Of a stretch of DNA of 64,000 nt, positions 1 to 64,000 are shown one piece after another. The stretch comes from an uncultured Bacteroides sp. GTDB taxonomy: Bacteria; Bacteroidota; Bacteroidia; Bacteroidales; Bacteroidaceae. The notes under the pieces are model-generated. The model was not told where the DNA came from. It searched no databases and saw only the letters and a program-made list of their open reading frames with translations. The stretch covers positions 17,513 through 81,512 of the forward strand of contig CAUHML010000010.1 in the NCBI GenBank assembly GCA_959606905.1. The letters run 5' to 3'. A program made the position numbers and the translations under genes. The stretch's first letter is position 1. Each line of letters opens with the position of its first letter.

Positions 1-1671
1 CCCCATCAAATAAGCCGAAATCCAATTGTCCGAATTGGCCAATCCCCATTTCAAAGTTACCATTTCACCATAACGTTTTTTATTAGCGTTACGCGGCGAC
101 CACGGTTCTCCTGTTTCCGTAATCAATGTCTGCTCTACATGACGTACCTGATCACAAGGAGAAAAATTATTTTCCATGGCAAGCGTATACAAATATGGTT
201 TGATAGTAGAACCGACCTGACGGCGACCTACCATTGCCATATCATATTGGAAATATACATAATTCGGTCCGCCCACATAAGCCTTCACGTGCCCGTTCAA
301 CGGATCCATTGACATAAATCCGGTTCGCAGGAAAGACTTATAATAACGGATTGAATCCATGGGTGTCATAATCGTATCCTTAGCTCCCGTCCAAGAAAAC
401 ACAGTCATTTCTTGCGGTGTATCAAAAGCCTTTCTGATTTCCTGCTCAGACGCTCCCGCTTCATTCATCAAACGATAACGGTCAGTTTGCTTCATTGCTT
501 TTGTCAGCAATTCCTCTACAAGTTTTGCCGATATAGACCTCGCATACGGAGCATTCTTACTTCCCACTTTTTCTTTAAAGAATAATGGTTGCAAAAAGCT
601 CAGATGTTCTTCTACCGCTTCTTCTGCATATTGTTGCATGTGCGAGTTAAGAGTTGTGTAGATTTTCAGTCCGTCAGTGTAGACATTATAATTTGTCCCG
701 TCCTTCTTTTTATTCTTTGCACACCAACCGTATAGCGGATTTGTTTCCCAAGCAAGAGAATCCTCGTAGTATTTTTGCATCTGCCAGCCCCGATAGGTAC
801 TTTTGACAGGTTTCGGTGCCGTCATTACTCCACGAAGATATTCACGGAAATAAGTTGCCATTCCTTCCTTGTGGTCAACACGATTATAAGTCAATTTCAA
901 CGGGAGAGCTTTCAGGGAATCGCATTCTGCCTCAGTGATATAACCAGCCTTGCGCATTTGCTCAAGCACCACATTCCGGCGACCACGAGAACGCTCATTA
1001 AAGCGAACAGGGTTATAGAGTGACGGATTCTTACACATACCTACCAAAGTAGCAGCCTGTTCAACTTTCAGTTCCTTCGGTTCACATCCGAAATACGTGT
1101 GTGCAGCAGTTTTAATCCCCACAGCATTATTCAAGAAGTCGAACTTATTCAGATACATACTTAGGATTTCCTCTTTAGTATAATAACGTTCCAGTTTCAC
1201 GGCAATCACCCATTCAATCGGCTTTTGGAAAAGGCGTTGAAGAGTATTACGTGCCACATTCTCAGTAAACAGCTGTTTTGCAAGCTGTTGAGACAAGGTA
1301 CTACCCCCACCCGCATTTTTTTGAAACATCAGACCTCGTTTCACAAATGCACGAAACAACGCTTTGGCGTCAATTCCGGAATGCTCTACGAAGCGCACAT
1401 CTTCCGTAGCGATTAAAGCATTGATAATATTAGGCGACAAATCCTTGTAGGCCGTATATACACGATTTTCTTTGCTGTACGACCAGGTTCCGAGCACCTT
1501 TCCGTCTTCAGAGAAAATTTCCGTTGCAAATTTATAATTTGGATTCTCCAGTTCCTCTACAGGGGGCATATAACCTATCCAACCTTTTGAAATAGAAACA
1601 AAGATAACAACGATAGCCAATACCACGACTGCCAATAAAATCCAAAGAGCTTTTATTATTTTTCGAATCAT
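1..1671 (-). CDS. Penicillin-binding protein 1A (bifunctional transglycosylase/transpeptidase), C-terminus cut by window edge
   Basis: This class A PBP polymerises and cross-links peptidoglycan at the outer face of the inner membrane. The gene starts at ATG 1671 and runs off the left edge, so about 557 residues are visible. A single N-terminal membrane anchor spans residues 8-28. The GT51 domain has the catalytic-type Glu in IATEDVRF (E90) and the GGSTLSQQL motif. The transpeptidase domain has the nucleophile motif VGSTIKP (Ser488) and SDN (Ser547); the KTG motif would lie beyond the window. A TACCTTTG -7 box lies upstream at 1709-1716, without a clear -33 partner. The identification is firm; the choice between mrcA and ponA naming is not. 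Confidence 0.95.
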   Translation of the reverse strand, partial: MIRKIIKALWILLAVVVLAIVVIFVSISKGWIGYMPPVEELENPNYKFATEIFSEDGKVLGTWSYSKENRVYTAYKDLSPNIINALIATEDVRFVEHSGIDAKALFRAFVKRGLMFQKNAGGGSTLSQQLAKQLFTENVARNTLQRLFQKPIEWVIAVKLERYYTKEEILSMYLNKFDFLNNAVGIKTAAHTYFGCEPKELKVEQAATLVGMCKNPSLYNPVRFNERSRGRRNVVLEQMRKAGYITEAECDSLKALPLKLTYNRVDHKEGMATYFREYLRGVMTAPKPVKSTYRGWQMQKYYEDSLAWETNPLYGWCAKNKKKDGTNYNVYTDGLKIYTTLNSHMQQYAEEAVEEHLSFLQPLFFKEKVGSKNAPYARSISAKLVEELLTKAMKQTDRYRLMNEAGASEQEIRKAFDTPQEMTVFSWTGAKDTIMTPMDSIRYYKSFLRTGFMSMDPLNGHVKAYVGGPNYVYFQYDMAMVGRRQVGSTIKPYLYTLAMENNFSPCDQVRHVEQTLITETGEPWSPRNANKKRYGEMVTLKWGLANSDNWISAYLMG

Positions 1672-1821
1672 GTTTATTCTTACTTAAAAAGATGCTTAAA
1701 TTAAGATGCAAAGGTAGATAAAATCCGGAACGCAACCAACGAGTTTGATTATTATTTCAGTTTTGTTAAAATATGGGGTGACACTCTTTCAGTAGCCTGG
1801 AACAAAAAGAAAGAACATTTG

Positions 1822-1854
1822 TTTGGGAAATATAGAGTAAAGAGCGTATCTTTG
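1822..1854 (+). promoter_or_regulatory. Bacteroides promoter of the AAA-ATPase/nuclease gene
   Basis: A TTTG -33 box (1822-1825), a 21-base spacer and a TATCTTTG -7 box (1847-1854) match the Bacteroides primary sigma factor consensus exactly. The predicted start lies near 1861, about 33 bases before the ATG at 1894. Confidence 0.8.
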
Positions 1855-1893
1855 TCTATACTTTCAAAGTGTACTCATAAAAAGGCATAAATT

Positions 1894-3645
1894 ATGGAAT
1901 ATGTATCATCAGACAGGAAGTTGTTACCTTATGGTATGATGAACTTCGAGGACATCCGCCTGGACAATTATTATTATGTAGATAAAACCTCTTTCATCCC
2001 CTTGATAGAACAATCAGACCGTTTTTTCTTCTTTATCCGCCCACGTCGATTTGGAAAAAGCCTGACTTTGAATATGCTGCAACATTATTATGATGTACGT
2101 ACCAAGGACAAGTTTGACAGCCTGTTTGGTGATCTCTATATCGGGAAACATCCTACTAAAGATCGTAATAGCTACTTAGTAATAAAACTAAATTTCTCGG
2201 GAATTACCGGAGAATTACATAACTATCGTAAGAGCTTGGACGAACATTGCAGAATTGTATTCGACTATTTTTGCGATGTCTATGCCGACTATCTACCTGA
2301 GGGAATCAAGGAAAAAATGGCCGAAAAAGATGGAGCAGTCAGCCAGTTTGAATATCTGTTTACAGAATGTGCACGCGTCAATCAGAAGATTTATCTTTTC
2401 ATCGATGAATACGATCACTTCACCAATACAATACTTTCTGATGTTGACAGTTTAAACCGCTACACTGACGAGACACACAAAGAAGGTTATCTGCGTGCCT
2501 TCTTCAACAAAATAAAATCCGGAACAGATTCCAGCATCAAACGCTGTTTTATCACTGGTGTCAGCCCCGTAACAATGGATGACTTGACCAGTGGCTTCAA
2601 TATTGGCACCAACTACTCCCTCTCGCCAAGATTCAACGAAATGATGGGGTTCACCGAAGACGAAGTTCGCAAAATGTTGACTTATTATTCTACCACAAGT
2701 CATTTTAGCCACACCGTTGATGAATTAATAGAGCTTATGAAACCATGGTATGACAACTACTGTTTTGCACAGGAATCCTATGGTCGAACCACCATGTACA
2801 ATTCCAATATGGTGCTTTATTTCGTCAAAAATTATATCGAATATAACGGTGAGACACCAAAAGACATGATAGAAGATAACATACGCATTGACTACGAAAA
2901 ATTGCGTATGCTCATTCGCAAGGACAAAGAGTTCGCCCATGATGCTTCCATTATACAAACCTTAGTTAGTCAGGGATATATCACAGGAGAACTGAAGAAA
3001 GGTTTTCCGGCGGCCAGTATTATTGACCCCGACAATTTCGTGAGCCTGCTTTATTATTTCGGTATGCTCACTATCAGTGGCACGCATGAAGGAAAGTGTA
3101 AACTCACCATCCCCAATCAGGTGGTCCGCGAACAACTGTACACCTATCTGTTGAACACCTACAATGATGCCAACCTAAGTTTCAGTAGCTATGAGAAGAA
3201 CGAATTATCCAGTGCCCTCGCTTATCGCGGTACATGGAAGACTTATTTTGATTACATAGCCGATTGTCTGAAACGCTATGCCTCCCAACGTGACAAACAG
3301 AAAGGCGAATCTTTTGTGCACGGTTTTACATTGGCTATGACAGCCCAAAACCGGTTCTACCGTCCCATTTCAGAAGCCGATACACAGGAAGGATATGCAG
3401 ACATCTTCTTATCTCCGTTGCTGGACATTTATCCCGACATGAAGCATAGTTATGTCATTGAGTTGAAGTATGCCAAATACAAAGATCCCGAAAACCGTGT
3501 GGAAGAATTGCGACTGGAAGGCATTGCGCAAACAAACCGCTATGCTGATACCGATACGGTAAAGAATGCCATTGGTACTACGCAATTACATAAAATTGTA
3601 GTAGTATATAAAGGAATGGAAATGAGGGTATGCGAAGAAGTGTAA
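1894..3645 (+). CDS. AAA-ATPase-like / PD-(D/E)XK nuclease family protein
   Basis: This 583-residue protein belongs to the multi-copy Bacteroidetes family with an N-terminal AAA-ATPase-like domain and a C-terminal PD-(D/E)XK-type domain. The start LPYGMMNFEDIR and YVDKTSFI are typical of the family. The P-loop reads RPRRFGKSLT (about 49-58) and the Walker B LFIDEYDHF (about 168-176). Near the C-terminus an Asp (YADIFLSP) and the ExK motif VIELKYAK form a plausible nuclease site. The gene is alone, with its own promoter and a shared terminator. The cellular role of the family is unknown; links to mobile DNA or phage defence are only inference. Confidence 0.85.
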   Translation: MEYVSSDRKLLPYGMMNFEDIRLDNYYYVDKTSFIPLIEQSDRFFFFIRPRRFGKSLTLNMLQHYYDVRTKDKFDSLFGDLYIGKHPTKDRNSYLVIKLNFSGITGELHNYRKSLDEHCRIVFDYFCDVYADYLPEGIKEKMAEKDGAVSQFEYLFTECARVNQKIYLFIDEYDHFTNTILSDVDSLNRYTDETHKEGYLRAFFNKIKSGTDSSIKRCFITGVSPVTMDDLTSGFNIGTNYSLSPRFNEMMGFTEDEVRKMLTYYSTTSHFSHTVDELIELMKPWYDNYCFAQESYGRTTMYNSNMVLYFVKNYIEYNGETPKDMIEDNIRIDYEKLRMLIRKDKEFAHDASIIQTLVSQGYITGELKKGFPAASIIDPDNFVSLLYYFGMLTISGTHEGKCKLTIPNQVVREQLYTYLLNTYNDANLSFSSYEKNELSSALAYRGTWKTYFDYIADCLKRYASQRDKQKGESFVHGFTLAMTAQNRFYRPISEADTQEGYADIFLSPLLDIYPDMKHSYVIELKYAKYKDPENRVEELRLEGIAQTNRYADTDTVKNAIGTTQLHKIVVVYKGMEMRVCEEV

Positions 3646-3668
3646 TCGTACATATCTAAAACGCAAAA

Positions 3669-3690
3669 CAGGCGGGATTTTTCCCGCCTG
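3669..3690. terminator. Convergent hairpin terminator
   Basis: CAGGCGGG and CCCGCCTG form an 8-bp GC-rich stem around a 6-base loop. Read leftwards it is followed by TTTTGCG, so it best terminates the HU/smalltalk transcript. It also lies just after the rightward ATPase gene and can serve both strands. Confidence 0.75.
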
Positions 3691-3725
3691 TCATTCATAC
3701 CTAATTATATCTTCTAAGATACCAA

Positions 3726-3818
3726 TTACATTGTTGCCGCCTGTACACCGATCACTCCGGCAATTGCACCGGCAACAGCAATAATCACTTTCAAAATCAT
3801 GCTCCAAGTTTTTTTCAT
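3726..3818 (-). CDS. Smalltalk-type micropeptide (30 aa)
   Basis: A 30-codon reading frame starts at ATG 3818 (MKKTWSMILKVIIAV) and ends at TAA 3726-3728. The peptide has a short basic start, then one hydrophobic Ala/Gly/Ile/Val-rich segment (AVAGAIAGVIGV), so it may sit in the membrane. This matches the 'smalltalk' family, which is found next to HU-like genes in Bacteroides. Here it lies 65 bases downstream of the HU-like gene, on the same strand and before a shared terminator. Its function is unknown. Confidence 0.75.
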   Translation of the reverse strand: MKKTWSMILKVIIAVAGAIAGVIGVQAATM

Positions 3819-3883
3819 AGATTTTCTACTTTCCAAATTAAACATTTATAAAATACTATCAACTGTCAATTAGCAGACATCAA

Positions 3884-4396
3884 TTAAACAGACGGATCAG
3901 GTGTTACTCCACCTCCTCCTTCTCCACCACCTTCACCCGGATTTTCCGGGTCTTCGGGAGATACGACCACGCCGTTCTTCTTCAGATATTCATCCAGACT
4001 GATCAGGTCCAGCTTTTCATCTTCACGGGTCGCAGATTTTGTGATGCGCAACTCTTTATTTGCCTGAAAGAAAATACGGACACTCTCCACACTCTTGGCT
4101 GTAATATCCTTTGCCAGATCTGCACCTTTCGAACGGGCAGCCAACATAAATACACCCAGGCCTTCGATATTCACCGACTTACCTTCCAGCAACTGTTCCT
4201 TCATCTTATCCACGAAGTTCTGAATCACACTCTTGATATCACCGACAGAAAGCGAAGAACGATCCCTCATTTTCTCTGCAAGATATTTCAAACTGACAGA
4301 CTGTCCCAAGGTAATCAGATGCGGATAAAATCTCTTAGGAGAATTGGGAACACGCGGATCCGTTGGCCGCGTAATGACTTTGTAAATTACACTCAT
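3884..4396 (-). CDS. HU-like DNA-binding protein
   Basis: This 170-residue protein belongs to the HU-related HU-HIG group common in Bacteroides. Residues about 1-125 fit the fold: MSVIYKVI start, helical segment, and a beta arm region around NIEGLGVFMLAARS. The C-terminus is a low-complexity tail (PEDPENPGEGGGEGGGG) that is not part of the fold. It probably bends or coats DNA in the cytoplasm. It is co-directional with the smalltalk peptide downstream. HU-like genes of this kind often sit at the edge of capsule loci, but a direct role in capsule expression is not shown. Confidence 0.85.
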   Translation of the reverse strand: MSVIYKVITRPTDPRVPNSPKRFYPHLITLGQSVSLKYLAEKMRDRSSLSVGDIKSVIQNFVDKMKEQLLEGKSVNIEGLGVFMLAARSKGADLAKDITAKSVESVRIFFQANKELRITKSATREDEKLDLISLDEYLKKNGVVVSPEDPENPGEGGGEGGGGVTPDPSV

Positions 4397-4488
4397 ACTA
4401 CGTTTTTTTAAGATTCAAATTCAAGTTATTTTATTCACATTTCGTTGATCAACGATGCAAAGGTGCAGTTTTTATTTCGTATAGAAAA

Positions 4489-4515
4489 GGAAAAAGCCCC
4501 TGTCGGAGCTCTTTT
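4489..4515 (-). terminator. Terminator of the capsule operon
   Basis: Read leftwards, GCTCC, loop GACA, GGGGC forms a 5-bp stem with one G-T pair, followed by TTTTT. It lies about 210 bases after the stop codon of the last CPS gene and before the HU gene. Confidence 0.6.
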
Positions 4516-4591
4516 TATTTAGGATAGATTATAAACCGCTATTAATCAATAAAATATATCAACGATCTTCCCAGACAGTTGATATACAAAG

Positions 4592-4710
4592 GAAATTCAT
4601 ACTGGCATTTACGCCAACATGAGGGCATCGGTCAAGTATGTACCGCTGTACTTTCCCCAACCGATAAGATGTAGGGATTCATGTATATAGCATGAATTAG
4701 GGGCCTACAT
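4592..4710 (-). other. Cluster of stem-loops after the last CPS gene
   Basis: The gap 4397-4721 has no credible gene. It holds three hairpins in a row: GGC/GCC around 4592-4603; TCGGT (4629-4633) pairing with ACCGA (4659-4663), with AAGTA/TACTT inside; and ATGTAGG (4669-4675) pairing with CCTACAT (4704-4710), with ATTCATG/CATGAAT inside. They lie between the aminotransferase stop and the terminator, so they would form the 3' end of the capsule mRNA. They could protect the transcript, be processed, or be a remnant of another element. Confidence 0.4.
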
Positions 4711-4721
4711 ATTTCATAAAT

Positions 4722-6074
4722 CTAATAGGATATATTCACGATTGCCTCCTTAATACAGTCAACGATATAGCGAACATCATCATCTGATACATAAGGACCA
4801 GCAGGGAGACACATACCTACCTTGAAGAGATCTTCCTCGACTCCATTTGTGTAGACAGGTGCATCAGCATATGCAGGCTGTTTATGCATTGGCTTCCAAA
4901 CTGGACGACACTCAACCTTCTTGCTGAGCATGAACACACGCATAGCCTCCACATTATCATTTGGCTGACAATCGGTAGTAGGAGACTCAACAGCATGAAT
5001 AACACCTGCAGCACCACCAACAGCAGTCTTGATGACCTCCTTGTAAGCATTCTCCTGGCCTACGACCTTCACCTCCGGATCAAGCACCATGGTACAAAGC
5101 CAGTAGTTAGAATCATACTTTGGATAATTTGGTTGCTTATTGATGCGAATACCAGGAATGTCCTTCATCAAATCCTCATACAGAGCCTGAACGTGCTTAT
5201 GGTGAGCAATGTGCTGATCGAGTACCGTCATTTGACCACGACCAATACCCGCGCATACATTTGACATACGATAGTTGAAACCGATAGCTGTATGCTGATA
5301 GTAAGGATATGCATCACGAGCCTGAGTAGCGTACCACATGATTGTGTTTGCATCCTCAGCATTACGACAAATCAAAGCACCACCACCTGAAGTAGTAATC
5401 ATCTTGTTACCATTGAATGAGAGTACACCAAACTTACCGAAAGTACCAAGGATCTGACCGTTGAAACGAGATCCCATACCCTCAGCAGCATCTTCGATAA
5501 CAGGAATATCATACTTATTTGCAATCTCCATAATGCGATCAATCTGATATGGCATACCATAGAGCGCTACTGGGATGATTGCCTTTGGATATTTACCCGT
5601 CTTCTCCTTGCGATCGAGAATAGCCTTCTCAAGTAATTCAGGATCCATATTCCATGTATCCTTCTCAGATCCAATGAATACTGGTTTAGCACCAAGATAT
5701 GTAATCGGGTGAGAAGAAGCACAGAAAGTAAAGCTCTGTACACATACTTCATCTCCAGCCTTTACTCCTGCAGCAATAAGCGCAAGGTGTACTGCAGCTG
5801 TACCTGCACTAAGACATACTACTGTTGTATCCTTTAATTCTGGATTCAAATGCCATGCGGAAGGAGTAGCCTCAGGCCAACGAGAATCTGCATAAACAGA
5901 ACTCTCTGCATTGCTAGTAACGAACTTGCACAAGTCCTTCTCAAATGCATTCACATTAGGGCCCATTGGAACAACCCAATTGGTATCGAATGCTTCCTGT
6001 ACATACTTTTGTTCCCAACCTTCTTCTGACATATGTGCCAGACAAAGGTAAATGGTCTTTCTTTCTTCAGACAT
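4722..6074 (-). CDS. DegT/DnrJ/EryC1/StrS-family sugar aminotransferase
   Basis: This PLP enzyme transfers an amino group to C4 (or C3) of a keto-sugar nucleotide. It has 450 residues, somewhat longer than the usual 370-410. The substrate/PLP loop LSAGTAAVHLAL (about 89-100), the conserved EDAAEGMG (194-201) and the Schiff-base lysine in FNGNKMITTSGGG (K224) are present. It is the last CPS gene, next to the initiating sugar transferase. With the CapD-like dehydratase of this operon it probably makes a UDP-4-amino-trideoxyhexose, as WcfR does in B. fragilis PSA. That pairing is inference; the enzyme class is clear. Confidence 0.9.
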   Translation of the reverse strand: MSEERKTIYLCLAHMSEEGWEQKYVQEAFDTNWVVPMGPNVNAFEKDLCKFVTSNAESSVYADSRWPEATPSAWHLNPELKDTTVVCLSAGTAAVHLALIAAGVKAGDEVCVQSFTFCASSHPITYLGAKPVFIGSEKDTWNMDPELLEKAILDRKEKTGKYPKAIIPVALYGMPYQIDRIMEIANKYDIPVIEDAAEGMGSRFNGQILGTFGKFGVLSFNGNKMITTSGGGALICRNAEDANTIMWYATQARDAYPYYQHTAIGFNYRMSNVCAGIGRGQMTVLDQHIAHHKHVQALYEDLMKDIPGIRINKQPNYPKYDSNYWLCTMVLDPEVKVVGQENAYKEVIKTAVGGAAGVIHAVESPTTDCQPNDNVEAMRVFMLSKKVECRPVWKPMHKQPAYADAPVYTNGVEEDLFKVGMCLPAGPYVSDDDVRYIVDCIKEAIVNISY

Positions 6075-6109
6075 AATATCTTTATATTTAATATCCTAAA
6101 TAATCAATG

Positions 6110-6763
6110 TTAAATCTTCTCGCCCGCATACATCATGTTCTTTCCCAATACTGTACAAAGGATCATCTGTATGTCTTTGATGAATGAATAATGATGATAA
6201 TAATAGCAGTTCAAACGAACTTTGTCCTTATACAGTACATTATCATTGTATTCAATAGCAATTTCCTGAGCTTCTCGCTCATCACCCTCTGCTTGCTTCT
6301 TGGCTACATAATCCGAGATCATCTCATCCTCAAGACGATACTTCAAAGTAGCAGGACCAGTAATCCCTGGACGGAGTTTCAACACATCTCGATCACCACC
6401 TTCTAACTTATCAGCATATCCAGGTACGTCTGGACGAGGGCCAACGAAACTCATGTTTCCGATAAGTACATCCCAAAGACCAGGCAGCTCATCAAGCTTA
6501 TAGTGGCGAAGAGTTGCGCCAAAAGGAGTGATACGACTGTCACCTGCAACAGATACAGCAGAACCATTATGTTTAACGGTCATACTCCTAAACTTATGAC
6601 AATCAAACAATTTACCACCTTTACCCACTCGTTTCTGCACAAAGAATGCAGGTCCACCTGGCATCTTTACTTTCACCATAATTGCCACAACCAGCAATAC
6701 TGGCCAAAGAAAGAGTAATCCTATCAATGCGACCACACGGTCAAACATATATTTAATAATCAT
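6110..6763 (-). CDS. Initiating sugar transferase (polyprenyl-phosphate phosphoglycosyl transferase)
   Basis: This 217-residue monotopic PGT loads the first sugar-1-phosphate onto undecaprenyl phosphate at the inner membrane. It has one N-terminal hydrophobic segment (about 8-30), KFRSMTV, the catalytic-type Asp-Glu pair in LDELPGLWDVLIG, and MSFVGPRPDVPGY. The start is ATG 6763, one base after the stop codon of the decayed aminotransferase; a TTG at 6793 is in frame but lies inside that remnant. It is small, like PglC and WcfS, and lacks the polytopic N-terminus of WbaP. The substrate is probably the amino sugar made with the downstream DegT protein. Confidence 0.92.
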   Translation of the reverse strand: MIIKYMFDRVVALIGLLFLWPVLLVVAIMVKVKMPGGPAFFVQKRVGKGGKLFDCHKFRSMTVKHNGSAVSVAGDSRITPFGATLRHYKLDELPGLWDVLIGNMSFVGPRPDVPGYADKLEGGDRDVLKLRPGITGPATLKYRLEDEMISDYVAKKQAEGDEREAQEIAIEYNDNVLYKDKVRLNCYYYHHYSFIKDIQMILCTVLGKNMMYAGEKI

Positions 6764-6764
6764 G

Positions 6765-7055
6765 TTACTTATTCTTACTATTATATTCCTCAAGCGCCTT
6801 CTCCAAGATGAAAAGTGCTCTCTTCAAATCATGCTTATTCAGCACGATATCCCTGTGAAGGACTATACTCTAATGTCGTACGATCAATCTCCTTTAGGCA
6901 ATCTAAAGCCTTTTAGGTGTAGGTAGATCCGGTTGACCGATATTCAATCGGTAAATCTTTACACCCTTGCTCTCAGCTTCATAAGCCAATGGAGCAAGCT
7001 TCCGAATTGGAGATTGAGGTATCTCAATATCTCGCTGTGATATTTGAAGATCCAC
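6765..7055 (-). pseudogene. Remnant of a class I/II (AspC-like) aminotransferase
   Basis: Three reading frames carry pieces of one PLP aminotransferase. From about 7055 there are PQSPIRKLAPLAYEAESKG and YRLNIGQPDLPTPKR, then, in another frame, CLKEIDRTTLEYSPSQGYR. The sequence then jumps directly to a C-terminal piece (LNKHDLKRALFILEKALEEY) ending at TAA 6765-6767. So the first 75 or so codons are joined to the last 26, with frameshifts, and the catalytic core is missing. Its stop codon is one base from the start of the intact sugar transferase, which shows it was once a CPS gene. Confidence 0.75.
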
Positions 7056-7077
7056 TTTTGATTATCTTATCATAAGT

Positions 7078-7517
7078 TTATATAAAACGAGGAGCTTTCA
7101 GATGATCTATAACAGAATGCCAAATGACATCTCTCCAAAAATTATCAGGCATTAATCCGCAGTCAAACATCCATTTTGATGCAAACAATCGCTTTGTCTT
7201 TGCTTGCCACAGATTGGAGGTATACCTCAAGGATGCGAGCTGACTTGAAAATTAATCCTAAAAAAAGATTTATGATGCTCGATTGTAATTCCATCATATT
7301 TAAAAACATCATGTTTATCATCATATTCTATCTCAATCCCCTTCTTTCTAATGAAAGTATTTACCTTATCATGATCCCCGAAACTAAATATATCTATATC
7401 CCCGAAACTTCTATCCTCAGCAATTGGATAATAAGAAGACAAAGGCTCTGTATTAATCTCTTTATCCCAAGCTTGAACAAGTTGAAATAGAAGATTATAT
7501 GACAACGGGATATTCAT
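7078..7517 (-). pseudogene. Remnant of a family-5-type nucleotidyltransferase
   Basis: From ATG 7517, five bases after the upstream GT2 stop, about 97 codons are open. They include MNIPLSYNLLFQLVQAW and the nucleotidyltransferase-like motif FGDIDIFSFGDHDKV. After the stop near 7227, another frame continues with QAKTKRLFASKWMFDC and MPDNFWRDVIWHSVIDHL, ending at TAA 7078. The protein is far shorter than expected for the family (over 300 residues), so there is an internal deletion and a frameshift. The family assignment rests on GDIDIF and the genomic setting and is moderate. Confidence 0.55.
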
Positions 7518-7521
7518 ATAA

Positions 7522-8343
7522 TTATCTGAATACCTTATAAGCAATTTTCTTTACCCAAGGTGGACTTACAAGCATACAGAACATCAAGAAACCAAATACA
7601 TTGGCACCCATTCCATATCCCAAAGTTTTATTGATCATCAAACGATCGTTAAACTGTTTTTTAGCAAAAGCCCAACCATTACGTCTTTTCTTGAATAACG
7701 AATCGGTGAAGCGGAATTGTAATACAACATCCTTTAGGTTAGCATGTCGCGTACCTGCCTTCATGCCATCCACCCACAACATCGTATCCTGGTTTTGTCG
7801 GTATTCAGGACGATATTTACATTCAGCCTTTTCAAAAAATCTCTTTCTAAAAGTAACTGCAGGATGAGCATGAGGATTTCTTCGAGCAAAAAACTTATAA
7901 CACCCATCATGAGTCTCTGGATATGTAATCGTCTTTTCTCTGCTTTCGCTATTTTCATCTATCTCCTCAATGGCTCCACCCACCACATCAATATCCTGAT
8001 GTGATTCAAGATAAGCCACCTGCTTCTCTATTCTTTCTAGCATTGATATATCATCCGCATCCATACGGGCGATTATATTATAATCAGCCTTGAAGCAAAC
8101 ATCCAGCAGATCATTCAATACGATTGCCAATCCTCTATTTTCAGGGAACCAACATACCGTTACCTTATCATTCTGCTCATATTCCTTGAGGCACTTCTCA
8201 AGATCCTCACCAACAGGGCCATCCACTCCAACATAGAGATGGATATTCTTATATGTTTGATTCAGTATACTATCAAACGAAAGATGAATATAAGGAACCT
8301 TATCATTTTTGTATACTGGTAATGTTACTGCAACTTTCTGCAT
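7522..8343 (-). CDS. Family 2 glycosyltransferase
   Basis: This 273-residue GT-A enzyme adds one sugar to the lipid-linked repeat unit on the cytoplasmic side of the inner membrane. The start VAVTLPVYKNDKV, the FDSILNQTYKNI helix and the metal-binding RMDADDIS motif (about 94-101) are typical of GT2. A hydrophobic C-terminal stretch (FGFLMFCMLV) may attach it to the membrane. The acceptor and donor cannot be told from the sequence. It lies between the ATP-grasp gene and the nucleotidyltransferase remnant. Confidence 0.9.
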   Translation of the reverse strand: MQKVAVTLPVYKNDKVPYIHLSFDSILNQTYKNIHLYVGVDGPVGEDLEKCLKEYEQNDKVTVCWFPENRGLAIVLNDLLDVCFKADYNIIARMDADDISMLERIEKQVAYLESHQDIDVVGGAIEEIDENSESREKTITYPETHDGCYKFFARRNPHAHPAVTFRKRFFEKAECKYRPEYRQNQDTMLWVDGMKAGTRHANLKDVVLQFRFTDSLFKKRRNGWAFAKKQFNDRLMINKTLGYGMGANVFGFLMFCMLVSPPWVKKIAYKVFR

Positions 8344-8371
8344 TACATTAAATAATTATCAGGATAAGTTG

Positions 8372-9253
8372 TTATTTATAATTGATATTAAAATATTTAC
8401 CCATCTCGAAGTCAAAACTATCTGGATCAAAAACGCTATATCCGCTCCAAGAATAGAAGGTAATTTCACCAAAAATTATCTTCCCTCCAATATTATACCA
8501 ATCGATTCTTGCATGAGGAAATCCAGAAGATAGTTTTTCGGACAATTTAATCATTTCATTAATATTCTCAGGTAAAGCAATAGGTGGATCCATAATAGGG
8601 CGATTATCTCTAACTTTAATTGGTTTCAAGTTTTCATCCCACCATCCTCTTTTAAAATTAGAATAGCGGCCTGTATCTACCCACAAATAACGGAATTTTC
8701 CATCGAAACAAAGAAATTTATAATCATTAATAGATCCATCCGAATTACTTTTGTCTTCCAAGAATTTTTCAACAACTATTCGAGATTGTTTTGCACCTCT
8801 GTATGCCCATTCACGAGAAATTACATATAATTTTTTATTTCTCCAGCTATTCACTTCCTTAATAATACTAGGAATATCTATATTTGACTTATCTTTGCAT
8901 ACAAAAATGTTATTGCCACTACCGCCATCAGTTGTCTTAATAACAAACTGACTAGGAAGTTTGTCAAAATTAATTTCTTCTGCATTATCACAAACTTGAT
9001 ATAATTCATTCAAATATCTATCAGTTCTAAGTCGTTGTTTTACTACATCACGAACAAGATATTTATCCGTACAAGGAAGCATTTTTTCATCTCGATAATA
9101 TGCTTTATAATGCTGAATCTTTTCAGACATTCTTTGAGGATTCTTAAGATGTAGAACTCGTCCAGTTTTCAAACGATAGATGAGACTGAGAAAAACAGAG
9201 TCTGGTAAAACTACCATCATCTTTGCAATGATAAATAAAATTTTTTTAATCAT
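8372..9253 (-). CDS. ATP-grasp (TupA-type) polysaccharide protein
   Basis: This 293-residue protein matches the TupA-like ATP-grasp family found in capsule and teichuronopeptide loci. Family features are NPQRMSEKIQHYKAYY, the DKYLVRDVV segment, FVIKTTDGGSGNNIFV (ATP-grasp loop) and the late metal/ATP site FGEITFYSWSGY. Such enzymes are thought to join an amino acid or other carboxylate to a sugar through an acyl phosphate, possibly on the uronic acid predicted for this capsule. The substrate is unknown. The coding sequence is A+T rich like its neighbours. Confidence 0.8.
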   Translation of the reverse strand: MIKKILFIIAKMMVVLPDSVFLSLIYRLKTGRVLHLKNPQRMSEKIQHYKAYYRDEKMLPCTDKYLVRDVVKQRLRTDRYLNELYQVCDNAEEINFDKLPSQFVIKTTDGGSGNNIFVCKDKSNIDIPSIIKEVNSWRNKKLYVISREWAYRGAKQSRIVVEKFLEDKSNSDGSINDYKFLCFDGKFRYLWVDTGRYSNFKRGWWDENLKPIKVRDNRPIMDPPIALPENINEMIKLSEKLSSGFPHARIDWYNIGGKIIFGEITFYSWSGYSVFDPDSFDFEMGKYFNINYK

Positions 9254-9284
9254 AAAATTAAAATTTAAAAATAACTTTCAATAA

Positions 9285-10352
9285 TCACCCCTTAATTATT
9301 TTATTATATATATTAATTGTAGCTTCACCGATATTTTTCCAACTATTTTTTTTTGATTCCAAGAAGGCTGCTTGTCTAAATATTTGGGGATTTTGTCTAT
9401 ATTCACGAATAGAAGAAATAATAGATGTTGCCAGCAATTTAGGATCTAAGGACACTTTCCAATATGAATTCTCAAGTGTATCGGAATTAATCATATTAGT
9501 ACCATCAGATAATATGCAAGGAATTCCATATGACCAAGCTTCTAGCACTCCCATAGGCATGCCCTCATATCTACTAGTTAGAATAAAAATATCAGTATCA
9601 AGGAGCACTTTAACTTTATTATCGCCATAGACACCTCCCATATAACTGCCATGTGAAATAGAAGTTAAATCCTGTTTTAAACGTTCAACATCCACATCAT
9701 TTTCATTACCATAAAAATTAATATGAAATTTTGGATTATCAATAGTATCAATTATCTTCAAAGCATTAATCAAAACATCCAAACCTTTATGATAATAATT
9801 AATACGACCAATAAATGTCAAATTAATATTATCTCTTTTGTTTGGAGTAATAACAGCATTATCAGAATCTTCACAACCATTAGGAATAATACACCTCTTG
9901 GGGTTAATATAAGGAACAACACTATTATTATATTCGGATTCGTTTAAATAAATAATGGAACTCGCATTCTTTAATACACTGTTAAAAAATATTTTTCCAC
10001 CAAAAAACTTCTTTAAAAATCCTTTTCTATAGTTTTCTTTAGATAAAGCGCCATGTAATTGTACACAATACGGTATATGTTTAATAGACAGAATCTTACT
10101 AAAACGGACAAATTCAACATGAAAATGAGAATGGAATATTACAATATCAGGAATCCACTCAGAAATAAAAGACTCAAAGTCGCGAGTTGAAATTATTGTG
10201 GAAATAGGCAAATTTGTATAAAGCAAATTCTGTCTCTTAGAAATAATACGCACATCATGTCCCAAATTAATTTGTTCTTGATACAAGTGATTTATCACTG
10301 TGCCAATGCCTTCATAAATACGTCCAATAGAAGCTATATGTAAAATTTTCAT
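9285..10352 (-). CDS. Family 4 glycosyltransferase
   Basis: This 355-residue GT-B retaining glycosyltransferase starts with KILHIASIGRIYEGIGTVI, a typical GT4 N-terminal domain. The C-terminal domain holds NLTFIGRINYYHKGLDVLI and the nucleotide-sugar contact region TSRYEGMPMGVLEAWSYG, with the conserved E-x7-E pattern. It probably transfers a hexose to the capsule repeat unit in the cytoplasm. It lies 13 bases after the preceding GT4 gene. Donor and linkage are unknown. Confidence 0.9.
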   Translation of the reverse strand: MKILHIASIGRIYEGIGTVINHLYQEQINLGHDVRIISKRQNLLYTNLPISTIISTRDFESFISEWIPDIVIFHSHFHVEFVRFSKILSIKHIPYCVQLHGALSKENYRKGFLKKFFGGKIFFNSVLKNASSIIYLNESEYNNSVVPYINPKRCIIPNGCEDSDNAVITPNKRDNINLTFIGRINYYHKGLDVLINALKIIDTIDNPKFHINFYGNENDVDVERLKQDLTSISHGSYMGGVYGDNKVKVLLDTDIFILTSRYEGMPMGVLEAWSYGIPCILSDGTNMINSDTLENSYWKVSLDPKLLATSIISSIREYRQNPQIFRQAAFLESKKNSWKNIGEATINIYNKIIKG

Positions 10353-10365
10353 AATTCAAACTTAA

Positions 10366-11403
10366 CTATAATAAAGATATCCATTGTTTACAAATATTAT
10401 CTACATTCAATTTATTATTTATCTTAAGCGCATTGTTAGATAATTTTATTGTCAACTCTGAGCTGCCAGCAATTAATAACATTTTATCAACAAGAGATTT
10501 CTGATTATTGACAGGTATTAAAAAACCGTTCACTCCATCTTCTATAACCATTCGAGCTCCTCCACAAGGGCAATCTGTACAAATCGTAGGTAAACCCATT
10601 GAAAGAGCTTCAAGCATAGAATTAGATAAACCTTCGAAATCGGAAGTTGATACAAACATTGCTGCATTAATTACCAATTCGTGAACATTTGGAGTATTTG
10701 GAAAAACCTTAATTATTCGCTCAAGATGCTTAGAATAAATAATATCAAGAATAGTCTCTTTTTCTGCTCCGTCCCCATATATATGAAGTTCATAATCAGG
10801 ATGAATGTTACAAAATTCTTCAAAAGCAGAGATTAATAGAGGTATATTTTTTTGTTTATTTAATCTACAAAAATTAACAATTACTTTGTCTCTGACTTTT
10901 TCTTGCTTAGAAGGTAATCCTGACATAATTGGATTTAAGATAATAAATACTTTCTTCCTAATATAATCAGGAAAATAATTCTTTGCATCATCAGTCTGAC
11001 AAATTAAGACATCAGCGAAAGAATATAAGATATTTCGAATTCTACTTTTAATAAACCCGGATCCAACTCTTGCAGGGTCATTTCTCTCAGAAATTAATAA
11101 CTTTACATTTAGTCCTAAACAAATAAGGACAGCGCACATATTATAAAAGTACTCAAAAGATATAACAGTATTTGGTTTGATGTTTCTTATGATTTGTCTT
11201 GATCTTCTCAAAAAAATCAAATGACTTTTAGTTTCAACATATTGAACATCTATATGACTATCTATTGAATATTGATTATTTTTATGTGTTCTCGAAATAA
11301 TTGTAACCTCATACCCATGTGTTGCAAAGTAATTTGCAATAATAGTAAGCACATGTTCAGAGCCCCCACCAGCTAGAGAATGGGTGATAAAAGTTATTTT
11401 CAT
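10366..11403 (-). CDS. Family 4 glycosyltransferase
   Basis: This 345-residue GT-B enzyme has the Gly-rich start FITHSLAGGGSEHVLTII and the GT4 C-terminal signature VSTSDFEGLSNSMLEALSMG followed by PTICTDCPCGGARMVI. These features resemble capsule galactosyl- and glucosyltransferases. It begins one base after the Wzx gene and is followed by another GT4, so these genes are probably translated together. The specific sugar cannot be inferred. Confidence 0.9.
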   Translation of the reverse strand: MKITFITHSLAGGGSEHVLTIIANYFATHGYEVTIISRTHKNNQYSIDSHIDVQYVETKSHLIFLRRSRQIIRNIKPNTVISFEYFYNMCAVLICLGLNVKLLISERNDPARVGSGFIKSRIRNILYSFADVLICQTDDAKNYFPDYIRKKVFIILNPIMSGLPSKQEKVRDKVIVNFCRLNKQKNIPLLISAFEEFCNIHPDYELHIYGDGAEKETILDIIYSKHLERIIKVFPNTPNVHELVINAAMFVSTSDFEGLSNSMLEALSMGLPTICTDCPCGGARMVIEDGVNGFLIPVNNQKSLVDKMLLIAGSSELTIKLSNNALKINNKLNVDNICKQWISLL

Positions 11404-11404
11404 C

Positions 11405-12856
11405 TTAATTATTGCTAGTTTTTATAATACTCTTGAGTTGATTCCTAAAATAAAAAGAAATAGTAATGATAATAATTACTAATGAAAATCTGATTACGGA
11501 ATACCGATAGAGAAGTAAACAAATACCCATTAAAGCAAGACCAGAAAAACTGATTAGTAAGACGTGTCTTATATCAAAAATACCATTTAAATATGGTTCT
11601 CTTTTTAATATTCTCTTATAATTCCAATAATGCAATAATGCAAACAACATATAACAAATCAAAGTAGTATACCCAGCAGCATAATAACCATATTTTTTTA
11701 AAAATATATAATTCATTCCAATATTCATAACTGCTGCAATTCCTGACACAATTGTAGCAAAGATTGTTTTCTCAAAATAAAATTCAACATTTGCAAAAAC
11801 AACATAGAGGAAAATAAAATATATAGACATTGCTACAGGAGGAATAACATAAATAGCATCTAAATAATCATCAGTCGCAAATATTTTTATCAATTCAGGA
11901 GCAATTAACATTTCCAAAAAAGAAACAACCATTACAACTAACAAAATAGATGAAGTCATCTTTCTTACAGGTAAAATATTCTTGTTCTTAATGCTTTTAT
12001 ACACATACGGACACATAGATCTATTAATCGCATCAGTTGCTATAATCATTAAATTTGAAACAGTACATGCCAAATTGTACAAACCAGTTTCAGATAACCC
12101 AACCATTTGGGTAATCATAACCCTATCTACTTGATTAAGAATTTTAATTGATAAATAATGTGGCAATAAAGGTATGCTCAAAACTAATGCATATTTCCAA
12201 TACTTAGTTGTAAATTTATAATCAGCTTGTTTGTATGTATTCAAATATAATATAATACCAATGAATGTAGTAACAAATATTGGAGAAGAAACACGGAATT
12301 CATATTTATATTTAGAATAAACTACACCCAAAATACCAATTATTACTCCTGATATGGTAATAAACAACGATACAAATACAAGCTTTTTATATTTATAATC
12401 AAATCTCTCCTTTGCTGACCAAAAATCTACTATTGGATATGATAATAGATGTAAAAACATTATACACATCATAGGTGTAGTGATATCAAACATAGAATTC
12501 CAAAATTCATCTGCTATAATGTATATAATAAAAAAGAAAAAAACAACTATTAATGCTAGAGTCATCAATGAAAATGTTGCCCGATTTCTATCATCTTCGT
12601 GTTTTATTAATACATTATTATAAGCAACACCTGAGAGGTATAATGTTACAAATGGATATAGTAAATCATACCATGAATAAAAGTTAGCAGTTTTTCCATA
12701 TTCTTCAACCGTTAGAATTCTCGTAAAAATTGGTGTACTAATCATCGAAAAACATTTGATGATAATACTACATACTAAAAACCAAAAAGAGGCTTTTACC
12801 GGAGCACTTAACGAAGAGTATGAAGAGGAAAGTTTTATATATAATGATTTAAGCAT
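11405..12856 (-). CDS. Wzx-type polysaccharide flippase
   Basis: This 483-residue, very hydrophobic protein (about 12-14 predicted membrane segments) fits the MATE/PST flippases that turn undecaprenyl-linked repeat units to the periplasm. The N-terminal SAPVKASFWFLVCSIIIKC, the following TPIFTRILTVEEYG and the internal NQVDRVMITQMVGLSETGLY are typical Wzx landmarks. It pairs with the Wzy-like polymerase at 21715-22980. The gene is strongly A+T rich. Confidence 0.9.
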   Translation of the reverse strand: MLKSLYIKLSSSYSSLSAPVKASFWFLVCSIIIKCFSMISTPIFTRILTVEEYGKTANFYSWYDLLYPFVTLYLSGVAYNNVLIKHEDDRNRATFSLMTLALIVVFFFFIIYIIADEFWNSMFDITTPMMCIMFLHLLSYPIVDFWSAKERFDYKYKKLVFVSLFITISGVIIGILGVVYSKYKYEFRVSSPIFVTTFIGIILYLNTYKQADYKFTTKYWKYALVLSIPLLPHYLSIKILNQVDRVMITQMVGLSETGLYNLACTVSNLMIIATDAINRSMCPYVYKSIKNKNILPVRKMTSSILLVVMVVSFLEMLIAPELIKIFATDDYLDAIYVIPPVAMSIYFIFLYVVFANVEFYFEKTIFATIVSGIAAVMNIGMNYIFLKKYGYYAAGYTTLICYMLFALLHYWNYKRILKREPYLNGIFDIRHVLLISFSGLALMGICLLLYRYSVIRFSLVIIIITISFYFRNQLKSIIKTSNN

Positions 12857-12864
12857 GTTTGATC

Positions 12865-14037
12865 TTACGAATTAATTAAGGAATATAATGCATTTATATT
12901 CTTATCCCTATTAGAATGAGTATTGTTTTTTAAATAATTACTCAAATTTGTTTGTAAGTCCTTGTCTCCTATTAACATCCGCAGTTTTTCTGTAACTGAG
13001 TCATTTGTCATTTCTGCAACGAGACCACTCTTACCAGATTCTATTTGATCAAAAGCTGAAGCAAAATGAGTTATCAATATAGGTTTCTCTAATAACTTGG
13101 CCTCTTCAATCGCAATACTCTTTCCTTCTGCATGGCTTGTAAGCAAGAATATATCAGCCCATTTTACAAATTTATAGGGATTAGATTGTTGATGTAGAAA
13201 AAAGGTTTCATTTTCAATGTTATTATTTCTAACAAGATCTTTAATTTCATTTTCTTCCGGACCTCCACCAACAATAAACCAAAGAAACTTTATACCTTCT
13301 TTTTTTAAATTACCTAATGCAACAGATGCATAATCAAAGCCTTTTCTAACATACAAACCAGCTACAGTACAAATAACAGTGGTATCCCTATCTATTGAAT
13401 ACGAGTCATATGGATTTTCTACTTCAGCTAAAGACATAAGTGTATCTTTCAGAACAATATTCTCGATGATACGTACTTTATCCGCATTTTCAGGGAATAC
13501 TCTTTTTAATGTATATGCACATTCTTCCGATATTGTAACAATATAATTTACCCTGTCATAATAAAACTTGTCTAATGTCGGCTTATAGGTAAAAGAGTTA
13601 GTATAATTAGTATGATTCCAAGCAATTTTAACATTTGCACAAAGACAATCAACCATGTAATATAGCTCTACTCCATCATTATACGATATTGCACAATCAT
13701 ACTTTTTAGAATTAGGTCGAAATGATTTTTTATTTAATTTCCAAAATAAACGCCATCTTTTTTCTAAAGAAGTTATTCTTTTACAAAGAACAATAGATAA
13801 TAACCTTTTAAATGCTGCTATAAATTTGAAAGTAAATATTAACTCTCTTAATGTAGTTGTTTCTTTGAGAATATTTACATTTGAAGGTACTTGATCTAAA
13901 AACAAACCCTGACGAGAAAATAAAAATAAATCTACATTATAAACATCGTAATCAATAGTATTTAAAAGAGATGCCAGACTTTTGGACACACCTCCTTTTC
14001 CCATCTCACAGCAAATAAAAATAAGTTTTTTTTTCAT
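12865..14037 (-). CDS. Family 4 glycosyltransferase
   Basis: This 390-residue GT-B glycosyltransferase is read from ATG 14037 (MKKKLIFICCEMGKGGVSKS). That start lies one base after the stop of the upstream GT2; an in-frame start at 14061 would overlap it. The glycine-rich N-terminal loop is GKGGVSKSL. The C-terminal GT4 region includes ICTVAGLYVRKGFDYA and LLTSHAEGKSIAIEEAKLL. It probably adds one sugar to the capsule unit at the membrane. Donor unknown. Confidence 0.9.
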   Translation of the reverse strand: MKKKLIFICCEMGKGGVSKSLASLLNTIDYDVYNVDLFLFSRQGLFLDQVPSNVNILKETTTLRELIFTFKFIAAFKRLLSIVLCKRITSLEKRWRLFWKLNKKSFRPNSKKYDCAISYNDGVELYYMVDCLCANVKIAWNHTNYTNSFTYKPTLDKFYYDRVNYIVTISEECAYTLKRVFPENADKVRIIENIVLKDTLMSLAEVENPYDSYSIDRDTTVICTVAGLYVRKGFDYASVALGNLKKEGIKFLWFIVGGGPEENEIKDLVRNNNIENETFFLHQQSNPYKFVKWADIFLLTSHAEGKSIAIEEAKLLEKPILITHFASAFDQIESGKSGLVAEMTNDSVTEKLRMLIGDKDLQTNLSNYLKNNTHSNRDKNINALYSLINS

Positions 14038-14038
14038 T

Positions 14039-15106
14039 CTAGTAAGGATATTTTGAATCAACTAATCTCTTATATTTTTTAACAAGAATAAAATAATCTG
14101 CCTTTAGACAGTCTTTTAGTAAATATTTCATAATCTTATTTTTTTCCATTGACCATTCCCTATTCAACGAATCCGTATAAGGTGTGGTTTCAAGAACATC
14201 ATCACATTCATGTAGGTACTGAAGATAACTTTTCTTCATTTCGAAATACGAAATAAAGCGTTGTTTCATTCCATAATGTGCACATTCTCTATTATCAACA
14301 AAACACTCCTTCTTATATATAAGTTGTTTCTTAAAATACTTGAAAACACTTATAATAAGAGTTTTTTCTTGGTTTTCATTTAAAGAAAAATATGGATTAC
14401 CTATTAAATGTTTTATTACGCTTCTCATAAACACGCAAATTCTTTCAGGTTCAAAATATAGTCCTCCTTTATAAATTGAACCAGAAGCCAGTTTTAATTT
14501 TATTGAGCTGTGCCGTTCGTTCCAAATTCTATTGTCATAAATTGCAGACTTTTCATATATTAATAAATCACGTAGCAAAAAACAATAAGTAAAAGTATCG
14601 TCAACATACTTATAATAAGTCTCTTTTTGAAGATACTTATTCATTAAATAGCGATTAAAAACCATTCCCGTAGGATGCCTAGAATAATCTTGATTTAGTA
14701 ATGATGAAAATCCCTTATCATAAACCTTTAAATCATATGTTGGCTCTAAATAATTTCGTGTAGTGCTTATATAAGAATAATTATTATTCTTTAAAAATTC
14801 GACAAACTCAAGCAGTCGTTCAGTACATAAGATATCACGATCATTACAATGAAGAACATATTTACCATTCGAATTGAAAAGACCGAGTATCATATTATAA
14901 TAACCAGGAACTGGTTTATCATTTGTGAATACTTTCAGACGTAAGTCATCTATACCACGCAACATTGCCATAGTACCATCGGTACATCCATTATTAGTCA
15001 CAACAACTTCAATGTCTGGTGTATCAATAAACAAAATTGATTCTACTAACTCCTTCAGTTGCTCAACACGATTATATGTAGGGATGCTAATACTTAATAT
15101 AGCCAT
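14039..15106 (-). CDS. Family 2 glycosyltransferase
   Basis: This 355-residue protein begins with the GT-A fold: ILSISIPTYNRVEQLKELV, the VVTNNGCTDGTMAML loop and the metal-site region HCNDRDILCTE, a variant of DxD. The second half is unlike well-known GT2 enzymes and may define acceptor choice. It starts two bases after the acyltransferase stop and abuts the next GT4 gene. Function beyond sugar transfer in capsule synthesis cannot be told. Confidence 0.87.
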   Translation of the reverse strand: MAILSISIPTYNRVEQLKELVESILFIDTPDIEVVVTNNGCTDGTMAMLRGIDDLRLKVFTNDKPVPGYYNMILGLFNSNGKYVLHCNDRDILCTERLLEFVEFLKNNNYSYISTTRNYLEPTYDLKVYDKGFSSLLNQDYSRHPTGMVFNRYLMNKYLQKETYYKYVDDTFTYCFLLRDLLIYEKSAIYDNRIWNERHSSIKLKLASGSIYKGGLYFEPERICVFMRSVIKHLIGNPYFSLNENQEKTLIISVFKYFKKQLIYKKECFVDNRECAHYGMKQRFISYFEMKKSYLQYLHECDDVLETTPYTDSLNREWSMEKNKIMKYLLKDCLKADYFILVKKYKRLVDSKYPY

Positions 15107-15108
15107 AT

Positions 15109-16197
15109 CTATTTAAAAATATAAAAAGTATTAAGAAAAAATGTTCGAAGCTGTAAAGCAATATATTCTATAAATCTATTGAATAGATATAAATTAAAGA
15201 TCTTACCTAAGATAAATGAAAGTCCAAAGGATAAAATAATCGATATTCCAAAATACATTAATACAGCTGGAATCCAAAATTCAAATCCATCCCTGAGGAA
15301 AATTTTATTATAAAAATCAATCTCAACAATTGTTCTGACCAATTTATTATTATGAAGCATAAAAACAATTAATGTTAAAGATAATAAATAATTAATCGAA
15401 GCAAGGTAAAATTTTCTTTTGTTAGCAAAAGAAACAAGTCCCAAAGCTATTGCAACAAAGCAAGGATTAATAAATTTATTAAGCCAAAGTGATTTATTTG
15501 AGAATGATGCCACATTAGCAGCCAATATAGCTAAAAATACTGACCCAATAATCCATAATAATGAAGGTAACAATATCAATATGCACAATTTTTTGCTAGA
15601 TAATTTATTATTTGAATATTTCTTAAAATACGCTGTAATAAAGTACAGAGAAAGAAACCCTATTAACTCGTTGTAATAAAAATAGTCACCTCCTAATATT
15701 AAAACGTATACACTATAAAGCAATACAAAACTACTAACGATACAAAAGAGTTGAAATTGGCTCAATTTTTCTATCACATAGTTTATATATGGGTGAATTA
15801 AATATATTAAAATATAGCAAGATATAAACCAATAAAATCCAAAAGTTAATGGGAAAAAAGAAAAGACTATCTCTTTAAGAGGGATATTATATCCTGCAAG
15901 CAAAACTATTGCAAGGCAAAAAACAGAAGTACAAAATGATTCTACAATCATTTTTATTGCCTTATTAATTTTAACATTATAAGATTCTAACAAAAACCAT
16001 ACAGAGCTAACAAAAAAAATGCAATTACCGATTTGACCTAAATTAGTAATTGTTATTTTTAATGAATTTAATAGTACTAAATCCCCCCCATTTTTAGTAG
16101 CAATAGGTGCACTAGCTGCAGCATGCGACAACACAATAAGTATAATTGAAATTAACTTAAGTAATTCAATACTTGAATTTCTGTTCTTTGTACCCAT
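15109..16197 (-). CDS. Acyltransferase-3 family membrane protein
   Basis: This 362-residue protein has about ten hydrophobic segments and the family start RNSSIELLKLISIILIVLSH, where the late His is the usual catalytic-type residue. Such enzymes O-acetylate or otherwise acylate sugars of surface polysaccharides at the inner membrane. It lies between glf and a GT2 gene. The acyl group and target sugar are unknown. Its A+T content is among the highest in the locus. Confidence 0.8.
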   Translation of the reverse strand: MGTKNRNSSIELLKLISIILIVLSHAAASAPIATKNGGDLVLLNSLKITITNLGQIGNCIFFVSSVWFLLESYNVKINKAIKMIVESFCTSVFCLAIVLLAGYNIPLKEIVFSFFPLTFGFYWFISCYILIYLIHPYINYVIEKLSQFQLFCIVSSFVLLYSVYVLILGGDYFYYNELIGFLSLYFITAYFKKYSNNKLSSKKLCILILLPSLLWIIGSVFLAILAANVASFSNKSLWLNKFINPCFVAIALGLVSFANKRKFYLASINYLLSLTLIVFMLHNNKLVRTIVEIDFYNKIFLRDGFEFWIPAVLMYFGISIILSFGLSFILGKIFNLYLFNRFIEYIALQLRTFFLNTFYIFK

Positions 16198-16205
16198 TTA
16201 TTTAA

Positions 16206-17357
16206 TTACTTCTTTTCTTGAATTATTCGACTCTGGGCTAATGATCGATTTAGTGCTTGATCCATATTATAATATTTAAAGTCAGCCAATCTTCCACATG
16301 CAATTAAATTAGAATATTTTGAAGCAAGTTCTCTATATTGAATATAGAGGCTTTGACTATGTTCTGTCAGTATAGGATAATATGGTTCTACTTCCTCACT
16401 ATGATTATAAGGAAGAGGATATTCTACTGCATAAGAAGTTCCCTTTACATCCTGAAGTGGCATTTTCTTGTATTCTACTATGCGAGTATACCCTTCAGCT
16501 TGAGGATATGCCACCAAAGGTGCTCCTTGGAAGCTATCTTTCTCTTCATACTTCCATTCAAACCTTAATGATCTATATGGAAGCTTACCATAGCAACAAT
16601 CAAATAATTCGTCTAATGCACCTGTATAGATTACATTAAAACTGTCATCTCCATCAACAAGAATAATATTGCGTTTTTCGTCTTTGGAAATATGATCCAA
16701 TGCATCGATTCCAAGCTTTACCTTAATATTTGGGTGATTGAGTATATTTTTAAAAAATTGCTCATAAGTAGTAACAGGCATAACCTGATATTCATCATCA
16801 AAATATCCATCTTTATACGATAACCTCAATGGCACTCGTTTAAGAACAGATGGATCTATCTCTGAGGGTGCCATACCCCATTGTTTTGCGGTATATAGGC
16901 TATAATCTTTTTCAAATAAAAATTCGGCATATTCTCTAATTATGCTTACAGGAGATTCCAAAGCCTCTACAACTGTAACAAACTCACGGTTTGGATAATT
17001 CTCTTTCAACGCATCTTTGAGTTTTTGCGCATCATCTTTTGTATAAAAATCATCAATCGTCTGGAAATTGAATGGCGATGGCGTTGCTTTACCATTTATT
17101 TCTGCTTGGCAAAAAATTCTAAAAGGACGCCATTGATTGTAGCGGCACATATAATCATACAATGCCTTATTATTTGTGTGAAAGCAATGAGGGCCATATT
17201 TATGAACTATAATACCATGCTCATCAAGATAATCATACATATTTCCTCCTATATGATCACGTCTATCCCATATAGTAATATCATGACCATCCTCAGCAAG
17301 TTCTCTGCCAATCACAGATCCAGACAAACCACAACCAACGATTAAATATTTACCCAT
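16206..17357 (-). CDS. glf: UDP-galactopyranose mutase
   Basis: Glf converts UDP-galactopyranose to UDP-galactofuranose with reduced FAD, which predicts galactofuranose in this capsule. It has 383 residues, the usual length. The FAD-binding start YLIVGCGLSGSVIGRELA, the DRRDHIGGNMYDY segment, HKYGPHCFHTNN and RPFRIFC agree with the family, as does EYPLPYN near the end. Its ATG shares one base with the stop of the upstream epimerase (TAATG), so translation is probably coupled. Confidence in the reaction is high. Confidence 0.95.
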   Translation of the reverse strand: MGKYLIVGCGLSGSVIGRELAEDGHDITIWDRRDHIGGNMYDYLDEHGIIVHKYGPHCFHTNNKALYDYMCRYNQWRPFRIFCQAEINGKATPSPFNFQTIDDFYTKDDAQKLKDALKENYPNREFVTVVEALESPVSIIREYAEFLFEKDYSLYTAKQWGMAPSEIDPSVLKRVPLRLSYKDGYFDDEYQVMPVTTYEQFFKNILNHPNIKVKLGIDALDHISKDEKRNIILVDGDDSFNVIYTGALDELFDCCYGKLPYRSLRFEWKYEEKDSFQGAPLVAYPQAEGYTRIVEYKKMPLQDVKGTSYAVEYPLPYNHSEEVEPYYPILTEHSQSLYIQYRELASKYSNLIACGRLADFKYYNMDQALNRSLAQSRIIQEKK

Positions 17358-17926
17358 TACTTAACCTTTTCCTGATATTTCTTAAAGCTCATCAAATGTG
17401 TATCCTTTTCTGAGATAGTCAGATTTTCGATACCACCGATCTTTTCAAATGGCCACTCAATATTGATGTCAGGATCATTGTACATGATACCGCTATCACC
17501 TTCGCCATAGAATACTTCGCCACACTTGTAGCTTACGATAGAATCTTCAAGTACCAAATATCCGTGACCAAAGAACTGAGGTACATAGAGTGTCTTCTGG
17601 TTGTCACCTGTAAGATCAAATCCTTGCCACTTACCAAAGGTTGGAGAATCAGGACGAAGGTCGACGATTACATCATAAACATGACCGCTGATACAACGAA
17701 CCAACTTTGCTTGCTGCTTAACCAACTGAAAGTGAGTAGCACGAATAACACCTTTCTTGCTGATGGTATAAAAAACTTCCTTCAACTCATGATCGATACC
17801 GTTCTGCTTGAACAAATCAATGTTGTAATCCTTGACGAAACCACCACGTTCGTCAGTAGCATAAAATGGAATTATCTCGTATGCACCCTTCAAGGATGTC
17901 TCTTTGAATTCAAACTTTTGAATCAT
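17357..17926 (-). CDS. dTDP-4-dehydrorhamnose 3,5-epimerase-like (RfbC family) epimerase
   Basis: This 189-residue cupin-fold enzyme belongs to the RmlC/RfbC family. It has the catalytic-type His in VIRATHFQLVKQQ, followed by AKLVRCISGHVYDVIVDLR, and the core strands around FGHGYLVLED. No dTDP-glucose enzymes lie nearby; instead it sits with glucose-1-phosphate cytidylyltransferase and CDP-glucose 4,6-dehydratase. It therefore probably epimerises CDP-4-keto-6-deoxyglucose at C3, or at C3 and C5. The sugar produced is not decidable here. Confidence 0.88.
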   Translation of the reverse strand: MIQKFEFKETSLKGAYEIIPFYATDERGGFVKDYNIDLFKQNGIDHELKEVFYTISKKGVIRATHFQLVKQQAKLVRCISGHVYDVIVDLRPDSPTFGKWQGFDLTGDNQKTLYVPQFFGHGYLVLEDSIVSYKCGEVFYGEGDSGIMYNDPDINIEWPFEKIGGIENLTISEKDTHLMSFKKYQEKVK

Positions 17927-17938
17927 AATAATATATAT

Positions 17939-18838
17939 TTAGAGGCTCTTGAGCCAAGTAATTGTTTTGTTGATACCGTAATCGAAGCCAGTTGATACAT
18001 AGTTGCCAATTGCTTCAACGAGATCGCTATTATCAAACATCTCTATAGTGTATTTGATGCCGTCATCAGGACGGATGCCAATACCTATCTTATCTGCATA
18101 TCCTGCTAACTCGCCAATGCGAAGAAGATAGCCTTTTAAGATGCGAGGAGAACCTGAACCTATATAATAGAAGGCCTTTTTGGTTTCGTGAGCACCAAGA
18201 CGATAAACAGCCTCAATCAAATCCTCAACATAAATGAAATCATATGGCTGAAGACCAGGGCCAAATGTCGCTTCCTTACCAGCCAACAACTCACCAAGGG
18301 TATAACTGACAAGATTACCAGTCTTATTGCCTACTCCATAGATATTAGAGAATTGCATCCAAACGAATTGCTGACCGATGTTCTTGCAATAATCGTCAAC
18401 CATTAAATGACATGCATGCTTAGCAACACCATACATCATACCACCGCTGGTAGCCTGAAGATTAGGAAGGCTATAGGTAGCATTCTCAGCAACAGTGCCT
18501 GCACACAGATATTTTTTCACAGACAGTTTCTTGCAGATATTTGCACAATCAATAGCCATCTGAATATTGGCAAGCTGAATGGTTGGATCTGCCTTTTCTG
18601 CTCCATTCACACCTCTCCATGCTAGATGATAGAAAGCATCATATTCACCAGCAGGTATCTTATCGGCAAGTGACGCATCAACCGTTGCCTCAATCTTTGT
18701 GATAAGATCAGTTTCTGGCAATCTAGGTGCAGCAAAGCTGATATCAACTGCTACAACCTTTACATTATTTTCAATCAGTTTCTTGATCAGAGAGTTACCG
18801 ATAAAACCGTTAGCACCTGTTACAATTACATTTTTCAT
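17939..18838 (-). CDS. NAD(P)-dependent epimerase/reductase of the CDP-sugar module
   Basis: This 299-residue extended SDR has the Rossmann loop VTGANGFIGNSLI and the catalytic pair in YGVAKHACHL. Its position between the RfbC-like epimerase and CDP-glucose 4,6-dehydratase suggests it reduces the C4 keto group of a CDP-4-keto-6-deoxyhexose, as CDP-paratose and CDP-abequose synthases do on related substrates. This role is inferred from context. Spacing to both neighbours is 12-14 bases. Confidence 0.85.
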   Translation of the reverse strand: MKNVIVTGANGFIGNSLIKKLIENNVKVVAVDISFAAPRLPETDLITKIEATVDASLADKIPAGEYDAFYHLAWRGVNGAEKADPTIQLANIQMAIDCANICKKLSVKKYLCAGTVAENATYSLPNLQATSGGMMYGVAKHACHLMVDDYCKNIGQQFVWMQFSNIYGVGNKTGNLVSYTLGELLAGKEATFGPGLQPYDFIYVEDLIEAVYRLGAHETKKAFYYIGSGSPRILKGYLLRIGELAGYADKIGIGIRPDDGIKYTIEMFDNSDLVEAIGNYVSTGFDYGINKTITWLKSL

Positions 18839-18852
18839 TCTAGTTAAGTTAA

Positions 18853-19920
18853 TTAACGTCCGAGGAATTTATTGATCTGCTTGTCCATGCAAGCACGAAC
18901 ATCGCCACCTGCAAGCCAGCATTTGCTCCATTCTACAATCTTCTCCATGGCTTCATCCAAATTCCAACGTGGGGCCCATCCAAAAGTGGATTTGAGTTTT
19001 GAGCAATCAAGCTTCAAGAAGTTAGCCTCATGAGGACCTCCATCGTACTTATTGATCCACTTCAACCCCTCGCCCCATTTGCTCACAAAAAGATCTACAA
19101 GAGCACCTGTTTGGAAACAATCTACATCATCAGGACCTACATTGTAGTAATCAGCATACTTACTATCCTGATATTGCTTCATGGCAATCAAGAGGTAAGC
19201 ATAAAGTGGTTCGAGAACATGCTGATAAGGACGTGTTGAGAATGGATTGCGAACTACGATATCCTCATGTTTTTCAGCTGCACGTACACTATCAGGGATA
19301 ATACGATCATTAGCAAAATCGCCACCACCGATTACATTACCTGCACGAGCTGTTGAAATAGGGATAATAGGCTGTCCTTCCTTATCTGTAAAGAATGAAT
19401 GCTTATAACTATGAGTTACCAGCTCAGAGCAAGACTTAGAGTTGCTATATGGATCATAGCCATCTAACTCCTCATTTTCACGATAGCCCCAATTCCATTC
19501 TTTATTTAAATAAACTTTATCGGTAGTCACATTAAGGAATGACTTTACGCAATTACTTTGGCGAACACACTCCAAGATATTTACAGTACCAATAACATTG
19601 GTTTCGTATGTATAAGCAGGATCCTTGTAAGAGTCACGAACGATTGGCTGCGCAGCAAGGTGAAGAACGATCTCTGGTTGAGCCTCATTGAATGCAGCCA
19701 TTAATGACTCACGATTGCGAATATCACCAATTACAGAATGAATATCACCTTCGATATTGGCAATCTTAAAAAGTGAAGGTTCTGTAGGGGCATTCAAAGA
19801 ATAGCCAGTTACGATCGCTCCAGCATTGGCAAGCATCTTACACATCCAAGATCCCTTGAAGCCTGTATGACCTGTGAGAAATACACGCTTGTCTTTGTAA
19901 AAATCAAATATATCTTCCAT
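18853..19920 (-). CDS. rfbG: CDP-glucose 4,6-dehydratase
   Basis: This 355-residue SDR converts CDP-glucose to CDP-4-keto-6-deoxyglucose. It has the CDP-glucose dehydratase start FYKDKRVFLTGHTGFKGSWM, LHLAAQPIVRDSY, the TTDKVY motif and YDPYSNSKSCSE with the catalytic Tyr and Lys, then STARAGNVIGGGD. It follows the cytidylyltransferase gene by five bases. No RfbH-type dehydrase lies in the window, so a 3,6-dideoxyhexose is not expected unless it is encoded elsewhere. Confidence 0.93.
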   Translation of the reverse strand: MEDIFDFYKDKRVFLTGHTGFKGSWMCKMLANAGAIVTGYSLNAPTEPSLFKIANIEGDIHSVIGDIRNRESLMAAFNEAQPEIVLHLAAQPIVRDSYKDPAYTYETNVIGTVNILECVRQSNCVKSFLNVTTDKVYLNKEWNWGYRENEELDGYDPYSNSKSCSELVTHSYKHSFFTDKEGQPIIPISTARAGNVIGGGDFANDRIIPDSVRAAEKHEDIVVRNPFSTRPYQHVLEPLYAYLLIAMKQYQDSKYADYYNVGPDDVDCFQTGALVDLFVSKWGEGLKWINKYDGGPHEANFLKLDCSKLKSTFGWAPRWNLDEAMEKIVEWSKCWLAGGDVRACMDKQINKFLGR

Positions 19921-19925
19921 TTTAT

Positions 19926-20738
19926 TTATTTTGCGAAATCAGGAATATTTGGAACTGAGCGTTCCCAACGTTTCCACGGTGCCTTATTTTCAGCTAATAA
20001 TTTTTCTAACATTGCTTTTTCACGTATGTTATCCATACACTGCCAGAAACCCTCATGAATATAAGACATCAACTGACCTTCTTCAGCTAGTTTTGTAAGT
20101 GCAATCTTCTCAAAAACACATGAATCATCAGTAAGATAATCAAAGATTTTAGGTTCAAGAACCATATATCCAGCATTAATAGGTGCACCATCAGAAGCAC
20201 TCTTTTCACGGAATGATTTAACCGCATTATCACCGCCTATATCAAGAACACCTTTATCCTGCGTCATTTTCACTGCAGTAAGAGTTGCTAGTTTTCCATG
20301 TGATTTATGAAAATCAAGAAGTTTATCTATTTCTACGTCACAAACACCATCTCCATAAGTCATAAAGAAAGGTTCATTACCAACATATTCTTGAATACGT
20401 TTGATACGACCTCCAGTCATTGTATTATAACCAGTATCAACGACTGTAACTTTCCATGGTTCCATATTAGTCCTGTGAACAGTCATCTCATTCATACCAT
20501 TACGATAATCGAAAGTAACATCAGAGTTATGAAGAAAATAATTGGCAAACCATTCCTTTGTATATTCCTGTTTATAGCCGGCACAAATAATAAATTCTTT
20601 ATGACCAAAAAAGGCATATTCTTTCATTATATGCCAAAGTATGGGCATTCCACCAATTTCAATCATTGGCTTGGGTTTGAACTGACTTTCCTCACTTATA
20701 CGTGAGCCAAATCCACCAGCAAGAAGAACAACTTTCAT
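19926..20738 (-). CDS. rfbF: Glucose-1-phosphate cytidylyltransferase
   Basis: This 270-residue enzyme makes CDP-glucose from CTP and glucose-1-phosphate, the first step of the CDP-sugar branch. The nucleotide-binding start VVLLAGGFGSRISEES, then FKPKPMIEIGGMPILWHIMK, ICAGYKQEYTKEWFANYF and FMTYGDGVCDV are typical RfbF motifs. It is at the head of a four-gene module with rfbG, a reductase and an epimerase. Confidence 0.95.
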   Translation of the reverse strand: MKVVLLAGGFGSRISEESQFKPKPMIEIGGMPILWHIMKEYAFFGHKEFIICAGYKQEYTKEWFANYFLHNSDVTFDYRNGMNEMTVHRTNMEPWKVTVVDTGYNTMTGGRIKRIQEYVGNEPFFMTYGDGVCDVEIDKLLDFHKSHGKLATLTAVKMTQDKGVLDIGGDNAVKSFREKSASDGAPINAGYMVLEPKIFDYLTDDSCVFEKIALTKLAEEGQLMSYIHEGFWQCMDNIREKAMLEKLLAENKAPWKRWERSVPNIPDFAK

Positions 20739-20747
20739 ATTATGAAA

Positions 20748-21713
20748 TTATTTAATTTTATTAAAAAATTTACGTAGGATGAGATATAATTTAGGATAAT
20801 AACATATTAACCTTGCATCTATTTTTCGTTTAAATGGAAGATTAAGAGAGAATATAATCTTCTTATCTTCTTTTATCTTAGCAATTAATTTATCTCTTTC
20901 TGGCATTCCATTCTGATCACATCTCCATATAGCTGATACTATATAACCATAATATGAAATCATAGCAAGATTTGTAAGTGTAGGCTCTTTTTTTTCCTTT
21001 AAATATGTAATTCGATATTCTAGTTGTTTGCCTTTATAAAGATCTTTAGAATTGAACTTTGTATTAACAATGCTATTAGGATTATCTGTAAGATGATTCA
21101 AAAGTCCCCTTCTTAATAGTCCCACAGATTTGGCTTCATACAAAGCTTTGCAAGTCAACAAATAATCTTCATGAATTTCCCCAACAGGAAAACGATTAGT
21201 TTTCCAAAATTCTTTTTTGAACAATTTAGACCATACTGCGGTTCTTGGAAGCGATTGAACTGTTCTATTTTTAGAATCTAAGTGCCTGATTAAAGCATCT
21301 TTACCAGATAAAACTATAGATGGTTTTTCTATATATTTATTACTAATATTATTAGTAACCAAATTTATTCCGCACTCAACAAGGTCCAATTGTTCCTTTT
21401 CCATAAATGAAAGCATTTCTTCATACATGGTAGGCTCAATCCAATCATCACTATCAACAAAACCAATAAAATCACCAGAAGCAATATCCAACCCAGCATT
21501 TCGGGCAGAACTTAAACCTCCATTAGATTTATGTATTACATGAATTCGTTTATCAATTCTTGAATACTCATCAATAATTTCGCCACATTTATCAGGAGAT
21601 CCATCATCGACTAAAATAATTTCCAAATTTTTATAAGACTGATGAATAATAGAATCAATACATTTATTAATGTAACGTTCAACATTATATATTGGAACAA
21701 TGACACTAATCAT
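20748..21713 (-). CDS. Family 2 glycosyltransferase
   Basis: This 321-residue enzyme has a textbook GT2 domain: ISVIVPIYNVERYINKCID, EIILVDDGSPDKCGEI, NGGLSSARNAGLDIASGD and FVDSDDWIEP with the DxD metal site. The remaining 200 residues are A+T rich and less conserved. It lies between the CDP-sugar module and the wzy-like gene and probably transfers one sugar of the repeat unit. Donor unknown. Confidence 0.92.
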   Translation of the reverse strand: MISVIVPIYNVERYINKCIDSIIHQSYKNLEIILVDDGSPDKCGEIIDEYSRIDKRIHVIHKSNGGLSSARNAGLDIASGDFIGFVDSDDWIEPTMYEEMLSFMEKEQLDLVECGINLVTNNISNKYIEKPSIVLSGKDALIRHLDSKNRTVQSLPRTAVWSKLFKKEFWKTNRFPVGEIHEDYLLTCKALYEAKSVGLLRRGLLNHLTDNPNSIVNTKFNSKDLYKGKQLEYRITYLKEKKEPTLTNLAMISYYGYIVSAIWRCDQNGMPERDKLIAKIKEDKKIIFSLNLPFKRKIDARLICYYPKLYLILRKFFNKIK

Positions 21714-21714
21714 A

Positions 21715-22980
21715 TCACTTAATCAACTGTTTATGAGGTTTATTCGAAAGGAAACAAGCTAAAAAGAAAACAAAGGTATTACCATAATGATAAATGTAAG
21801 GTTCTTTTCCTTCCGCAAAAACAATAGATAGAAAAAGAAACCCCAATAATATACAAATAACTCGATTTTTTATATATCTAACATTTATAAACATAAGTCG
21901 ATATAAATAAAAATAAAAAACAAGAGTTAAGATTAAGCCGTTTCCAAAATATGATTGTAAATAGCCAGTGTCCGACATTGTTGTTAATCCATCAACCGTT
22001 CCACGATAATATGATGTTCCCAATAAAGTATGCAGACAAATAGGAGCTACAGCTTGTTCTCTTAAAGTATGAACTGTATTTTGATTTTCAATTCCAACCT
22101 CTTGAAAGGCTAATATCTTATGAAAATTACCAAACTCTTCAATATCTGAAAAAAACACAGCTGCCAAAGAAAACAAGATAAAAAAACCAACTGTTCCAAT
22201 AATTGCTAAGCTTGATTTTTGGTAGAAACTACCATAAATAAAGACTAAGCCTATAGTCAAGATTAGCAATAGAATTCCCAAAATAAAACCAGTTGAACCC
22301 ACCAATAAAGCAGCAAATAATATTGCAATATATCCAAAAATATAAAATACATTTTTTGAACATCCAATGATCAAAATTGCAGTTGGAACAAGACCCAAAA
22401 AAAGATTTATAGCCAACAGTGACTCTGCGGCGCCTAAACCGTAAGCTCTTGAGCTAGACAAATAACCAAAATTTGCATCAACCATAAAATGGTTATAAAG
22501 AAACACTTTCACTTCAAATGAAAAGAAATCTGCAATGCAAATAACTGATTGAATCACAGTTGCGTAAAACATCGCAAGTAGAAACTGTTTAATATTATTA
22601 AAAAAGAAATAAGAAAAGGTACAAAAAAATGAAGTTAATAACAAAAACAGTAATGTTTTACCCCACATAGGTTGACCACTGCCTGTACCTGAATGTAGTA
22701 AAGTTATCAGAGTTTGCCATAAGAAAACGACAAAACCAATCGAAATTAATTTTTTTGATGTCCTTTTAAAATTAACATCATCAAAGGTCTTTGAATTAAA
22801 ACGCTTTAAAAACCTTGTAATAAATGTAAAACCAGCAATGTAAAAAACTATCTTTCGCGAAGTCAACATGTCAGGCACTCCAAATGGTTGAACTTCATAA
22901 ACGAAGAAAAAAACGAAGAATATCTGCCATATAAGTTTTTTCAAAGGAGCTTTTTGATCATCTAAAAAATATCTATTCAT
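21715..22980 (-). CDS. Wzy-like O-antigen/capsule polymerase
   Basis: This 421-residue protein has about ten hydrophobic segments and a large loop near residues 275-330 (EEFGNFHKILAFQEVG to YYRGTVDGLTTMSDTGY). This topology is typical of Wzy polymerases, which join repeat units in the periplasm. Wzy proteins have little sequence conservation, so the call rests on topology and on its presence in an operon with Wzx and Wzc. It ends one base before the next GT2. Confidence 0.78.
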   Translation of the reverse strand: MNRYFLDDQKAPLKKLIWQIFFVFFFVYEVQPFGVPDMLTSRKIVFYIAGFTFITRFLKRFNSKTFDDVNFKRTSKKLISIGFVVFLWQTLITLLHSGTGSGQPMWGKTLLFLLLTSFFCTFSYFFFNNIKQFLLAMFYATVIQSVICIADFFSFEVKVFLYNHFMVDANFGYLSSSRAYGLGAAESLLAINLFLGLVPTAILIIGCSKNVFYIFGYIAILFAALLVGSTGFILGILLLILTIGLVFIYGSFYQKSSLAIIGTVGFFILFSLAAVFFSDIEEFGNFHKILAFQEVGIENQNTVHTLREQAVAPICLHTLLGTSYYRGTVDGLTTMSDTGYLQSYFGNGLILTLVFYFYLYRLMFINVRYIKNRVICILLGFLFLSIVFAEGKEPYIYHYGNTFVFFLACFLSNKPHKQLIK

Positions 22981-22988
22981 ATATGAAT

Positions 22989-23534
22989 CTATTTGTTTTT
23001 TAATAGTTTTGCAGGTATTCCACCAACAATCTGTGATTTACTAACAGACTTAGTTACAATTGCACCAGGAGCAACAAAAACATCGTCCTCAATTACAATA
23101 TCACCAAAGGCTTTAGCAGATGGACCAAACGAGACACGTTCACCTAATATCGGTTTCTTACTATTATCATCCTTGTTGCCTAACAAAACTCCCGAATTAA
23201 AAGAGCAATAATTTCCTATTTTTCTAGCATTTAGTAAAATCCCACCACCACCAGAAAGGTGACGAATACGTAAGCCATAACCACAAACATTTAATGGAAT
23301 GTCAATGTTTAATTTCAATCCCAAATGTTGTCTCCTAATATTATATAAATGAAATCTTATTTTGTGGTGACAATTATAATGATATTCACAGTATCTCAAA
23401 AGCCTTAAATATTTCAATATATATGCATTTTCAAATCCATAAATAAGATAAGCAATATATTTCCAAAAAGACAAAGAATACTGAGACATGTCTTCTTTTA
23501 AATAAAACCTAAGATCTTCCCTATTTCTTATCAT
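22989..23534 (-). CDS. Left-handed beta-helix (CysE/LacA-like) O-acetyltransferase
   Basis: This 181-residue protein has an N-terminal helical part and a C-terminal hexapeptide-repeat domain. Repeats run through ILLNARKIGNYCSFNSGVL, ILGERVSFGPSAKAFG and IVIEDDVFVAPGAIVT, ending with IVGGIPAKLLK. The family includes serine acetyltransferases, but in a capsule locus it more likely acetylates a sugar. It starts eight bases before the Wzy gene. Confidence 0.83.
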   Translation of the reverse strand: MIRNREDLRFYLKEDMSQYSLSFWKYIAYLIYGFENAYILKYLRLLRYCEYHYNCHHKIRFHLYNIRRQHLGLKLNIDIPLNVCGYGLRIRHLSGGGGILLNARKIGNYCSFNSGVLLGNKDDNSKKPILGERVSFGPSAKAFGDIVIEDDVFVAPGAIVTKSVSKSQIVGGIPAKLLKNK

Positions 23535-23544
23535 AATAAATAAA

Positions 23545-23970
<426 letters not shown>

Positions 23971-23988
23971 ATTTCAAATTATATTTGA

Positions 23989-24079
23989 TCTGGCAGGAAG
24001 TATCGAACTTCGCCTTTCGCCTACCTGTGCTGCCAGAATACCATATGAGTTTATTTGAATGCTAATACATATAAACTCG
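23989..24079 (-). other. Two stem-loops upstream of the galE remnant
   Basis: TCTGGCAGG (23989) pairs with CTGCCAGA (24030-24037), and GAGTTTAT (about 24048) pairs with ATAAACTC (about 24072-24079). They lie between the UDP-glucuronate epimerase stop and the galE remnant, so they are in the capsule transcript. Neither has a strong U-run. Confidence 0.4.
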
Positions 24080-24093
24080 ACAGGTTTATTATA

Positions 24094-25149
24094 TTATCCA
24101 TAGTATTGTTTATACCACTCAGAGAACTTTCGTAAGCCCTCACGCAATGGCGTGTTTGGCTTATATCCGAAATCATCTTCTAGTGGTGTTGTATCTGCAA
24201 ATGTTACAGGAACATCACCTGGTTGCATAGGTACAAGCTCTTTGTGAGCATCGAAATCGTAATCAAATGGCAATACTCCTGCACGAATCAATTCTTCCTG
24301 AAGGATAGTTACGAAATCAAGGAGATTCTCTGGTGAATTGTTACCAATGTTGTAAACCTTATATGGTGGGATTGGTAATCCATCCTCACCATTGGCTTTT
24401 TCTGGTGCATGTTGCATCACACGCAGTACACCTTCTACGATATCATCTACATAGGTGAAGTCGCGCTTGCAGTTGCCATAGTTGAAGATCTGAATAGTTT
24501 TGCCCTCACGCAACTTGTTGGTGAAGCCAAAGTAAGCCATATCTGGACGACCAGCAGGGCCATAAACAGTGAAGAAGCGAAGACCTGTAGATGGAATATT
24601 ATAAAGCTTTGAATAAGCGTGAGCCATCAACTCGTTGCTCTTCTTGGTTGCTGCATAAAGTGAAACAGGATTATCCACCTTGTCCTCTGTAGAGTATGGA
24701 ACTTTCTTATTGCTACCATATACGCTTGACGATGAAGCATAAACCAAGTGATCTACTTCATGATGACGACATGCTTCAAGAATGTTATAAAAACCAATGA
24801 GATTGCTTTGAATATAAGCATCTGGATTAGTAATGCTGTAGCGTACACCAGCCTGTGCGGCAAGGTTAACTACTACTGAAATCCGATTTTTTGTGAATAT
24901 TTTATCGATAACCTCTTTGTTTGCAATAGATTCCTCCACGAATGACCAATTGCCACCAAGAGCCTCTATTCCACGAAGACGCTCTTTCTTAATATTAACA
25001 TCATAATAATCGGTCATGGTATCAAGACCGATTACCTTTATATCTTTATAATCGTTTATAAGACGTTTTGCAAGATTACTACCGATAAATCCAGCAGCAC
25101 CTGTTACCAAAATAGTCTTTCCGTTTAAATCTAAATTAAATTTTACCAT
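24094..25149 (-). CDS. UDP-glucuronate 4-epimerase (NAD-dependent epimerase)
   Basis: This 351-residue extended SDR has the NAD loop ILVTGAAGFIGSNLAKRL, LAAQAGVRYSI, ASSSSVYGSN and the catalytic-type YAATKKSNE. The AQAGVRYS and PAGRPDMA sequences are characteristic of UDP-glucuronate epimerases, which make UDP-galacturonate. Its neighbour at 25633 is the UDP-glucose dehydrogenase that supplies the substrate. A decayed nucleotidyltransferase gene lies directly upstream. Confidence 0.92.
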   Translation of the reverse strand: MVKFNLDLNGKTILVTGAAGFIGSNLAKRLINDYKDIKVIGLDTMTDYYDVNIKKERLRGIEALGGNWSFVEESIANKEVIDKIFTKNRISVVVNLAAQAGVRYSITNPDAYIQSNLIGFYNILEACRHHEVDHLVYASSSSVYGSNKKVPYSTEDKVDNPVSLYAATKKSNELMAHAYSKLYNIPSTGLRFFTVYGPAGRPDMAYFGFTNKLREGKTIQIFNYGNCKRDFTYVDDIVEGVLRVMQHAPEKANGEDGLPIPPYKVYNIGNNSPENLLDFVTILQEELIRAGVLPFDYDFDAHKELVPMQPGDVPVTFADTTPLEDDFGYKPNTPLREGLRKFSEWYKQYYG

Positions 25150-25151
25150 GT

Positions 25152-25603
25152 TTATTTTCCGTATTTTTTTACTGCTTCATAGTAAGTATCGAGAGATCCG
25201 ATGTTGAAACGGCCTGCTGACATTTTCCATGCATGCATTTTAGTATTGTCAACCATGTAATGGGCAAGATTGCCTGGGGCATCCTTTCCACAACCATTAG
25301 CAACTGAATTGCAAACAAGGCCCAATTTTTTTTTAAAATATACATAGAATGGAGGAACAGCCCAATGAGATTTTGGCTCTTGCGGTTTTTCTTACATATT
25401 GAGTACGCGCATGTTGTCATCAACGACAATGACTCCAGTGCGCTGGAGTTTCTCTATAGATGGTTGCTCATGACACATGATGCAGCTGGTATTCTTTGAT
25501 TTTTCTTGTCTCGAATTAGAGATTTTTATTCCTCAACAAATTTTGCACCATCATCAGGGCAAACACGGTAAGGTGAGAATATGTGATATTGGAAATTGGC
25601 CAT
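25152..25603 (-). pseudogene. Remnant of an NDP-sugar pyrophosphorylase-like nucleotidyltransferase
   Basis: The C-terminal half is readable: MCHEQPSIEKLQRTGVIVV, DDNMRVLNM, then an in-frame stop (TAA), EKPQEPKSHWAVPPFYVY, GKDAPGNLAHYMVD and GRFNIGSLDTYYEAVKKYGK, ending at TAA 25152. These are landmarks of the NTP_transferase family. The N-terminal nucleotide-binding half is missing; a short frame from ATG 25603 (MANFQYHIFSPYRVC) of unclear origin occupies its place. The stop precedes the epimerase ATG by two bases, which suggests a former operon member. Confidence 0.75.
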
Positions 25604-25632
25604 GTTAGTTTATAGTTTGTTTTTGGAAATCC

Positions 25633-26979
25633 TTAGTCGCGCTGGAAGATGTCACGTGTGTAAACCTTGTCCTTTACGTCATCCAATGCGGTATCATAGC
25701 GATTAGCAATGATAGCATTGCTGAGTTTCTTGAATTCATCAAGGTTGTTGACAATCTTAGAGCCGAAGAATGTTTCACCATCAGTAAGTGTTGGCTCGTA
25801 GATGATGATGTTGGCACCCTTTGCCTTTACGCGCTTCATGATGCCCTGAATGGCACTCTGGCGGAAGTTGTCAGAATTTGACTTCATAGTAAGGCGGAAT
25901 ACACCGACTGTAACTTCCTTCTCTGAAGATTCATTCCAGTCGCTATTGGCGGTATAGTAACCGGCTTTACGAAGAACTTCATCAGCAATAAAGTCCTTAC
26001 GCGTGCGGTTTGACTCCACGATAGCGCTCATCATGTTTTGAGGAACGTCTGCATAGTTAGCCAACAACTGCTTTGTATCTTTTGGCAAGCAATAGCCACC
26101 ATAACCGAATGAAGGATTATTATAGTGTGTTCCGATACGTGGATCGAGCCCTACACCTGAGATGATTGCCTGAGAATCCAAGCCCTTTACTTCAGCATAA
26201 GTATCCAACTCATTGAAATAAGACACGCGAAGTGCAAGATACGTATTAGCAAATAGCTTAACAGCCTCTGCTTCAGTCATACCCATGATAAGAGTATCAA
26301 TATTTTCCTTAATTGCGCCTTCCTGAAGGAGTGCGGCAAATGTTTTTGCATTTTTCTCAGCGTCAGCATTACTGATTGCCTCAATAGATGCATTTTCCTC
26401 ATCCCACTTCTTATTGCGATCAGCCGGCAATATCTTTGGATAGCCAACGATTATACGAGATGGGTAGAGATTATCGTAAAGTGCCTTGCTCTCGCGAAGG
26501 AACTCTGGAGAGAAAAGCAAATTGAACTTCTTACCCTTGAGTGAAGGATCGGTCAAAAACTTGAGCGCATACTTCACGTAAAGTGAACGGCAATATCCTA
26601 CAGGAATAGTAGATTTGATTACCATCACTGCACCAGGATTCACACTCAAAACGAGGTCGATCACATCCTCGATATGATGTGTATCGAAAAAGTTTTTCTG
26701 TGGGTCATAGTTAGTTGGAGCAGCGATTACTACATAATCTGCATCCTTGTAAGCTGCGGCACCATCGAGAGTTGCTGTGAGGTTAAGATCCTTTTCAGCA
26801 AGATACTTCTCGATATAATCGTCCTGGATTGGAGAAATCTTATTATTCAGTTTTTCCACCTTTTCGGGAATTACATCCACGGTGGTTACATGATGATGTT
26901 GTGATAGCAGCGTCGCTATGCTCAGCCCCACATAGCCCGTACCGGCTACGGCAATCTTAATGTCTTTAAAATCACGCAT
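25633..26979 (-). CDS. ugd: UDP-glucose 6-dehydrogenase
   Basis: This 448-residue enzyme oxidises UDP-glucose twice to UDP-glucuronate using NAD. Motifs are [19 protein letters not shown] (NAD loop), [30 protein letters not shown] and the catalytic cysteine in [13 protein letters not shown]. Family members are usually 390-450 residues. With the epimerase at 24094 it forms the uronic-acid branch of this capsule. It lies 16 bases after the Wzc gene. Confidence 0.95.
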
Positions 26980-26995
26980 ATTTTGTTTGATTTAA

Positions 26996-29410
26996 TTATT
27001 TTTCACCTCCATGCTTCTCTCCATATCCGTAACCGTAACGTTTTCCATAACCATAATATTTGCCATATTTACCATAGCCATAGTAATAACCATACTTCCT
27101 ACTGTTCAGATCCAAACCATTGACAGCAATACAGAGATTAGGCAATTTGTTATTTTCAGCCAATTCATTAATCAAAGTAAACTCTGCCTTATGGGTATAA
27201 TCAGCACGACATACATATACGGATAAATCTGCGACACGTCCTATAAGTAAAGTATCGGTTACCATACCCACCGGCGCTGTATCCAATATCACATAATCAA
27301 AATTCGCCTTCAATGTTTCAATGGCTTTCTCTAACCCTCCACGAGCCAATAATTCTGTTGGATTAGGTGGAACTGTACCACCGGGAAGAATAAACAGATT
27401 CTTGTTTATATCAGAAGGCTGCACAAAATCCATTAAATTCGCAGTTGTGTTTGTCAGATATTGAGTAATACCATGTTCCTTTTTAGGTATATTGAAGACT
27501 TTATTCAACCCCGGTTTACGAATATCCAGTCCTACTATCACCACTTTCTTCCCTAATAAAGAAAGACTAATTGCTAAATTAGCAGATATGAAAGACTTAC
27601 CTTCACCACTGATAGTAGAAGTTACCAGAATTACATTCTTACCATTCTCAAGCATAAACTGGAGATTAGTACGGACATTCCGGAAAGTCTCACTCATCAG
27701 ATTATTCTGATTCTCAAATACCGCTATAGAACCAGTCTTTTCATCTGCTAACGGAATATCACCAACAACAGGAAGTGAAGTCAATTTCTCAACGTCAGCA
27801 CGACCTTCAATCTTGAATTTTGTCAAACCTATCAGATAAATAACTCCTACCGGAAGTCCCACACCTAAGACTAAAGCAGCCAAATAAACTATCGTCTTCT
27901 TGGGAGAAATCGGATTGTCATCTGCTAACGCTTCATCAATAATCTTCGCGTTATTGGCAGTAGCCGCCAAAGTGATGGCATTCTCCTCACGTTTTTGAAG
28001 CAACATCAGATACAAACCCGATTTAATCTCTTGCTGGCGGGCAATGCTTACAAACTGGCGTTCCTGAGTGGGTGCATCATTGATACGGCGGGAATAACGG
28101 CTTGCTTCACGAGCCAGATCTTCTTTGGTAATCTGCAATCCTTTCAATGTAGCATCTAAGGTAGCTTGCACATTGGTTCTCATTGCACGGATACTGGTAT
28201 CCAGATTGATTATGGTCGGATTATTCTCCGTCGAAGTACGCAACAGACGTTTCCTTTCAACCAGCATTTGATTATAACGGTCTATCGCACCGGCTGATGC
28301 TGCATCCTGTAAGCCGATATTACTCGGTAATACTTCATATTCATTACCTTTCATATAGCGTTGCAAGTCCATCACCAGATTTATCTGAGTCTGATTTTCC
28401 ACGCGTTTCTTTTCATATTCAGCATTGCCTGTCAAGGCTATCTGTGCTTCACTGCTCAAATCAGTAATTCCCGCACTACGTTTGAAGTTCTCCAAATCCT
28501 GTTCTGTACTGCCTAATTCTTTAGAAATAATACCAATACGTTCGTCAATAAATTCAGCAGTTTTCTGAGCCACCTCATTCTTGTCATTATTGGCATTGAT
28601 ATTATACATTTCAAGCAGTTTATTGATATAATCTCTACCACGCCGGGTATTTGTATTTTCCAATGAAATAACAACTACAGAAGTAGTCTTTGAAGTGGGG
28701 GCTATTGACAAAGAGTTAACATATTCTTTCAACACAGAAAAAGGTCTGTTAATAAAAGCTGTGATATGACGTTCTTTGGTTATATTTTCCGGACAAACTG
28801 CTGACAAGGTATCGTTATTTGCGAAAAAAGCAACCGTACCCTCATCTGTCGGAAATACAGCAGGCAATTTATCAAACTGTTTCCGGTACTCTTTTTCGCC
28901 TACTGTAATTTGTACCCCCAACGCACCCGTTGGTTGAAGAATCATATTTATTTCCATTCTACCCGGAAGTTTATCCGCTTCCTGATGAGTCAGACTCACT
29001 AAAACAGGAGATGTATGATAAAGCTCTTTGCTTGGAAATTCGTCTTCATCCATATAAGTCACGAACAGTCCCAGATTGTTTACCACCTCTCTGGCCAAAG
29101 ACTTTGAACGAAGTACTTCGATTTCATTATCTACATTGCTAGATGAAGAGACGAAACCCTCCAATCCCATCTTTTCTAAATCGGAAGACATACTTGCACC
29201 ACCACCTTTCTTTTCGTCCTTAATAAGGACAGTGGCAGAAATATTATATATAGGTGTTGTCAGACGTAGGTATCCCCATGCACAAGCAATACAAATAATT
29301 ATCGATACTACAAACCAAGGCCAGTGAATCAGATAACGGAAAAGAAGTTCCTGAATATTAACCTGTTCTTCGGACTGTTCCCCTAATTTATCTTTTCTTT
29401 CATCAATCAT
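26996..29410 (-). CDS. wzc: Wzc-type chain-length regulator / BY-kinase
   Basis: This 804-residue inner-membrane protein controls chain length and export through cycles of tyrosine autophosphorylation. It has an N-terminal Wzz domain with a membrane segment at about 30-50, a long periplasmic coiled region, a second membrane segment near 500-525, and a cytoplasmic kinase with Walker A' STISGEGKSFISANL and VVIVGLDIRKPGL (Walker A), plus VILDTAPVGMVTD (Walker B). The C-terminal 30 residues are a tyrosine cluster (YGYYYGYGKYGKYYGYG). Kinase and Wzz parts are fused, as in proteobacteria. Confidence 0.95.
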   Translation of the reverse strand: MIDERKDKLGEQSEEQVNIQELLFRYLIHWPWFVVSIIICIACAWGYLRLTTPIYNISATVLIKDEKKGGGASMSSDLEKMGLEGFVSSSSNVDNEIEVLRSKSLAREVVNNLGLFVTYMDEDEFPSKELYHTSPVLVSLTHQEADKLPGRMEINMILQPTGALGVQITVGEKEYRKQFDKLPAVFPTDEGTVAFFANNDTLSAVCPENITKERHITAFINRPFSVLKEYVNSLSIAPTSKTTSVVVISLENTNTRRGRDYINKLLEMYNINANNDKNEVAQKTAEFIDERIGIISKELGSTEQDLENFKRSAGITDLSSEAQIALTGNAEYEKKRVENQTQINLVMDLQRYMKGNEYEVLPSNIGLQDAASAGAIDRYNQMLVERKRLLRTSTENNPTIINLDTSIRAMRTNVQATLDATLKGLQITKEDLAREASRYSRRINDAPTQERQFVSIARQQEIKSGLYLMLLQKREENAITLAATANNAKIIDEALADDNPISPKKTIVYLAALVLGVGLPVGVIYLIGLTKFKIEGRADVEKLTSLPVVGDIPLADEKTGSIAVFENQNNLMSETFRNVRTNLQFMLENGKNVILVTSTISGEGKSFISANLAISLSLLGKKVVIVGLDIRKPGLNKVFNIPKKEHGITQYLTNTTANLMDFVQPSDINKNLFILPGGTVPPNPTELLARGGLEKAIETLKANFDYVILDTAPVGMVTDTLLIGRVADLSVYVCRADYTHKAEFTLINELAENNKLPNLCIAVNGLDLNSRKYGYYYGYGKYGKYYGYGKRYGYGYGEKHGGEK

Positions 29411-29419
29411 ACAATGCTA

Positions 29420-30250
29420 TTATCTGAAAATTGTTACTAATAAACTTGCCAATGACACTAAAATAGAAGTAGCGGAGAACCAGAGACTTGTACTGTTACC
29501 AATATCCGAGTTGCGTGCTTTTGCCTTGTTCGGAGTCACATAAACGATATCGTTCTGCTGCAACCAGTAATAGGGAGAAAGAATGGTCTCCGCACTGTTC
29601 AAATCCAGTGTTATAATTTCCTGTTTGCCATCAGCACTTTCACGAATCAGCTTTACATTGTCGCGAACTCCCCAAACCGTCATGTCACCCGCCATAGCAA
29701 GCGCTTCCAACAAATTCACTTTCTCGTTACTGATAGTAAAAGTTCCCGGACGGGCAACCTCACCCAATACGGAGATTTTATAGTTTACCATACGGACAGT
29801 GACTATCGGCGTTTCTTTGATATAAGGTTTCAGTTTCTCCACAATCAGTTGCTCCGCCTCTTTCTTGGTCAAGCCACCTACCCTCAACTCACCTAGTACC
29901 GGAAAATTTATTTTTCCATCGTTATCTACGAGATATTGCTGCAATATCGGTTGGGAGGTTGTACTGGTTATAGCTACATTATTTTGAGTAGCTACCGTGA
30001 GGTTAAACGGAACAGCCAATTCCGGGCTGGTACATGACACTACAATAGTAAGCAGATCTTTAGGCATTATCTTTGCATCATATAGATTTTCCTGTTGAGC
30101 AGTCTGTTCTACAACTTTTGCATCTTGTAAATAAGGAACTTTCTTATACGACTGGCAGGAAGCGAACAGCAATATCGCAACTAAACAGGGAAATACCCCC
30201 CTCCCCTTTCTACTTACTCTACTTGCACAAATACAAAACAAATTATACAT
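29420..30250 (-). CDS. wza: Wza-type polysaccharide export lipoprotein
   Basis: This outer-membrane auxiliary protein forms the capsule export pore. Read from ATG 30250 it has 276 residues; an in-frame TTG at 30322 would overlap the upstream dehydratase and is less likely. The lipobox is AILLFASC (Cys about 32). The poly_export domain follows (PKDLLTIVVSC, INFPVLGELRVGGLTKKEAEQL) and then the SLBB domain (ISVLGEVARPGTFTI). A C-terminal hydrophobic segment (LWFSATSILVSLASLLV) is typical of Bacteroides versions. It lies 9 bases before wzc. Confidence 0.93.
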   Translation of the reverse strand: MYNLFCICASRVSRKGRGVFPCLVAILLFASCQSYKKVPYLQDAKVVEQTAQQENLYDAKIMPKDLLTIVVSCTSPELAVPFNLTVATQNNVAITSTTSQPILQQYLVDNDGKINFPVLGELRVGGLTKKEAEQLIVEKLKPYIKETPIVTVRMVNYKISVLGEVARPGTFTISNEKVNLLEALAMAGDMTVWGVRDNVKLIRESADGKQEIITLDLNSAETILSPYYWLQQNDIVYVTPNKAKARNSDIGNSTSLWFSATSILVSLASLLVTIFR

Positions 30251-30266
30251 AAATTTCTCAAGTTTA

Positions 30267-32192
30267 TTATTCTTTATCCAGTACCTCAAATTTCGAATTC
30301 TTCGATTTGAACTCCGGAACAACTTTTTTCATCAATCTGACCGTGTCTATAATCCGCACAGCACGGGACAACTTCTCAAACTCCGCATATATATCAAGAA
30401 TATCAGCATATTCATACCGACGTACTTTAGCTATCATAATTTTTTTATTCTCGGTAGGAATCGTATTTTCTTTATCACTCAGCACTTCTTCATAGAGTTT
30501 CTCACCCGGTCGCAAGCCAGTAAATTCAATCTTTATATCTTCATCCGGGCGATAACCCGCCAATTCAATCATACGGGTAGCCAAGTCGACAATCTTAACG
30601 GCCTTGCCCATTTCAAAGACAAAGATTTCATTACCCTCTCCCATTGTAACAGCCTCCATAACCAAACGACAAGCTTCGGGAATCGTCATAAAAAAACGAA
30701 TAATATCAGGGTGAGTCACTGTGACAGGACCACCGTTCTCAATCTGTTCCTTGAAGCGCGGGATTACAGAACCGTTACTGCCTAATACGTTTCCAAAACG
30801 TGTAGTAATGAATTTAGTATGTCCTTTTATCTTTCCCTCACGGATAGCACACCCCAAGCTCTGTACATAGATTTCCGCCAAACGTTTGGAACATCCCATC
30901 ACATTAGTCGGGTTCACAGCTTTGTCGGTAGAAACCATTATCATTTTTTCTGCACCATACTCCACCGCCATATCGGCGACCTGACGCGAACCCGTGACAT
31001 TGACAAGTACAGCTTCGCAAGGATTTTCTTCCATTAAAGGAACATGTTTATAAGCAGCGGCGTGGAAGACAATTTGAGGATGATAAAGTTCGAATACCAT
31101 ACGCACACGTTCTTTCACACGTACATCACCAATCACCGGAACAAAATCGATAGCAGGATAATTTTTCTCAAATTCCAAACGGACATTATGCAAAGGAGTC
31201 TCTGCAGAGTCAAACATGATGAGTTTTTGAATACCCATTTGCACCAATTGACGGCAAAGCTCGCTACCGATACTACCTGCAGCACCGGTCACTAATACAA
31301 CTTTTCCTCTGAATTCTTCTGCGACCTGACTAAGGTTTATATTGATTTCAGCACGTCCCAATAAATCTTCAATTTTAATAGGACGTATCCACTGATGAAA
31401 GTTCCCGTCAGAATCCGCTTCACTGATAGTAGGAGCAATAAAAGTCTTGACAGCATTACTTTTACAATACTCTAAAAGGCGGTTCTCCTCCAGACGGGTA
31501 TCTTCATAACAGGAAAACAGAATACCATGAATACCATGTTTTTTTATGACACGATTAAAGTCTTCTTCTGTTTCAAAATAATAGATAGGAAGGTCTGTCA
31601 GACGACGTCTACTGTTGTTTTTACCGTAAGTGTAGAAACCTGCAACTTTATAATGTGCACTGTCGCGGAGACGGAATTTTAAGGCCACACTCTTTTCGTC
31701 AATACCATAAATAAGAATGCGGGTATTCTTCTTATTCACCCAATCCAGCAACAGGTCATAGACAATTATCAGTGATACACGGAAGGCTGTCAGTGTCGCC
31801 AAAGTCAATAAACCATCAAACAAGAGATAAGATATCCTATAATTATCCGGCAATTCAGTCTCATAAATAACCCAATAAGAAATAGCCACCAGACAGGCTA
31901 CCTTGAATAGGACGGCACACATGACACGCCAAAGTTCACGTGCCTGTGAAAAACGAATTGTATTACGATAAGTGTGGAATATTAATGCCCCTGCAACACT
32001 TGACACTAAAGAGACGCAAATAAATTTGCAAAGCATCCAGTCACTTATCGGAACATGTGCCATATAGTGAATTACGGCATAAGCGACCAATGAACATAAA
32101 ACAGACAGTGCCGTATCAATACCTAAAATAACCCAATAGCTGAAATAGTTTTTACGAGCATATTGTACTATGCCCTTCAATGTTTTTTCCAT
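30267..32192 (-). CDS. CapD/WbpM-type nucleoside-diphosphate-sugar 4,6-dehydratase
   Basis: This 641-residue membrane-anchored dehydratase acts on a UDP-HexNAc, probably UDP-GlcNAc, giving a 4-keto-6-deoxy sugar. Four N-terminal membrane helices (about 1-130) precede a CoA-binding-like region and the SDR domain with VVLVTGAAGSIGSELCRQL, FHAAAYKHVPLMEENP, STDKAVNPTNVMGCSKR and FGNVLGSNGSVIP. It is the second CPS gene. It probably supplies the DegT aminotransferase at the other end of the operon. Similar proteins are PglF and WbpM. Confidence 0.92.
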   Translation of the reverse strand: MEKTLKGIVQYARKNYFSYWVILGIDTALSVLCSLVAYAVIHYMAHVPISDWMLCKFICVSLVSSVAGALIFHTYRNTIRFSQARELWRVMCAVLFKVACLVAISYWVIYETELPDNYRISYLLFDGLLTLATLTAFRVSLIIVYDLLLDWVNKKNTRILIYGIDEKSVALKFRLRDSAHYKVAGFYTYGKNNSRRRLTDLPIYYFETEEDFNRVIKKHGIHGILFSCYEDTRLEENRLLEYCKSNAVKTFIAPTISEADSDGNFHQWIRPIKIEDLLGRAEININLSQVAEEFRGKVVLVTGAAGSIGSELCRQLVQMGIQKLIMFDSAETPLHNVRLEFEKNYPAIDFVPVIGDVRVKERVRMVFELYHPQIVFHAAAYKHVPLMEENPCEAVLVNVTGSRQVADMAVEYGAEKMIMVSTDKAVNPTNVMGCSKRLAEIYVQSLGCAIREGKIKGHTKFITTRFGNVLGSNGSVIPRFKEQIENGGPVTVTHPDIIRFFMTIPEACRLVMEAVTMGEGNEIFVFEMGKAVKIVDLATRMIELAGYRPDEDIKIEFTGLRPGEKLYEEVLSDKENTIPTENKKIMIAKVRRYEYADILDIYAEFEKLSRAVRIIDTVRLMKKVVPEFKSKNSKFEVLDKE

Positions 32193-32239
32193 TGTAGTAT
32201 AAATGAATAAAATAATGTATCAGAAATACAAGTACATAT

Positions 32240-32812
32240 TCAAAATCTAACCGGTTCTACATACCCTACCGGCATATCAGCACAAGCACATCCTAACATA
32301 TTAAGCCTAACAGCTATCTTGCTTTTGCCGTCTACTGTAACAAGTTCACCCACAAGTCCGGTTAAAGGACCTTTAATGACGCGAACTTTTTCACCACGTG
32401 CCAAGGGAGCACTGTTCATGGAAATGACATCTTTTGAATAATCAAGCATAAATCGGAAACGAGCCATCTGCTCATCAGGAATGATAGTCGGACTGCTCTC
32501 ACCTCGCATTACCATATACCGACTTACTGTAGAAAAGGAAAGAACTTCTTTACGTTCTTTTGCATCAACGTGTACGAATACCATCATTGGAAGCAATACA
32601 GACTCGACCATCTTGCGTCGGTCACTCCATTGATGAAGTTCCTGCTGAACCGGAACGAAATTCTCAATCCCCATTTTATTTAAACGCTCGGCTACTTTCT
32701 TCTCGTGATGCATGCGAACCAAAGCGACATACCAACGTTTTGAGTATGCTACGCCTTCCCCTGTCCCATTACTAGGCCCAGCATTTGCTGATTTTTGTTT
32801 CGTTAAAATCAT
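32240..32812 (-). CDS. UpxY-family capsule transcription antiterminator
   Basis: UpxY proteins are NusG paralogues that bind RNA polymerase at their own capsule operon and let it read through the leader. This 190-residue protein has the NGN domain from RWYVALVRMHHEKKVAERL to SRYMVMRGE and a KOW motif in GEKVRVIKGPLTGLVGELV. It is the first CPS gene, 18 bases from the left repeat of the invertible promoter. The usual second gene, upxZ (an inhibitor of other UpxYs), is missing. Confidence 0.92.
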   Translation of the reverse strand: MILTKQKSANAGPSNGTGEGVAYSKRWYVALVRMHHEKKVAERLNKMGIENFVPVQQELHQWSDRRKMVESVLLPMMVFVHVDAKERKEVLSFSTVSRYMVMRGESSPTIIPDEQMARFRFMLDYSKDVISMNSAPLARGEKVRVIKGPLTGLVGELVTVDGKSKIAVRLNMLGCACADMPVGYVEPVRF

Positions 32813-32961
32813 ATTTTTTTACCCCATGTATATCTGTTACTTCTTAGGTAACAGGCAGTATATACACAAGACACACACAACAATGAAAAAGGGAAATTAC
32901 ACTGATATACAGGGTGTAAAAGAAGGGGGCCTGATATTCAACGAGAAGATTTCTTGATTTC

Positions 32962-33022
32962 GGGCAATAAAAAATCATTGAGCATGAAAAAAGAGATTTC
33001 ATGTTCAAATACTTTTTTGCCC
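32962..33022. terminator. Nested hairpin inside the invertible segment
   Basis: GGGC (32962-32965) plus an A-run pairs with TTTTTTGCCC, and within it CATGAAA pairs with TTTCATG. Both strands have T-rich stretches after the inner stem, so it may terminate in either direction. It always lies upstream of the promoter within the segment, so it could shield the operon from readthrough. Confidence 0.45.
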
Positions 33023-33058
33023 TATGTTTCAGATAAAACGAAAAAAAATGGGAAAATA

Positions 33059-33091
33059 TTTGTTTACTATCTTAAAATATGTCTATCTTTG
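33059..33091 (+). promoter_or_regulatory. Phase-variable CPS promoter, OFF orientation
   Basis: TTTG (33059-33062), a 21-base spacer and TATCTTTG (33084-33091) match the Bacteroides consensus. The start point would be about 33098, just before the right repeat. It reads rightwards, into the recombinase gene from its 3' side. Only after inversion would it read into upxY. Confidence 0.85.
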
Positions 33092-33164
33092 CGTCAAATT
33101 TAATTCTGTTACCTAAGAAGTAACAGATACACTTTAATTCTGATTATTAACTCATTACATCTTT

Positions 33165-34118
33165 TTATTTACCTACATAACAATTCTTTATGTAAGATAA
33201 ATTCCCTTTATTTACCTCTGTACGTTCTTTAAGCTCGAAGCCTTTCAGGTAGATTTGTGTGGTTTTTATAGATTTGTGTCCCAATGATTCACTAATCATT
33301 TCAATCGGCACTCCGCGATATTTGGCTGTCGTTGCCCAAGAATGACGGAGCGTGTAGGAAGTGACAGGAGAATTCAAACGGAGAGCCCGAGCCAGATCCT
33401 TCAAACAATTATTAAATCGACGAAGAGCACTCTGGTATTCACGGTAAGCTCCTTCATCCTTACGTTTCTTATCACCGGACAGGATATCAAACAGATAGTC
33501 CGGACAATCAGGGCGGGAAGGCTGACTGTTGCGAAGCCGGTGAATCATCTCCTTCGCGGTATCCAGCACTTCCACACTGATCGGAGTTTTCGTCTTGACA
33601 CGGTTGTACCGCAACACGTTCCGGTCCAAAGCTGACTTTTCCAGATGTGCCAAGTCGGCAAACGACATTCCGCAAAACTGGAACATCAGAGCGGCAATAG
33701 CCTGTGTATGGCGTAAACGTTCCGATTGGGGATCTTCATAAAGCAGCTTCCGCAACTCGGTGACAGGAAGGGCTTTCTTCTGACGAACATCCACACCCGT
33801 ATAGACATCGTGAAACAGGCGGGGGATGTAAGGAGCACTACCCGCTTCCACTCCCCGGTTGTAGATACTGCGAAGCATACGCATATACGTGGAAACGGTG
33901 TTGGGCTTCAACCCACATTCATAAAGATACTGTCCGTAACGTCGTAAACGTTCCCGGGTTACTTGCCTGAACGACACATTGAACGTGCCGCAGAACAGGC
34001 TGAAAGAAAGGAGGGCATTTTTGTAGACATGCGCCGTAGAATAACGCCCTTCCTTTCGCAAACGACCGATGTAGATCTCTCCACACCGGCTAAATCCATT
34101 TTTACTCATCATTTGCAT
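33165..34118 (-). CDS. Tyrosine site-specific recombinase (capsule promoter invertase)
   Basis: This roughly 317-residue protein has the SAM-like core-binding domain (about 1-110) and a C-terminal catalytic domain. Visible catalytic residues are the second Arg in SYTLRHSWATT, His in ESLGHKSIKTTQ and the nucleophile Tyr in TQIYLKGF; the beta-hairpin Lys is in RVKTKT. At the first-Arg position (RGM in many relatives) it reads FQFCGMSFADL. ATG 34118 is preferred; a GTG at 34121 is in frame. Adjacency to the inverted repeats makes it the likely invertase of this promoter. Confidence 0.88.
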   Translation of the reverse strand: MQMMSKNGFSRCGEIYIGRLRKEGRYSTAHVYKNALLSFSLFCGTFNVSFRQVTRERLRRYGQYLYECGLKPNTVSTYMRMLRSIYNRGVEAGSAPYIPRLFHDVYTGVDVRQKKALPVTELRKLLYEDPQSERLRHTQAIAALMFQFCGMSFADLAHLEKSALDRNVLRYNRVKTKTPISVEVLDTAKEMIHRLRNSQPSRPDCPDYLFDILSGDKKRKDEGAYREYQSALRRFNNCLKDLARALRLNSPVTSYTLRHSWATTAKYRGVPIEMISESLGHKSIKTTQIYLKGFELKERTEVNKGNLSYIKNCYVGK

Positions 34119-34144
34119 CACTAGTTATTTTATAATATATACCA

Positions 34145-34200
34145 TTTGGCATGCAGCAAAAAAACAAATCTTTTTGCAGGTTCGTTGCACGCTTGCCAAA
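34145..34200. other. Nested inverted repeats between divergent genes
   Basis: TTTGGCA (34145-34151) pairs with TGCCAAA (34194-34200), and inside it GCAAAAA (34156-34162) pairs with TTTTTGC (34171-34177). It lies between the leftward recombinase and a rightward small gene. It may be an operator or an RNA hairpin. Confidence 0.4.
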
Positions 34201-34249
34201 GTATAATTTATTATTTAATTTATTTAACCATTGCAAAAATTAGCAAACT

Positions 34250-34651
34250 ATGGCAAAGAAAAAAACAAATCAACAAGAGAAAAAAGTACAAGTAAAAAAG
34301 AAGGTCCAAAAACGGAAAAAGAACACTAGAAGACATGTGAAAGGGGAAATCATCAGTTGGGAGGAACTCGAAAACAGGACAGGATTAACCGGAGATGAAA
34401 CGGAACTTCTCACTGTTTATTTGCACAAATTCGAAAGAGGGGAAGTACACGTCAGATGCTCTAAAAAACTAAAAGACTTAGCTGAATATATCTACGAAAC
34501 GGAGAGCTTATATATAGCTAAACATGGCGGGTTTAAATTGTTAGAAATTAGCAGTATAGAAACAAAGTTATGTAACATCAGGCAAGAGGAACGAGAACGA
34601 AAAGAAGAGGACGAAAAACAAGTAAAAAAGAGAGTAGAGAATAAGCGTTGA
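34250..34651 (+). CDS. Small basic/coiled protein of unknown function
   Basis: This 133-residue protein starts MAKKKTNQQEKKVQVKKKV, so the first 28 residues are mostly Lys, Arg, Gln and Thr and could bind nucleic acid. The middle (SWEELENRTGLTGDETELL and ADLAEYIYETES-like helices) looks helical, and the end (RQEERERKEEDEKQVKKRV) is a charged coil. No known family was recognised. It starts a rightward trio with an SH3-barrel and a DUF4373 gene, divergent from the recombinase. Confidence 0.65.
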   Translation: MAKKKTNQQEKKVQVKKKVQKRKKNTRRHVKGEIISWEELENRTGLTGDETELLTVYLHKFERGEVHVRCSKKLKDLAEYIYETESLYIAKHGGFKLLEISSIETKLCNIRQEERERKEEDEKQVKKRVENKR

Positions 34652-34738
34652 CAAAAATAATTGTGCAGAAGAAACAAAAGATATACTTTCGCAGCCGTTT
34701 CTAGCCGACTAAAGACAACGTATATCTATCTTCAAAAA

Positions 34739-34826
34739 TAGTGACGCTATAACAATTAAACAGTATCACTATAATGAAAGGATAGCGACCCTATAATAAT
34801 CATATACCGTCACTATCCTGAAGGGG
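34739..34826. repeat. Array of four 22-bp iteron-like repeats
   Basis: Four imperfect units recur at exactly 22-bp steps, with the core CTATAA/CTATCC at 34747, 34769, 34791 and 34813. A fifth, weaker unit may lie before them. The spacing is two helical turns, as for a protein that binds the same face of DNA repeatedly. The array lies in the 224-base gap upstream of the SH3-barrel gene (ATG 34876). Confidence 0.6.
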
Positions 34827-34875
34827 AGATTTTATTCGTAAAAAAACAAATATTAAAAAAAACAGAAGAAAAAAG

Positions 34876-35220
34876 ATGAAAAGAAAAATAGACAAAAGCA
34901 AGTTAGAAGCCTGCAAGTTAGTATGGAAAAAACGTATTGCCGCCGAAAAGGGTATTTCGGAAAAATGTGCAGAAAAAACTGCGCAAAGCTGTATAGAGCT
35001 TATTGAACGAATGTTATATGGAAATGCCATGATAGCTTTCCATAAGCAAGACGGCACATTCTGTATGGAACAAGGAACCTTGGTTGGATATGAAAAAGAT
35101 TTTCACCGGGAGTTCAAGATCACTTCCCGACAGATGTCTGTGGTCTACTGGAGTATGGAGCAACACGCGTGGAGACGGTTTATGATCGGAAACCTGTTGG
35201 AATGGAAAGCGATTGTATAA
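34876..35220 (+). CDS. SH3 beta-barrel fold (WYL_2/DUF2693-like) protein
   Basis: This 114-residue protein has a helical N-terminus (KLEACKLVWKKRIAAEKG) and a C-terminal part with AFHKQDGTFCMEQGTLVG, then VVYWSMEQHAWRRFMIGNL. The second half matches the Sm-like SH3-barrel domain found in Bacteroides mobile and capsule-linked genes. It probably binds nucleic acid or small ligands. The gene sits between the 22-bp repeats and the DUF4373 gene, 23 bases apart from the latter. Confidence 0.7.
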   Translation: MKRKIDKSKLEACKLVWKKRIAAEKGISEKCAEKTAQSCIELIERMLYGNAMIAFHKQDGTFCMEQGTLVGYEKDFHREFKITSRQMSVVYWSMEQHAWRRFMIGNLLEWKAIV

Positions 35221-35243
35221 CATTTAATAAAAAATATTGAACT

Positions 35244-36023
35244 ATGAGTATGATTAATAAAGGAATCCCCTATTTCCCCACACCTGCAAATTTTTTCGAC
35301 GAAGAAATAATGGAACTGTTAGAAGCTAAATTCGGAATCTTATCCTCTTATATTGTCATGAGACTACTCTGCAAAATCTATAAAGAAGGGTATTATATTT
35401 CTTGGGGAAAAGAACAGAGTCTTATCTTCGTCCGTAAAGTAGGCGGAGGTATTAAAGAGGAAGTAATGGAGAAAATTATAGAGTTACTGCTGGAAAAGGA
35501 ATTTTTCAATAAAGATATTTATGAGAAATATGGGGTCCTGACCTCAGAGCAGATTCAGAAAGTCTGGCTGGAAGCTACTGTACGAAGAAAGATTGATTTC
35601 TCTAAATTACCTTATTTGTTGGAAGTCCGGCCAGGAAATGGTAAACAAAAAGGAGGCACGAATAAAAAAGATGCAGACATTTTTAAAGCTGACGCGGAGG
35701 TGAATCCGGAAAATGAGGACATTTCCGGACAAACTAAACCAAACCAAAATAAACTATCTTCTGAGGAGGAAGAAACAAGTAATGCTTCGTTTGAAATTCC
35801 GGGGTATGCTTACAATCAGACTACACACAACGTAACCGGACTGCTGGAAAGCCTGGAACGCCATAAAGTGACGGATCTGAAAGAAAAGCAGGCAATTATG
35901 AAGTTGTCGGATTACGGTAGGAAAGGCACGCAGATATGGAGGCTGTTCAGCAATACGACGTGGGGCAAGATCGGGGCACCGGGAAAGTATATCATTGCCG
36001 CATTGACCAACAAGCAGAAATAA
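35244..36023 (+). CDS. DUF4373 (Lin1244/Lin1753-like) protein
   Basis: This 259-residue protein has the DUF4373 N-terminal domain: GIPYFPTPANFFDEEIMEL, EAKFGILSSYIVMRLLCKIY, GYYISWGKEQ and FNKDIYEKYGVLTSEQIQ. The family resembles phage replication (DnaD/DnaT-like) proteins and is common upstream of Bacteroides capsule loci. The middle (about 135-180) is low complexity (KADAEVNPENEDISGQTK). The end (GRKGTQIWRLFSNTTWGKIG) is conserved in many homologues. Function unknown. Confidence 0.82.
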   Translation: MSMINKGIPYFPTPANFFDEEIMELLEAKFGILSSYIVMRLLCKIYKEGYYISWGKEQSLIFVRKVGGGIKEEVMEKIIELLLEKEFFNKDIYEKYGVLTSEQIQKVWLEATVRRKIDFSKLPYLLEVRPGNGKQKGGTNKKDADIFKADAEVNPENEDISGQTKPNQNKLSSEEEETSNASFEIPGYAYNQTTHNVTGLLESLERHKVTDLKEKQAIMKLSDYGRKGTQIWRLFSNTTWGKIGAPGKYIIAALTNKQK

Positions 36024-36039
36024 ACGCCGAATGATAAAA

Positions 36040-36085
36040 AAAGGTACGAAAAAATCTGTGCTATTCACAAATTCTTCGTACCTTT
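36040..36085 (+). promoter_or_regulatory. Long hairpin before pyrBI
   Basis: AAAGGTACGAA (36040-36050) and TTCGTACCTTT (36075-36085) form a perfect 11-bp stem with a 24-base loop, 43 bases before the pyrB ATG. It follows the DUF4373 stop by 16 bases. The right arm contains a TACCTTT -7-like sequence. It may be a terminator, an operator, or both. Confidence 0.5.
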
Positions 36086-36128
36086 ACGCTCCGGTAAAAC
36101 AAGTTCTATCCACATAAAAGATAACAAA

Positions 36129-37070
36129 ATGGAAAACAGAAGTTTAGTAACCATTGCCGAACATTCTAAAGAAAAAATCCTCTACATGCTCGAAATGGCG
36201 AAGCAGTTTGAAATGAACCCCAACCGCCGGTTATTGCAAGGAAAGGTAGTAGCAACCCTGTTCTTCGAACCTTCTACCCGCACCCGCCTGAGTTTTGAAA
36301 CAGCCGCCAATCGTCTAGGAGCACGTGTGATCGGATTTTCCGACCCCAAAGCTACCAGCTCGTCAAAGGGGGAAACACTAAAAGACACGATTATGATGGT
36401 GAGCAATTATGCAGATATTATCGTCATGCGTCACTATCTGGAAGGAGCTGCCCGCTATGCAAGTGAAGTCGCTCCTGTGCCCATTGTCAATGCCGGAGAC
36501 GGAGCGAACCAACATCCGTCACAGACAATGCTCGATCTATACTCTATCTACAAAACGCAAGGCACGCTGGAAAACCTGAATATTTTCCTGGTAGGTGACT
36601 TGAAATACGGGCGTACCGTGCACTCCCTGTTAATGGCAATGCGTCACTTCAACCCCATTTTCCACTTCATCGCTCCCGATGAACTGAAAATGCCGGAAGA
36701 ATACAAACTCTATTGTAAAACGCACCAGATAAAATATGTGGAACACACGGATTTCAGCGAAGAAATCATTGCAGATGCAGATATCCTGTATATGACCCGT
36801 GTGCAACGTGAACGCTTCACCGACCTAATGGAATATGAACGGGTGAAAAACGTTTATATCCTGCGCAACAAGATGTTGGAAAATACCCGCCCGAACCTGC
36901 GCATTCTGCATCCGCTACCCCGTGTCAACGAGATTGCATACGATGTGGACGATAACCCGAAGGCATATTATTTCCAACAGGCACAAAATGGTCTGTATGC
37001 CCGTGAAGCCATTCTTTGCGACGTATTAGGTATCACATTAGAGGACGTTAAAAACGATATTTTATTATGA
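36129..37070 (+). CDS. pyrB: Aspartate carbamoyltransferase catalytic chain
   Basis: PyrB joins carbamoyl phosphate and aspartate in the first committed step of pyrimidine synthesis. The 313-residue protein has the carbamoyl-phosphate motif [22 protein letters not shown], the MRHYLEGA loop and [14 protein letters not shown]. Length is standard. Its stop overlaps the pyrI start (ATGA), so the two chains are made together. Confidence 0.97.
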
Positions 37071-37528
37071 GCGAAAATAAACAAGCATTGCAAGTAGCCG
37101 CCCTGAAAAACGGGACAGTGATTGACCATATCCCTTCTGAAAAGCTCTTTACCGTAGTGCAACTGCTCGGCGTGGAGCAAATGACAAGCAATATCACTAT
37201 CGGTTTCAACCTCGACAGCAAGAAGCTGGGAAAGAAGGGGATTATCAAGATCGCGGACAAGTTTTTCTGCGATGAAGAAATCAACCGTATTTCGGTTGTG
37301 GCTCCGAATGTGAAACTGAACATTATCCGCGACTACGAGGTAGTGGAAAAGAAAGAAGTAAGAATGCCGGATGAACTTCGCGGAATCGTGAAATGCGCGA
37401 ACCCGAAATGTATCACGAACAATGAGCCAATGGCTACGTTATTCCATGTGACGGACAAGGATAATTGCATCGTAAAATGCCATTATTGCGAGAAGGAACA
37501 GAAACGTGAGGAAATCACCATTCTTTAA
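37067..37528 (+). CDS. pyrI: Aspartate carbamoyltransferase regulatory chain
   Basis: PyrI binds nucleotides and holds PyrB trimers in the holoenzyme. The 153-residue protein has the N-terminal allosteric domain ([21 protein letters not shown]) and the C-terminal zinc site with four cysteines in [13 protein letters not shown] and [10 protein letters not shown]. It is translationally coupled to pyrB by a 4-base overlap. Feedback by CTP and activation by ATP are known for the family. Confidence 0.96.
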
Positions 37529-37550
37529 TTTTCATTTTTCCAATAAAGAA

Positions 37551-38120
37551 GTGAAACAGGACTGGAAACCAGGAACGATGATTTATCCGCTGCCGGCTGT
37601 GCTGGTCAGTTGCGGAAAAGAAGAAAGTGAATATAATATTATCACTGTAGCATGGACGGGTACGATTTGCACAAACCCGCCCATGTGCTATATATCCGTA
37701 CGCCCGGAACGACATTCTTATGAGATTATCAAGCGGAATATGGAGTTTGTCATTAATCTGACGACAAAAGACATGGCTTTCGCCACCGACTGGTGCGGAG
37801 TTCGTTCAGGACGCGATTATCATAAGTTTGACGAGATGAAGCTAACCCCGGGGCAGTGCACCGTAGTCAGTGCGCCTTTGATTGAGGAATCTCCCCTCTG
37901 CATCGAATGCCGCGTAAAAGAGATCGTATCTCTCGGTTCGCATGATATGTTTATAGCAGATGTAGTAAATGTACGTGCCGACGACCGGAATCTGAATCCT
38001 GAGACTGGGAAGCTCGAACTGGCGGAAGCTAATCCTCTGGTATATGTTCATGGAGGATACTATGGTCTGGGAGAAAAAATCGGAAAATTCGGTTGGAGTG
38101 TTGAAAAGAAAAAATCATAA
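37551..38120 (+). CDS. Flavin reductase family protein
   Basis: This FMN-binding split-barrel protein resembles flavin reductases and DIM6/NTAB-type proteins. Read from GTG 37551 it has 189 residues (VKQDWKPGTMIYPLPAVLV), the usual length; GTG 37506 would overlap pyrI by 23 bases. Motifs are YNIITVAWTGTICTNPPM, RPERHSYEI, FVINLTTKDMA and SPLCIECRVKEIV. The flavin and physiological partner are unknown. It is co-directional with pyrBI, perhaps in one transcript. Confidence 0.87.
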   Translation: MKQDWKPGTMIYPLPAVLVSCGKEESEYNIITVAWTGTICTNPPMCYISVRPERHSYEIIKRNMEFVINLTTKDMAFATDWCGVRSGRDYHKFDEMKLTPGQCTVVSAPLIEESPLCIECRVKEIVSLGSHDMFIADVVNVRADDRNLNPETGKLELAEANPLVYVHGGYYGLGEKIGKFGWSVEKKKS

Positions 38121-38140
38121 AGACAAAGGATTGTATAACC

Positions 38141-38881
38141 ATGAATATGCTGCGTAAAATACTATTTTTCGGTTTGATGACGGTAGCCGGTACGGTTTTC
38201 GGACAGAATCGGAATACCGCAGACAAGGTGGACCGTCCCAATACGAAGAAAATAAACTTCGGTGTCAGGGCAGGGTTCAATTCCTCCATGTTTATGGTTT
38301 CCGAGTTGAAAATCAAAGATGTGACTATCGACGAGGTGCAGAATAATTATAAAATCGGCTATTTCGGTGCTCTCTTCATGCGTATCAATATGAAGAAACA
38401 TTATATCCAACCGGAAGTGTCATACAATGTAACCAAATGCGAGATTACATTCGATAAACTGGGTTCTCAACATCCGGCTATCGAGCCGGATTATGCTTCG
38501 GTTCAATCTGTATTGCACAGTATTGACTTTCCTGTTCTGTATGGCTATAACGTAGTGAAGAAAGGTCCTTACGGAATGTCTATCTTTGCCGGTCCCAAGC
38601 TCCGTTATTTATGGGGAAAGAAGAACGAAATAACTTTCAGCAATTTCGACCAGAAAGGTATCCATGAGAAACTCTATCCGTTTAATATAAGTGCAGTGAT
38701 TGGCGTGGGAGTCAATATTTCCCGTATTTTCTTTGATTTCCGCTACGAGCAGGGAATTGGAAATATCTCCAAGTCTATTACCTATGACAATATCAACTCG
38801 GACGGCAGCACAGGAATCAGCCGGATTATATTCGACCGCCGCGACAGCGCCTTGAGTTTTTCGCTCGGTTTTATCTTCTGA
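38141..38881 (+). CDS. PorT-type outer-membrane beta-barrel protein
   Basis: This 246-residue exported protein starts with a signal peptide (about 1-21, MLRKILFFGLMTVAGTVFG). The rest has alternating hydrophobic strands, including KINFGVRAGFNSSMFMV, YIQPEVSYN, GMSIFAGPKLRYLWG and the final SLSFSLGFIF ending in an aromatic residue, all typical of small outer-membrane barrels. It lies 20 bases after the flavin reductase gene. Function unknown. Confidence 0.8.
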   Translation: MNMLRKILFFGLMTVAGTVFGQNRNTADKVDRPNTKKINFGVRAGFNSSMFMVSELKIKDVTIDEVQNNYKIGYFGALFMRINMKKHYIQPEVSYNVTKCEITFDKLGSQHPAIEPDYASVQSVLHSIDFPVLYGYNVVKKGPYGMSIFAGPKLRYLWGKKNEITFSNFDQKGIHEKLYPFNISAVIGVGVNISRIFFDFRYEQGIGNISKSITYDNINSDGSTGISRIIFDRRDSALSFSLGFIF

Positions 38882-39012
38882 CCATTTTCTACTAAATTCC
38901 ATTTTTGACTAACATTTTTCTTGTACTTCCTTCTTTCTTTATTTATTTTCATTAACTTTGTACGCTTAAAATAAGGTATCTCGAATTAGAAATTTAATCT
39001 TATTATAAAAGA

Positions 39013-40293
39013 ATGAAAAGAGACGACTTAATTTTCGACATCATCGAAAAAGAGCACCAACGTCAGCTGAAAGGTATCGAGCTGATTGCATCTGAAAACT
39101 TTGTGAGTGACCAGGTAATGCAGGCAATGGGTTCTTGCCTGACTAACAAGTATGCAGAAGGTTATCCGGGCAAACGCTATTACGGAGGTTGTGAAGTTGT
39201 AGACCAGAGCGAACAAATCGCTATCGACCGCCTGAAAGAAATCTTCGGAGCCGAATGGGCAAACGTACAGCCGCATTCCGGAGCACAGGCTAACGCAGCC
39301 GTTTTTCTGGCTGTCCTGAATCCGGGCGACAAATTCATGGGATTGAATCTTGCACATGGCGGGCACCTTTCTCATGGTTCATTAGTAAATACTTCCGGTA
39401 TTATCTATACTCCCTGCGAATATAATCTGAATAAGGAAACAGGACGCGTTGACTACGACCAAATGGAAGAAGTCGCTCTACGCGAAAAACCGAAAATGAT
39501 CATTGGCGGCGGTTCCGCTTACTCTCGTGAATGGGACTACAAGCGTATGCGTGAAATCGCAGACAAAGTAGGTGCTATCCTGATGATCGACATGGCTCAT
39601 CCTGCCGGTCTGATTGCTGCCGGAGTACTGGAAAACCCGGTTAAATATGCACATATCGTCACTTCTACTACACATAAAACACTTCGCGGGCCTCGTGGTG
39701 GTGTCATCATGATGGGCAAAGATTTCCCTAATCCTTGGGGAAAGAAAACTCCGAAGGGTGAAATCAAAATGATGTCTCAACTGCTGGATTCAGCTGTTTT
39801 CCCAGGTATCCAAGGCGGACCGCTGGAACACGTGATTGCTGCCAAAGCTGTGGCTTTCGGCGAAATCCTGCAACCTGAATTCAAGGAATATGCAAAACAA
39901 GTACAAAAGAATGCTGCCGTACTTGCACAGGCATTGATTGACCGTGGTTTTACGATCGTTTCCGGTGGCACTGATAATCACTCTATGCTGGTTGACTTGC
40001 GTAGCAAATACCCTGATTTGACAGGTAAAGTGGCAGAGAAAGCATTGGTTTCTGCTGATATTACCGTTAATAAGAATATGGTTCCGTTCGACAGCCGTTC
40101 GGCTTTCCAGACTTCCGGTATTCGTCTGGGGACTCCAGCTATTACAACTCGTGGTGCTAAGGAAGATCTGATGCTTGAAATCGCAGAAATGATTGAGACT
40201 GTGTTATCCAACGTAGACAATGAAGAGGTTATCGCACAAGTTCGTGCACGTGTCAATGAGACAATGAAGAAATATCCTCTTTTTGCTTATTAA
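39013..40293 (+). CDS. glyA: Serine hydroxymethyltransferase
   Basis: GlyA interconverts serine and glycine with tetrahydrofolate, giving the main one-carbon supply. The 426-residue PLP enzyme has [19 protein letters not shown], the [15 protein letters not shown] motif, [14 protein letters not shown] and the PLP lysine in [24 protein letters not shown] -7 box lies at 38953-38960 without a clear -33 box. A strong terminator follows. It faces the fhs gene, which uses the same folate pool. Confidence 0.97.
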
Positions 40294-40348
40294 GAGGCAT
40301 ACTTTATTTTAGGTCTGATATTCGGATTATCGGATACTGTAACTTATC

Positions 40349-40385
40349 AGGTCTGTTCTTTTCAAAAAGGACAGACCTCTTTTTG
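40349..40385 (+). terminator. glyA terminator
   Basis: AGGTCTGT pairs with ACAGACCT, extended by TCTTTT with AAAAGGA, and is followed by CTTTTTG. It lies 56 bases after the glyA stop. Confidence 0.85.
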
Positions 40386-40542
40386 TATTTATTAACTTTT
40401 CTATCCGAACTATCTGTCAGGAATTTCGTTTTTCCTATTACAAAAAAAAGATATGGAATATCTCTTCAACAAAAAACGAATTCAATCGTACGGTACGCCG
40501 GAAGAGATATAAAAAGGTGTACCGGACTCTATATACAAGCAT

Positions 40543-40580
40543 CCCCGTCTTTCCCTATTGGTTTATAAGGAAAGACGGGG
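40543..40580. terminator. Bidirectional hairpin between glyA and fhs
   Basis: CCCCGTCTTTCC (40543-40554) pairs perfectly with GGAAAGACGGGG (40569-40580) around a 14-base loop. It lies 43 bases after the fhs stop and has no strong U-run on either side. The rest of the 40294-40622 gap holds no gene. Confidence 0.6.
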
Positions 40581-40622
40581 ATTTACTCATTGAAGCAGGG
40601 ATTCCTGCGGTCCGATTGTTTT

Positions 40623-42290
40623 TTAGCTCAAACCTTCTATTTCTCCATCCACAATATCAATGTGCAACGCCTGCGGTTCTTTAGGAAGTCCCGGCATGCG
40701 GAGAATTTCTCCGGCTATCGCAACAATCATTTCAGCTCCGTTATTAATGACTATATCTTTGATATGGAACTCGAAATTATTCACTGCACCATAAATCTTA
40801 GGATCGGCAGAGAATGAATATTGTGTTTTTGCAATACAGACCGGATAATGGGTAATTCCCATTTTCTCAATCAGTTTGATGCGGTTACGGGCAATGCTGC
40901 TGTATGTGATAACGCTTGCTCCATAAATATTGGTAGCTACCTTTTCAATCTTCTGCTGTATGCTGTCTTCTTCTTTGTAAGTATAACGCAGAGAACCGGA
41001 CGGATTATTTTCGATAGTATCTACCACCAGGCGAGCCATATCTACTGCGCCCTCTCCTCCTTCAGTGAATGCATTGTTGATAGCGAAACCTACGCCTAAC
41101 TGCTCGCAATGCTCGCGCAACAGTTCCATTTCTTCATCTGTATCTGTAGCAAACTTATTGAAAGCTACAATCACTGTTTGACCGAAAGAACGAAGATTAC
41201 GGACATGCTTGTCCAGATTGCGCAATCCTTCTTTCAATCCTTCCATATTCGGTTCTTTAATGCGGTCGAGACTGACACCACCATGCATTTTCAGTCCCTG
41301 TGCCGTAGCCACGATTACAGTCAGACGTGGTTGGAGTCCGCTCTTACGGCATTTGATATTGTAGAACTTCTCCGCACCGAGGTCGGCACCGAATCCGGCT
41401 TCCGTAATCACATAATCGCCGAATGACATAGCCAGCTTGGTTGCCAGAATAGAGTTACATCCGTGAGCTATATTAGCGAACGGGCCGCCATGTACGAAAG
41501 CAGCAGTTCCTTCGGTCGTCTGCACTAAGTTGGGATGAATGGCGTCTTTCAACAGTACGGTGATAGCTCCCGCCACTCCCAAATCTTTGACTGTAAAAGG
41601 TTTATCATCGTATGTAAAGCCTAACAGGATATTTTCGATACGGCGGCGCAAGTCATCCACATCTTTAGAAAGACAAAGGATAGCCATAATCTCCGACGCC
41701 GGAGTAATATCAAAACCGGATTCTTGAGTGATACCGTTTGATTTTGGCCCCAGACCTACGACAATACTACGCAAAGAACGGTCGTTCACATCGAGCACCC
41801 GGCGCCATAGGATTTCCTTCAGTCCGAAACCTTTCGCCTGATTCTGATAAAGATAATTATCAAGCAAAGCGGAAATCATGTTATGCGCAGAAGTGATAGC
41901 ATGAAAGTCTCCGGTGAAATGAAGATTAATCTTTTCCATGGGGAGCACTTGGGCATATCCTCCTCCGGCCGCACCGCCTTTCATACCGAAACAGGGTCCG
42001 AGAGAGGGTTCACGTAAAGCAACGATAGCTTTCTTTCCAATTTTATTGAGTCCCAAAGCGAGACCGATAGATACAGTGGTTTTGCCGATACCCGCTTTTG
42101 TTGCTGTAATGGCAGTTACCAGGATGAGGTTACTTTTCTTCACCTTCTCCTCATCAATCAGTTGTTCGGGAATCTTTGCGATGTAGCGACCATAATTTTC
42201 TACTTCTTCACGAGGGATTCCGATACTTTCGGCAACTTGCTTTATCTTCTTCAATTCAATGCTGCGAGCAATTTCTATGTCTGATTTCAT
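40623..42290 (-). CDS. fhs: Formate--tetrahydrofolate ligase
   Basis: Fhs activates formate to 10-formyl-tetrahydrofolate with ATP. The 555-residue protein has the family P-loop [56 protein letters not shown] and [19 protein letters not shown]. Length fits the family (about 555). It is a single gene with its own promoter at 42322-42352 and stands convergent with glyA. Confidence 0.97.
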
Positions 42291-42321
42291 ACAGGATATG
42301 ATTAGTTTTATTTTGAAAGTG

Positions 42322-42352
42322 CAAAAGTAACAAATCTACGTGAAGCAACAAA
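42322..42352 (-). promoter_or_regulatory. fhs promoter
   Basis: Read leftwards, TTTG (42352-42349), a 19-base spacer and TACTTTTG (42329-42322) match the Bacteroides consensus. The start would lie near 42315, 25 bases before the fhs ATG at 42290. Confidence 0.75.
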
Positions 42353-42407
42353 CTCTTTGCGTACAATAACTGTTGTTATTGGCATAACCTAAAACAACAA
42401 CTTAATT

Positions 42408-44102
42408 ATGGAATGGATTATCAATCAACTAAGGGTACACCCTGAACTTGCTATCTTCCTCACACTTTTCGCGGGATTCTGGCTGGGAAGACTGAAAATA
42501 GGGAAATTCTCTTTAGGTACAGTGACCAGCGTCCTTCTGGTAGGAGTATTGGTAGGACAATTGAACATTACAGTAGACGGTCCGTTAAAAGCCGTATTTT
42601 TTCTACTCTTTTTGTTTGCCGTTGGCTACAAGGTAGGTCCGCAATTCTTTCGCGGACTGAAAAAAGACGGACTGCCACAGGTGGGGTTCGCCGTATTGAT
42701 GTGTATCGTCAGTCTGGTAGCACCATGGATACTTGCCAAGATTATGGGATATCATATCGGAGAGGCTGTCGGATTGCTGGCAGGCTCACAAACGATATCT
42801 GCCGTTATCGGCGTGGCAAGCGATACGATCAACCAGTTGGGCATCAGCGAAGCACAGAAGGCAACATATATTAATGCCATTCCTGTGTCTTATGCCGTCA
42901 CTTATATTTTCGGTACAGCTGGTTCTGCCTGGATTCTGGCTTCTCTCGGTCCGAAGCTTCTCGGCGGATTGGATAAAGTAAAAGCTGATTGTAAAGAACT
43001 GGAATCTAAAATGGGGACTTCAGAAATGGATGAACCCGGATTCTCCCCTGCCCTTCGTCCGGTAGTGTTCCGTGCGTACAAGATCACAAATAAATGGTTT
43101 GGCAAAGGAAAAAAGGTGAGTGAACTGGAAAAGTATCTATCCGAACAGGAGAAACTGTTATTTGTAGAACGAGTCCGACAACGGGGAGTTGTAAAAGAGG
43201 TCAAACCGGATATGCTTCTTCAGCCGGAGGATGAAATCGTACTAAGCGGACGACGCGAATTTGTGATTGGCGAAGAAGACTGGATCGGCCCGGAAGTGAT
43301 CGATGCGCAACTACTGGACTTTCCGGCGGAAACTCTGCCGGTTATGGTGACACACCGGACTTTCGCAGGCGAAAAGGTATCGACAATCCGGGCACAGAAA
43401 TTTATGCACGGGGTTAGTATCCGTAGTATCAAACGTGCGGGTATCAATGTCCCGGTACTTGCCCGGACAGTGGTGGACGCCGGTGATATTCTGGAACTTA
43501 CCGGAATGAAACATGAGGTGGAAACTGCCGCTAAACAAATGGGATATGTTGATCGGCCGACGAATCAGACAGATATGATTTTTGTCGGACTCGGTATTCT
43601 GGTCGGTGGCCTTGTCGGTGCGTTGACTATGCATCTGGGAGGTGTCCCTATCAGTCTTTCCACCAGTGGAGGTGCATTGATTGCAGGACTGATATTCGGT
43701 TGGCTGCGCAGTAAACATCCTACTTTCGGAGGTATTCCCGAACCTTCACTCTGGGTATTGAATAATGTAGGATTGAACATGTTTATTGCAGTAGTCGGCA
43801 TTGCCGCAGGTCCCAGTTTTGTAGCCGGATTTAAGGAGGTCGGTTTCAGCTTGTTCATTATCGGGGCATTGGCTACGGCCATTCCTCTTCTCAGCGGGTT
43901 ACTAATGGGCAAATATCTGTTCAAATTCCACCCTGCACTGACATTAGGATGTACGGCGGGAGCACGTACTACCACTGCTGCATTGGGAGCTGTTCAGGAT
44001 GCGGTGGAGAGTGAGACCCCGGCTTTAGGATATACCGTAACGTATGCTGTCGGCAACACACTGCTGATTATCTGGGGAGTATTTATCGTATTGCTGATGT
44101 AA
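42408..44102 (+). CDS. aspT: Aspartate:alanine antiporter (AspT family)
   Basis: This 564-residue inner-membrane transporter belongs to the AspT/AAE family: about ten membrane segments in two halves, split by cytoplasmic TrkA-C domains (about 205-385, with [17 protein letters not shown] and [16 protein letters not shown]). Motifs [16 protein letters not shown] and [17 protein letters not shown] repeat between the halves. It swaps aspartate for alanine. Next to the aspartate 4-decarboxylase it completes a proton-consuming cycle that can generate proton-motive force. Confidence 0.9.
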
Positions 44103-44160
44103 ACGTGAAACCAATACTTTTGACAACTTATTTACTATTCTAACTAATATAGATTTCATT

Positions 44161-45804
44161 ATGGAAAAAAAAGACAATAGCCCGGCTATTACTAAAAGTT
44201 ATGCCAGGAAAATGGAAACGATCAGTCCGTTCGAACTGAAAAACAAGCTTATTGACATGGCGGATGAGAGTGTCAAGAAGATAGCACATACCATGCTGAA
44301 TGCAGGACGGGGTAATCCGAACTGGATTGCTACCGAACCACGTGAAGCTTTTTTCCTGTTGGGACAATTCGGACTTTGTGAATGTCGCCGGGCGTTTTCA
44401 CTGGAAGAAGGAATCGCCGGTATCCCTCAAAAGGCAGGGATCGCTGCCCGTTTTGAGGCGTTCCTGAAAGATAATGAGAAGGCTCCCGGTGCCAATCTGC
44501 TGAAAGAGGGTTACAACTATATGCTAATGGAGCATGCTGCCGACCCGGACACACTGGTACATGAATGGGCGGAATCCGTCATCGGTGACCAGTATCCTGT
44601 GCCCGACCGTATTCTGTATTTTACGGAACAGATCGTACAGGATTATCTGGCACAAGAGATGTGTGACCGACGTCCGCCGAAAGGGACATTCGACTTGTTC
44701 GCCACCGAAGGAGGCACAGCCGCCATGTGTTATCTGTTCGATTCGCTGGAAGAGAATTTCCTGTTGAACCAGGGAGATTCTATTGCACTGATGATTCCGG
44801 TTTTCACTCCTTATATAGAGATCCCGCAGCTACGACGTTATCAATTTAACGTGACTGAAATATCCGCCGATCAGATGACAGCCGACGGATTACATACATG
44901 GCAATATAAGGATGAAGACATTGACAAACTGAAAAATCCGCAGATTAAAGCGCTCTTCATTACGAATCCGAGCAATCCGCCCAGTTATGCGCTTAGCCCG
45001 GAGACTGCCGCACGGATTGTCAATATCGTAAAAAATGATAATCCGAACCTGATGATTATTACGGACGATGTGTATGGAACATTTATACCTCATTTCCGGT
45101 CATTAATGGCGGAATTGCCTCACAATACTCTTTGCGTTTATTCTTTCTCCAAATATTTCGGTGCAACAGGCTGGAGAAATGCCGTAATCGCGCTACACGA
45201 AGACAACATCTACGACAAAATGATTGCCCGCCTGTCGGAGGAGCAAAAAGCAATCTTGAACAAACGTTACTCCAGTATCGATTTGCATCCGGAAAAGCTG
45301 AAGTTTATTGACCGCATGGTGGCAGACAGCCGCCAGATCGCATTGAATCATACCGCAGGTCTTTCTCTGCCACAGCAGATGCAGATGAGCCTGTTCTCGC
45401 TTTTTGCTATTCTGGATAAGGAAAACCGTTACAAAACCAGAATGCAGGAAATCATTCACCGCCGCCTTCATGCATTATGGGACAATACGGGTTTCACACT
45501 GGTAGAAGACCCTCTACGTGCCGGATATTACTCGGAAATTGATATGCTGGTATGGGCGAAAAAATTCTATGGGGATGATTTTGTTGCTTATCTGCAAAAG
45601 ACATATAATCCGTTGGATGTGGTCTTTCGCCTGGCAAATGAGACTTCGCTCGTATTGCTGAACGGTGGTGGCTTTGCCGGACCGAAATGGAGTGTCCGTG
45701 TATCACTTGCCAACTTGAACGAAGCTGATTATGTAAAAATCGGGCAGAGTATCAAGCGTGTACTGGAAGAGTATGCTAATGTATGGAAGGCTTCCATACG
45801 CTAA
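44161..45804 (+). CDS. aspD: Aspartate 4-decarboxylase
   Basis: AspD converts aspartate to alanine and CO2 with PLP. The 547-residue protein is much longer than ordinary aspartate aminotransferases, as expected for this fold type I enzyme. It has the PLP Lys in VYSFSKYFGATGWRNAV, TNPSNPPSYALS and IITDDVYGTF. It follows aspT by 58 bases, and a hairpin terminator follows 7 bases after its stop, so the pair forms one operon. Confidence 0.93.
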   Translation: MEKKDNSPAITKSYARKMETISPFELKNKLIDMADESVKKIAHTMLNAGRGNPNWIATEPREAFFLLGQFGLCECRRAFSLEEGIAGIPQKAGIAARFEAFLKDNEKAPGANLLKEGYNYMLMEHAADPDTLVHEWAESVIGDQYPVPDRILYFTEQIVQDYLAQEMCDRRPPKGTFDLFATEGGTAAMCYLFDSLEENFLLNQGDSIALMIPVFTPYIEIPQLRRYQFNVTEISADQMTADGLHTWQYKDEDIDKLKNPQIKALFITNPSNPPSYALSPETAARIVNIVKNDNPNLMIITDDVYGTFIPHFRSLMAELPHNTLCVYSFSKYFGATGWRNAVIALHEDNIYDKMIARLSEEQKAILNKRYSSIDLHPEKLKFIDRMVADSRQIALNHTAGLSLPQQMQMSLFSLFAILDKENRYKTRMQEIIHRRLHALWDNTGFTLVEDPLRAGYYSEIDMLVWAKKFYGDDFVAYLQKTYNPLDVVFRLANETSLVLLNGGGFAGPKWSVRVSLANLNEADYVKIGQSIKRVLEEYANVWKASIR

Positions 45805-45810
45805 AAGGTA

Positions 45811-45848
45811 TTTCCTCCCTCGTTCCTTTTTATGAATGAGGGAGGAAA
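45811..45848 (+). terminator. aspT-aspD operon terminator
   Basis: TTTCCTCCCTC (45811-45821) pairs with GAGGGAGGAAA (45838-45848) in an 11-bp stem, with a further TTC/GAA pair in the loop. It follows the aspD stop by 7 bases. There is no strong U-run. Confidence 0.7.
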
Positions 45849-46037
45849 GATACGAACTTTGCTCAATGTCATGTCTTTTGTTACTTGAAACGGGAAGTAT
45901 CCACGTTAATTGCTACTTAAACGTATGTACAAATGTTGTCATCCTATTTTTAAAGAGTTTTTCTCTAAGAAAATATAACAGAAACAAATAGTCAGGATGA
46001 AAATTTCTATCTTTGTCATAAATCAACCTTTACGAAG

Positions 46038-46577
46038 ATGAAAAAACTGATTTTATTTCTTTCGCTGATATTATCGGTCGGTTTTGCATCCGCACAGTCA
46101 GAAATCCCTTCCGATAGTATTCGTCGTGCCCCCTCGGCTAATATTAAGGAGTTTGGCGGCTTTTTATTGGATATGGGATTGATGAATGTAGCTCCTCCCA
46201 AACTTCCTAAATTCAGCCTGGATGTGCCGAATATGAGTAAAGACTATAATCAACTGTTCCGTCTGAATACGGATGCCACATACTCACAAGGATTCTCTGA
46301 TGCTTTTTCTCCTTCTGCCTTTTCCGGTTTCGGATACGGGTATGGCTTGGGGCTGTCGTCTTCTCCACAGTTCATGCAAATGGGATCTTTTAAGCTGAAA
46401 AACGGTATGAGGATTAATACATACGGAGATTATGACAAAGACGGTTGGAGAGTGCCCAACCGAAGTGCCATGCCTTGGGAAAAGAATAATTTCCGGGGAG
46501 CATTCGAACTAAAATCCGCAAACGGTAATTTCGGTATACGGATTGAAGTACAGCAAGGACGAAACGGTCCTTACTAA
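46038..46577 (+). CDS. Exported protein of unknown function
   Basis: This 179-residue protein has a clear signal peptide (LILFLSLILSVGFASA, cut after about 19). The mature part has a Pro/Lys-rich start, a Gly/Ser/aromatic stretch (GFGYGYGLGLSSS) and a final domain with MRINTYGDYDKDGWRVPNR and FELKSANGNFGIRIEVQ. It probably resides in the periplasm or outer membrane. A TATCTTTG -7 box (46008-46015) lies upstream without a clear -33 partner. No family was recognised. Confidence 0.8.
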   Translation: MKKLILFLSLILSVGFASAQSEIPSDSIRRAPSANIKEFGGFLLDMGLMNVAPPKLPKFSLDVPNMSKDYNQLFRLNTDATYSQGFSDAFSPSAFSGFGYGYGLGLSSSPQFMQMGSFKLKNGMRINTYGDYDKDGWRVPNRSAMPWEKNNFRGAFELKSANGNFGIRIEVQQGRNGPY

Positions 46578-46597
46578 ATATATGAAGGCTAGGTTTA

Positions 46598-47617
46598 CTA
46601 TTTGCCTGATTTAAAAGCCTTATCCGCAGCGTACATTGCATCCGCTATCCTATCACACCACTTATCAAACTCCAGATCAGGCGTTTGACTCTCAGGATGT
46701 GTAAGCATATAATGCACGGATTGTCTCAGACCGTCCACCATTGATACAGTACAGATAAAATCCGGGACAAGTCTCTTGATCTTCGAATTATCAAAAACGA
46801 CTGTGGCAGCCTTGTCACCTAATAGTTCCCCTCTGAAATCATAAGTTTCTCCATGTCCGGCAAGAAAATCCGAAGCTACGTGTAACGCATTCAGCGGTTT
46901 TCCTAATGCATCGGCAATGGTTTCATAAATCTGATTCCAAGTCATACTTTCGTCGGTTGTGATATGGAAAGCATTCCCGATAGCATGAGGGTTTGCCATT
47001 AAACCGACATATCCTTTGGCAAAGTCCTTAGAATGTGTCAGTGTCCATAACGAACTTCCGTCACCAGGGATAATCACAGGCTTTCCGTCAAGGATACGCT
47101 TTAAGATCTGCCAGTTTCCTTTAGCTCCATGCACAGATACGGGAGGCTTCGTTCCATTGTAGGTATGGCTCGGACGAACGATAGTCACGGGAAAGCCGGT
47201 TGTCCGGTAAGCAGTCATCAGCACTTCTTCCGCTTCAATTTTATTACGCGAGTACTCCCAAAAAGGATTTACTAATGGAGTACTTTCCGTAATGCGGTAA
47301 TCTGTCTGCGGTTTTTGATAGGCAGAAGCACTACTGATGAAAATATATTGTTTTGTCTTATGCTGAAACAGACGGATATCTCGTTCTACATCTTTCGCCG
47401 TATAACCTATAAATTGGGCAACGACATCATAGCTTTCGTGTGCTATAGCTTTCGCCACCGCCTGTTCGTCATGGATGTCCGCCACGATGCTACGCATACC
47501 TTCCGGCAGTTTTTTCGAACCTCTATTGAGCAGCGTAATCTCCCACCCTCTCTGTTGTGCCAATGCTACGACATCGGTACTGATCGTACCTGTTCCGCCA
47601 ATAAATAATGCTTTCAT
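46598..47617 (-). CDS. NAD-dependent epimerase/dehydratase family protein
   Basis: This 339-residue extended SDR starts at ATG 47617 with ALFIGGTGTISTDVVALA, a GxxGxxS-type variant nucleotide loop. Other landmarks are VVAQFIGYTAKDVERDI, FISSASAYQKP, YSRNKIEAEEVL (YxxxK catalytic pair) and VRPSHTYN. The substrate is unknown; relatives act on sugar nucleotides or RNA-processing-like substrates (CSP41-type). It is divergent from two AraC-type regulators, with a 168-base gap, and may be their target. A TATCTTTG -7 box lies upstream at 47644-47651. Confidence 0.86.
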   Translation of the reverse strand: MKALFIGGTGTISTDVVALAQQRGWEITLLNRGSKKLPEGMRSIVADIHDEQAVAKAIAHESYDVVAQFIGYTAKDVERDIRLFQHKTKQYIFISSASAYQKPQTDYRITESTPLVNPFWEYSRNKIEAEEVLMTAYRTTGFPVTIVRPSHTYNGTKPPVSVHGAKGNWQILKRILDGKPVIIPGDGSSLWTLTHSKDFAKGYVGLMANPHAIGNAFHITTDESMTWNQIYETIADALGKPLNALHVASDFLAGHGETYDFRGELLGDKAATVVFDNSKIKRLVPDFICTVSMVDGLRQSVHYMLTHPESQTPDLEFDKWCDRIADAMYAADKAFKSGK

Positions 47618-47785
47618 AAAAGTAGGTATTAAAATTTTTGGAACAAAGATATTAATTCTGCCTTTGACTACCAACGTTGTATACAAATTACTGATTCTTG
47701 TACCTATATTACTGTTTTGCAAATATGATATAGATAAGATATTCTTAAAAGTTTTATCTTTGCCTATGATAAAACTGTAAGCCGT

Positions 47786-48688
47786 ATGGATGAAATTACC
47801 AAAATTGAAACTATTGATCAGTACGACCAATTGTTCGGACTGGAAACTTTGCACCCTTTAGTGAATGTGATCGACTTTTCAAAAGCGACAAAAACAGTAG
47901 AATACTATCACATGAATATCGGATTCTACTCTCTGTTTTTGAAAGACATTAATTGCGGAGACCTTAAATATGGGCGTAACTATTATGACTATCAGGAAGG
48001 AACGGTCGTCTGTATGGCCCCAGGTCAAGTGATTGGTATAGATAACCGGAAGAAAACTCCTCAACGTACAAAATCGATCGGGGTCTTGTTTCATCCCGAC
48101 CTGATCCGGGGAACTTCTCTGGGACAGAATATCAAGAATTATTCTTTCTTTTCTTATGAAGTTAATGAAGCCTTGCATCTATCCGAACAGGAAAAAGAAA
48201 TTGTAACGGACTGTATACATAAAATACAAATCGAACTGGAACATGCTATCGACAAGCATAGCAAACAACTTATTGTCCGCAATATCGAACTATTACTCGA
48301 TTATTGTATGCGTTTCTATGAACGGCAGTTTATCACACGCAATCAGGTAAACAAAGACATTATCGTGCGGTTCGAACATCTATTGGATGAATATTTCCAA
48401 GGGCAGGTAGCATTGACCGAAGGGTTGCCTTCCGTGAAATATTTTGCAGACAAGGTATGCCTTTCTCCTAATTACTTCGGCGACTTGATAAAAAAAGAAA
48501 CTGGTAAAACTGCGCAGGAATATATTCAGTGCCGTATCATTGAACTTGCCAAAGAACGAATATTGGAAGGTTCGCAAACGGTCAGCCAGATAGCTTATGA
48601 ACTGGGATTCCAGTATCCTCAACACTTCAGCCGGCTATTTAAAAAACATGTCGGATATACACCGAATGAATATAAACAGCAGAACTAA
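47786..48688 (+). CDS. AraC-family transcriptional regulator
   Basis: This 300-residue regulator has a cupin-like sensing N-terminal half (about 1-170, LHPLVNVIDFSKATKT to GVLFHPDLIRG) and a C-terminal double HTH. The HTH has VKYFADKVCLSPNYFGDLIK and VSQIAYELGFQYPQHFSRLF, ending in the usual GYTPNEYK. It stands divergent from the epimerase gene and 30 bases before a paralogue. It probably controls the epimerase; the effector is unknown. Confidence 0.9.
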   Translation: MDEITKIETIDQYDQLFGLETLHPLVNVIDFSKATKTVEYYHMNIGFYSLFLKDINCGDLKYGRNYYDYQEGTVVCMAPGQVIGIDNRKKTPQRTKSIGVLFHPDLIRGTSLGQNIKNYSFFSYEVNEALHLSEQEKEIVTDCIHKIQIELEHAIDKHSKQLIVRNIELLLDYCMRFYERQFITRNQVNKDIIVRFEHLLDEYFQGQVALTEGLPSVKYFADKVCLSPNYFGDLIKKETGKTAQEYIQCRIIELAKERILEGSQTVSQIAYELGFQYPQHFSRLFKKHVGYTPNEYKQQN

Positions 48689-48717
48689 GAACATACACCG
48701 GAGAGATCGTTAACGTC

Positions 48718-49617
48718 ATGGGAGATAAAGTACTCAAAATAGGAACCGTGCATCAATGTAATTGTTGCCTGGGAAGTAAGACACTGCATCCGCTAGTCAG
48801 TGTCATCGACCTTTCGAAGGCTGACTTATCTCCTCATACGGACATTAAATTCGGATTCTATACGATTCTGTTGAGTGAATGTAAGTGTGAGGCCTATGCA
48901 TACGGGCACCAATATTGTGATTTCTCGGACGGAACTCTCGTTTGCCTGACTCCCGGAGAGTCAATCAGTATGAAGGAGAACAACAAGGAATTTCCTTCCA
49001 AGGGATGGATATTGGCCTTTCACCCCGACTTGATTTGCGGGACTCCGCTCGGACTCAATATACACAATTATACTTTCTTCTCTTATTGTCCGGAGGAAGC
49101 ACTGCATCTCTCTCTACGCGAAAAACAGATTATTCTGGAGTTCCTGGAGAGGATTCGGCAAGAGCTTGAGCGCTGCATTGACCGACACAGCAAAAAAATC
49201 ATTTCAAAATACATTGAACTTTTGCTGGATTATTGTACCCGCTTCTACGAACGCCAGTTTATCACACGTAGCGAAGTCAATAAAAAGGTGTTCAGAGAAT
49301 TCAATCATCTGCTTGATAATCATTTCAATGTGAAAGTAAGCCTATCAACTGATGTGTTATCCGATGAATATTGTGCTAATCTCCTGCATTTATCGCCTGC
49401 ATATTTTAATGATTTACTGAAATATGAAATAGGAAAAGAGTTCAAAGAGTATATCCAGTTCAAACGTTTCGAGATAGCCAAAGGATGGTTGGTAAATACG
49501 GATAAAACGCTCGGCCAGATTGCACAAGAACTAGGGTTCTCTAATTCACAGTATTTCAGCCGCTTATTCAAGAAAATCACAGGGTGTTCGCCAAATGAAT
49601 TCAGAATGCCCAACTAA
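48718..49617 (+). CDS. AraC-family transcriptional regulator (tandem paralogue)
   Basis: This 299-residue regulator is a paralogue of its neighbour: both share LHPLVSVIDLSKA-type starts, LICGTPLGLNIHNYTFFSY and RFYERQFITRSEVNK. The C-terminal HTH pair is LLHLSPAYFNDLLKYE and LGQIAQELGFSNSQYFSRLF. Cysteines are more frequent in the N-terminal half (HQCNCCLGSK, ECKCEAY), which might bind metal or sense redox. It probably arose by tandem duplication and is cotranscribed. Confidence 0.88.
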   Translation: MGDKVLKIGTVHQCNCCLGSKTLHPLVSVIDLSKADLSPHTDIKFGFYTILLSECKCEAYAYGHQYCDFSDGTLVCLTPGESISMKENNKEFPSKGWILAFHPDLICGTPLGLNIHNYTFFSYCPEEALHLSLREKQIILEFLERIRQELERCIDRHSKKIISKYIELLLDYCTRFYERQFITRSEVNKKVFREFNHLLDNHFNVKVSLSTDVLSDEYCANLLHLSPAYFNDLLKYEIGKEFKEYIQFKRFEIAKGWLVNTDKTLGQIAQELGFSNSQYFSRLFKKITGCSPNEFRMPN

Positions 49618-49713
49618 AATTATTTAGTTAACGGCAGAAATCCTTAATAAAAATAGAATCGGGAAATAAAACTCTTAATCAATGTTATAAAACATACTTT
49701 TTTTCTTGGATTA

Positions 49714-49744
49714 TTTGCAGATTTCACAAAAGTGCGTACATTTG
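49714..49744 (+). promoter_or_regulatory. Promoter upstream of a small terminated transcript
   Basis: TTTG (49714-49717), a 19-base spacer and TACATTTG (49737-49744) match the Bacteroides consensus. The start would be near 49751. A strong terminator lies at 49788-49812, 98 bases before any gene. Confidence 0.7.
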
Positions 49745-49750
49745 CAATGT

Positions 49751-49812
49751 GTTTTTCATAGTATTAGATTTAAGGTTAACAAAGGTTGGAGCAAGGCGTT
49801 GCTCCTTTTTTT
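49751..49812 (+). ncRNA. Candidate short RNA or attenuated leader (about 60 nt)
   Basis: A promoter (49714-49744) is followed after about 37 bases by an intrinsic terminator: GGAGCAA, loop GGCG, TTGCTCC and seven T (49788-49812). No open reading frame of note lies between. A second promoter then drives the peptidase gene. So the 62-base transcript may be a small RNA in its own right or a conditional attenuator. Confidence 0.5.
49788..49812 (+). terminator. Strong intrinsic terminator in the clostripain-gene leader
   Basis: GGAGCAA (49788-49794), loop GGCG, TTGCTCC (49799-49805), then T7. It is a 7-bp GC-containing stem with a classical U-tract. Confidence 0.8.
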
Positions 49813-49843
49813 ATGTCTATACCTCACAGAAATCCTACAATCA

Positions 49844-49876
49844 GTTGTAGAAATCACTATTTTTTCAGTAGTTTTG
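49844..49876 (+). promoter_or_regulatory. Second promoter, proximal to the peptidase gene
   Basis: GTTG (49844-49847; one mismatch), a 21-base spacer and TAGTTTTG (49869-49876) fit the Bacteroides consensus. The start would be near 49883, 27 bases before ATG 49910. Confidence 0.55.
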
Positions 49877-49909
49877 CAGAAACTCTGATAATTTAATTCA
49901 AGAAACAAA

Positions 49910-51169
49910 ATGAAGACAAAGCAAAAATATTATCATCTTATAAAACCAATCATCTTTGTGCTATTTCTATCTTTTAGCATGGCTTCGTGTGAAAAAGAAG
50001 ATATTATTCCTGAATCGCCGGATATAGAAGATACAGAAAATCCTACGGATACTGATCCCAATGAAATTGTTCCTCCTATTGTACGGGCAAATAATGAGCA
50101 AACGATATTTATGTATCTCCCTTGGTCGAACAATCTGACTTCTAACTTCTATCAGAATATCAGTGACCTGGAGAGTGTAATCGAAAAGAATATACTAAAA
50201 AATGAACGTGTCATAGTATTTATGTGTACCGAAGCTACAGAAGCTACTCTTTTTGAACTCGTTTATGAAAACGGTAAAAGCGTGCGCAAGACCTATAAGC
50301 AGTATACTGATCCCGTATATACAACAGCCGAAGGAATTACATCTATCCTTAATGATGTTCGGGAATGTACACCAGCCCAACGTTACTCTATGATTATCGG
50401 TTGTCATGGTATGGGATGGATACCTGTATCAAATGCCCAATCACGCAGTAACCTTTGTGTCAACAAAATGCACTGGGAGTATGAGAATGTACCTATGACA
50501 CGTTATTTCGGAGGATTATATCCCCAATATCAAACCGACATAACCACACTTGCTCAAGGTATCTCCAATGCCGGATTGAAAATGGAATATATACTTTTTG
50601 ATGATTGTTACATGTCGACAGTAGAAGTTGCTTATGATCTTAAAAATGTGACTAATCATCTGATAGCGTCTACCTGTGAAATAATGGCGTACGGTATGCC
50701 ATACGCAAAGATCGGACAGTATTTGATAGGAGAAATTAATTATGAAAAGATCTGTAATGGATTCGATGACTTTTATTCAAATTATGAGATGCCATGCGGC
50801 ACTATCGCTGTCACGGATTGCGCAGAATTGGATCATTTGGCAACTATAATGAAGGACATAAATAGCCAATATACATTTGATACGACATTAACCGGGTCAC
50901 TGCAAAGATTAGACGGCTATTCTCCTGTTATATTCTTTGATTGCGGAGATTATGTATCAAAGTTATGTTCCAACCAGGAATTACTGGCTCAATTCAACGA
51001 ACAACTTAACCGCACTGTTCCATTCAAAAGAAATACAGATTATTTCTATTCTATGAGTAGAGGAAAGGTAAAAATAGAAACTTTCTCCGGTATCACCATT
51101 TCCGATCCCAGTACTAATGACCTCGCTTCCGCAAAAGAAAAAACAGCATGGTATGCAGCTACTCATTAA
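49910..51169 (+). CDS. Clostripain-family (C11) cysteine peptidase, lipoprotein
   Basis: This 419-residue surface or periplasmic protein has a lipobox signal (FVLFLSFSMASC, Cys about 27), an acidic Pro-rich linker (ESPDIEDTENPTDTDPNE), then the C11 peptidase fold. The catalytic-type His lies in IIGCHGMGWIP and the Cys in ILFDDCYMSTVEVAYDL. Such enzymes cleave after basic residues and resemble fragipain of B. fragilis. It is a single gene with two possible promoters upstream. The substrate is unknown. Confidence 0.88.
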   Translation: MKTKQKYYHLIKPIIFVLFLSFSMASCEKEDIIPESPDIEDTENPTDTDPNEIVPPIVRANNEQTIFMYLPWSNNLTSNFYQNISDLESVIEKNILKNERVIVFMCTEATEATLFELVYENGKSVRKTYKQYTDPVYTTAEGITSILNDVRECTPAQRYSMIIGCHGMGWIPVSNAQSRSNLCVNKMHWEYENVPMTRYFGGLYPQYQTDITTLAQGISNAGLKMEYILFDDCYMSTVEVAYDLKNVTNHLIASTCEIMAYGMPYAKIGQYLIGEINYEKICNGFDDFYSNYEMPCGTIAVTDCAELDHLATIMKDINSQYTFDTTLTGSLQRLDGYSPVIFFDCGDYVSKLCSNQELLAQFNEQLNRTVPFKRNTDYFYSMSRGKVKIETFSGITISDPSTNDLASAKEKTAWYAATH

Positions 51170-51241
51170 ATCTATTAAAAGAGATATTTTCTAATTTGTA
51201 GATATTCAAGAACAACAGCTCTATACATCTTATAAAAAATC

Positions 51242-52159
51242 ATGAGAAATATATTAATCATCGGTGCTAACGGATTCACCGGACGCCAATTACTGAAGGA
51301 TTTATCTGCCCATAAACAATATAATGTGACCGGCTGTTCCCTGCACTCGGATATCTTTCCAGCTTTAGAGAATACAAAGAAGTATCGTTTCATTGAAGTT
51401 GATATACGGAATGAAGCGTCCGTAAAAGAGTTGTTCAAAGCAATTTGTCCGGATGTAGTTATCAACTGTTCCGCTTTATCTGTTCCCGATTATTGTGAAA
51501 CACACCATGAAGAGGCTTACCTCATAAACGTTACCGCGGTAGAACAACTGGCACACCTTTGCAAAGAATACCAAAGCCGTTTCATCCATTTATCCACTGA
51601 TTTCGTATTTGACGGAAAGATAAATGAGAGAACCGGACAGCTATATACAGAAGAAATACTCCCCGCTCCTGTCAACTATTACGGATTCACCAAATGGAAA
51701 GGAGAAGAAAAAGTTGCCGATATTTGTAGTAATTATGCCATTGCACGTGTAGAGATTGTGTATGGAAAAGCACTGCCCGGACAGCATGGAAATATCGTTC
51801 AATTAGTAATGAACCGTTTGAAAGCCGGACAAGAGATTCGTGTTGTATCCGACCAATGGCGCACGCCAACTTTTGTAGGAGATCTATCAGACGGGATACA
51901 ACGCCTGATAGAAAATACGGCCAACGGAATCTTTCATATCTGTGGTGACGAATGTTTGACTATTGCAGAAATAGCTTATCAGGTAGCAGACTACATGAAA
52001 TTAAACCGCGCGCTCATTCATTCTGTTACGACAGAAGAAATGCAAGAATCCACTCCCCGCCCGCGTTTTAGCGGAATGAGTATCGAGAAAGCACGAACAA
52101 TACTCGGATACAATCCGCGAAAACTAAAGGAAGTCCTTCTGGATTGGAACAGTATATAA
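51242..52159 (+). CDS. RmlD-like sugar-nucleotide-binding reductase
   Basis: This 305-residue SDR of the RmlD substrate-binding family has the start ILIIGANGFTGRQLLKDL, NCSALSVPDYCE, HLSTDFVFDG and the catalytic pair in YYGFTKWKGEEK, then VSDQWRTPTFVGDLSDGI, as in dTDP-4-dehydrorhamnose reductases. No other rml genes are nearby, so the substrate is uncertain. Members of this group also occur as MAT2B-like proteins. Confidence 0.86.
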   Translation: MRNILIIGANGFTGRQLLKDLSAHKQYNVTGCSLHSDIFPALENTKKYRFIEVDIRNEASVKELFKAICPDVVINCSALSVPDYCETHHEEAYLINVTAVEQLAHLCKEYQSRFIHLSTDFVFDGKINERTGQLYTEEILPAPVNYYGFTKWKGEEKVADICSNYAIARVEIVYGKALPGQHGNIVQLVMNRLKAGQEIRVVSDQWRTPTFVGDLSDGIQRLIENTANGIFHICGDECLTIAEIAYQVADYMKLNRALIHSVTTEEMQESTPRPRFSGMSIEKARTILGYNPRKLKEVLLDWNSI

Positions 52160-52174
52160 TTATTGCATATTTAT

Positions 52175-52205
52175 TTTGAAAATATACAAAAAGTTCATAT
52201 CTTTG
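52175..52205 (+). promoter_or_regulatory. Promoter of the leader peptide-lysO operon
   Basis: TTTG (52175-52178), a 19-base spacer and TATCTTTG (52198-52205) match the Bacteroides consensus exactly. The start would lie near 52212, about 14 bases before the leader-peptide ATG and 278 bases before lysO. Confidence 0.8.
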
Positions 52206-52225
52206 CACCAAAATTAAGAAGACCA

Positions 52226-52336
52226 ATGATGAATCAGAGATTACAACTACATAACACTGCTTACTTTCTTGCGGAAATCCCCAATTTCTGTAAGTCATGT
52301 TGCGTGCATGTACATTGGTTCAGTGGATTCATCTAA
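52226..52336 (+). CDS. Candidate cysteine-rich leader peptide (36 aa)
   Basis: A 36-codon frame begins at ATG 52226, about 14 bases after the predicted transcript start, and ends at TAA 52334-52336. The peptide starts MMNQRLQLHNTAYFLAEI and then has FCKSCCVHVHWF, with three Cys and two His close together. It ends 154 bases before the first lysO gene. Two hairpins follow it. This looks like a regulatory upstream peptide sensed through translation, but the family was not recognised and coding is not proven. Confidence 0.5.
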   Translation: MMNQRLQLHNTAYFLAEIPNFCKSCCVHVHWFSGFI

Positions 52337-52360
52337 ATTCCCCTTTCTTTGATTATAGGA

Positions 52361-52433
52361 GCTACTTGCTGATTCACTCTGTTGCTCACAAGTAGCATTT
52401 ATCCTGACTTTCAATAAGATAAATTATCTTTTT
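52361..52433 (+). promoter_or_regulatory. Leader hairpins before lysO
   Basis: GCTACTTG (52361-52368) pairs with CAAGTAGC (52389-52396). A second weak hairpin, AAGAT/ATCTT (52416-52430), is followed by TTT. They lie between the leader peptide and the lysO ATG and could form a terminator/antiterminator or translation switch. Confidence 0.45.
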
Positions 52434-52489
52434 GGAGAATTATTCGTGTGGCTTATTCAAATGTATAACCTGACCTAAATATATACAAT

Positions 52490-52768
52490 ATGTTTTCTAT
52501 TATATCTACCATGTTTCTAGGAATCGGAATCGGCTATGTATTGCGTAACTGGACTATTTTACAAAAGACAGAAAAGACGATTTCTCTTACAATATTCCTC
52601 TTACTCTTTATACTTGGCGTATCTATCGGATCTAATAGTCTGATAGTAAACAATCTTGGTAAGTTCGGTAAACAAGCAATCATTCTTGCCATATCGGGTG
52701 TATTGGGAAGCTTGATTGCTGCCCGGCTGGTTTTACAACTATTCTTCAAGAAAGGAGGCGAACAATGA
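52490..52768 (+). CDS. lysO: LysO N-terminal half (DUF340 family)
   Basis: This 92-residue membrane protein has three hydrophobic segments and corresponds to the N-terminal half of LysO, the lysine exporter known in E. coli. Motifs GIGIGYVLRNWTILQ and LGVSIGSNSLIVNNL are typical. In Bacteroides LysO is split in two genes; the stop overlaps the next start by 4 bases (ATGA). Transport of lysine or an analogue is inferred from the family. Confidence 0.85.
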   Translation: MFSIISTMFLGIGIGYVLRNWTILQKTEKTISLTIFLLLFILGVSIGSNSLIVNNLGKFGKQAIILAISGVLGSLIAARLVLQLFFKKGGEQ

Positions 52769-53385
52769 AAGGAAGTCTGATTGTAATATTATTCTTTTGT
52801 GTAGGCTGTATCATGGGAGCTCTCAATAAGTTTCAATTTGACACGCATACTATTTCTATGTACATACTATATGCGCTAATGCTTCAAGTAGGAGTTAGCA
52901 TCGGTTCCAACAAAAATCTGAAAACAATCATTTCACACCTGCATCCCAAGATGTTACTAATTCCGTTGGGAACTATCATCGGAACATTATTATTCTCTGC
53001 TTTGGCAAGCATACTGGTAAGTCAATGGAGCGTGTTCGACTGTATGGCAGTAGGAAGCGGATTTGCCTATTATTCACTCTCTTCCATTCTTATCACCCAG
53101 TTCAAAGAACCGTCTATCGGACTGCAACTTGCCACAGAACTAGGCACAATCGCCCTACTGACTAATATCTTCCGTGAAATGATGGCACTTCTCGGCACTC
53201 CGCTTATCAAAAAGTATTTCGGAAAATTGGCTCCTATCTCTGCGGCAGGAGTCAATTCCATGGATGTATTATTGCCTTCTATCAGCAGATATTCGGGAAA
53301 AGAAATGATTCCGATTGCTATACTACACGGCATTCTCATTGATATGAGTGTTCCGGTATTCGTTTCTTTCTTCTGCAAATTCTAA
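52765..53385 (+). CDS. lysO: LysO C-terminal half (lysine exporter family)
   Basis: This 206-residue inner-membrane protein is the C-terminal half of LysO. It has about six hydrophobic segments and the conserved LMLQVGVSIGSNKNLKTI, MAVGSGFAYYSLSSI, ATELGTIALLTNIFRE and GVNSMDVLLPSI. A strong Shine-Dalgarno-like GGAGG lies just before its ATG, unusual among these genes. With its partner it forms one exporter. It is convergent with the helicase gene, 5 bases apart. Confidence 0.9.
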   Translation: MKGSLIVILFFCVGCIMGALNKFQFDTHTISMYILYALMLQVGVSIGSNKNLKTIISHLHPKMLLIPLGTIIGTLLFSALASILVSQWSVFDCMAVGSGFAYYSLSSILITQFKEPSIGLQLATELGTIALLTNIFREMMALLGTPLIKKYFGKLAPISAAGVNSMDVLLPSISRYSGKEMIPIAILHGILIDMSVPVFVSFFCKF

Positions 53386-53390
53386 GAGCT

Positions 53391-55919
53391 TCAACGCCTA
53401 GCATCATCGGCTGCGAATACAAATCTGATATCGGCATAGGAGACCTCGTCTCCTAACGCCGCTTTTATTCCTGCCACTCCGGAATTCTCGTTCTTTTGCT
53501 GATACCGACGAATCTTCTCTATCTTTTCTACAGCTACTACTTGCTCCAGTTTAATCTTTCCCATACGAACATAATGTTCTAAGTGCGTAGCAATTGTTCC
53601 CGTCACCAAATCACGTGATTTAGCTATCTCCTCCATACTCATTCCCTTACAAAACATCTCATAGCTCATCTGTTTCGTATCTTTCTTCGGTTCCTTTTTT
53701 TCTCCCCTCTTACTTTTTTCCGGAAGAAATATCTCTTTGATTTCCGGTCGTTTCACTTGATTCTCCCTCATATACTTACGGACAATCCCCAAAATTTCAA
53801 GTCCATATTTCTCCACTCCTTTCGCTCCAAAATAAGGTACAGCTTCCAAAGCTTGCGGAGTATCCGGCAAAAGATTTACAATGCCCATTAATGCTTTCTG
53901 TTGCATAATGACATAAGCAGGCATATTGGTTTCACGCGTCTTTTCTGTTCTCCATTCCGATAAAGTGCGATAAAGCTCCGGATGCAGAATATCCGTAGGA
54001 ACTTCTACTTTTACTTTTGTAAAACTACTACGTGTACGTTCTACCCGTTCTTTTCTCTCTCTCAATGTTTTAGCGGTAGGAGAAGGAGAAGAAGAGTTGT
54101 CCTCAAGACTTAACATCACCTTAGCTTTCAATTTCAAATATTCAGCAACAATAAAAGGTTGCACACACATAGCTTTCAATAAGGACTCTTTAATCCACAA
54201 TGCATCATCCAACGCTTGCAAACGTTCATTCAGTTGTTTCCTCAACTCCCTGTTATCAAGAGGTATATTAGTCTTTGCAAACAAAACACGAATAGGTTCC
54301 AGCTCTTTATGAAAATACACCGCACCGGAACGAATCCGTTCCTGCAACTCCTGGTCCGAAGCATAATCTTCACTCTCATTAATCAAACGTGTATACTGAT
54401 TGCGGAAACGGTGGGCAACTTCCACTATCTTTTCCTTAATATGAGGCTCCAATAGCTTATATTCGGTAAGTAATTTAGGGTAAAGTTTATACAAATCTTC
54501 ATCCAGCATACGAAGCAACCGTTTATAAGCCTGCTCGAGGGAATAGAAGTTAAACAAATCACTCAACAAATCGAAGAAATAAGCCTTCTGCATATCACTT
54601 AGCTGCTTGTTTCCCGGTTTATTCCGTTCCACCTCTTTTGTGAAGTTATCAACCACACTGTCACTAATAATAGCCTCCTTACGCAATGGAGACTCCAATA
54701 CCAAGCCCTCCAAAGTCTTACAACGACTCAAAGCTACATATGTCTGTCCATGCGCAAAGGAATTGCGTGCATCAATAATTGCACGTTCAAATGTCAATCC
54801 CTGACTCTTATGTATCGTGATAGCCCATGCCAATCGAATAGGATATTGACGGAATGTTCCTTCTATCACCTCAGTGATTTCCTTCGTTTCCTCATTTAAC
54901 ACATACTTATAGTTTCCCCATTCCTCCGGCAACAACAGAAAATCCTCCTCACTCCCTTTTTCTTTCACATATATCTCAGAATCATTAACGGCTACCACCT
55001 CTCCGATCATACCATTATAATACCGTTTTTCCAAAGAAACATCATTTTTGAGAAACATGATCTGGGCACCCTCTTTAATAGTGAGAATTTCATCTGCGGG
55101 ATATGTATATTCAGGAAAAGTCCCCGTCACTTCAGCTCGAAAATGATAAGGCTTTCCCGGTAGAGAAGCCAATTCACGATCATTTACTTGCTGTGCTTGA
55201 TTGTTATGTGTTGTCAAACGGATATATCCTTCTTCTTTGGGCGGTTGGAAGCCTTGCTGATATCGCCGATTCAACTCATTCAACACTTCATCATCTGCTT
55301 TGTTCTCACGTATTTTATTCAACAGAGAAAGAAAAAAAGTATCGTTCTGACGGTATACCTTTTCCAGTTCAATTGTCATATAGGTCGTTTCTCTCAATGC
55401 ACGGCTGGCAAAAAAATAAGGCGTTTCGTAATAATTCCTCAACAAACTCCATTCGCTGTCCCTCACAACAGGAGCTAACTGCTGCAAATCTCCAATCATC
55501 AACAGTTGTACCCCTCCAAAAGGCTTTTCGCGATTGCGATAACGACGTAAAGTCGCATCTACTGCGTCTAGCAAATCCGCACGTACCATACTGATTTCAT
55601 CAATCACTAATAAATCCATGCTTCGGATAATGTTACGTTTCTCTTGACTGTATCGGTATTGTATTTGCGCAGAGTTAAAAGTCGTTTCCGGCACAAATGG
55701 AGCAAAAGATATCTGGAAAAAAGAATGAATCGTCACCCCTCCGGCGTTAATTGCTGCAATACCCGTCGGAGCCAATACGACCATGCGTTTGGGGGTATGC
55801 TCTCTCAATCGTTTTAGAAATGTAGTTTTTCCGGTTCCGGCTTTTCCGGTAAGAAACAGGTGTGTGCCTGTATTTTCAATGAACTGCCAAGCAAGTTGTA
55901 GTTCAGGATTATTTTCCAT
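53391..55919 (-). CDS. PIF1/RecD-like helicase with HRDC and helix-turn-helix domains
   Basis: This 842-residue protein has an N-terminal superfamily 1B helicase with Walker A FLTGKAGTGKTTFLKRL (about 16-33), Walker B LLVIDEISMVRADLL and the late motif IHKSQGLTFERAIID. An HRDC-like domain (ALMGIVNLLPDTPQALEAVP) and an HTH (FCKGMSMEEIAKSRDL) follow. Such enzymes are widespread in Bacteroides and probably resolve DNA structures or act in repair. It has a TACCTTTG -7 box at 55939-55946. The exact role is unknown. Confidence 0.9.
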   Translation of the reverse strand: MENNPELQLAWQFIENTGTHLFLTGKAGTGKTTFLKRLREHTPKRMVVLAPTGIAAINAGGVTIHSFFQISFAPFVPETTFNSAQIQYRYSQEKRNIIRSMDLLVIDEISMVRADLLDAVDATLRRYRNREKPFGGVQLLMIGDLQQLAPVVRDSEWSLLRNYYETPYFFASRALRETTYMTIELEKVYRQNDTFFLSLLNKIRENKADDEVLNELNRRYQQGFQPPKEEGYIRLTTHNNQAQQVNDRELASLPGKPYHFRAEVTGTFPEYTYPADEILTIKEGAQIMFLKNDVSLEKRYYNGMIGEVVAVNDSEIYVKEKGSEEDFLLLPEEWGNYKYVLNEETKEITEVIEGTFRQYPIRLAWAITIHKSQGLTFERAIIDARNSFAHGQTYVALSRCKTLEGLVLESPLRKEAIISDSVVDNFTKEVERNKPGNKQLSDMQKAYFFDLLSDLFNFYSLEQAYKRLLRMLDEDLYKLYPKLLTEYKLLEPHIKEKIVEVAHRFRNQYTRLINESEDYASDQELQERIRSGAVYFHKELEPIRVLFAKTNIPLDNRELRKQLNERLQALDDALWIKESLLKAMCVQPFIVAEYLKLKAKVMLSLEDNSSSPSPTAKTLRERKERVERTRSSFTKVKVEVPTDILHPELYRTLSEWRTEKTRETNMPAYVIMQQKALMGIVNLLPDTPQALEAVPYFGAKGVEKYGLEILGIVRKYMRENQVKRPEIKEIFLPEKSKRGEKKEPKKDTKQMSYEMFCKGMSMEEIAKSRDLVTGTIATHLEHYVRMGKIKLEQVVAVEKIEKIRRYQQKNENSGVAGIKAALGDEVSYADIRFVFAADDARR

Positions 55920-56252
55920 GAAAGTATATTATTTTGTGCAAAGGTACGGAAAACTATATAGAGATTGAAATAAAAGTACTAAACTTTTCCGCATAAAATA
56001 GTCAAATGAGAATCAGACAAAAAGTCCCGGCTGTTTTTCCCGCTAGAAAGCAACCGGGACGACGGATCAAATTAGAACACTAAGTGATGTGCTATTATGT
56101 CCGAAAACTACTTCGTATATTTGTTTTGCTTGAATATAAATAAAAATTCAAGACTATTTCCAACGCAAATATATATATATAAATTCCCGTTTTTAAGTTT
56201 CACCTTAAAAACGGGATATTGAATCAAAAAATAATGTTATTAATTGTCGTAA
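55920..56252. other. Gap between helicase and ATP synthase genes
   Basis: No gene was seen. It holds the helicase -7 box (55939-55946, minus), a hairpin GTCCCGG/CCGGGAC (56024-56060), a TA microsatellite near 56170 and the atp operon terminator at 56186-56215. Confidence 0.6.
56186..56215 (-). terminator. ATP synthase operon terminator
   Basis: CCCGTTTTTAAG (56186-56197) pairs perfectly with CTTAAAAACGGG (56204-56215), a 12-bp stem with a 6-base loop. It lies 38 bases after the atpG stop and is followed leftwards by an A+T-rich tract. Confidence 0.75.
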
Positions 56253-57149
56253 TTACTGCATCGAACCACCCACAATATCCAGCAATTCGTTCGTAATCGC
56301 CTGTTGGCGACTCTTGTTATATTGCTTGGTAAGGTCTTGAATCAATTCGTTGGCATTGTCCGTAGCTACTTGCATTGCTAATGTACGTGCTGCGTGCTCG
56401 GAAGCATTAGAATCCACAGCAGCAGTAAAGAGCTTCTGGCTTAATACAGTAGGTATCAAGTCGGCAATCAATTGCTCAGCAGAAGGTTCTACTATATAGT
56501 CATTCACAACTTCACGTTCTTCTTCTTTCTGTTTTTCCAGTTCTTTACCTTCTTCTACTGCACGTGTAAGGTCAATAGGCAGATAAGTCTCACGAAGTAG
56601 AATCTGCACACCCATTGATTTAAAATGATGATAAATCAATTCCACACGGTCAATTTCTCCCGCCACATACATTTTCATTAGAAGATCCGCCAGCTCGGAA
56701 GCTTCTTGATAAGTTGGTTTATCGGAGAGTGTCGGAGGTATTTCCCCCGGCTGGAATCCCATTCTCTTCACAGCTTCCTCCACCTTCTTTCCTATGGGAA
56801 AGATCAAAATATTATCCTGTCCCAGCGTACGGTATTCGCTGACAGTTTGCAATAACATCTTTATGACATTTGCATTAAAAGCACCACAAAGTGATGTATT
56901 CGAAGAAAAAGCAATAATCGCCACACGCTTCACTTCCCGTGCTCGTATGTAAGGAGACTCTATCGGAAGATCAGCGCTCAAAAAGTTAGTCAGAATCTTG
57001 TTCAACTTCTTCTGATAGGGCAACATATTCTCAATGGCTCCTTGTGCCTTATGTAGTTTGGCAGAAGCCACCATCTTCATTGCTGAAGTGATTTTTCGGG
57101 TACTTTTGACCGAATTTATTCTGGTTTTTACTTCTTTCAGTGAAGCCAT
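56253..57149 (-). CDS. atpG: ATP synthase F1 gamma subunit
   Basis: The central rotor shaft of F1. The 298-residue protein has the gamma start MASLKEVKTRINSVKSTRKITSAMKMVA-like sequence and the C-terminal helix with LAMQVATDNANELIQDL and YNKSRQQAITNELLDIVGG. An insertion rich in Glu and Lys (EEGKELEKQKEEEREVV, about 200-220) is present. It is the last gene of the operon, 12 bases after atpA. Confidence 0.95.
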   Translation of the reverse strand: MASLKEVKTRINSVKSTRKITSAMKMVASAKLHKAQGAIENMLPYQKKLNKILTNFLSADLPIESPYIRAREVKRVAIIAFSSNTSLCGAFNANVIKMLLQTVSEYRTLGQDNILIFPIGKKVEEAVKRMGFQPGEIPPTLSDKPTYQEASELADLLMKMYVAGEIDRVELIYHHFKSMGVQILLRETYLPIDLTRAVEEGKELEKQKEEEREVVNDYIVEPSAEQLIADLIPTVLSQKLFTAAVDSNASEHAARTLAMQVATDNANELIQDLTKQYNKSRQQAITNELLDIVGGSMQ

Positions 57150-57161
57150 AGTTTTCTTGAA

Positions 57162-58745
57162 TTACAAATATTGTTTAGCGACCATAGCAGCAGTTTCTTC
57201 AATAGCCTTAGTCACATTATCATCAATAACACCCGTTCTCAATACATCCAACACATCCTCCTGATGATTCAATTGCAGAGACTCGATGAAACTGCGTTCA
57301 AAATCCTGCACGTTGCTCAATGGCACATCACGGAGCAAACCATGTGTACCACAATAGAGGATAGCAATCTGTTGTTCCACAGGCATCGGACTGTATTGCG
57401 GCTGAATCAGCAACTGCGCATTCTTACGCCCTTTGTCAATTGTCAATGCCGTAATCGGGTCCATATCACTGCTGAACTTGGAGAATGCTTCCAATTCACG
57501 ATACTGTGCCTGGTCTATCTTCAATGTTCCTGCCACTTTTTTCATCGCCTTAATCTGAGCATTACCACCTACACGGGATACAGAGATACCGACATTGATA
57601 GCCGGGCGGACACCCTGATTGAACAAGTCCGTTTCGAGGAATATCTGTCCGTCAGTGATAGAAATCACGTTCGTTGGAATATAGGCCGAAACGTCTCCTG
57701 CCTGCGTCTCAATGATAGGCAAGGCAGTCAGTGAACCACCCCCTTTCACAATACCTTTCAGGCTTTCGGGAAGGTCATTCATCTCGCGCGCCACTTCCTC
57801 CTGGTTGATAATCTTAGCCGCACGTTCCAACAAGCGGGAATGCAGGTAGAAGATATCACCCGGATAAGCCTCACGTCCGGACGGACGGCGAAGGATCAAT
57901 GAGACCTCACGATAGGCAACCGCCTGCTTGGAAAGGTCATCATAAACCACCAGCGCGTGACGGCCGGTATCACGGAAATATTCGCCGATAGCAGCCCCTG
58001 CAAACGGCGCGTAATACTGTAATGCAGCCGGATCGCCAGCCGTGGCAGCTACCACAACGGTATAATCCATAGCACCATACTCACGGAGCGTATTTACAAT
58101 AGAAGCCACGGTAGAACCTTTTTGACCGATAGCCACATAAATACAATATACAGGATCCCCTGCCAGGAAGTTGGTACGTTGGTTGATAATCGTATCAATC
58201 GCAATGGCCGTCTTTCCTGTCTGACGGTCACCGATAATCAGCTCACGTTGTCCACGCCCAATAGGAATCATGGCATCCACAGCTTTCAGTCCTGTCTGCA
58301 ACGGCTGGTTGACAGGCTGACGGAAGATTACTCCCGGCGCTTTGCGTTCCAACGGCATTTCATACAAATCACCACCAATTAAGCCTTTACCGTCGAGCGG
58401 TTCACCCAGCGGGTCAATGACACGCCCCAACATACCTTCTCCTACGCGGATAGAAGCAATATGCTTGGTACGCTTCACAATAAAGCCTTCCTTGATTCTG
58501 TCAGTCGGCCCCAACAACACAGCACCCACATTGTCCTCTTCAAGGTTCATCACGATAGCCTTAATGCCGTTGTCAAACTCCAGTAACTCGTTAGCCTCGG
58601 CATTCCGCAGTCCGTAGATACGCACCACACCATCGCTCACCTGAAGCACCGTACCGATTTCGTCAAGCTGCACATGGGTATTAATACCTTCGAGCTGTTT
58701 ACGCAATATATCGGAAACCTCGCTTACTTTAATATTTTCAGACAT
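57162..58745 (-). CDS. atpA: ATP synthase F1 alpha subunit
   Basis: The non-catalytic nucleotide-binding subunit of F1, 527 residues. It has the P-loop [24 protein letters not shown] and the signature [14 protein letters not shown] that contacts the active site of beta. Its start shares a base with the atpH stop (TAATG), so translation is coupled. Confidence 0.97.
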
Positions 58746-59305
58746 TATACAATTCTCCTATTCTTATCAATAAACTGTTGTTTTACTCGCTTCAACTGCG
58801 TAGCAATGCTTGCATCCAGTCGATAATCATTAATATCGAAGATGAATCCGCCCTCGATAGACGGATCTACCACAGTCTCCAGTTCCATTTGCGCATGCAG
58901 GATATGCGCTGCTGCGGAGCGGATACGGTCTTCCGTCTCCTTGTCCACAGGAACAGCCGTAATCAGTTTGCCTACCCCGATATGCTTTAGTTTCCGGTAA
59001 AGATCCAGATACATCAGGCTGATAAACTGTAAATATCCCTCACGCCTGTTTCGCAGTACCAAAGTAATAAAATGGACAAACTCTCTGGTGGATTTACCGT
59101 TGCCATCGGCAGCCGTACATACCAGCGCCAATTTCTCTTTGGTTGAGATAACAGGGTTATCCAGTGCTTCACGCAAACCCGGTTGGGCGCAAAAGCAATA
59201 AGACAGTGTGAGGAACTCTTGGTAGAGCTTGTCCTCCACTCCTTTCTCCTGTGCGTATTCAATCATCGCTTTGGCATATCGCATTGAGAGTATTCCGACT
59301 TCCAT
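58745..59305 (-). CDS. atpH: ATP synthase F1 delta subunit
   Basis: This 186-residue protein links F1 to the b subunits. It starts with [19 protein letters not shown] and ends with a C-terminal strand [20 protein letters not shown] typical of AtpH. Length is standard. It follows atpF by 5 bases and overlaps atpA by one base. Confidence 0.93.
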
Positions 59306-59310
59306 TTTCC

Positions 59311-59814
59311 TTAGTTCTTATTAGGGGTTAATACTTCATCCAGCATACGGTCAATCATGCCCATTTGAGCTTCTTTGTCCTGAAGACTCTTACGGAGCAC
59401 TTTTTCGGCAATATCGACAGAAAGCACAGCCACCTGACGACGGATGTCGCGGATAGCTTCGTCTTTCTCCACCTGGATTTGTTGTCTCACCGCATCCAGT
59501 TCCTTCTGTGCGGCTATCTCGGCTTGCTTACGGGCCTCGTGAACAATCTTGTCACGTTCTTCCATTGCTTCCTTCAAGATGCGTCCTTGTTCCTTGTTGG
59601 CGGCAGCCACAAGCGCATCGCCCTCCTGCTTTAGTTTGGAGAGCTGTGCGTTGGCTTCTCTTGCCACCTCCAAAGACTGGTCGATATAGACTTTACGGTC
59701 TTCCACCATCCTAATGATGATAGGGAAACCGTATTTTGCCAATATCACAAACACAATCCCGAATGCGACAAACATCCAGAACAACAGGCCACTATCAGGT
59801 AATAGTAATGACAT
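59311..59814 (-). CDS. atpF: ATP synthase Fo b subunit
   Basis: The peripheral stalk subunit. This 167-residue protein has one N-terminal membrane helix ([17 protein letters not shown]) and a long charged coiled coil with Ala, Glu and Lys ([34 protein letters not shown]). It lies between atpE and atpH. Confidence 0.94.
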
Positions 59815-59870
59815 TTCTTGTAATTTAGAATGATGAATATTGATTTACAGTTTGTCGGTATTCCACCTGC

Positions 59871-60149
<279 letters not shown>

Positions 60150-60174
60150 TTATATTTTTTATTTGCTCTCTTAT

Positions 60175-61323
60175 CTAATTCTCTTTTATTTTTCTTCCGC
60201 CTTCACTCACCTTCGCGCCTTCTTGTGCCAGTCCGATAAACACTGCCGAAAGCATTGTAAACACGTATGCCTGGATGAAAGCTACCAACAGTTCAAGCGC
60301 ATTCATAAAGATGTTGAACAGTACGGAAGCCACGGTCAGTGTGCCGTTCAGTGCGGGCCCCATACTTGCAGAGATGAAAATCAGGCAAGTAAGCACCAGC
60401 ATTGCCATGTGTCCTGCCAACATATTGGCGAAAAGACGAATCATCAATGCAAACGGTTTCGTGAAGATCCCGAAAAACTCGATGAAAGGCATCATCGGCA
60501 CAGGAACTTTCAACCACCAGGGTACATCCGGCCAGAAAATATCTTTCCAATAATGTTTGGTTCCGAAAATATTAACCGCAAGGAACGTACAGATAGCCAG
60601 TACCATTGTGATCGCAATATTTCCCGTCACATTCGCCCCACCGGGAAAGAATGGGATCAATCCCATTATATTGTTGACAAAGATGAAAAAAAACGCTGTC
60701 AGCAGATATGGAGCGAATTTCCGATAATTGGGACCGACACAACTCTTGATGATATCATCGTTCACCATCATAATAAACATCTCCATGAATCCGATGAATC
60801 CTCCCGGTGCCAACGCTCCGCGAGGACGTTTTCGATACCAGTGGGCTACACTCAATACAATCACCAGCAACAGCACACTGTTGAACAGCAAAGCAAATGT
60901 CACCTTTGTGATAGAAATGTCCCACGGACGCACTTGCTCTCCGGCTGCATTATACTCTACCAGTTTACCTTCGTATTTACTTCCTTCGGGAGCGATGGAA
61001 AGCCCTTCATAACTACCCCCGTTCTCTTCAAGACGCGAAGATAGAAAAGTATGCCAACCTGTAGTACTACTATAAACAATAATAGGTAATGGTATAGTAA
61101 TGTGCATTTTACCCCACGTTGTAATATGCCATTCGTATGAGTCGCCGATATGCCCGAACACGATCTCTTTCACATCAACCGTATTCTCTTTTTCTTCTTT
61201 AGAAGTCATCTCATCCTGCATCTTCGGAGCCGCTTCTTCCTGTTCCTGTGCAAAAACAGGGAAGCCGGCTGCCAACAGACAGAGCAGCACCAACGGGGTT
61301 AATATGTTACGCAACTGTTTCAT
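60175..61323 (-). CDS. atpB: ATP synthase Fo a subunit
   Basis: The stator channel subunit. This 382-residue protein begins with a signal-like segment (LVLLCLLAAGFPVFA) and a long hydrophilic stretch to about residue 130, a Bacteroidetes extension not found in E. coli. The channel domain has five or more helices, and the essential Arg is in LMIRLFANMLAGHMAML. Its start overlaps the preceding gene by 17 bases. Confidence 0.95.
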   Translation of the reverse strand: MKQLRNILTPLVLLCLLAAGFPVFAQEQEEAAPKMQDEMTSKEEKENTVDVKEIVFGHIGDSYEWHITTWGKMHITIPLPIIVYSSTTGWHTFLSSRLEENGGSYEGLSIAPEGSKYEGKLVEYNAAGEQVRPWDISITKVTFALLFNSVLLLVIVLSVAHWYRKRPRGALAPGGFIGFMEMFIMMVNDDIIKSCVGPNYRKFAPYLLTAFFFIFVNNIMGLIPFFPGGANVTGNIAITMVLAICTFLAVNIFGTKHYWKDIFWPDVPWWLKVPVPMMPFIEFFGIFTKPFALMIRLFANMLAGHMAMLVLTCLIFISASMGPALNGTLTVASVLFNIFMNALELLVAFIQAYVFTMLSAVFIGLAQEGAKVSEGGRKIKEN

Positions 61324-61741
61324 TTTTATTCTTATTTTTCTTTTTCCGTTTCAGGTTCACTTCAAACGAGAAGAAGAACCATGTTTCGTATATCAGATAC
61401 AGCAAATAGAACGAGATAAACGTCAGCAAGAAAGCTTTAGCTTCTTCACGCACGGCAAGGCAATAAATCAAGACTAGAATTATCGAAAGAATCATCTTTA
61501 CCATTTTTATTGCCAAATACAGCAGTAACATCTTTTGCGGAGCATGCTGCCGACACGCATCGAACATATAGATACTGAACAAACCAAACAGATAGAAATA
61601 TGTCGGAATAAACGGATATCCTCCGAAATAATGTCCCGGTAGGGCAACGTGTAAAATCACTGCACCGACTCCTGCACTTAGAATTGCAAATAAAGTGTTC
61701 AAGCCGATAAAATTCCGTTTAGTTTTACTAATGTTCATCAT
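61307..61741 (-). CDS. Small membrane protein of the ATP synthase operon
   Basis: A protein with about four hydrophobic segments (IGLNTLFAILSAGVGAV, TYFYLFGLFSIYMF, MVKMILSIILVLIYCLAV, LLTFISFYLLYLIYETWFF) and a Lys-rich C-terminus (KRKKKNKNKNETVA). From ATG 61741 it has 144 residues; a TTG at 61792 would add 17 residues. It sits where AtpI/AtpZ-like accessory genes often lie, between epsilon and a. It may help assembly of Fo; sequence similarity to AtpI was not evident. Confidence 0.7.
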   Translation of the reverse strand: MMNISKTKRNFIGLNTLFAILSAGVGAVILHVALPGHYFGGYPFIPTYFYLFGLFSIYMFDACRQHAPQKMLLLYLAIKMVKMILSIILVLIYCLAVREEAKAFLLTFISFYLLYLIYETWFFFSFEVNLKRKKKNKNKNETVA

Positions 61742-61812
61742 GTCACTGTGTTTTTCTACTGTATTTTCTAAATCTCGTTTTTTCCAATTCAACTATATTT
61801 CAGGAGGTCCGC

Positions 61813-62058
61813 CTACGAAACGCAGGCAGAAACCGTCCCGTCACTCAATTCCACAAAACCACCCTGAATATCAAGTGTATGCTCCTCCCCGTCCAGCGTG
61901 GTATAACTTAATGTTCCCGCTTTCAATGACGAGACGATAGGCGCATGTCCCGGCAGAATGGAAAACGACCCGATCGTACCCGGCAATGTGACTATCTTCA
62001 CATCTCCGTCGAATACGCTCTTTTCAGGCGACACTATACTCAAATGCAGTTCTTTCAT
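61813..62058 (-). CDS. atpC: ATP synthase F1 epsilon subunit
   Basis: This protein has 81 residues, much shorter than the 130-140 of E. coli. It has the N-terminal beta-sandwich (MKELHLSIVSPEKSVFDG, PGTIGSFSILPGHAPIVSSL) and lacks the C-terminal helical hairpin that can inhibit ATPase. It follows atpD by 11 bases. Epsilon next to beta at the front of the operon is typical of Bacteroidetes. Confidence 0.93.
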   Translation of the reverse strand: MKELHLSIVSPEKSVFDGDVKIVTLPGTIGSFSILPGHAPIVSSLKAGTLSYTTLDGEEHTLDIQGGFVELSDGTVSACVS

Positions 62059-62069
62059 CGCAACGTTTT

Positions 62070-64000
<1,931 letters not shown>

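Follow-up and report, generated by a model that had tools for sequence, protein, structure and literature searches.

The window, by which we mean the whole stretch of 64,000 nucleotides analysed here, carries a short segment enclosed by inverted repeats, located between upxY and a tyrosine recombinase gene. The repeats are 24 bp long (32831–32854 on the left and 33106–33129 on the right, neither assigned a strand), match each other perfectly and enclose 251 bp, all as the preliminary description had reported. Each arm is an imperfect palindrome, in which two 5-bp half-sites flank a 7-nt spacer, GTTAC-TTCTTAG-GTAAC (32836–32852 and 33108–33124). We take two half-sites around a spacer to be the shape of a tyrosine-recombinase site, and paired inverted repeats with a GTTAC-N7-GTAAC core are a feature of invertons. 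When the window was resampled 30 times with a first-order Markov model, perfect inverted repeats separated by 100–700 bp reached 16 bp at most. Each arm could form a hairpin in the leader RNA, and the repeats might then be palindromic by chance or for structural reasons alone, with no part in inversion. This explanation meets a repeat well above the resampled maximum, a core that is conserved across loci and an orthologous pair of loci inverted between the repeats (L020/L022, described below), and we give it practically no credence.

On the left of the segment, upxY (32240–32812, minus strand) encodes a NusG-family antiterminator (NF033644, 177 bits, cut-off 100) and is the first gene of a capsule operon. 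The capsule biosynthesis genes extend over 4722–32192 on the minus strand, where strand and spacing suggest co-transcription. They include genes for a 4,6-dehydratase, Poly_export, a Wzz/tyrosine kinase, sugar-nucleotide enzymes, glycosyltransferases, a flippase and an initiating sugar transferase. Together with the NF033644 match, these capsule gene matches uphold the earlier account of a 28-kb operon, led by upxY, beside the segment. As in other capsule invertons, upxY and the operon would lie downstream of the promoter in the ON state. The place of the second gene, 47 nt after upxY, is taken by a 641-aa dehydratase frame, and none of the operon frames scanned matched the UpxZ family; upxZ is often, not always, present as the second gene of upxY/upxZ capsule loci. 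A UpxZ search of the nearest genome, G001, gave no match in the control genomes. A galE fragment of 121 aa (23586–23951, minus strand) matches only positions ~152–254 of full-length galE models and seems to be a remnant lying within the operon.

A gap of 18 nt separates the upxY ATG from the outer edge of the left repeat. Between them we notice the motif GGGGTAA (32819–32825, minus strand), which is conserved at upxY-linked switches and occurs between repeat and upxY start in all 24 of the upxY-linked loci, L020 counted. Its context reads ATGGGGTAA, a start-stop mini-frame, in 46 of 53 sites found by a pattern search of the genus (below). The motif could be a ribosome signal or a leader signal related to UpxY. 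UpxY proteins prevent termination in the leader, according to the accessible text of one report (PMC7819879).

On the right, a tyrosine recombinase gene adjoins the segment, as is typical of invertons. This gene (33165–34121, minus strand) encodes a site-specific recombinase of 318 aa (PF00589, 54 bits; PF13102, 62 bits) in a full-length open frame, and 35 nt separate its stop codon from the right repeat. The recombinase alignment has 39 rows, two of which are gapped at the positions of the first catalytic Arg and the HxxR motif. R259 and H282 are conserved in 37 of the 37 recombinases with a letter there, and Y291 in 36 of 36. At the presumed position of the first catalytic Arg, 30 of 37 sequences, including that of the window, have Ser, six have Pro and one has Ala, and the His of HxxR is replaced by Tyr in all 37. 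A similar Arg-to-Ser change occurs in the CTnDOT integrase.

Inside the segment and near the right repeat, the plus strand contains a putative Bacteroidota -33/-7 promoter, TTTG-N21-TATCTTTG (33059–33091), a further feature of invertons, identified by sequence match. Its TTTG box is at 33059–33062 and, after 21 nt, TATCTTTG follows at 33084–33091, beginning 24 nt from the repeat core. Upstream of the -33 box, a conserved A-tract (33041–33048, plus strand) resembles an UP element by its position and may act as one. The match confirms the preliminary description on the promoter itself and on its direction, away from upxY. That description had also stated that the inverted promoter would face upxY from 25–50 bases away; the direction holds, but the distance does not, as 56 nt would separate the end of the -7 box from the ATG. 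In the present orientation, the minus strand toward upxY has a -7-like box, TAAATTTG, at 33095–33102, with no -33 TTTG found at 17–23 nt from it. The same strand of the segment yields one E. coli-type sigma-70 match (9/12), where 2.4 are expected by chance. Together, this box and the single sigma-70 match leave room for a weak promoter toward upxY in the present orientation.

With the recombinase as query we fetched 37 loci, in which the presence of a recombinase is by selection. Two were set aside: L028, truncated at the end of a contig, and L046, a Parabacteroides locus with a diverged GCTAC core. The remaining 35 share the layout, each with a complete repeat pair, and in 34 of them a -7-type box begins 24 nt from the core, L045 having a variant box. 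An upxY match lies downstream in 23 of the 35; L020 ends at the upxY start, and 11 have none. Aligning each locus to the inner segment of the window assigned 33 to the OFF orientation and two, L020 and L033, to ON. L020 is orthologous to L022: the recombinase-side flanks (900 bp) are 93% identical, and on the upxY side the 32 nt that L020 covers are identical, while the inner segment scores 239 inverted versus 5 direct. The comparison of this pair, from other genomes, shows that the layout does invert, because the flanks are near-identical while the segment is reversed.

Our findings support the earlier proposal of an invertible capsule promoter, which is consistent with the orientation, the adjacent recombinase, the upxY-first operon, the conserved core and the inverted orthologous locus. 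We hold with high confidence that the segment carries the phase-variable promoter of a capsule locus in Bacteroides, inverted by recombinase action, and that the operon is off in the present orientation. The neighbouring tyrosine recombinase would recombine the two GTTAC-N7-GTAAC sites and thereby invert ~290 bp. In the ON orientation, the promoter, if active as predicted, would drive upxY and the capsule operon. In the present orientation it faces the recombinase 3' end, away from upxY, and the operon is presumably silent.

With 96% of sampled words shared with the sequence of the window, G001 is the nearest genome; it matches window positions 18498–34526 at 99.96% (19 kb of G001 compared). 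For B. caccae ATCC 43185, the accessible part of one report lists an inverton at 1936309–1936332/1936691–1936714 (PMC11892184), and G001 has an inverted repeat at these coordinates, within one base. G001 is probably Bacteroides caccae ATCC 43185 because of this coincidence, and the window appears to be from another B. caccae. Inversions in B. caccae have been reported (PMC5903667, PMC11892184); the accessible text of these papers does not name the locus of the window. The DNA upstream of the recombinase evidently differs between the two strains, because the G001 match stops at window position 34526; beyond that point, 3 kb of G001 match nothing in the window at E 1e-30.

The switch of G001 has the same OFF orientation, with six substitutions in 3126 bp, one of which falls in the right repeat (window position 33124) and makes the G001 arms imperfect. 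The search for an ON copy in the same species drew on one genome per species, and the nearest is OFF. It is conceivable that the element is a fossil, locked OFF through decay of the recombinase or of a site, as both sequences of the species are OFF and one arm of the nearest genome is substituted. In the window, however, both arms are perfect and the full-length recombinase keeps its R259, H282 and Y291, which makes a fossil very improbable.

A pattern search of G001 that is independent of the recombinase found seven repeat pairs with both arms and, of the present locus, a single arm; these were counted with a pattern other than GTTACYTWNWARGTAAC, which misses the main spacer. A recombinase match lies beside all eight pairs, that is, the seven complete ones and the locus itself. 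Strand exchange requires the same spacer in both arms. In every G001 pair the two arms have the same spacer, which differs between pairs, and the substitution in the locus lies outside the spacer. For the loci of other species, equal spacers are partly by construction, since the two arms had to agree in at least 16 of 17 bases. We found six kinds of spacer in G001: TTCTTAG three times (the locus itself, 2580998 and 1250941), and TTTAAAG, TTCTTAA, TTCGTAG, TTTGTAG and TTCATAG once each. The recombinases beside the three TTCTTAG pairs are related (100, 86 and 70% identity), and a working switch might be inverted mainly in trans, by the recombinase of another locus that has this core. Each of the eight pairs nevertheless adjoins a recombinase of its own, which suggests pairing in cis, and we regard inversion mainly in trans as unlikely. 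The 35 fetched loci carry no weight on this point because the recombinase was the query. We prefer inversion by the neighbouring recombinase.

Three of the G001 pairs, at 4020401, 3833328 and 4162328, have variant spacers and more distant recombinases (39–41% identity), and no upxY match lies in the stretches fetched. At G001 2580998–2584815 (L003/L118), the same core and promoter precede a gene set without upxY (frames of 273, 407 and 477 aa). A scan of viral contigs for the upxY-side repeat of the window together with its flank found no copy. The bare 17-base core has a single match in each of 39 viral contigs; these look like chance matches, the second exact arm being absent.

The promoter direction and the layout bear out the OFF orientation given in the preliminary description. 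Its conclusion that the strain has this capsule switched off goes too far, because assemblies generally display whichever orientation predominates in the DNA that was sequenced. A search of 158 genomes from the genus for the upxY-side repeat with GGGGTAA found 53 sites, distributed over 19 genomes. The ON pattern fits eight of them, and L108 is OFF on inspection, leaving 7 of 53 ON; the other 45 were classed by pattern alone, which a variant -7 box would escape. These sites overlap the 35 loci; L106 and L109 seem to correspond to L033 and L020. The seven ON sites lie in seven different genomes. We considered a rule of at most one ON capsule per genome and rejected it, since by a hand estimate random placement gives this result about one third of the time. 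In B. fragilis, the large-capsule promoter is OFF in all three genomes compared, according to the accessible text (PMC3090145). OFF is thus the norm in assemblies, and an OFF orientation therefore says little about the strain of the window.

The inner part of the segment contains a conserved hairpin with a T-run, a terminator-like element on the promoter strand (32978–33018, plus strand). A 12-pair stem (hairpin 32978–33008) is followed by six T at 33013–33018, and folding of 32955–33040 gives z -4.0 on the plus strand and -4.8 on the minus strand. The hairpin is present in all 39 segments examined, of which 35 are from the loci, one from the window and three from G001. Thirty of these were aligned; the other nine, six of them short (L026, L027, L030, L034, L035, L038) and the rest L042, L043 and L047, contain the hairpin too. 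Among the aligned hairpins, whose sequences are related, the ten stem pairs hold in 93.0% of 300 cells, a value reached by none of 500 shuffles, versus 23–51% of cells paired in slid versions of the stem. Nine cells changed on both sides with the pair kept, again reached in 0 of 500 shuffles. The number of pairs with two-sided change (4; reached by 78 of 500 shuffles) and that of further pair types (11; 77 of 500) are not significant. The hairpin of L045 has a different sequence.

In the 30 aligned segments, at least six T within the eight bases after the stem occur on the promoter strand in 28, versus 14 on the other strand. In the window, T-runs flank the hairpin on either side. We rejected a generally bidirectional hairpin, as the T-run polarity goes with the promoter; the element therefore reads in the promoter direction. 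Only when the switch is ON does the recombinase gene read the same way. The literature searched yielded no description of an inner hairpin of the segment.

Because the hairpin is in sense only in ON and the OFF promoter points antisense, the level of the recombinase might depend on orientation. In ON, the hairpin and T-run would follow the recombinase gene in sense, giving a properly ended message. In OFF, the promoter would transcribe antisense into the recombinase 3' end just beyond the repeat, and the scan found no terminator-like site on the promoter strand between the two. On this tentative and rather doubtful proposal, the switch would feed back on its own recombinase, whose level would be high when ON but low when OFF, and would thereby tend toward OFF. 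The literature search, which largely left aside subscription papers, found no orientation feedback, terminators or antisense described at Bacteroides switches. A related case is the flagellar switch of C. difficile, for which the accessible text describes Rho termination in the leader in OFF (PMC7446863). The conserved hairpin and the constant arrangement of promoter and recombinase offer a simple test of why the switches sit mostly OFF. Capsule choice sets the phage and host interactions of gut Bacteroides, and the present locus adds an annotated switch in an apparent B. caccae.

The kind of switch is already known in Bacteroides, and by analogy this one probably works as other Bacteroides capsule invertons do. 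As far as the accessible text of one report goes, long reads revealed a 290-bp inversion with the same core at CPS1 of B. xylanisolvens, and the core is also reported for CPS1/3/5/6 of B. thetaiotaomicron (PMC12118408). The window shares with these switches the GTTAC-TTCTTAG-GTAAC core, an adjacent tyrosine recombinase or integrase and a downstream capsule operon, and with B. xylanisolvens CPS1 a segment of ~290 bp; the outer repeat letters and the polysaccharide genes differ (PMC12118408). A further difference is that the scanned frames of the window operon gave no UpxZ match.

The fimS/fimE system of E. coli shows orientational control of a recombinase. As there, the recombinase gene of the window points toward an invertible promoter, and the direction of that promoter could influence the recombinase message; the likeness is one of description, not of sequence, and feedback in the present switch is hypothetical. 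Mpi of B. fragilis is a serine enzyme, encoded elsewhere than its promoters. A switch of the Mpi type, inverted by that enzyme at repeats of its own, seems less likely here, as the neighbouring recombinase is of the tyrosine family and the core is one reported beside tyrosine-type invertases. According to the accessible text on B. fragilis, the PSA-type promoters resemble the window in having an invertible promoter before a capsule operon with upxY, but one global invertase, Mpi, serves seven invertible promoters there, whereas the window has a tyrosine recombinase beside its switch (PMC12632263). The large-capsule promoter of B. fragilis, inverted by Tsr19, is a different locus; by its description in the accessible text, it is likewise an invertible polysaccharide promoter driven by a tyrosine recombinase and OFF in the three genomes compared (PMC3090145).
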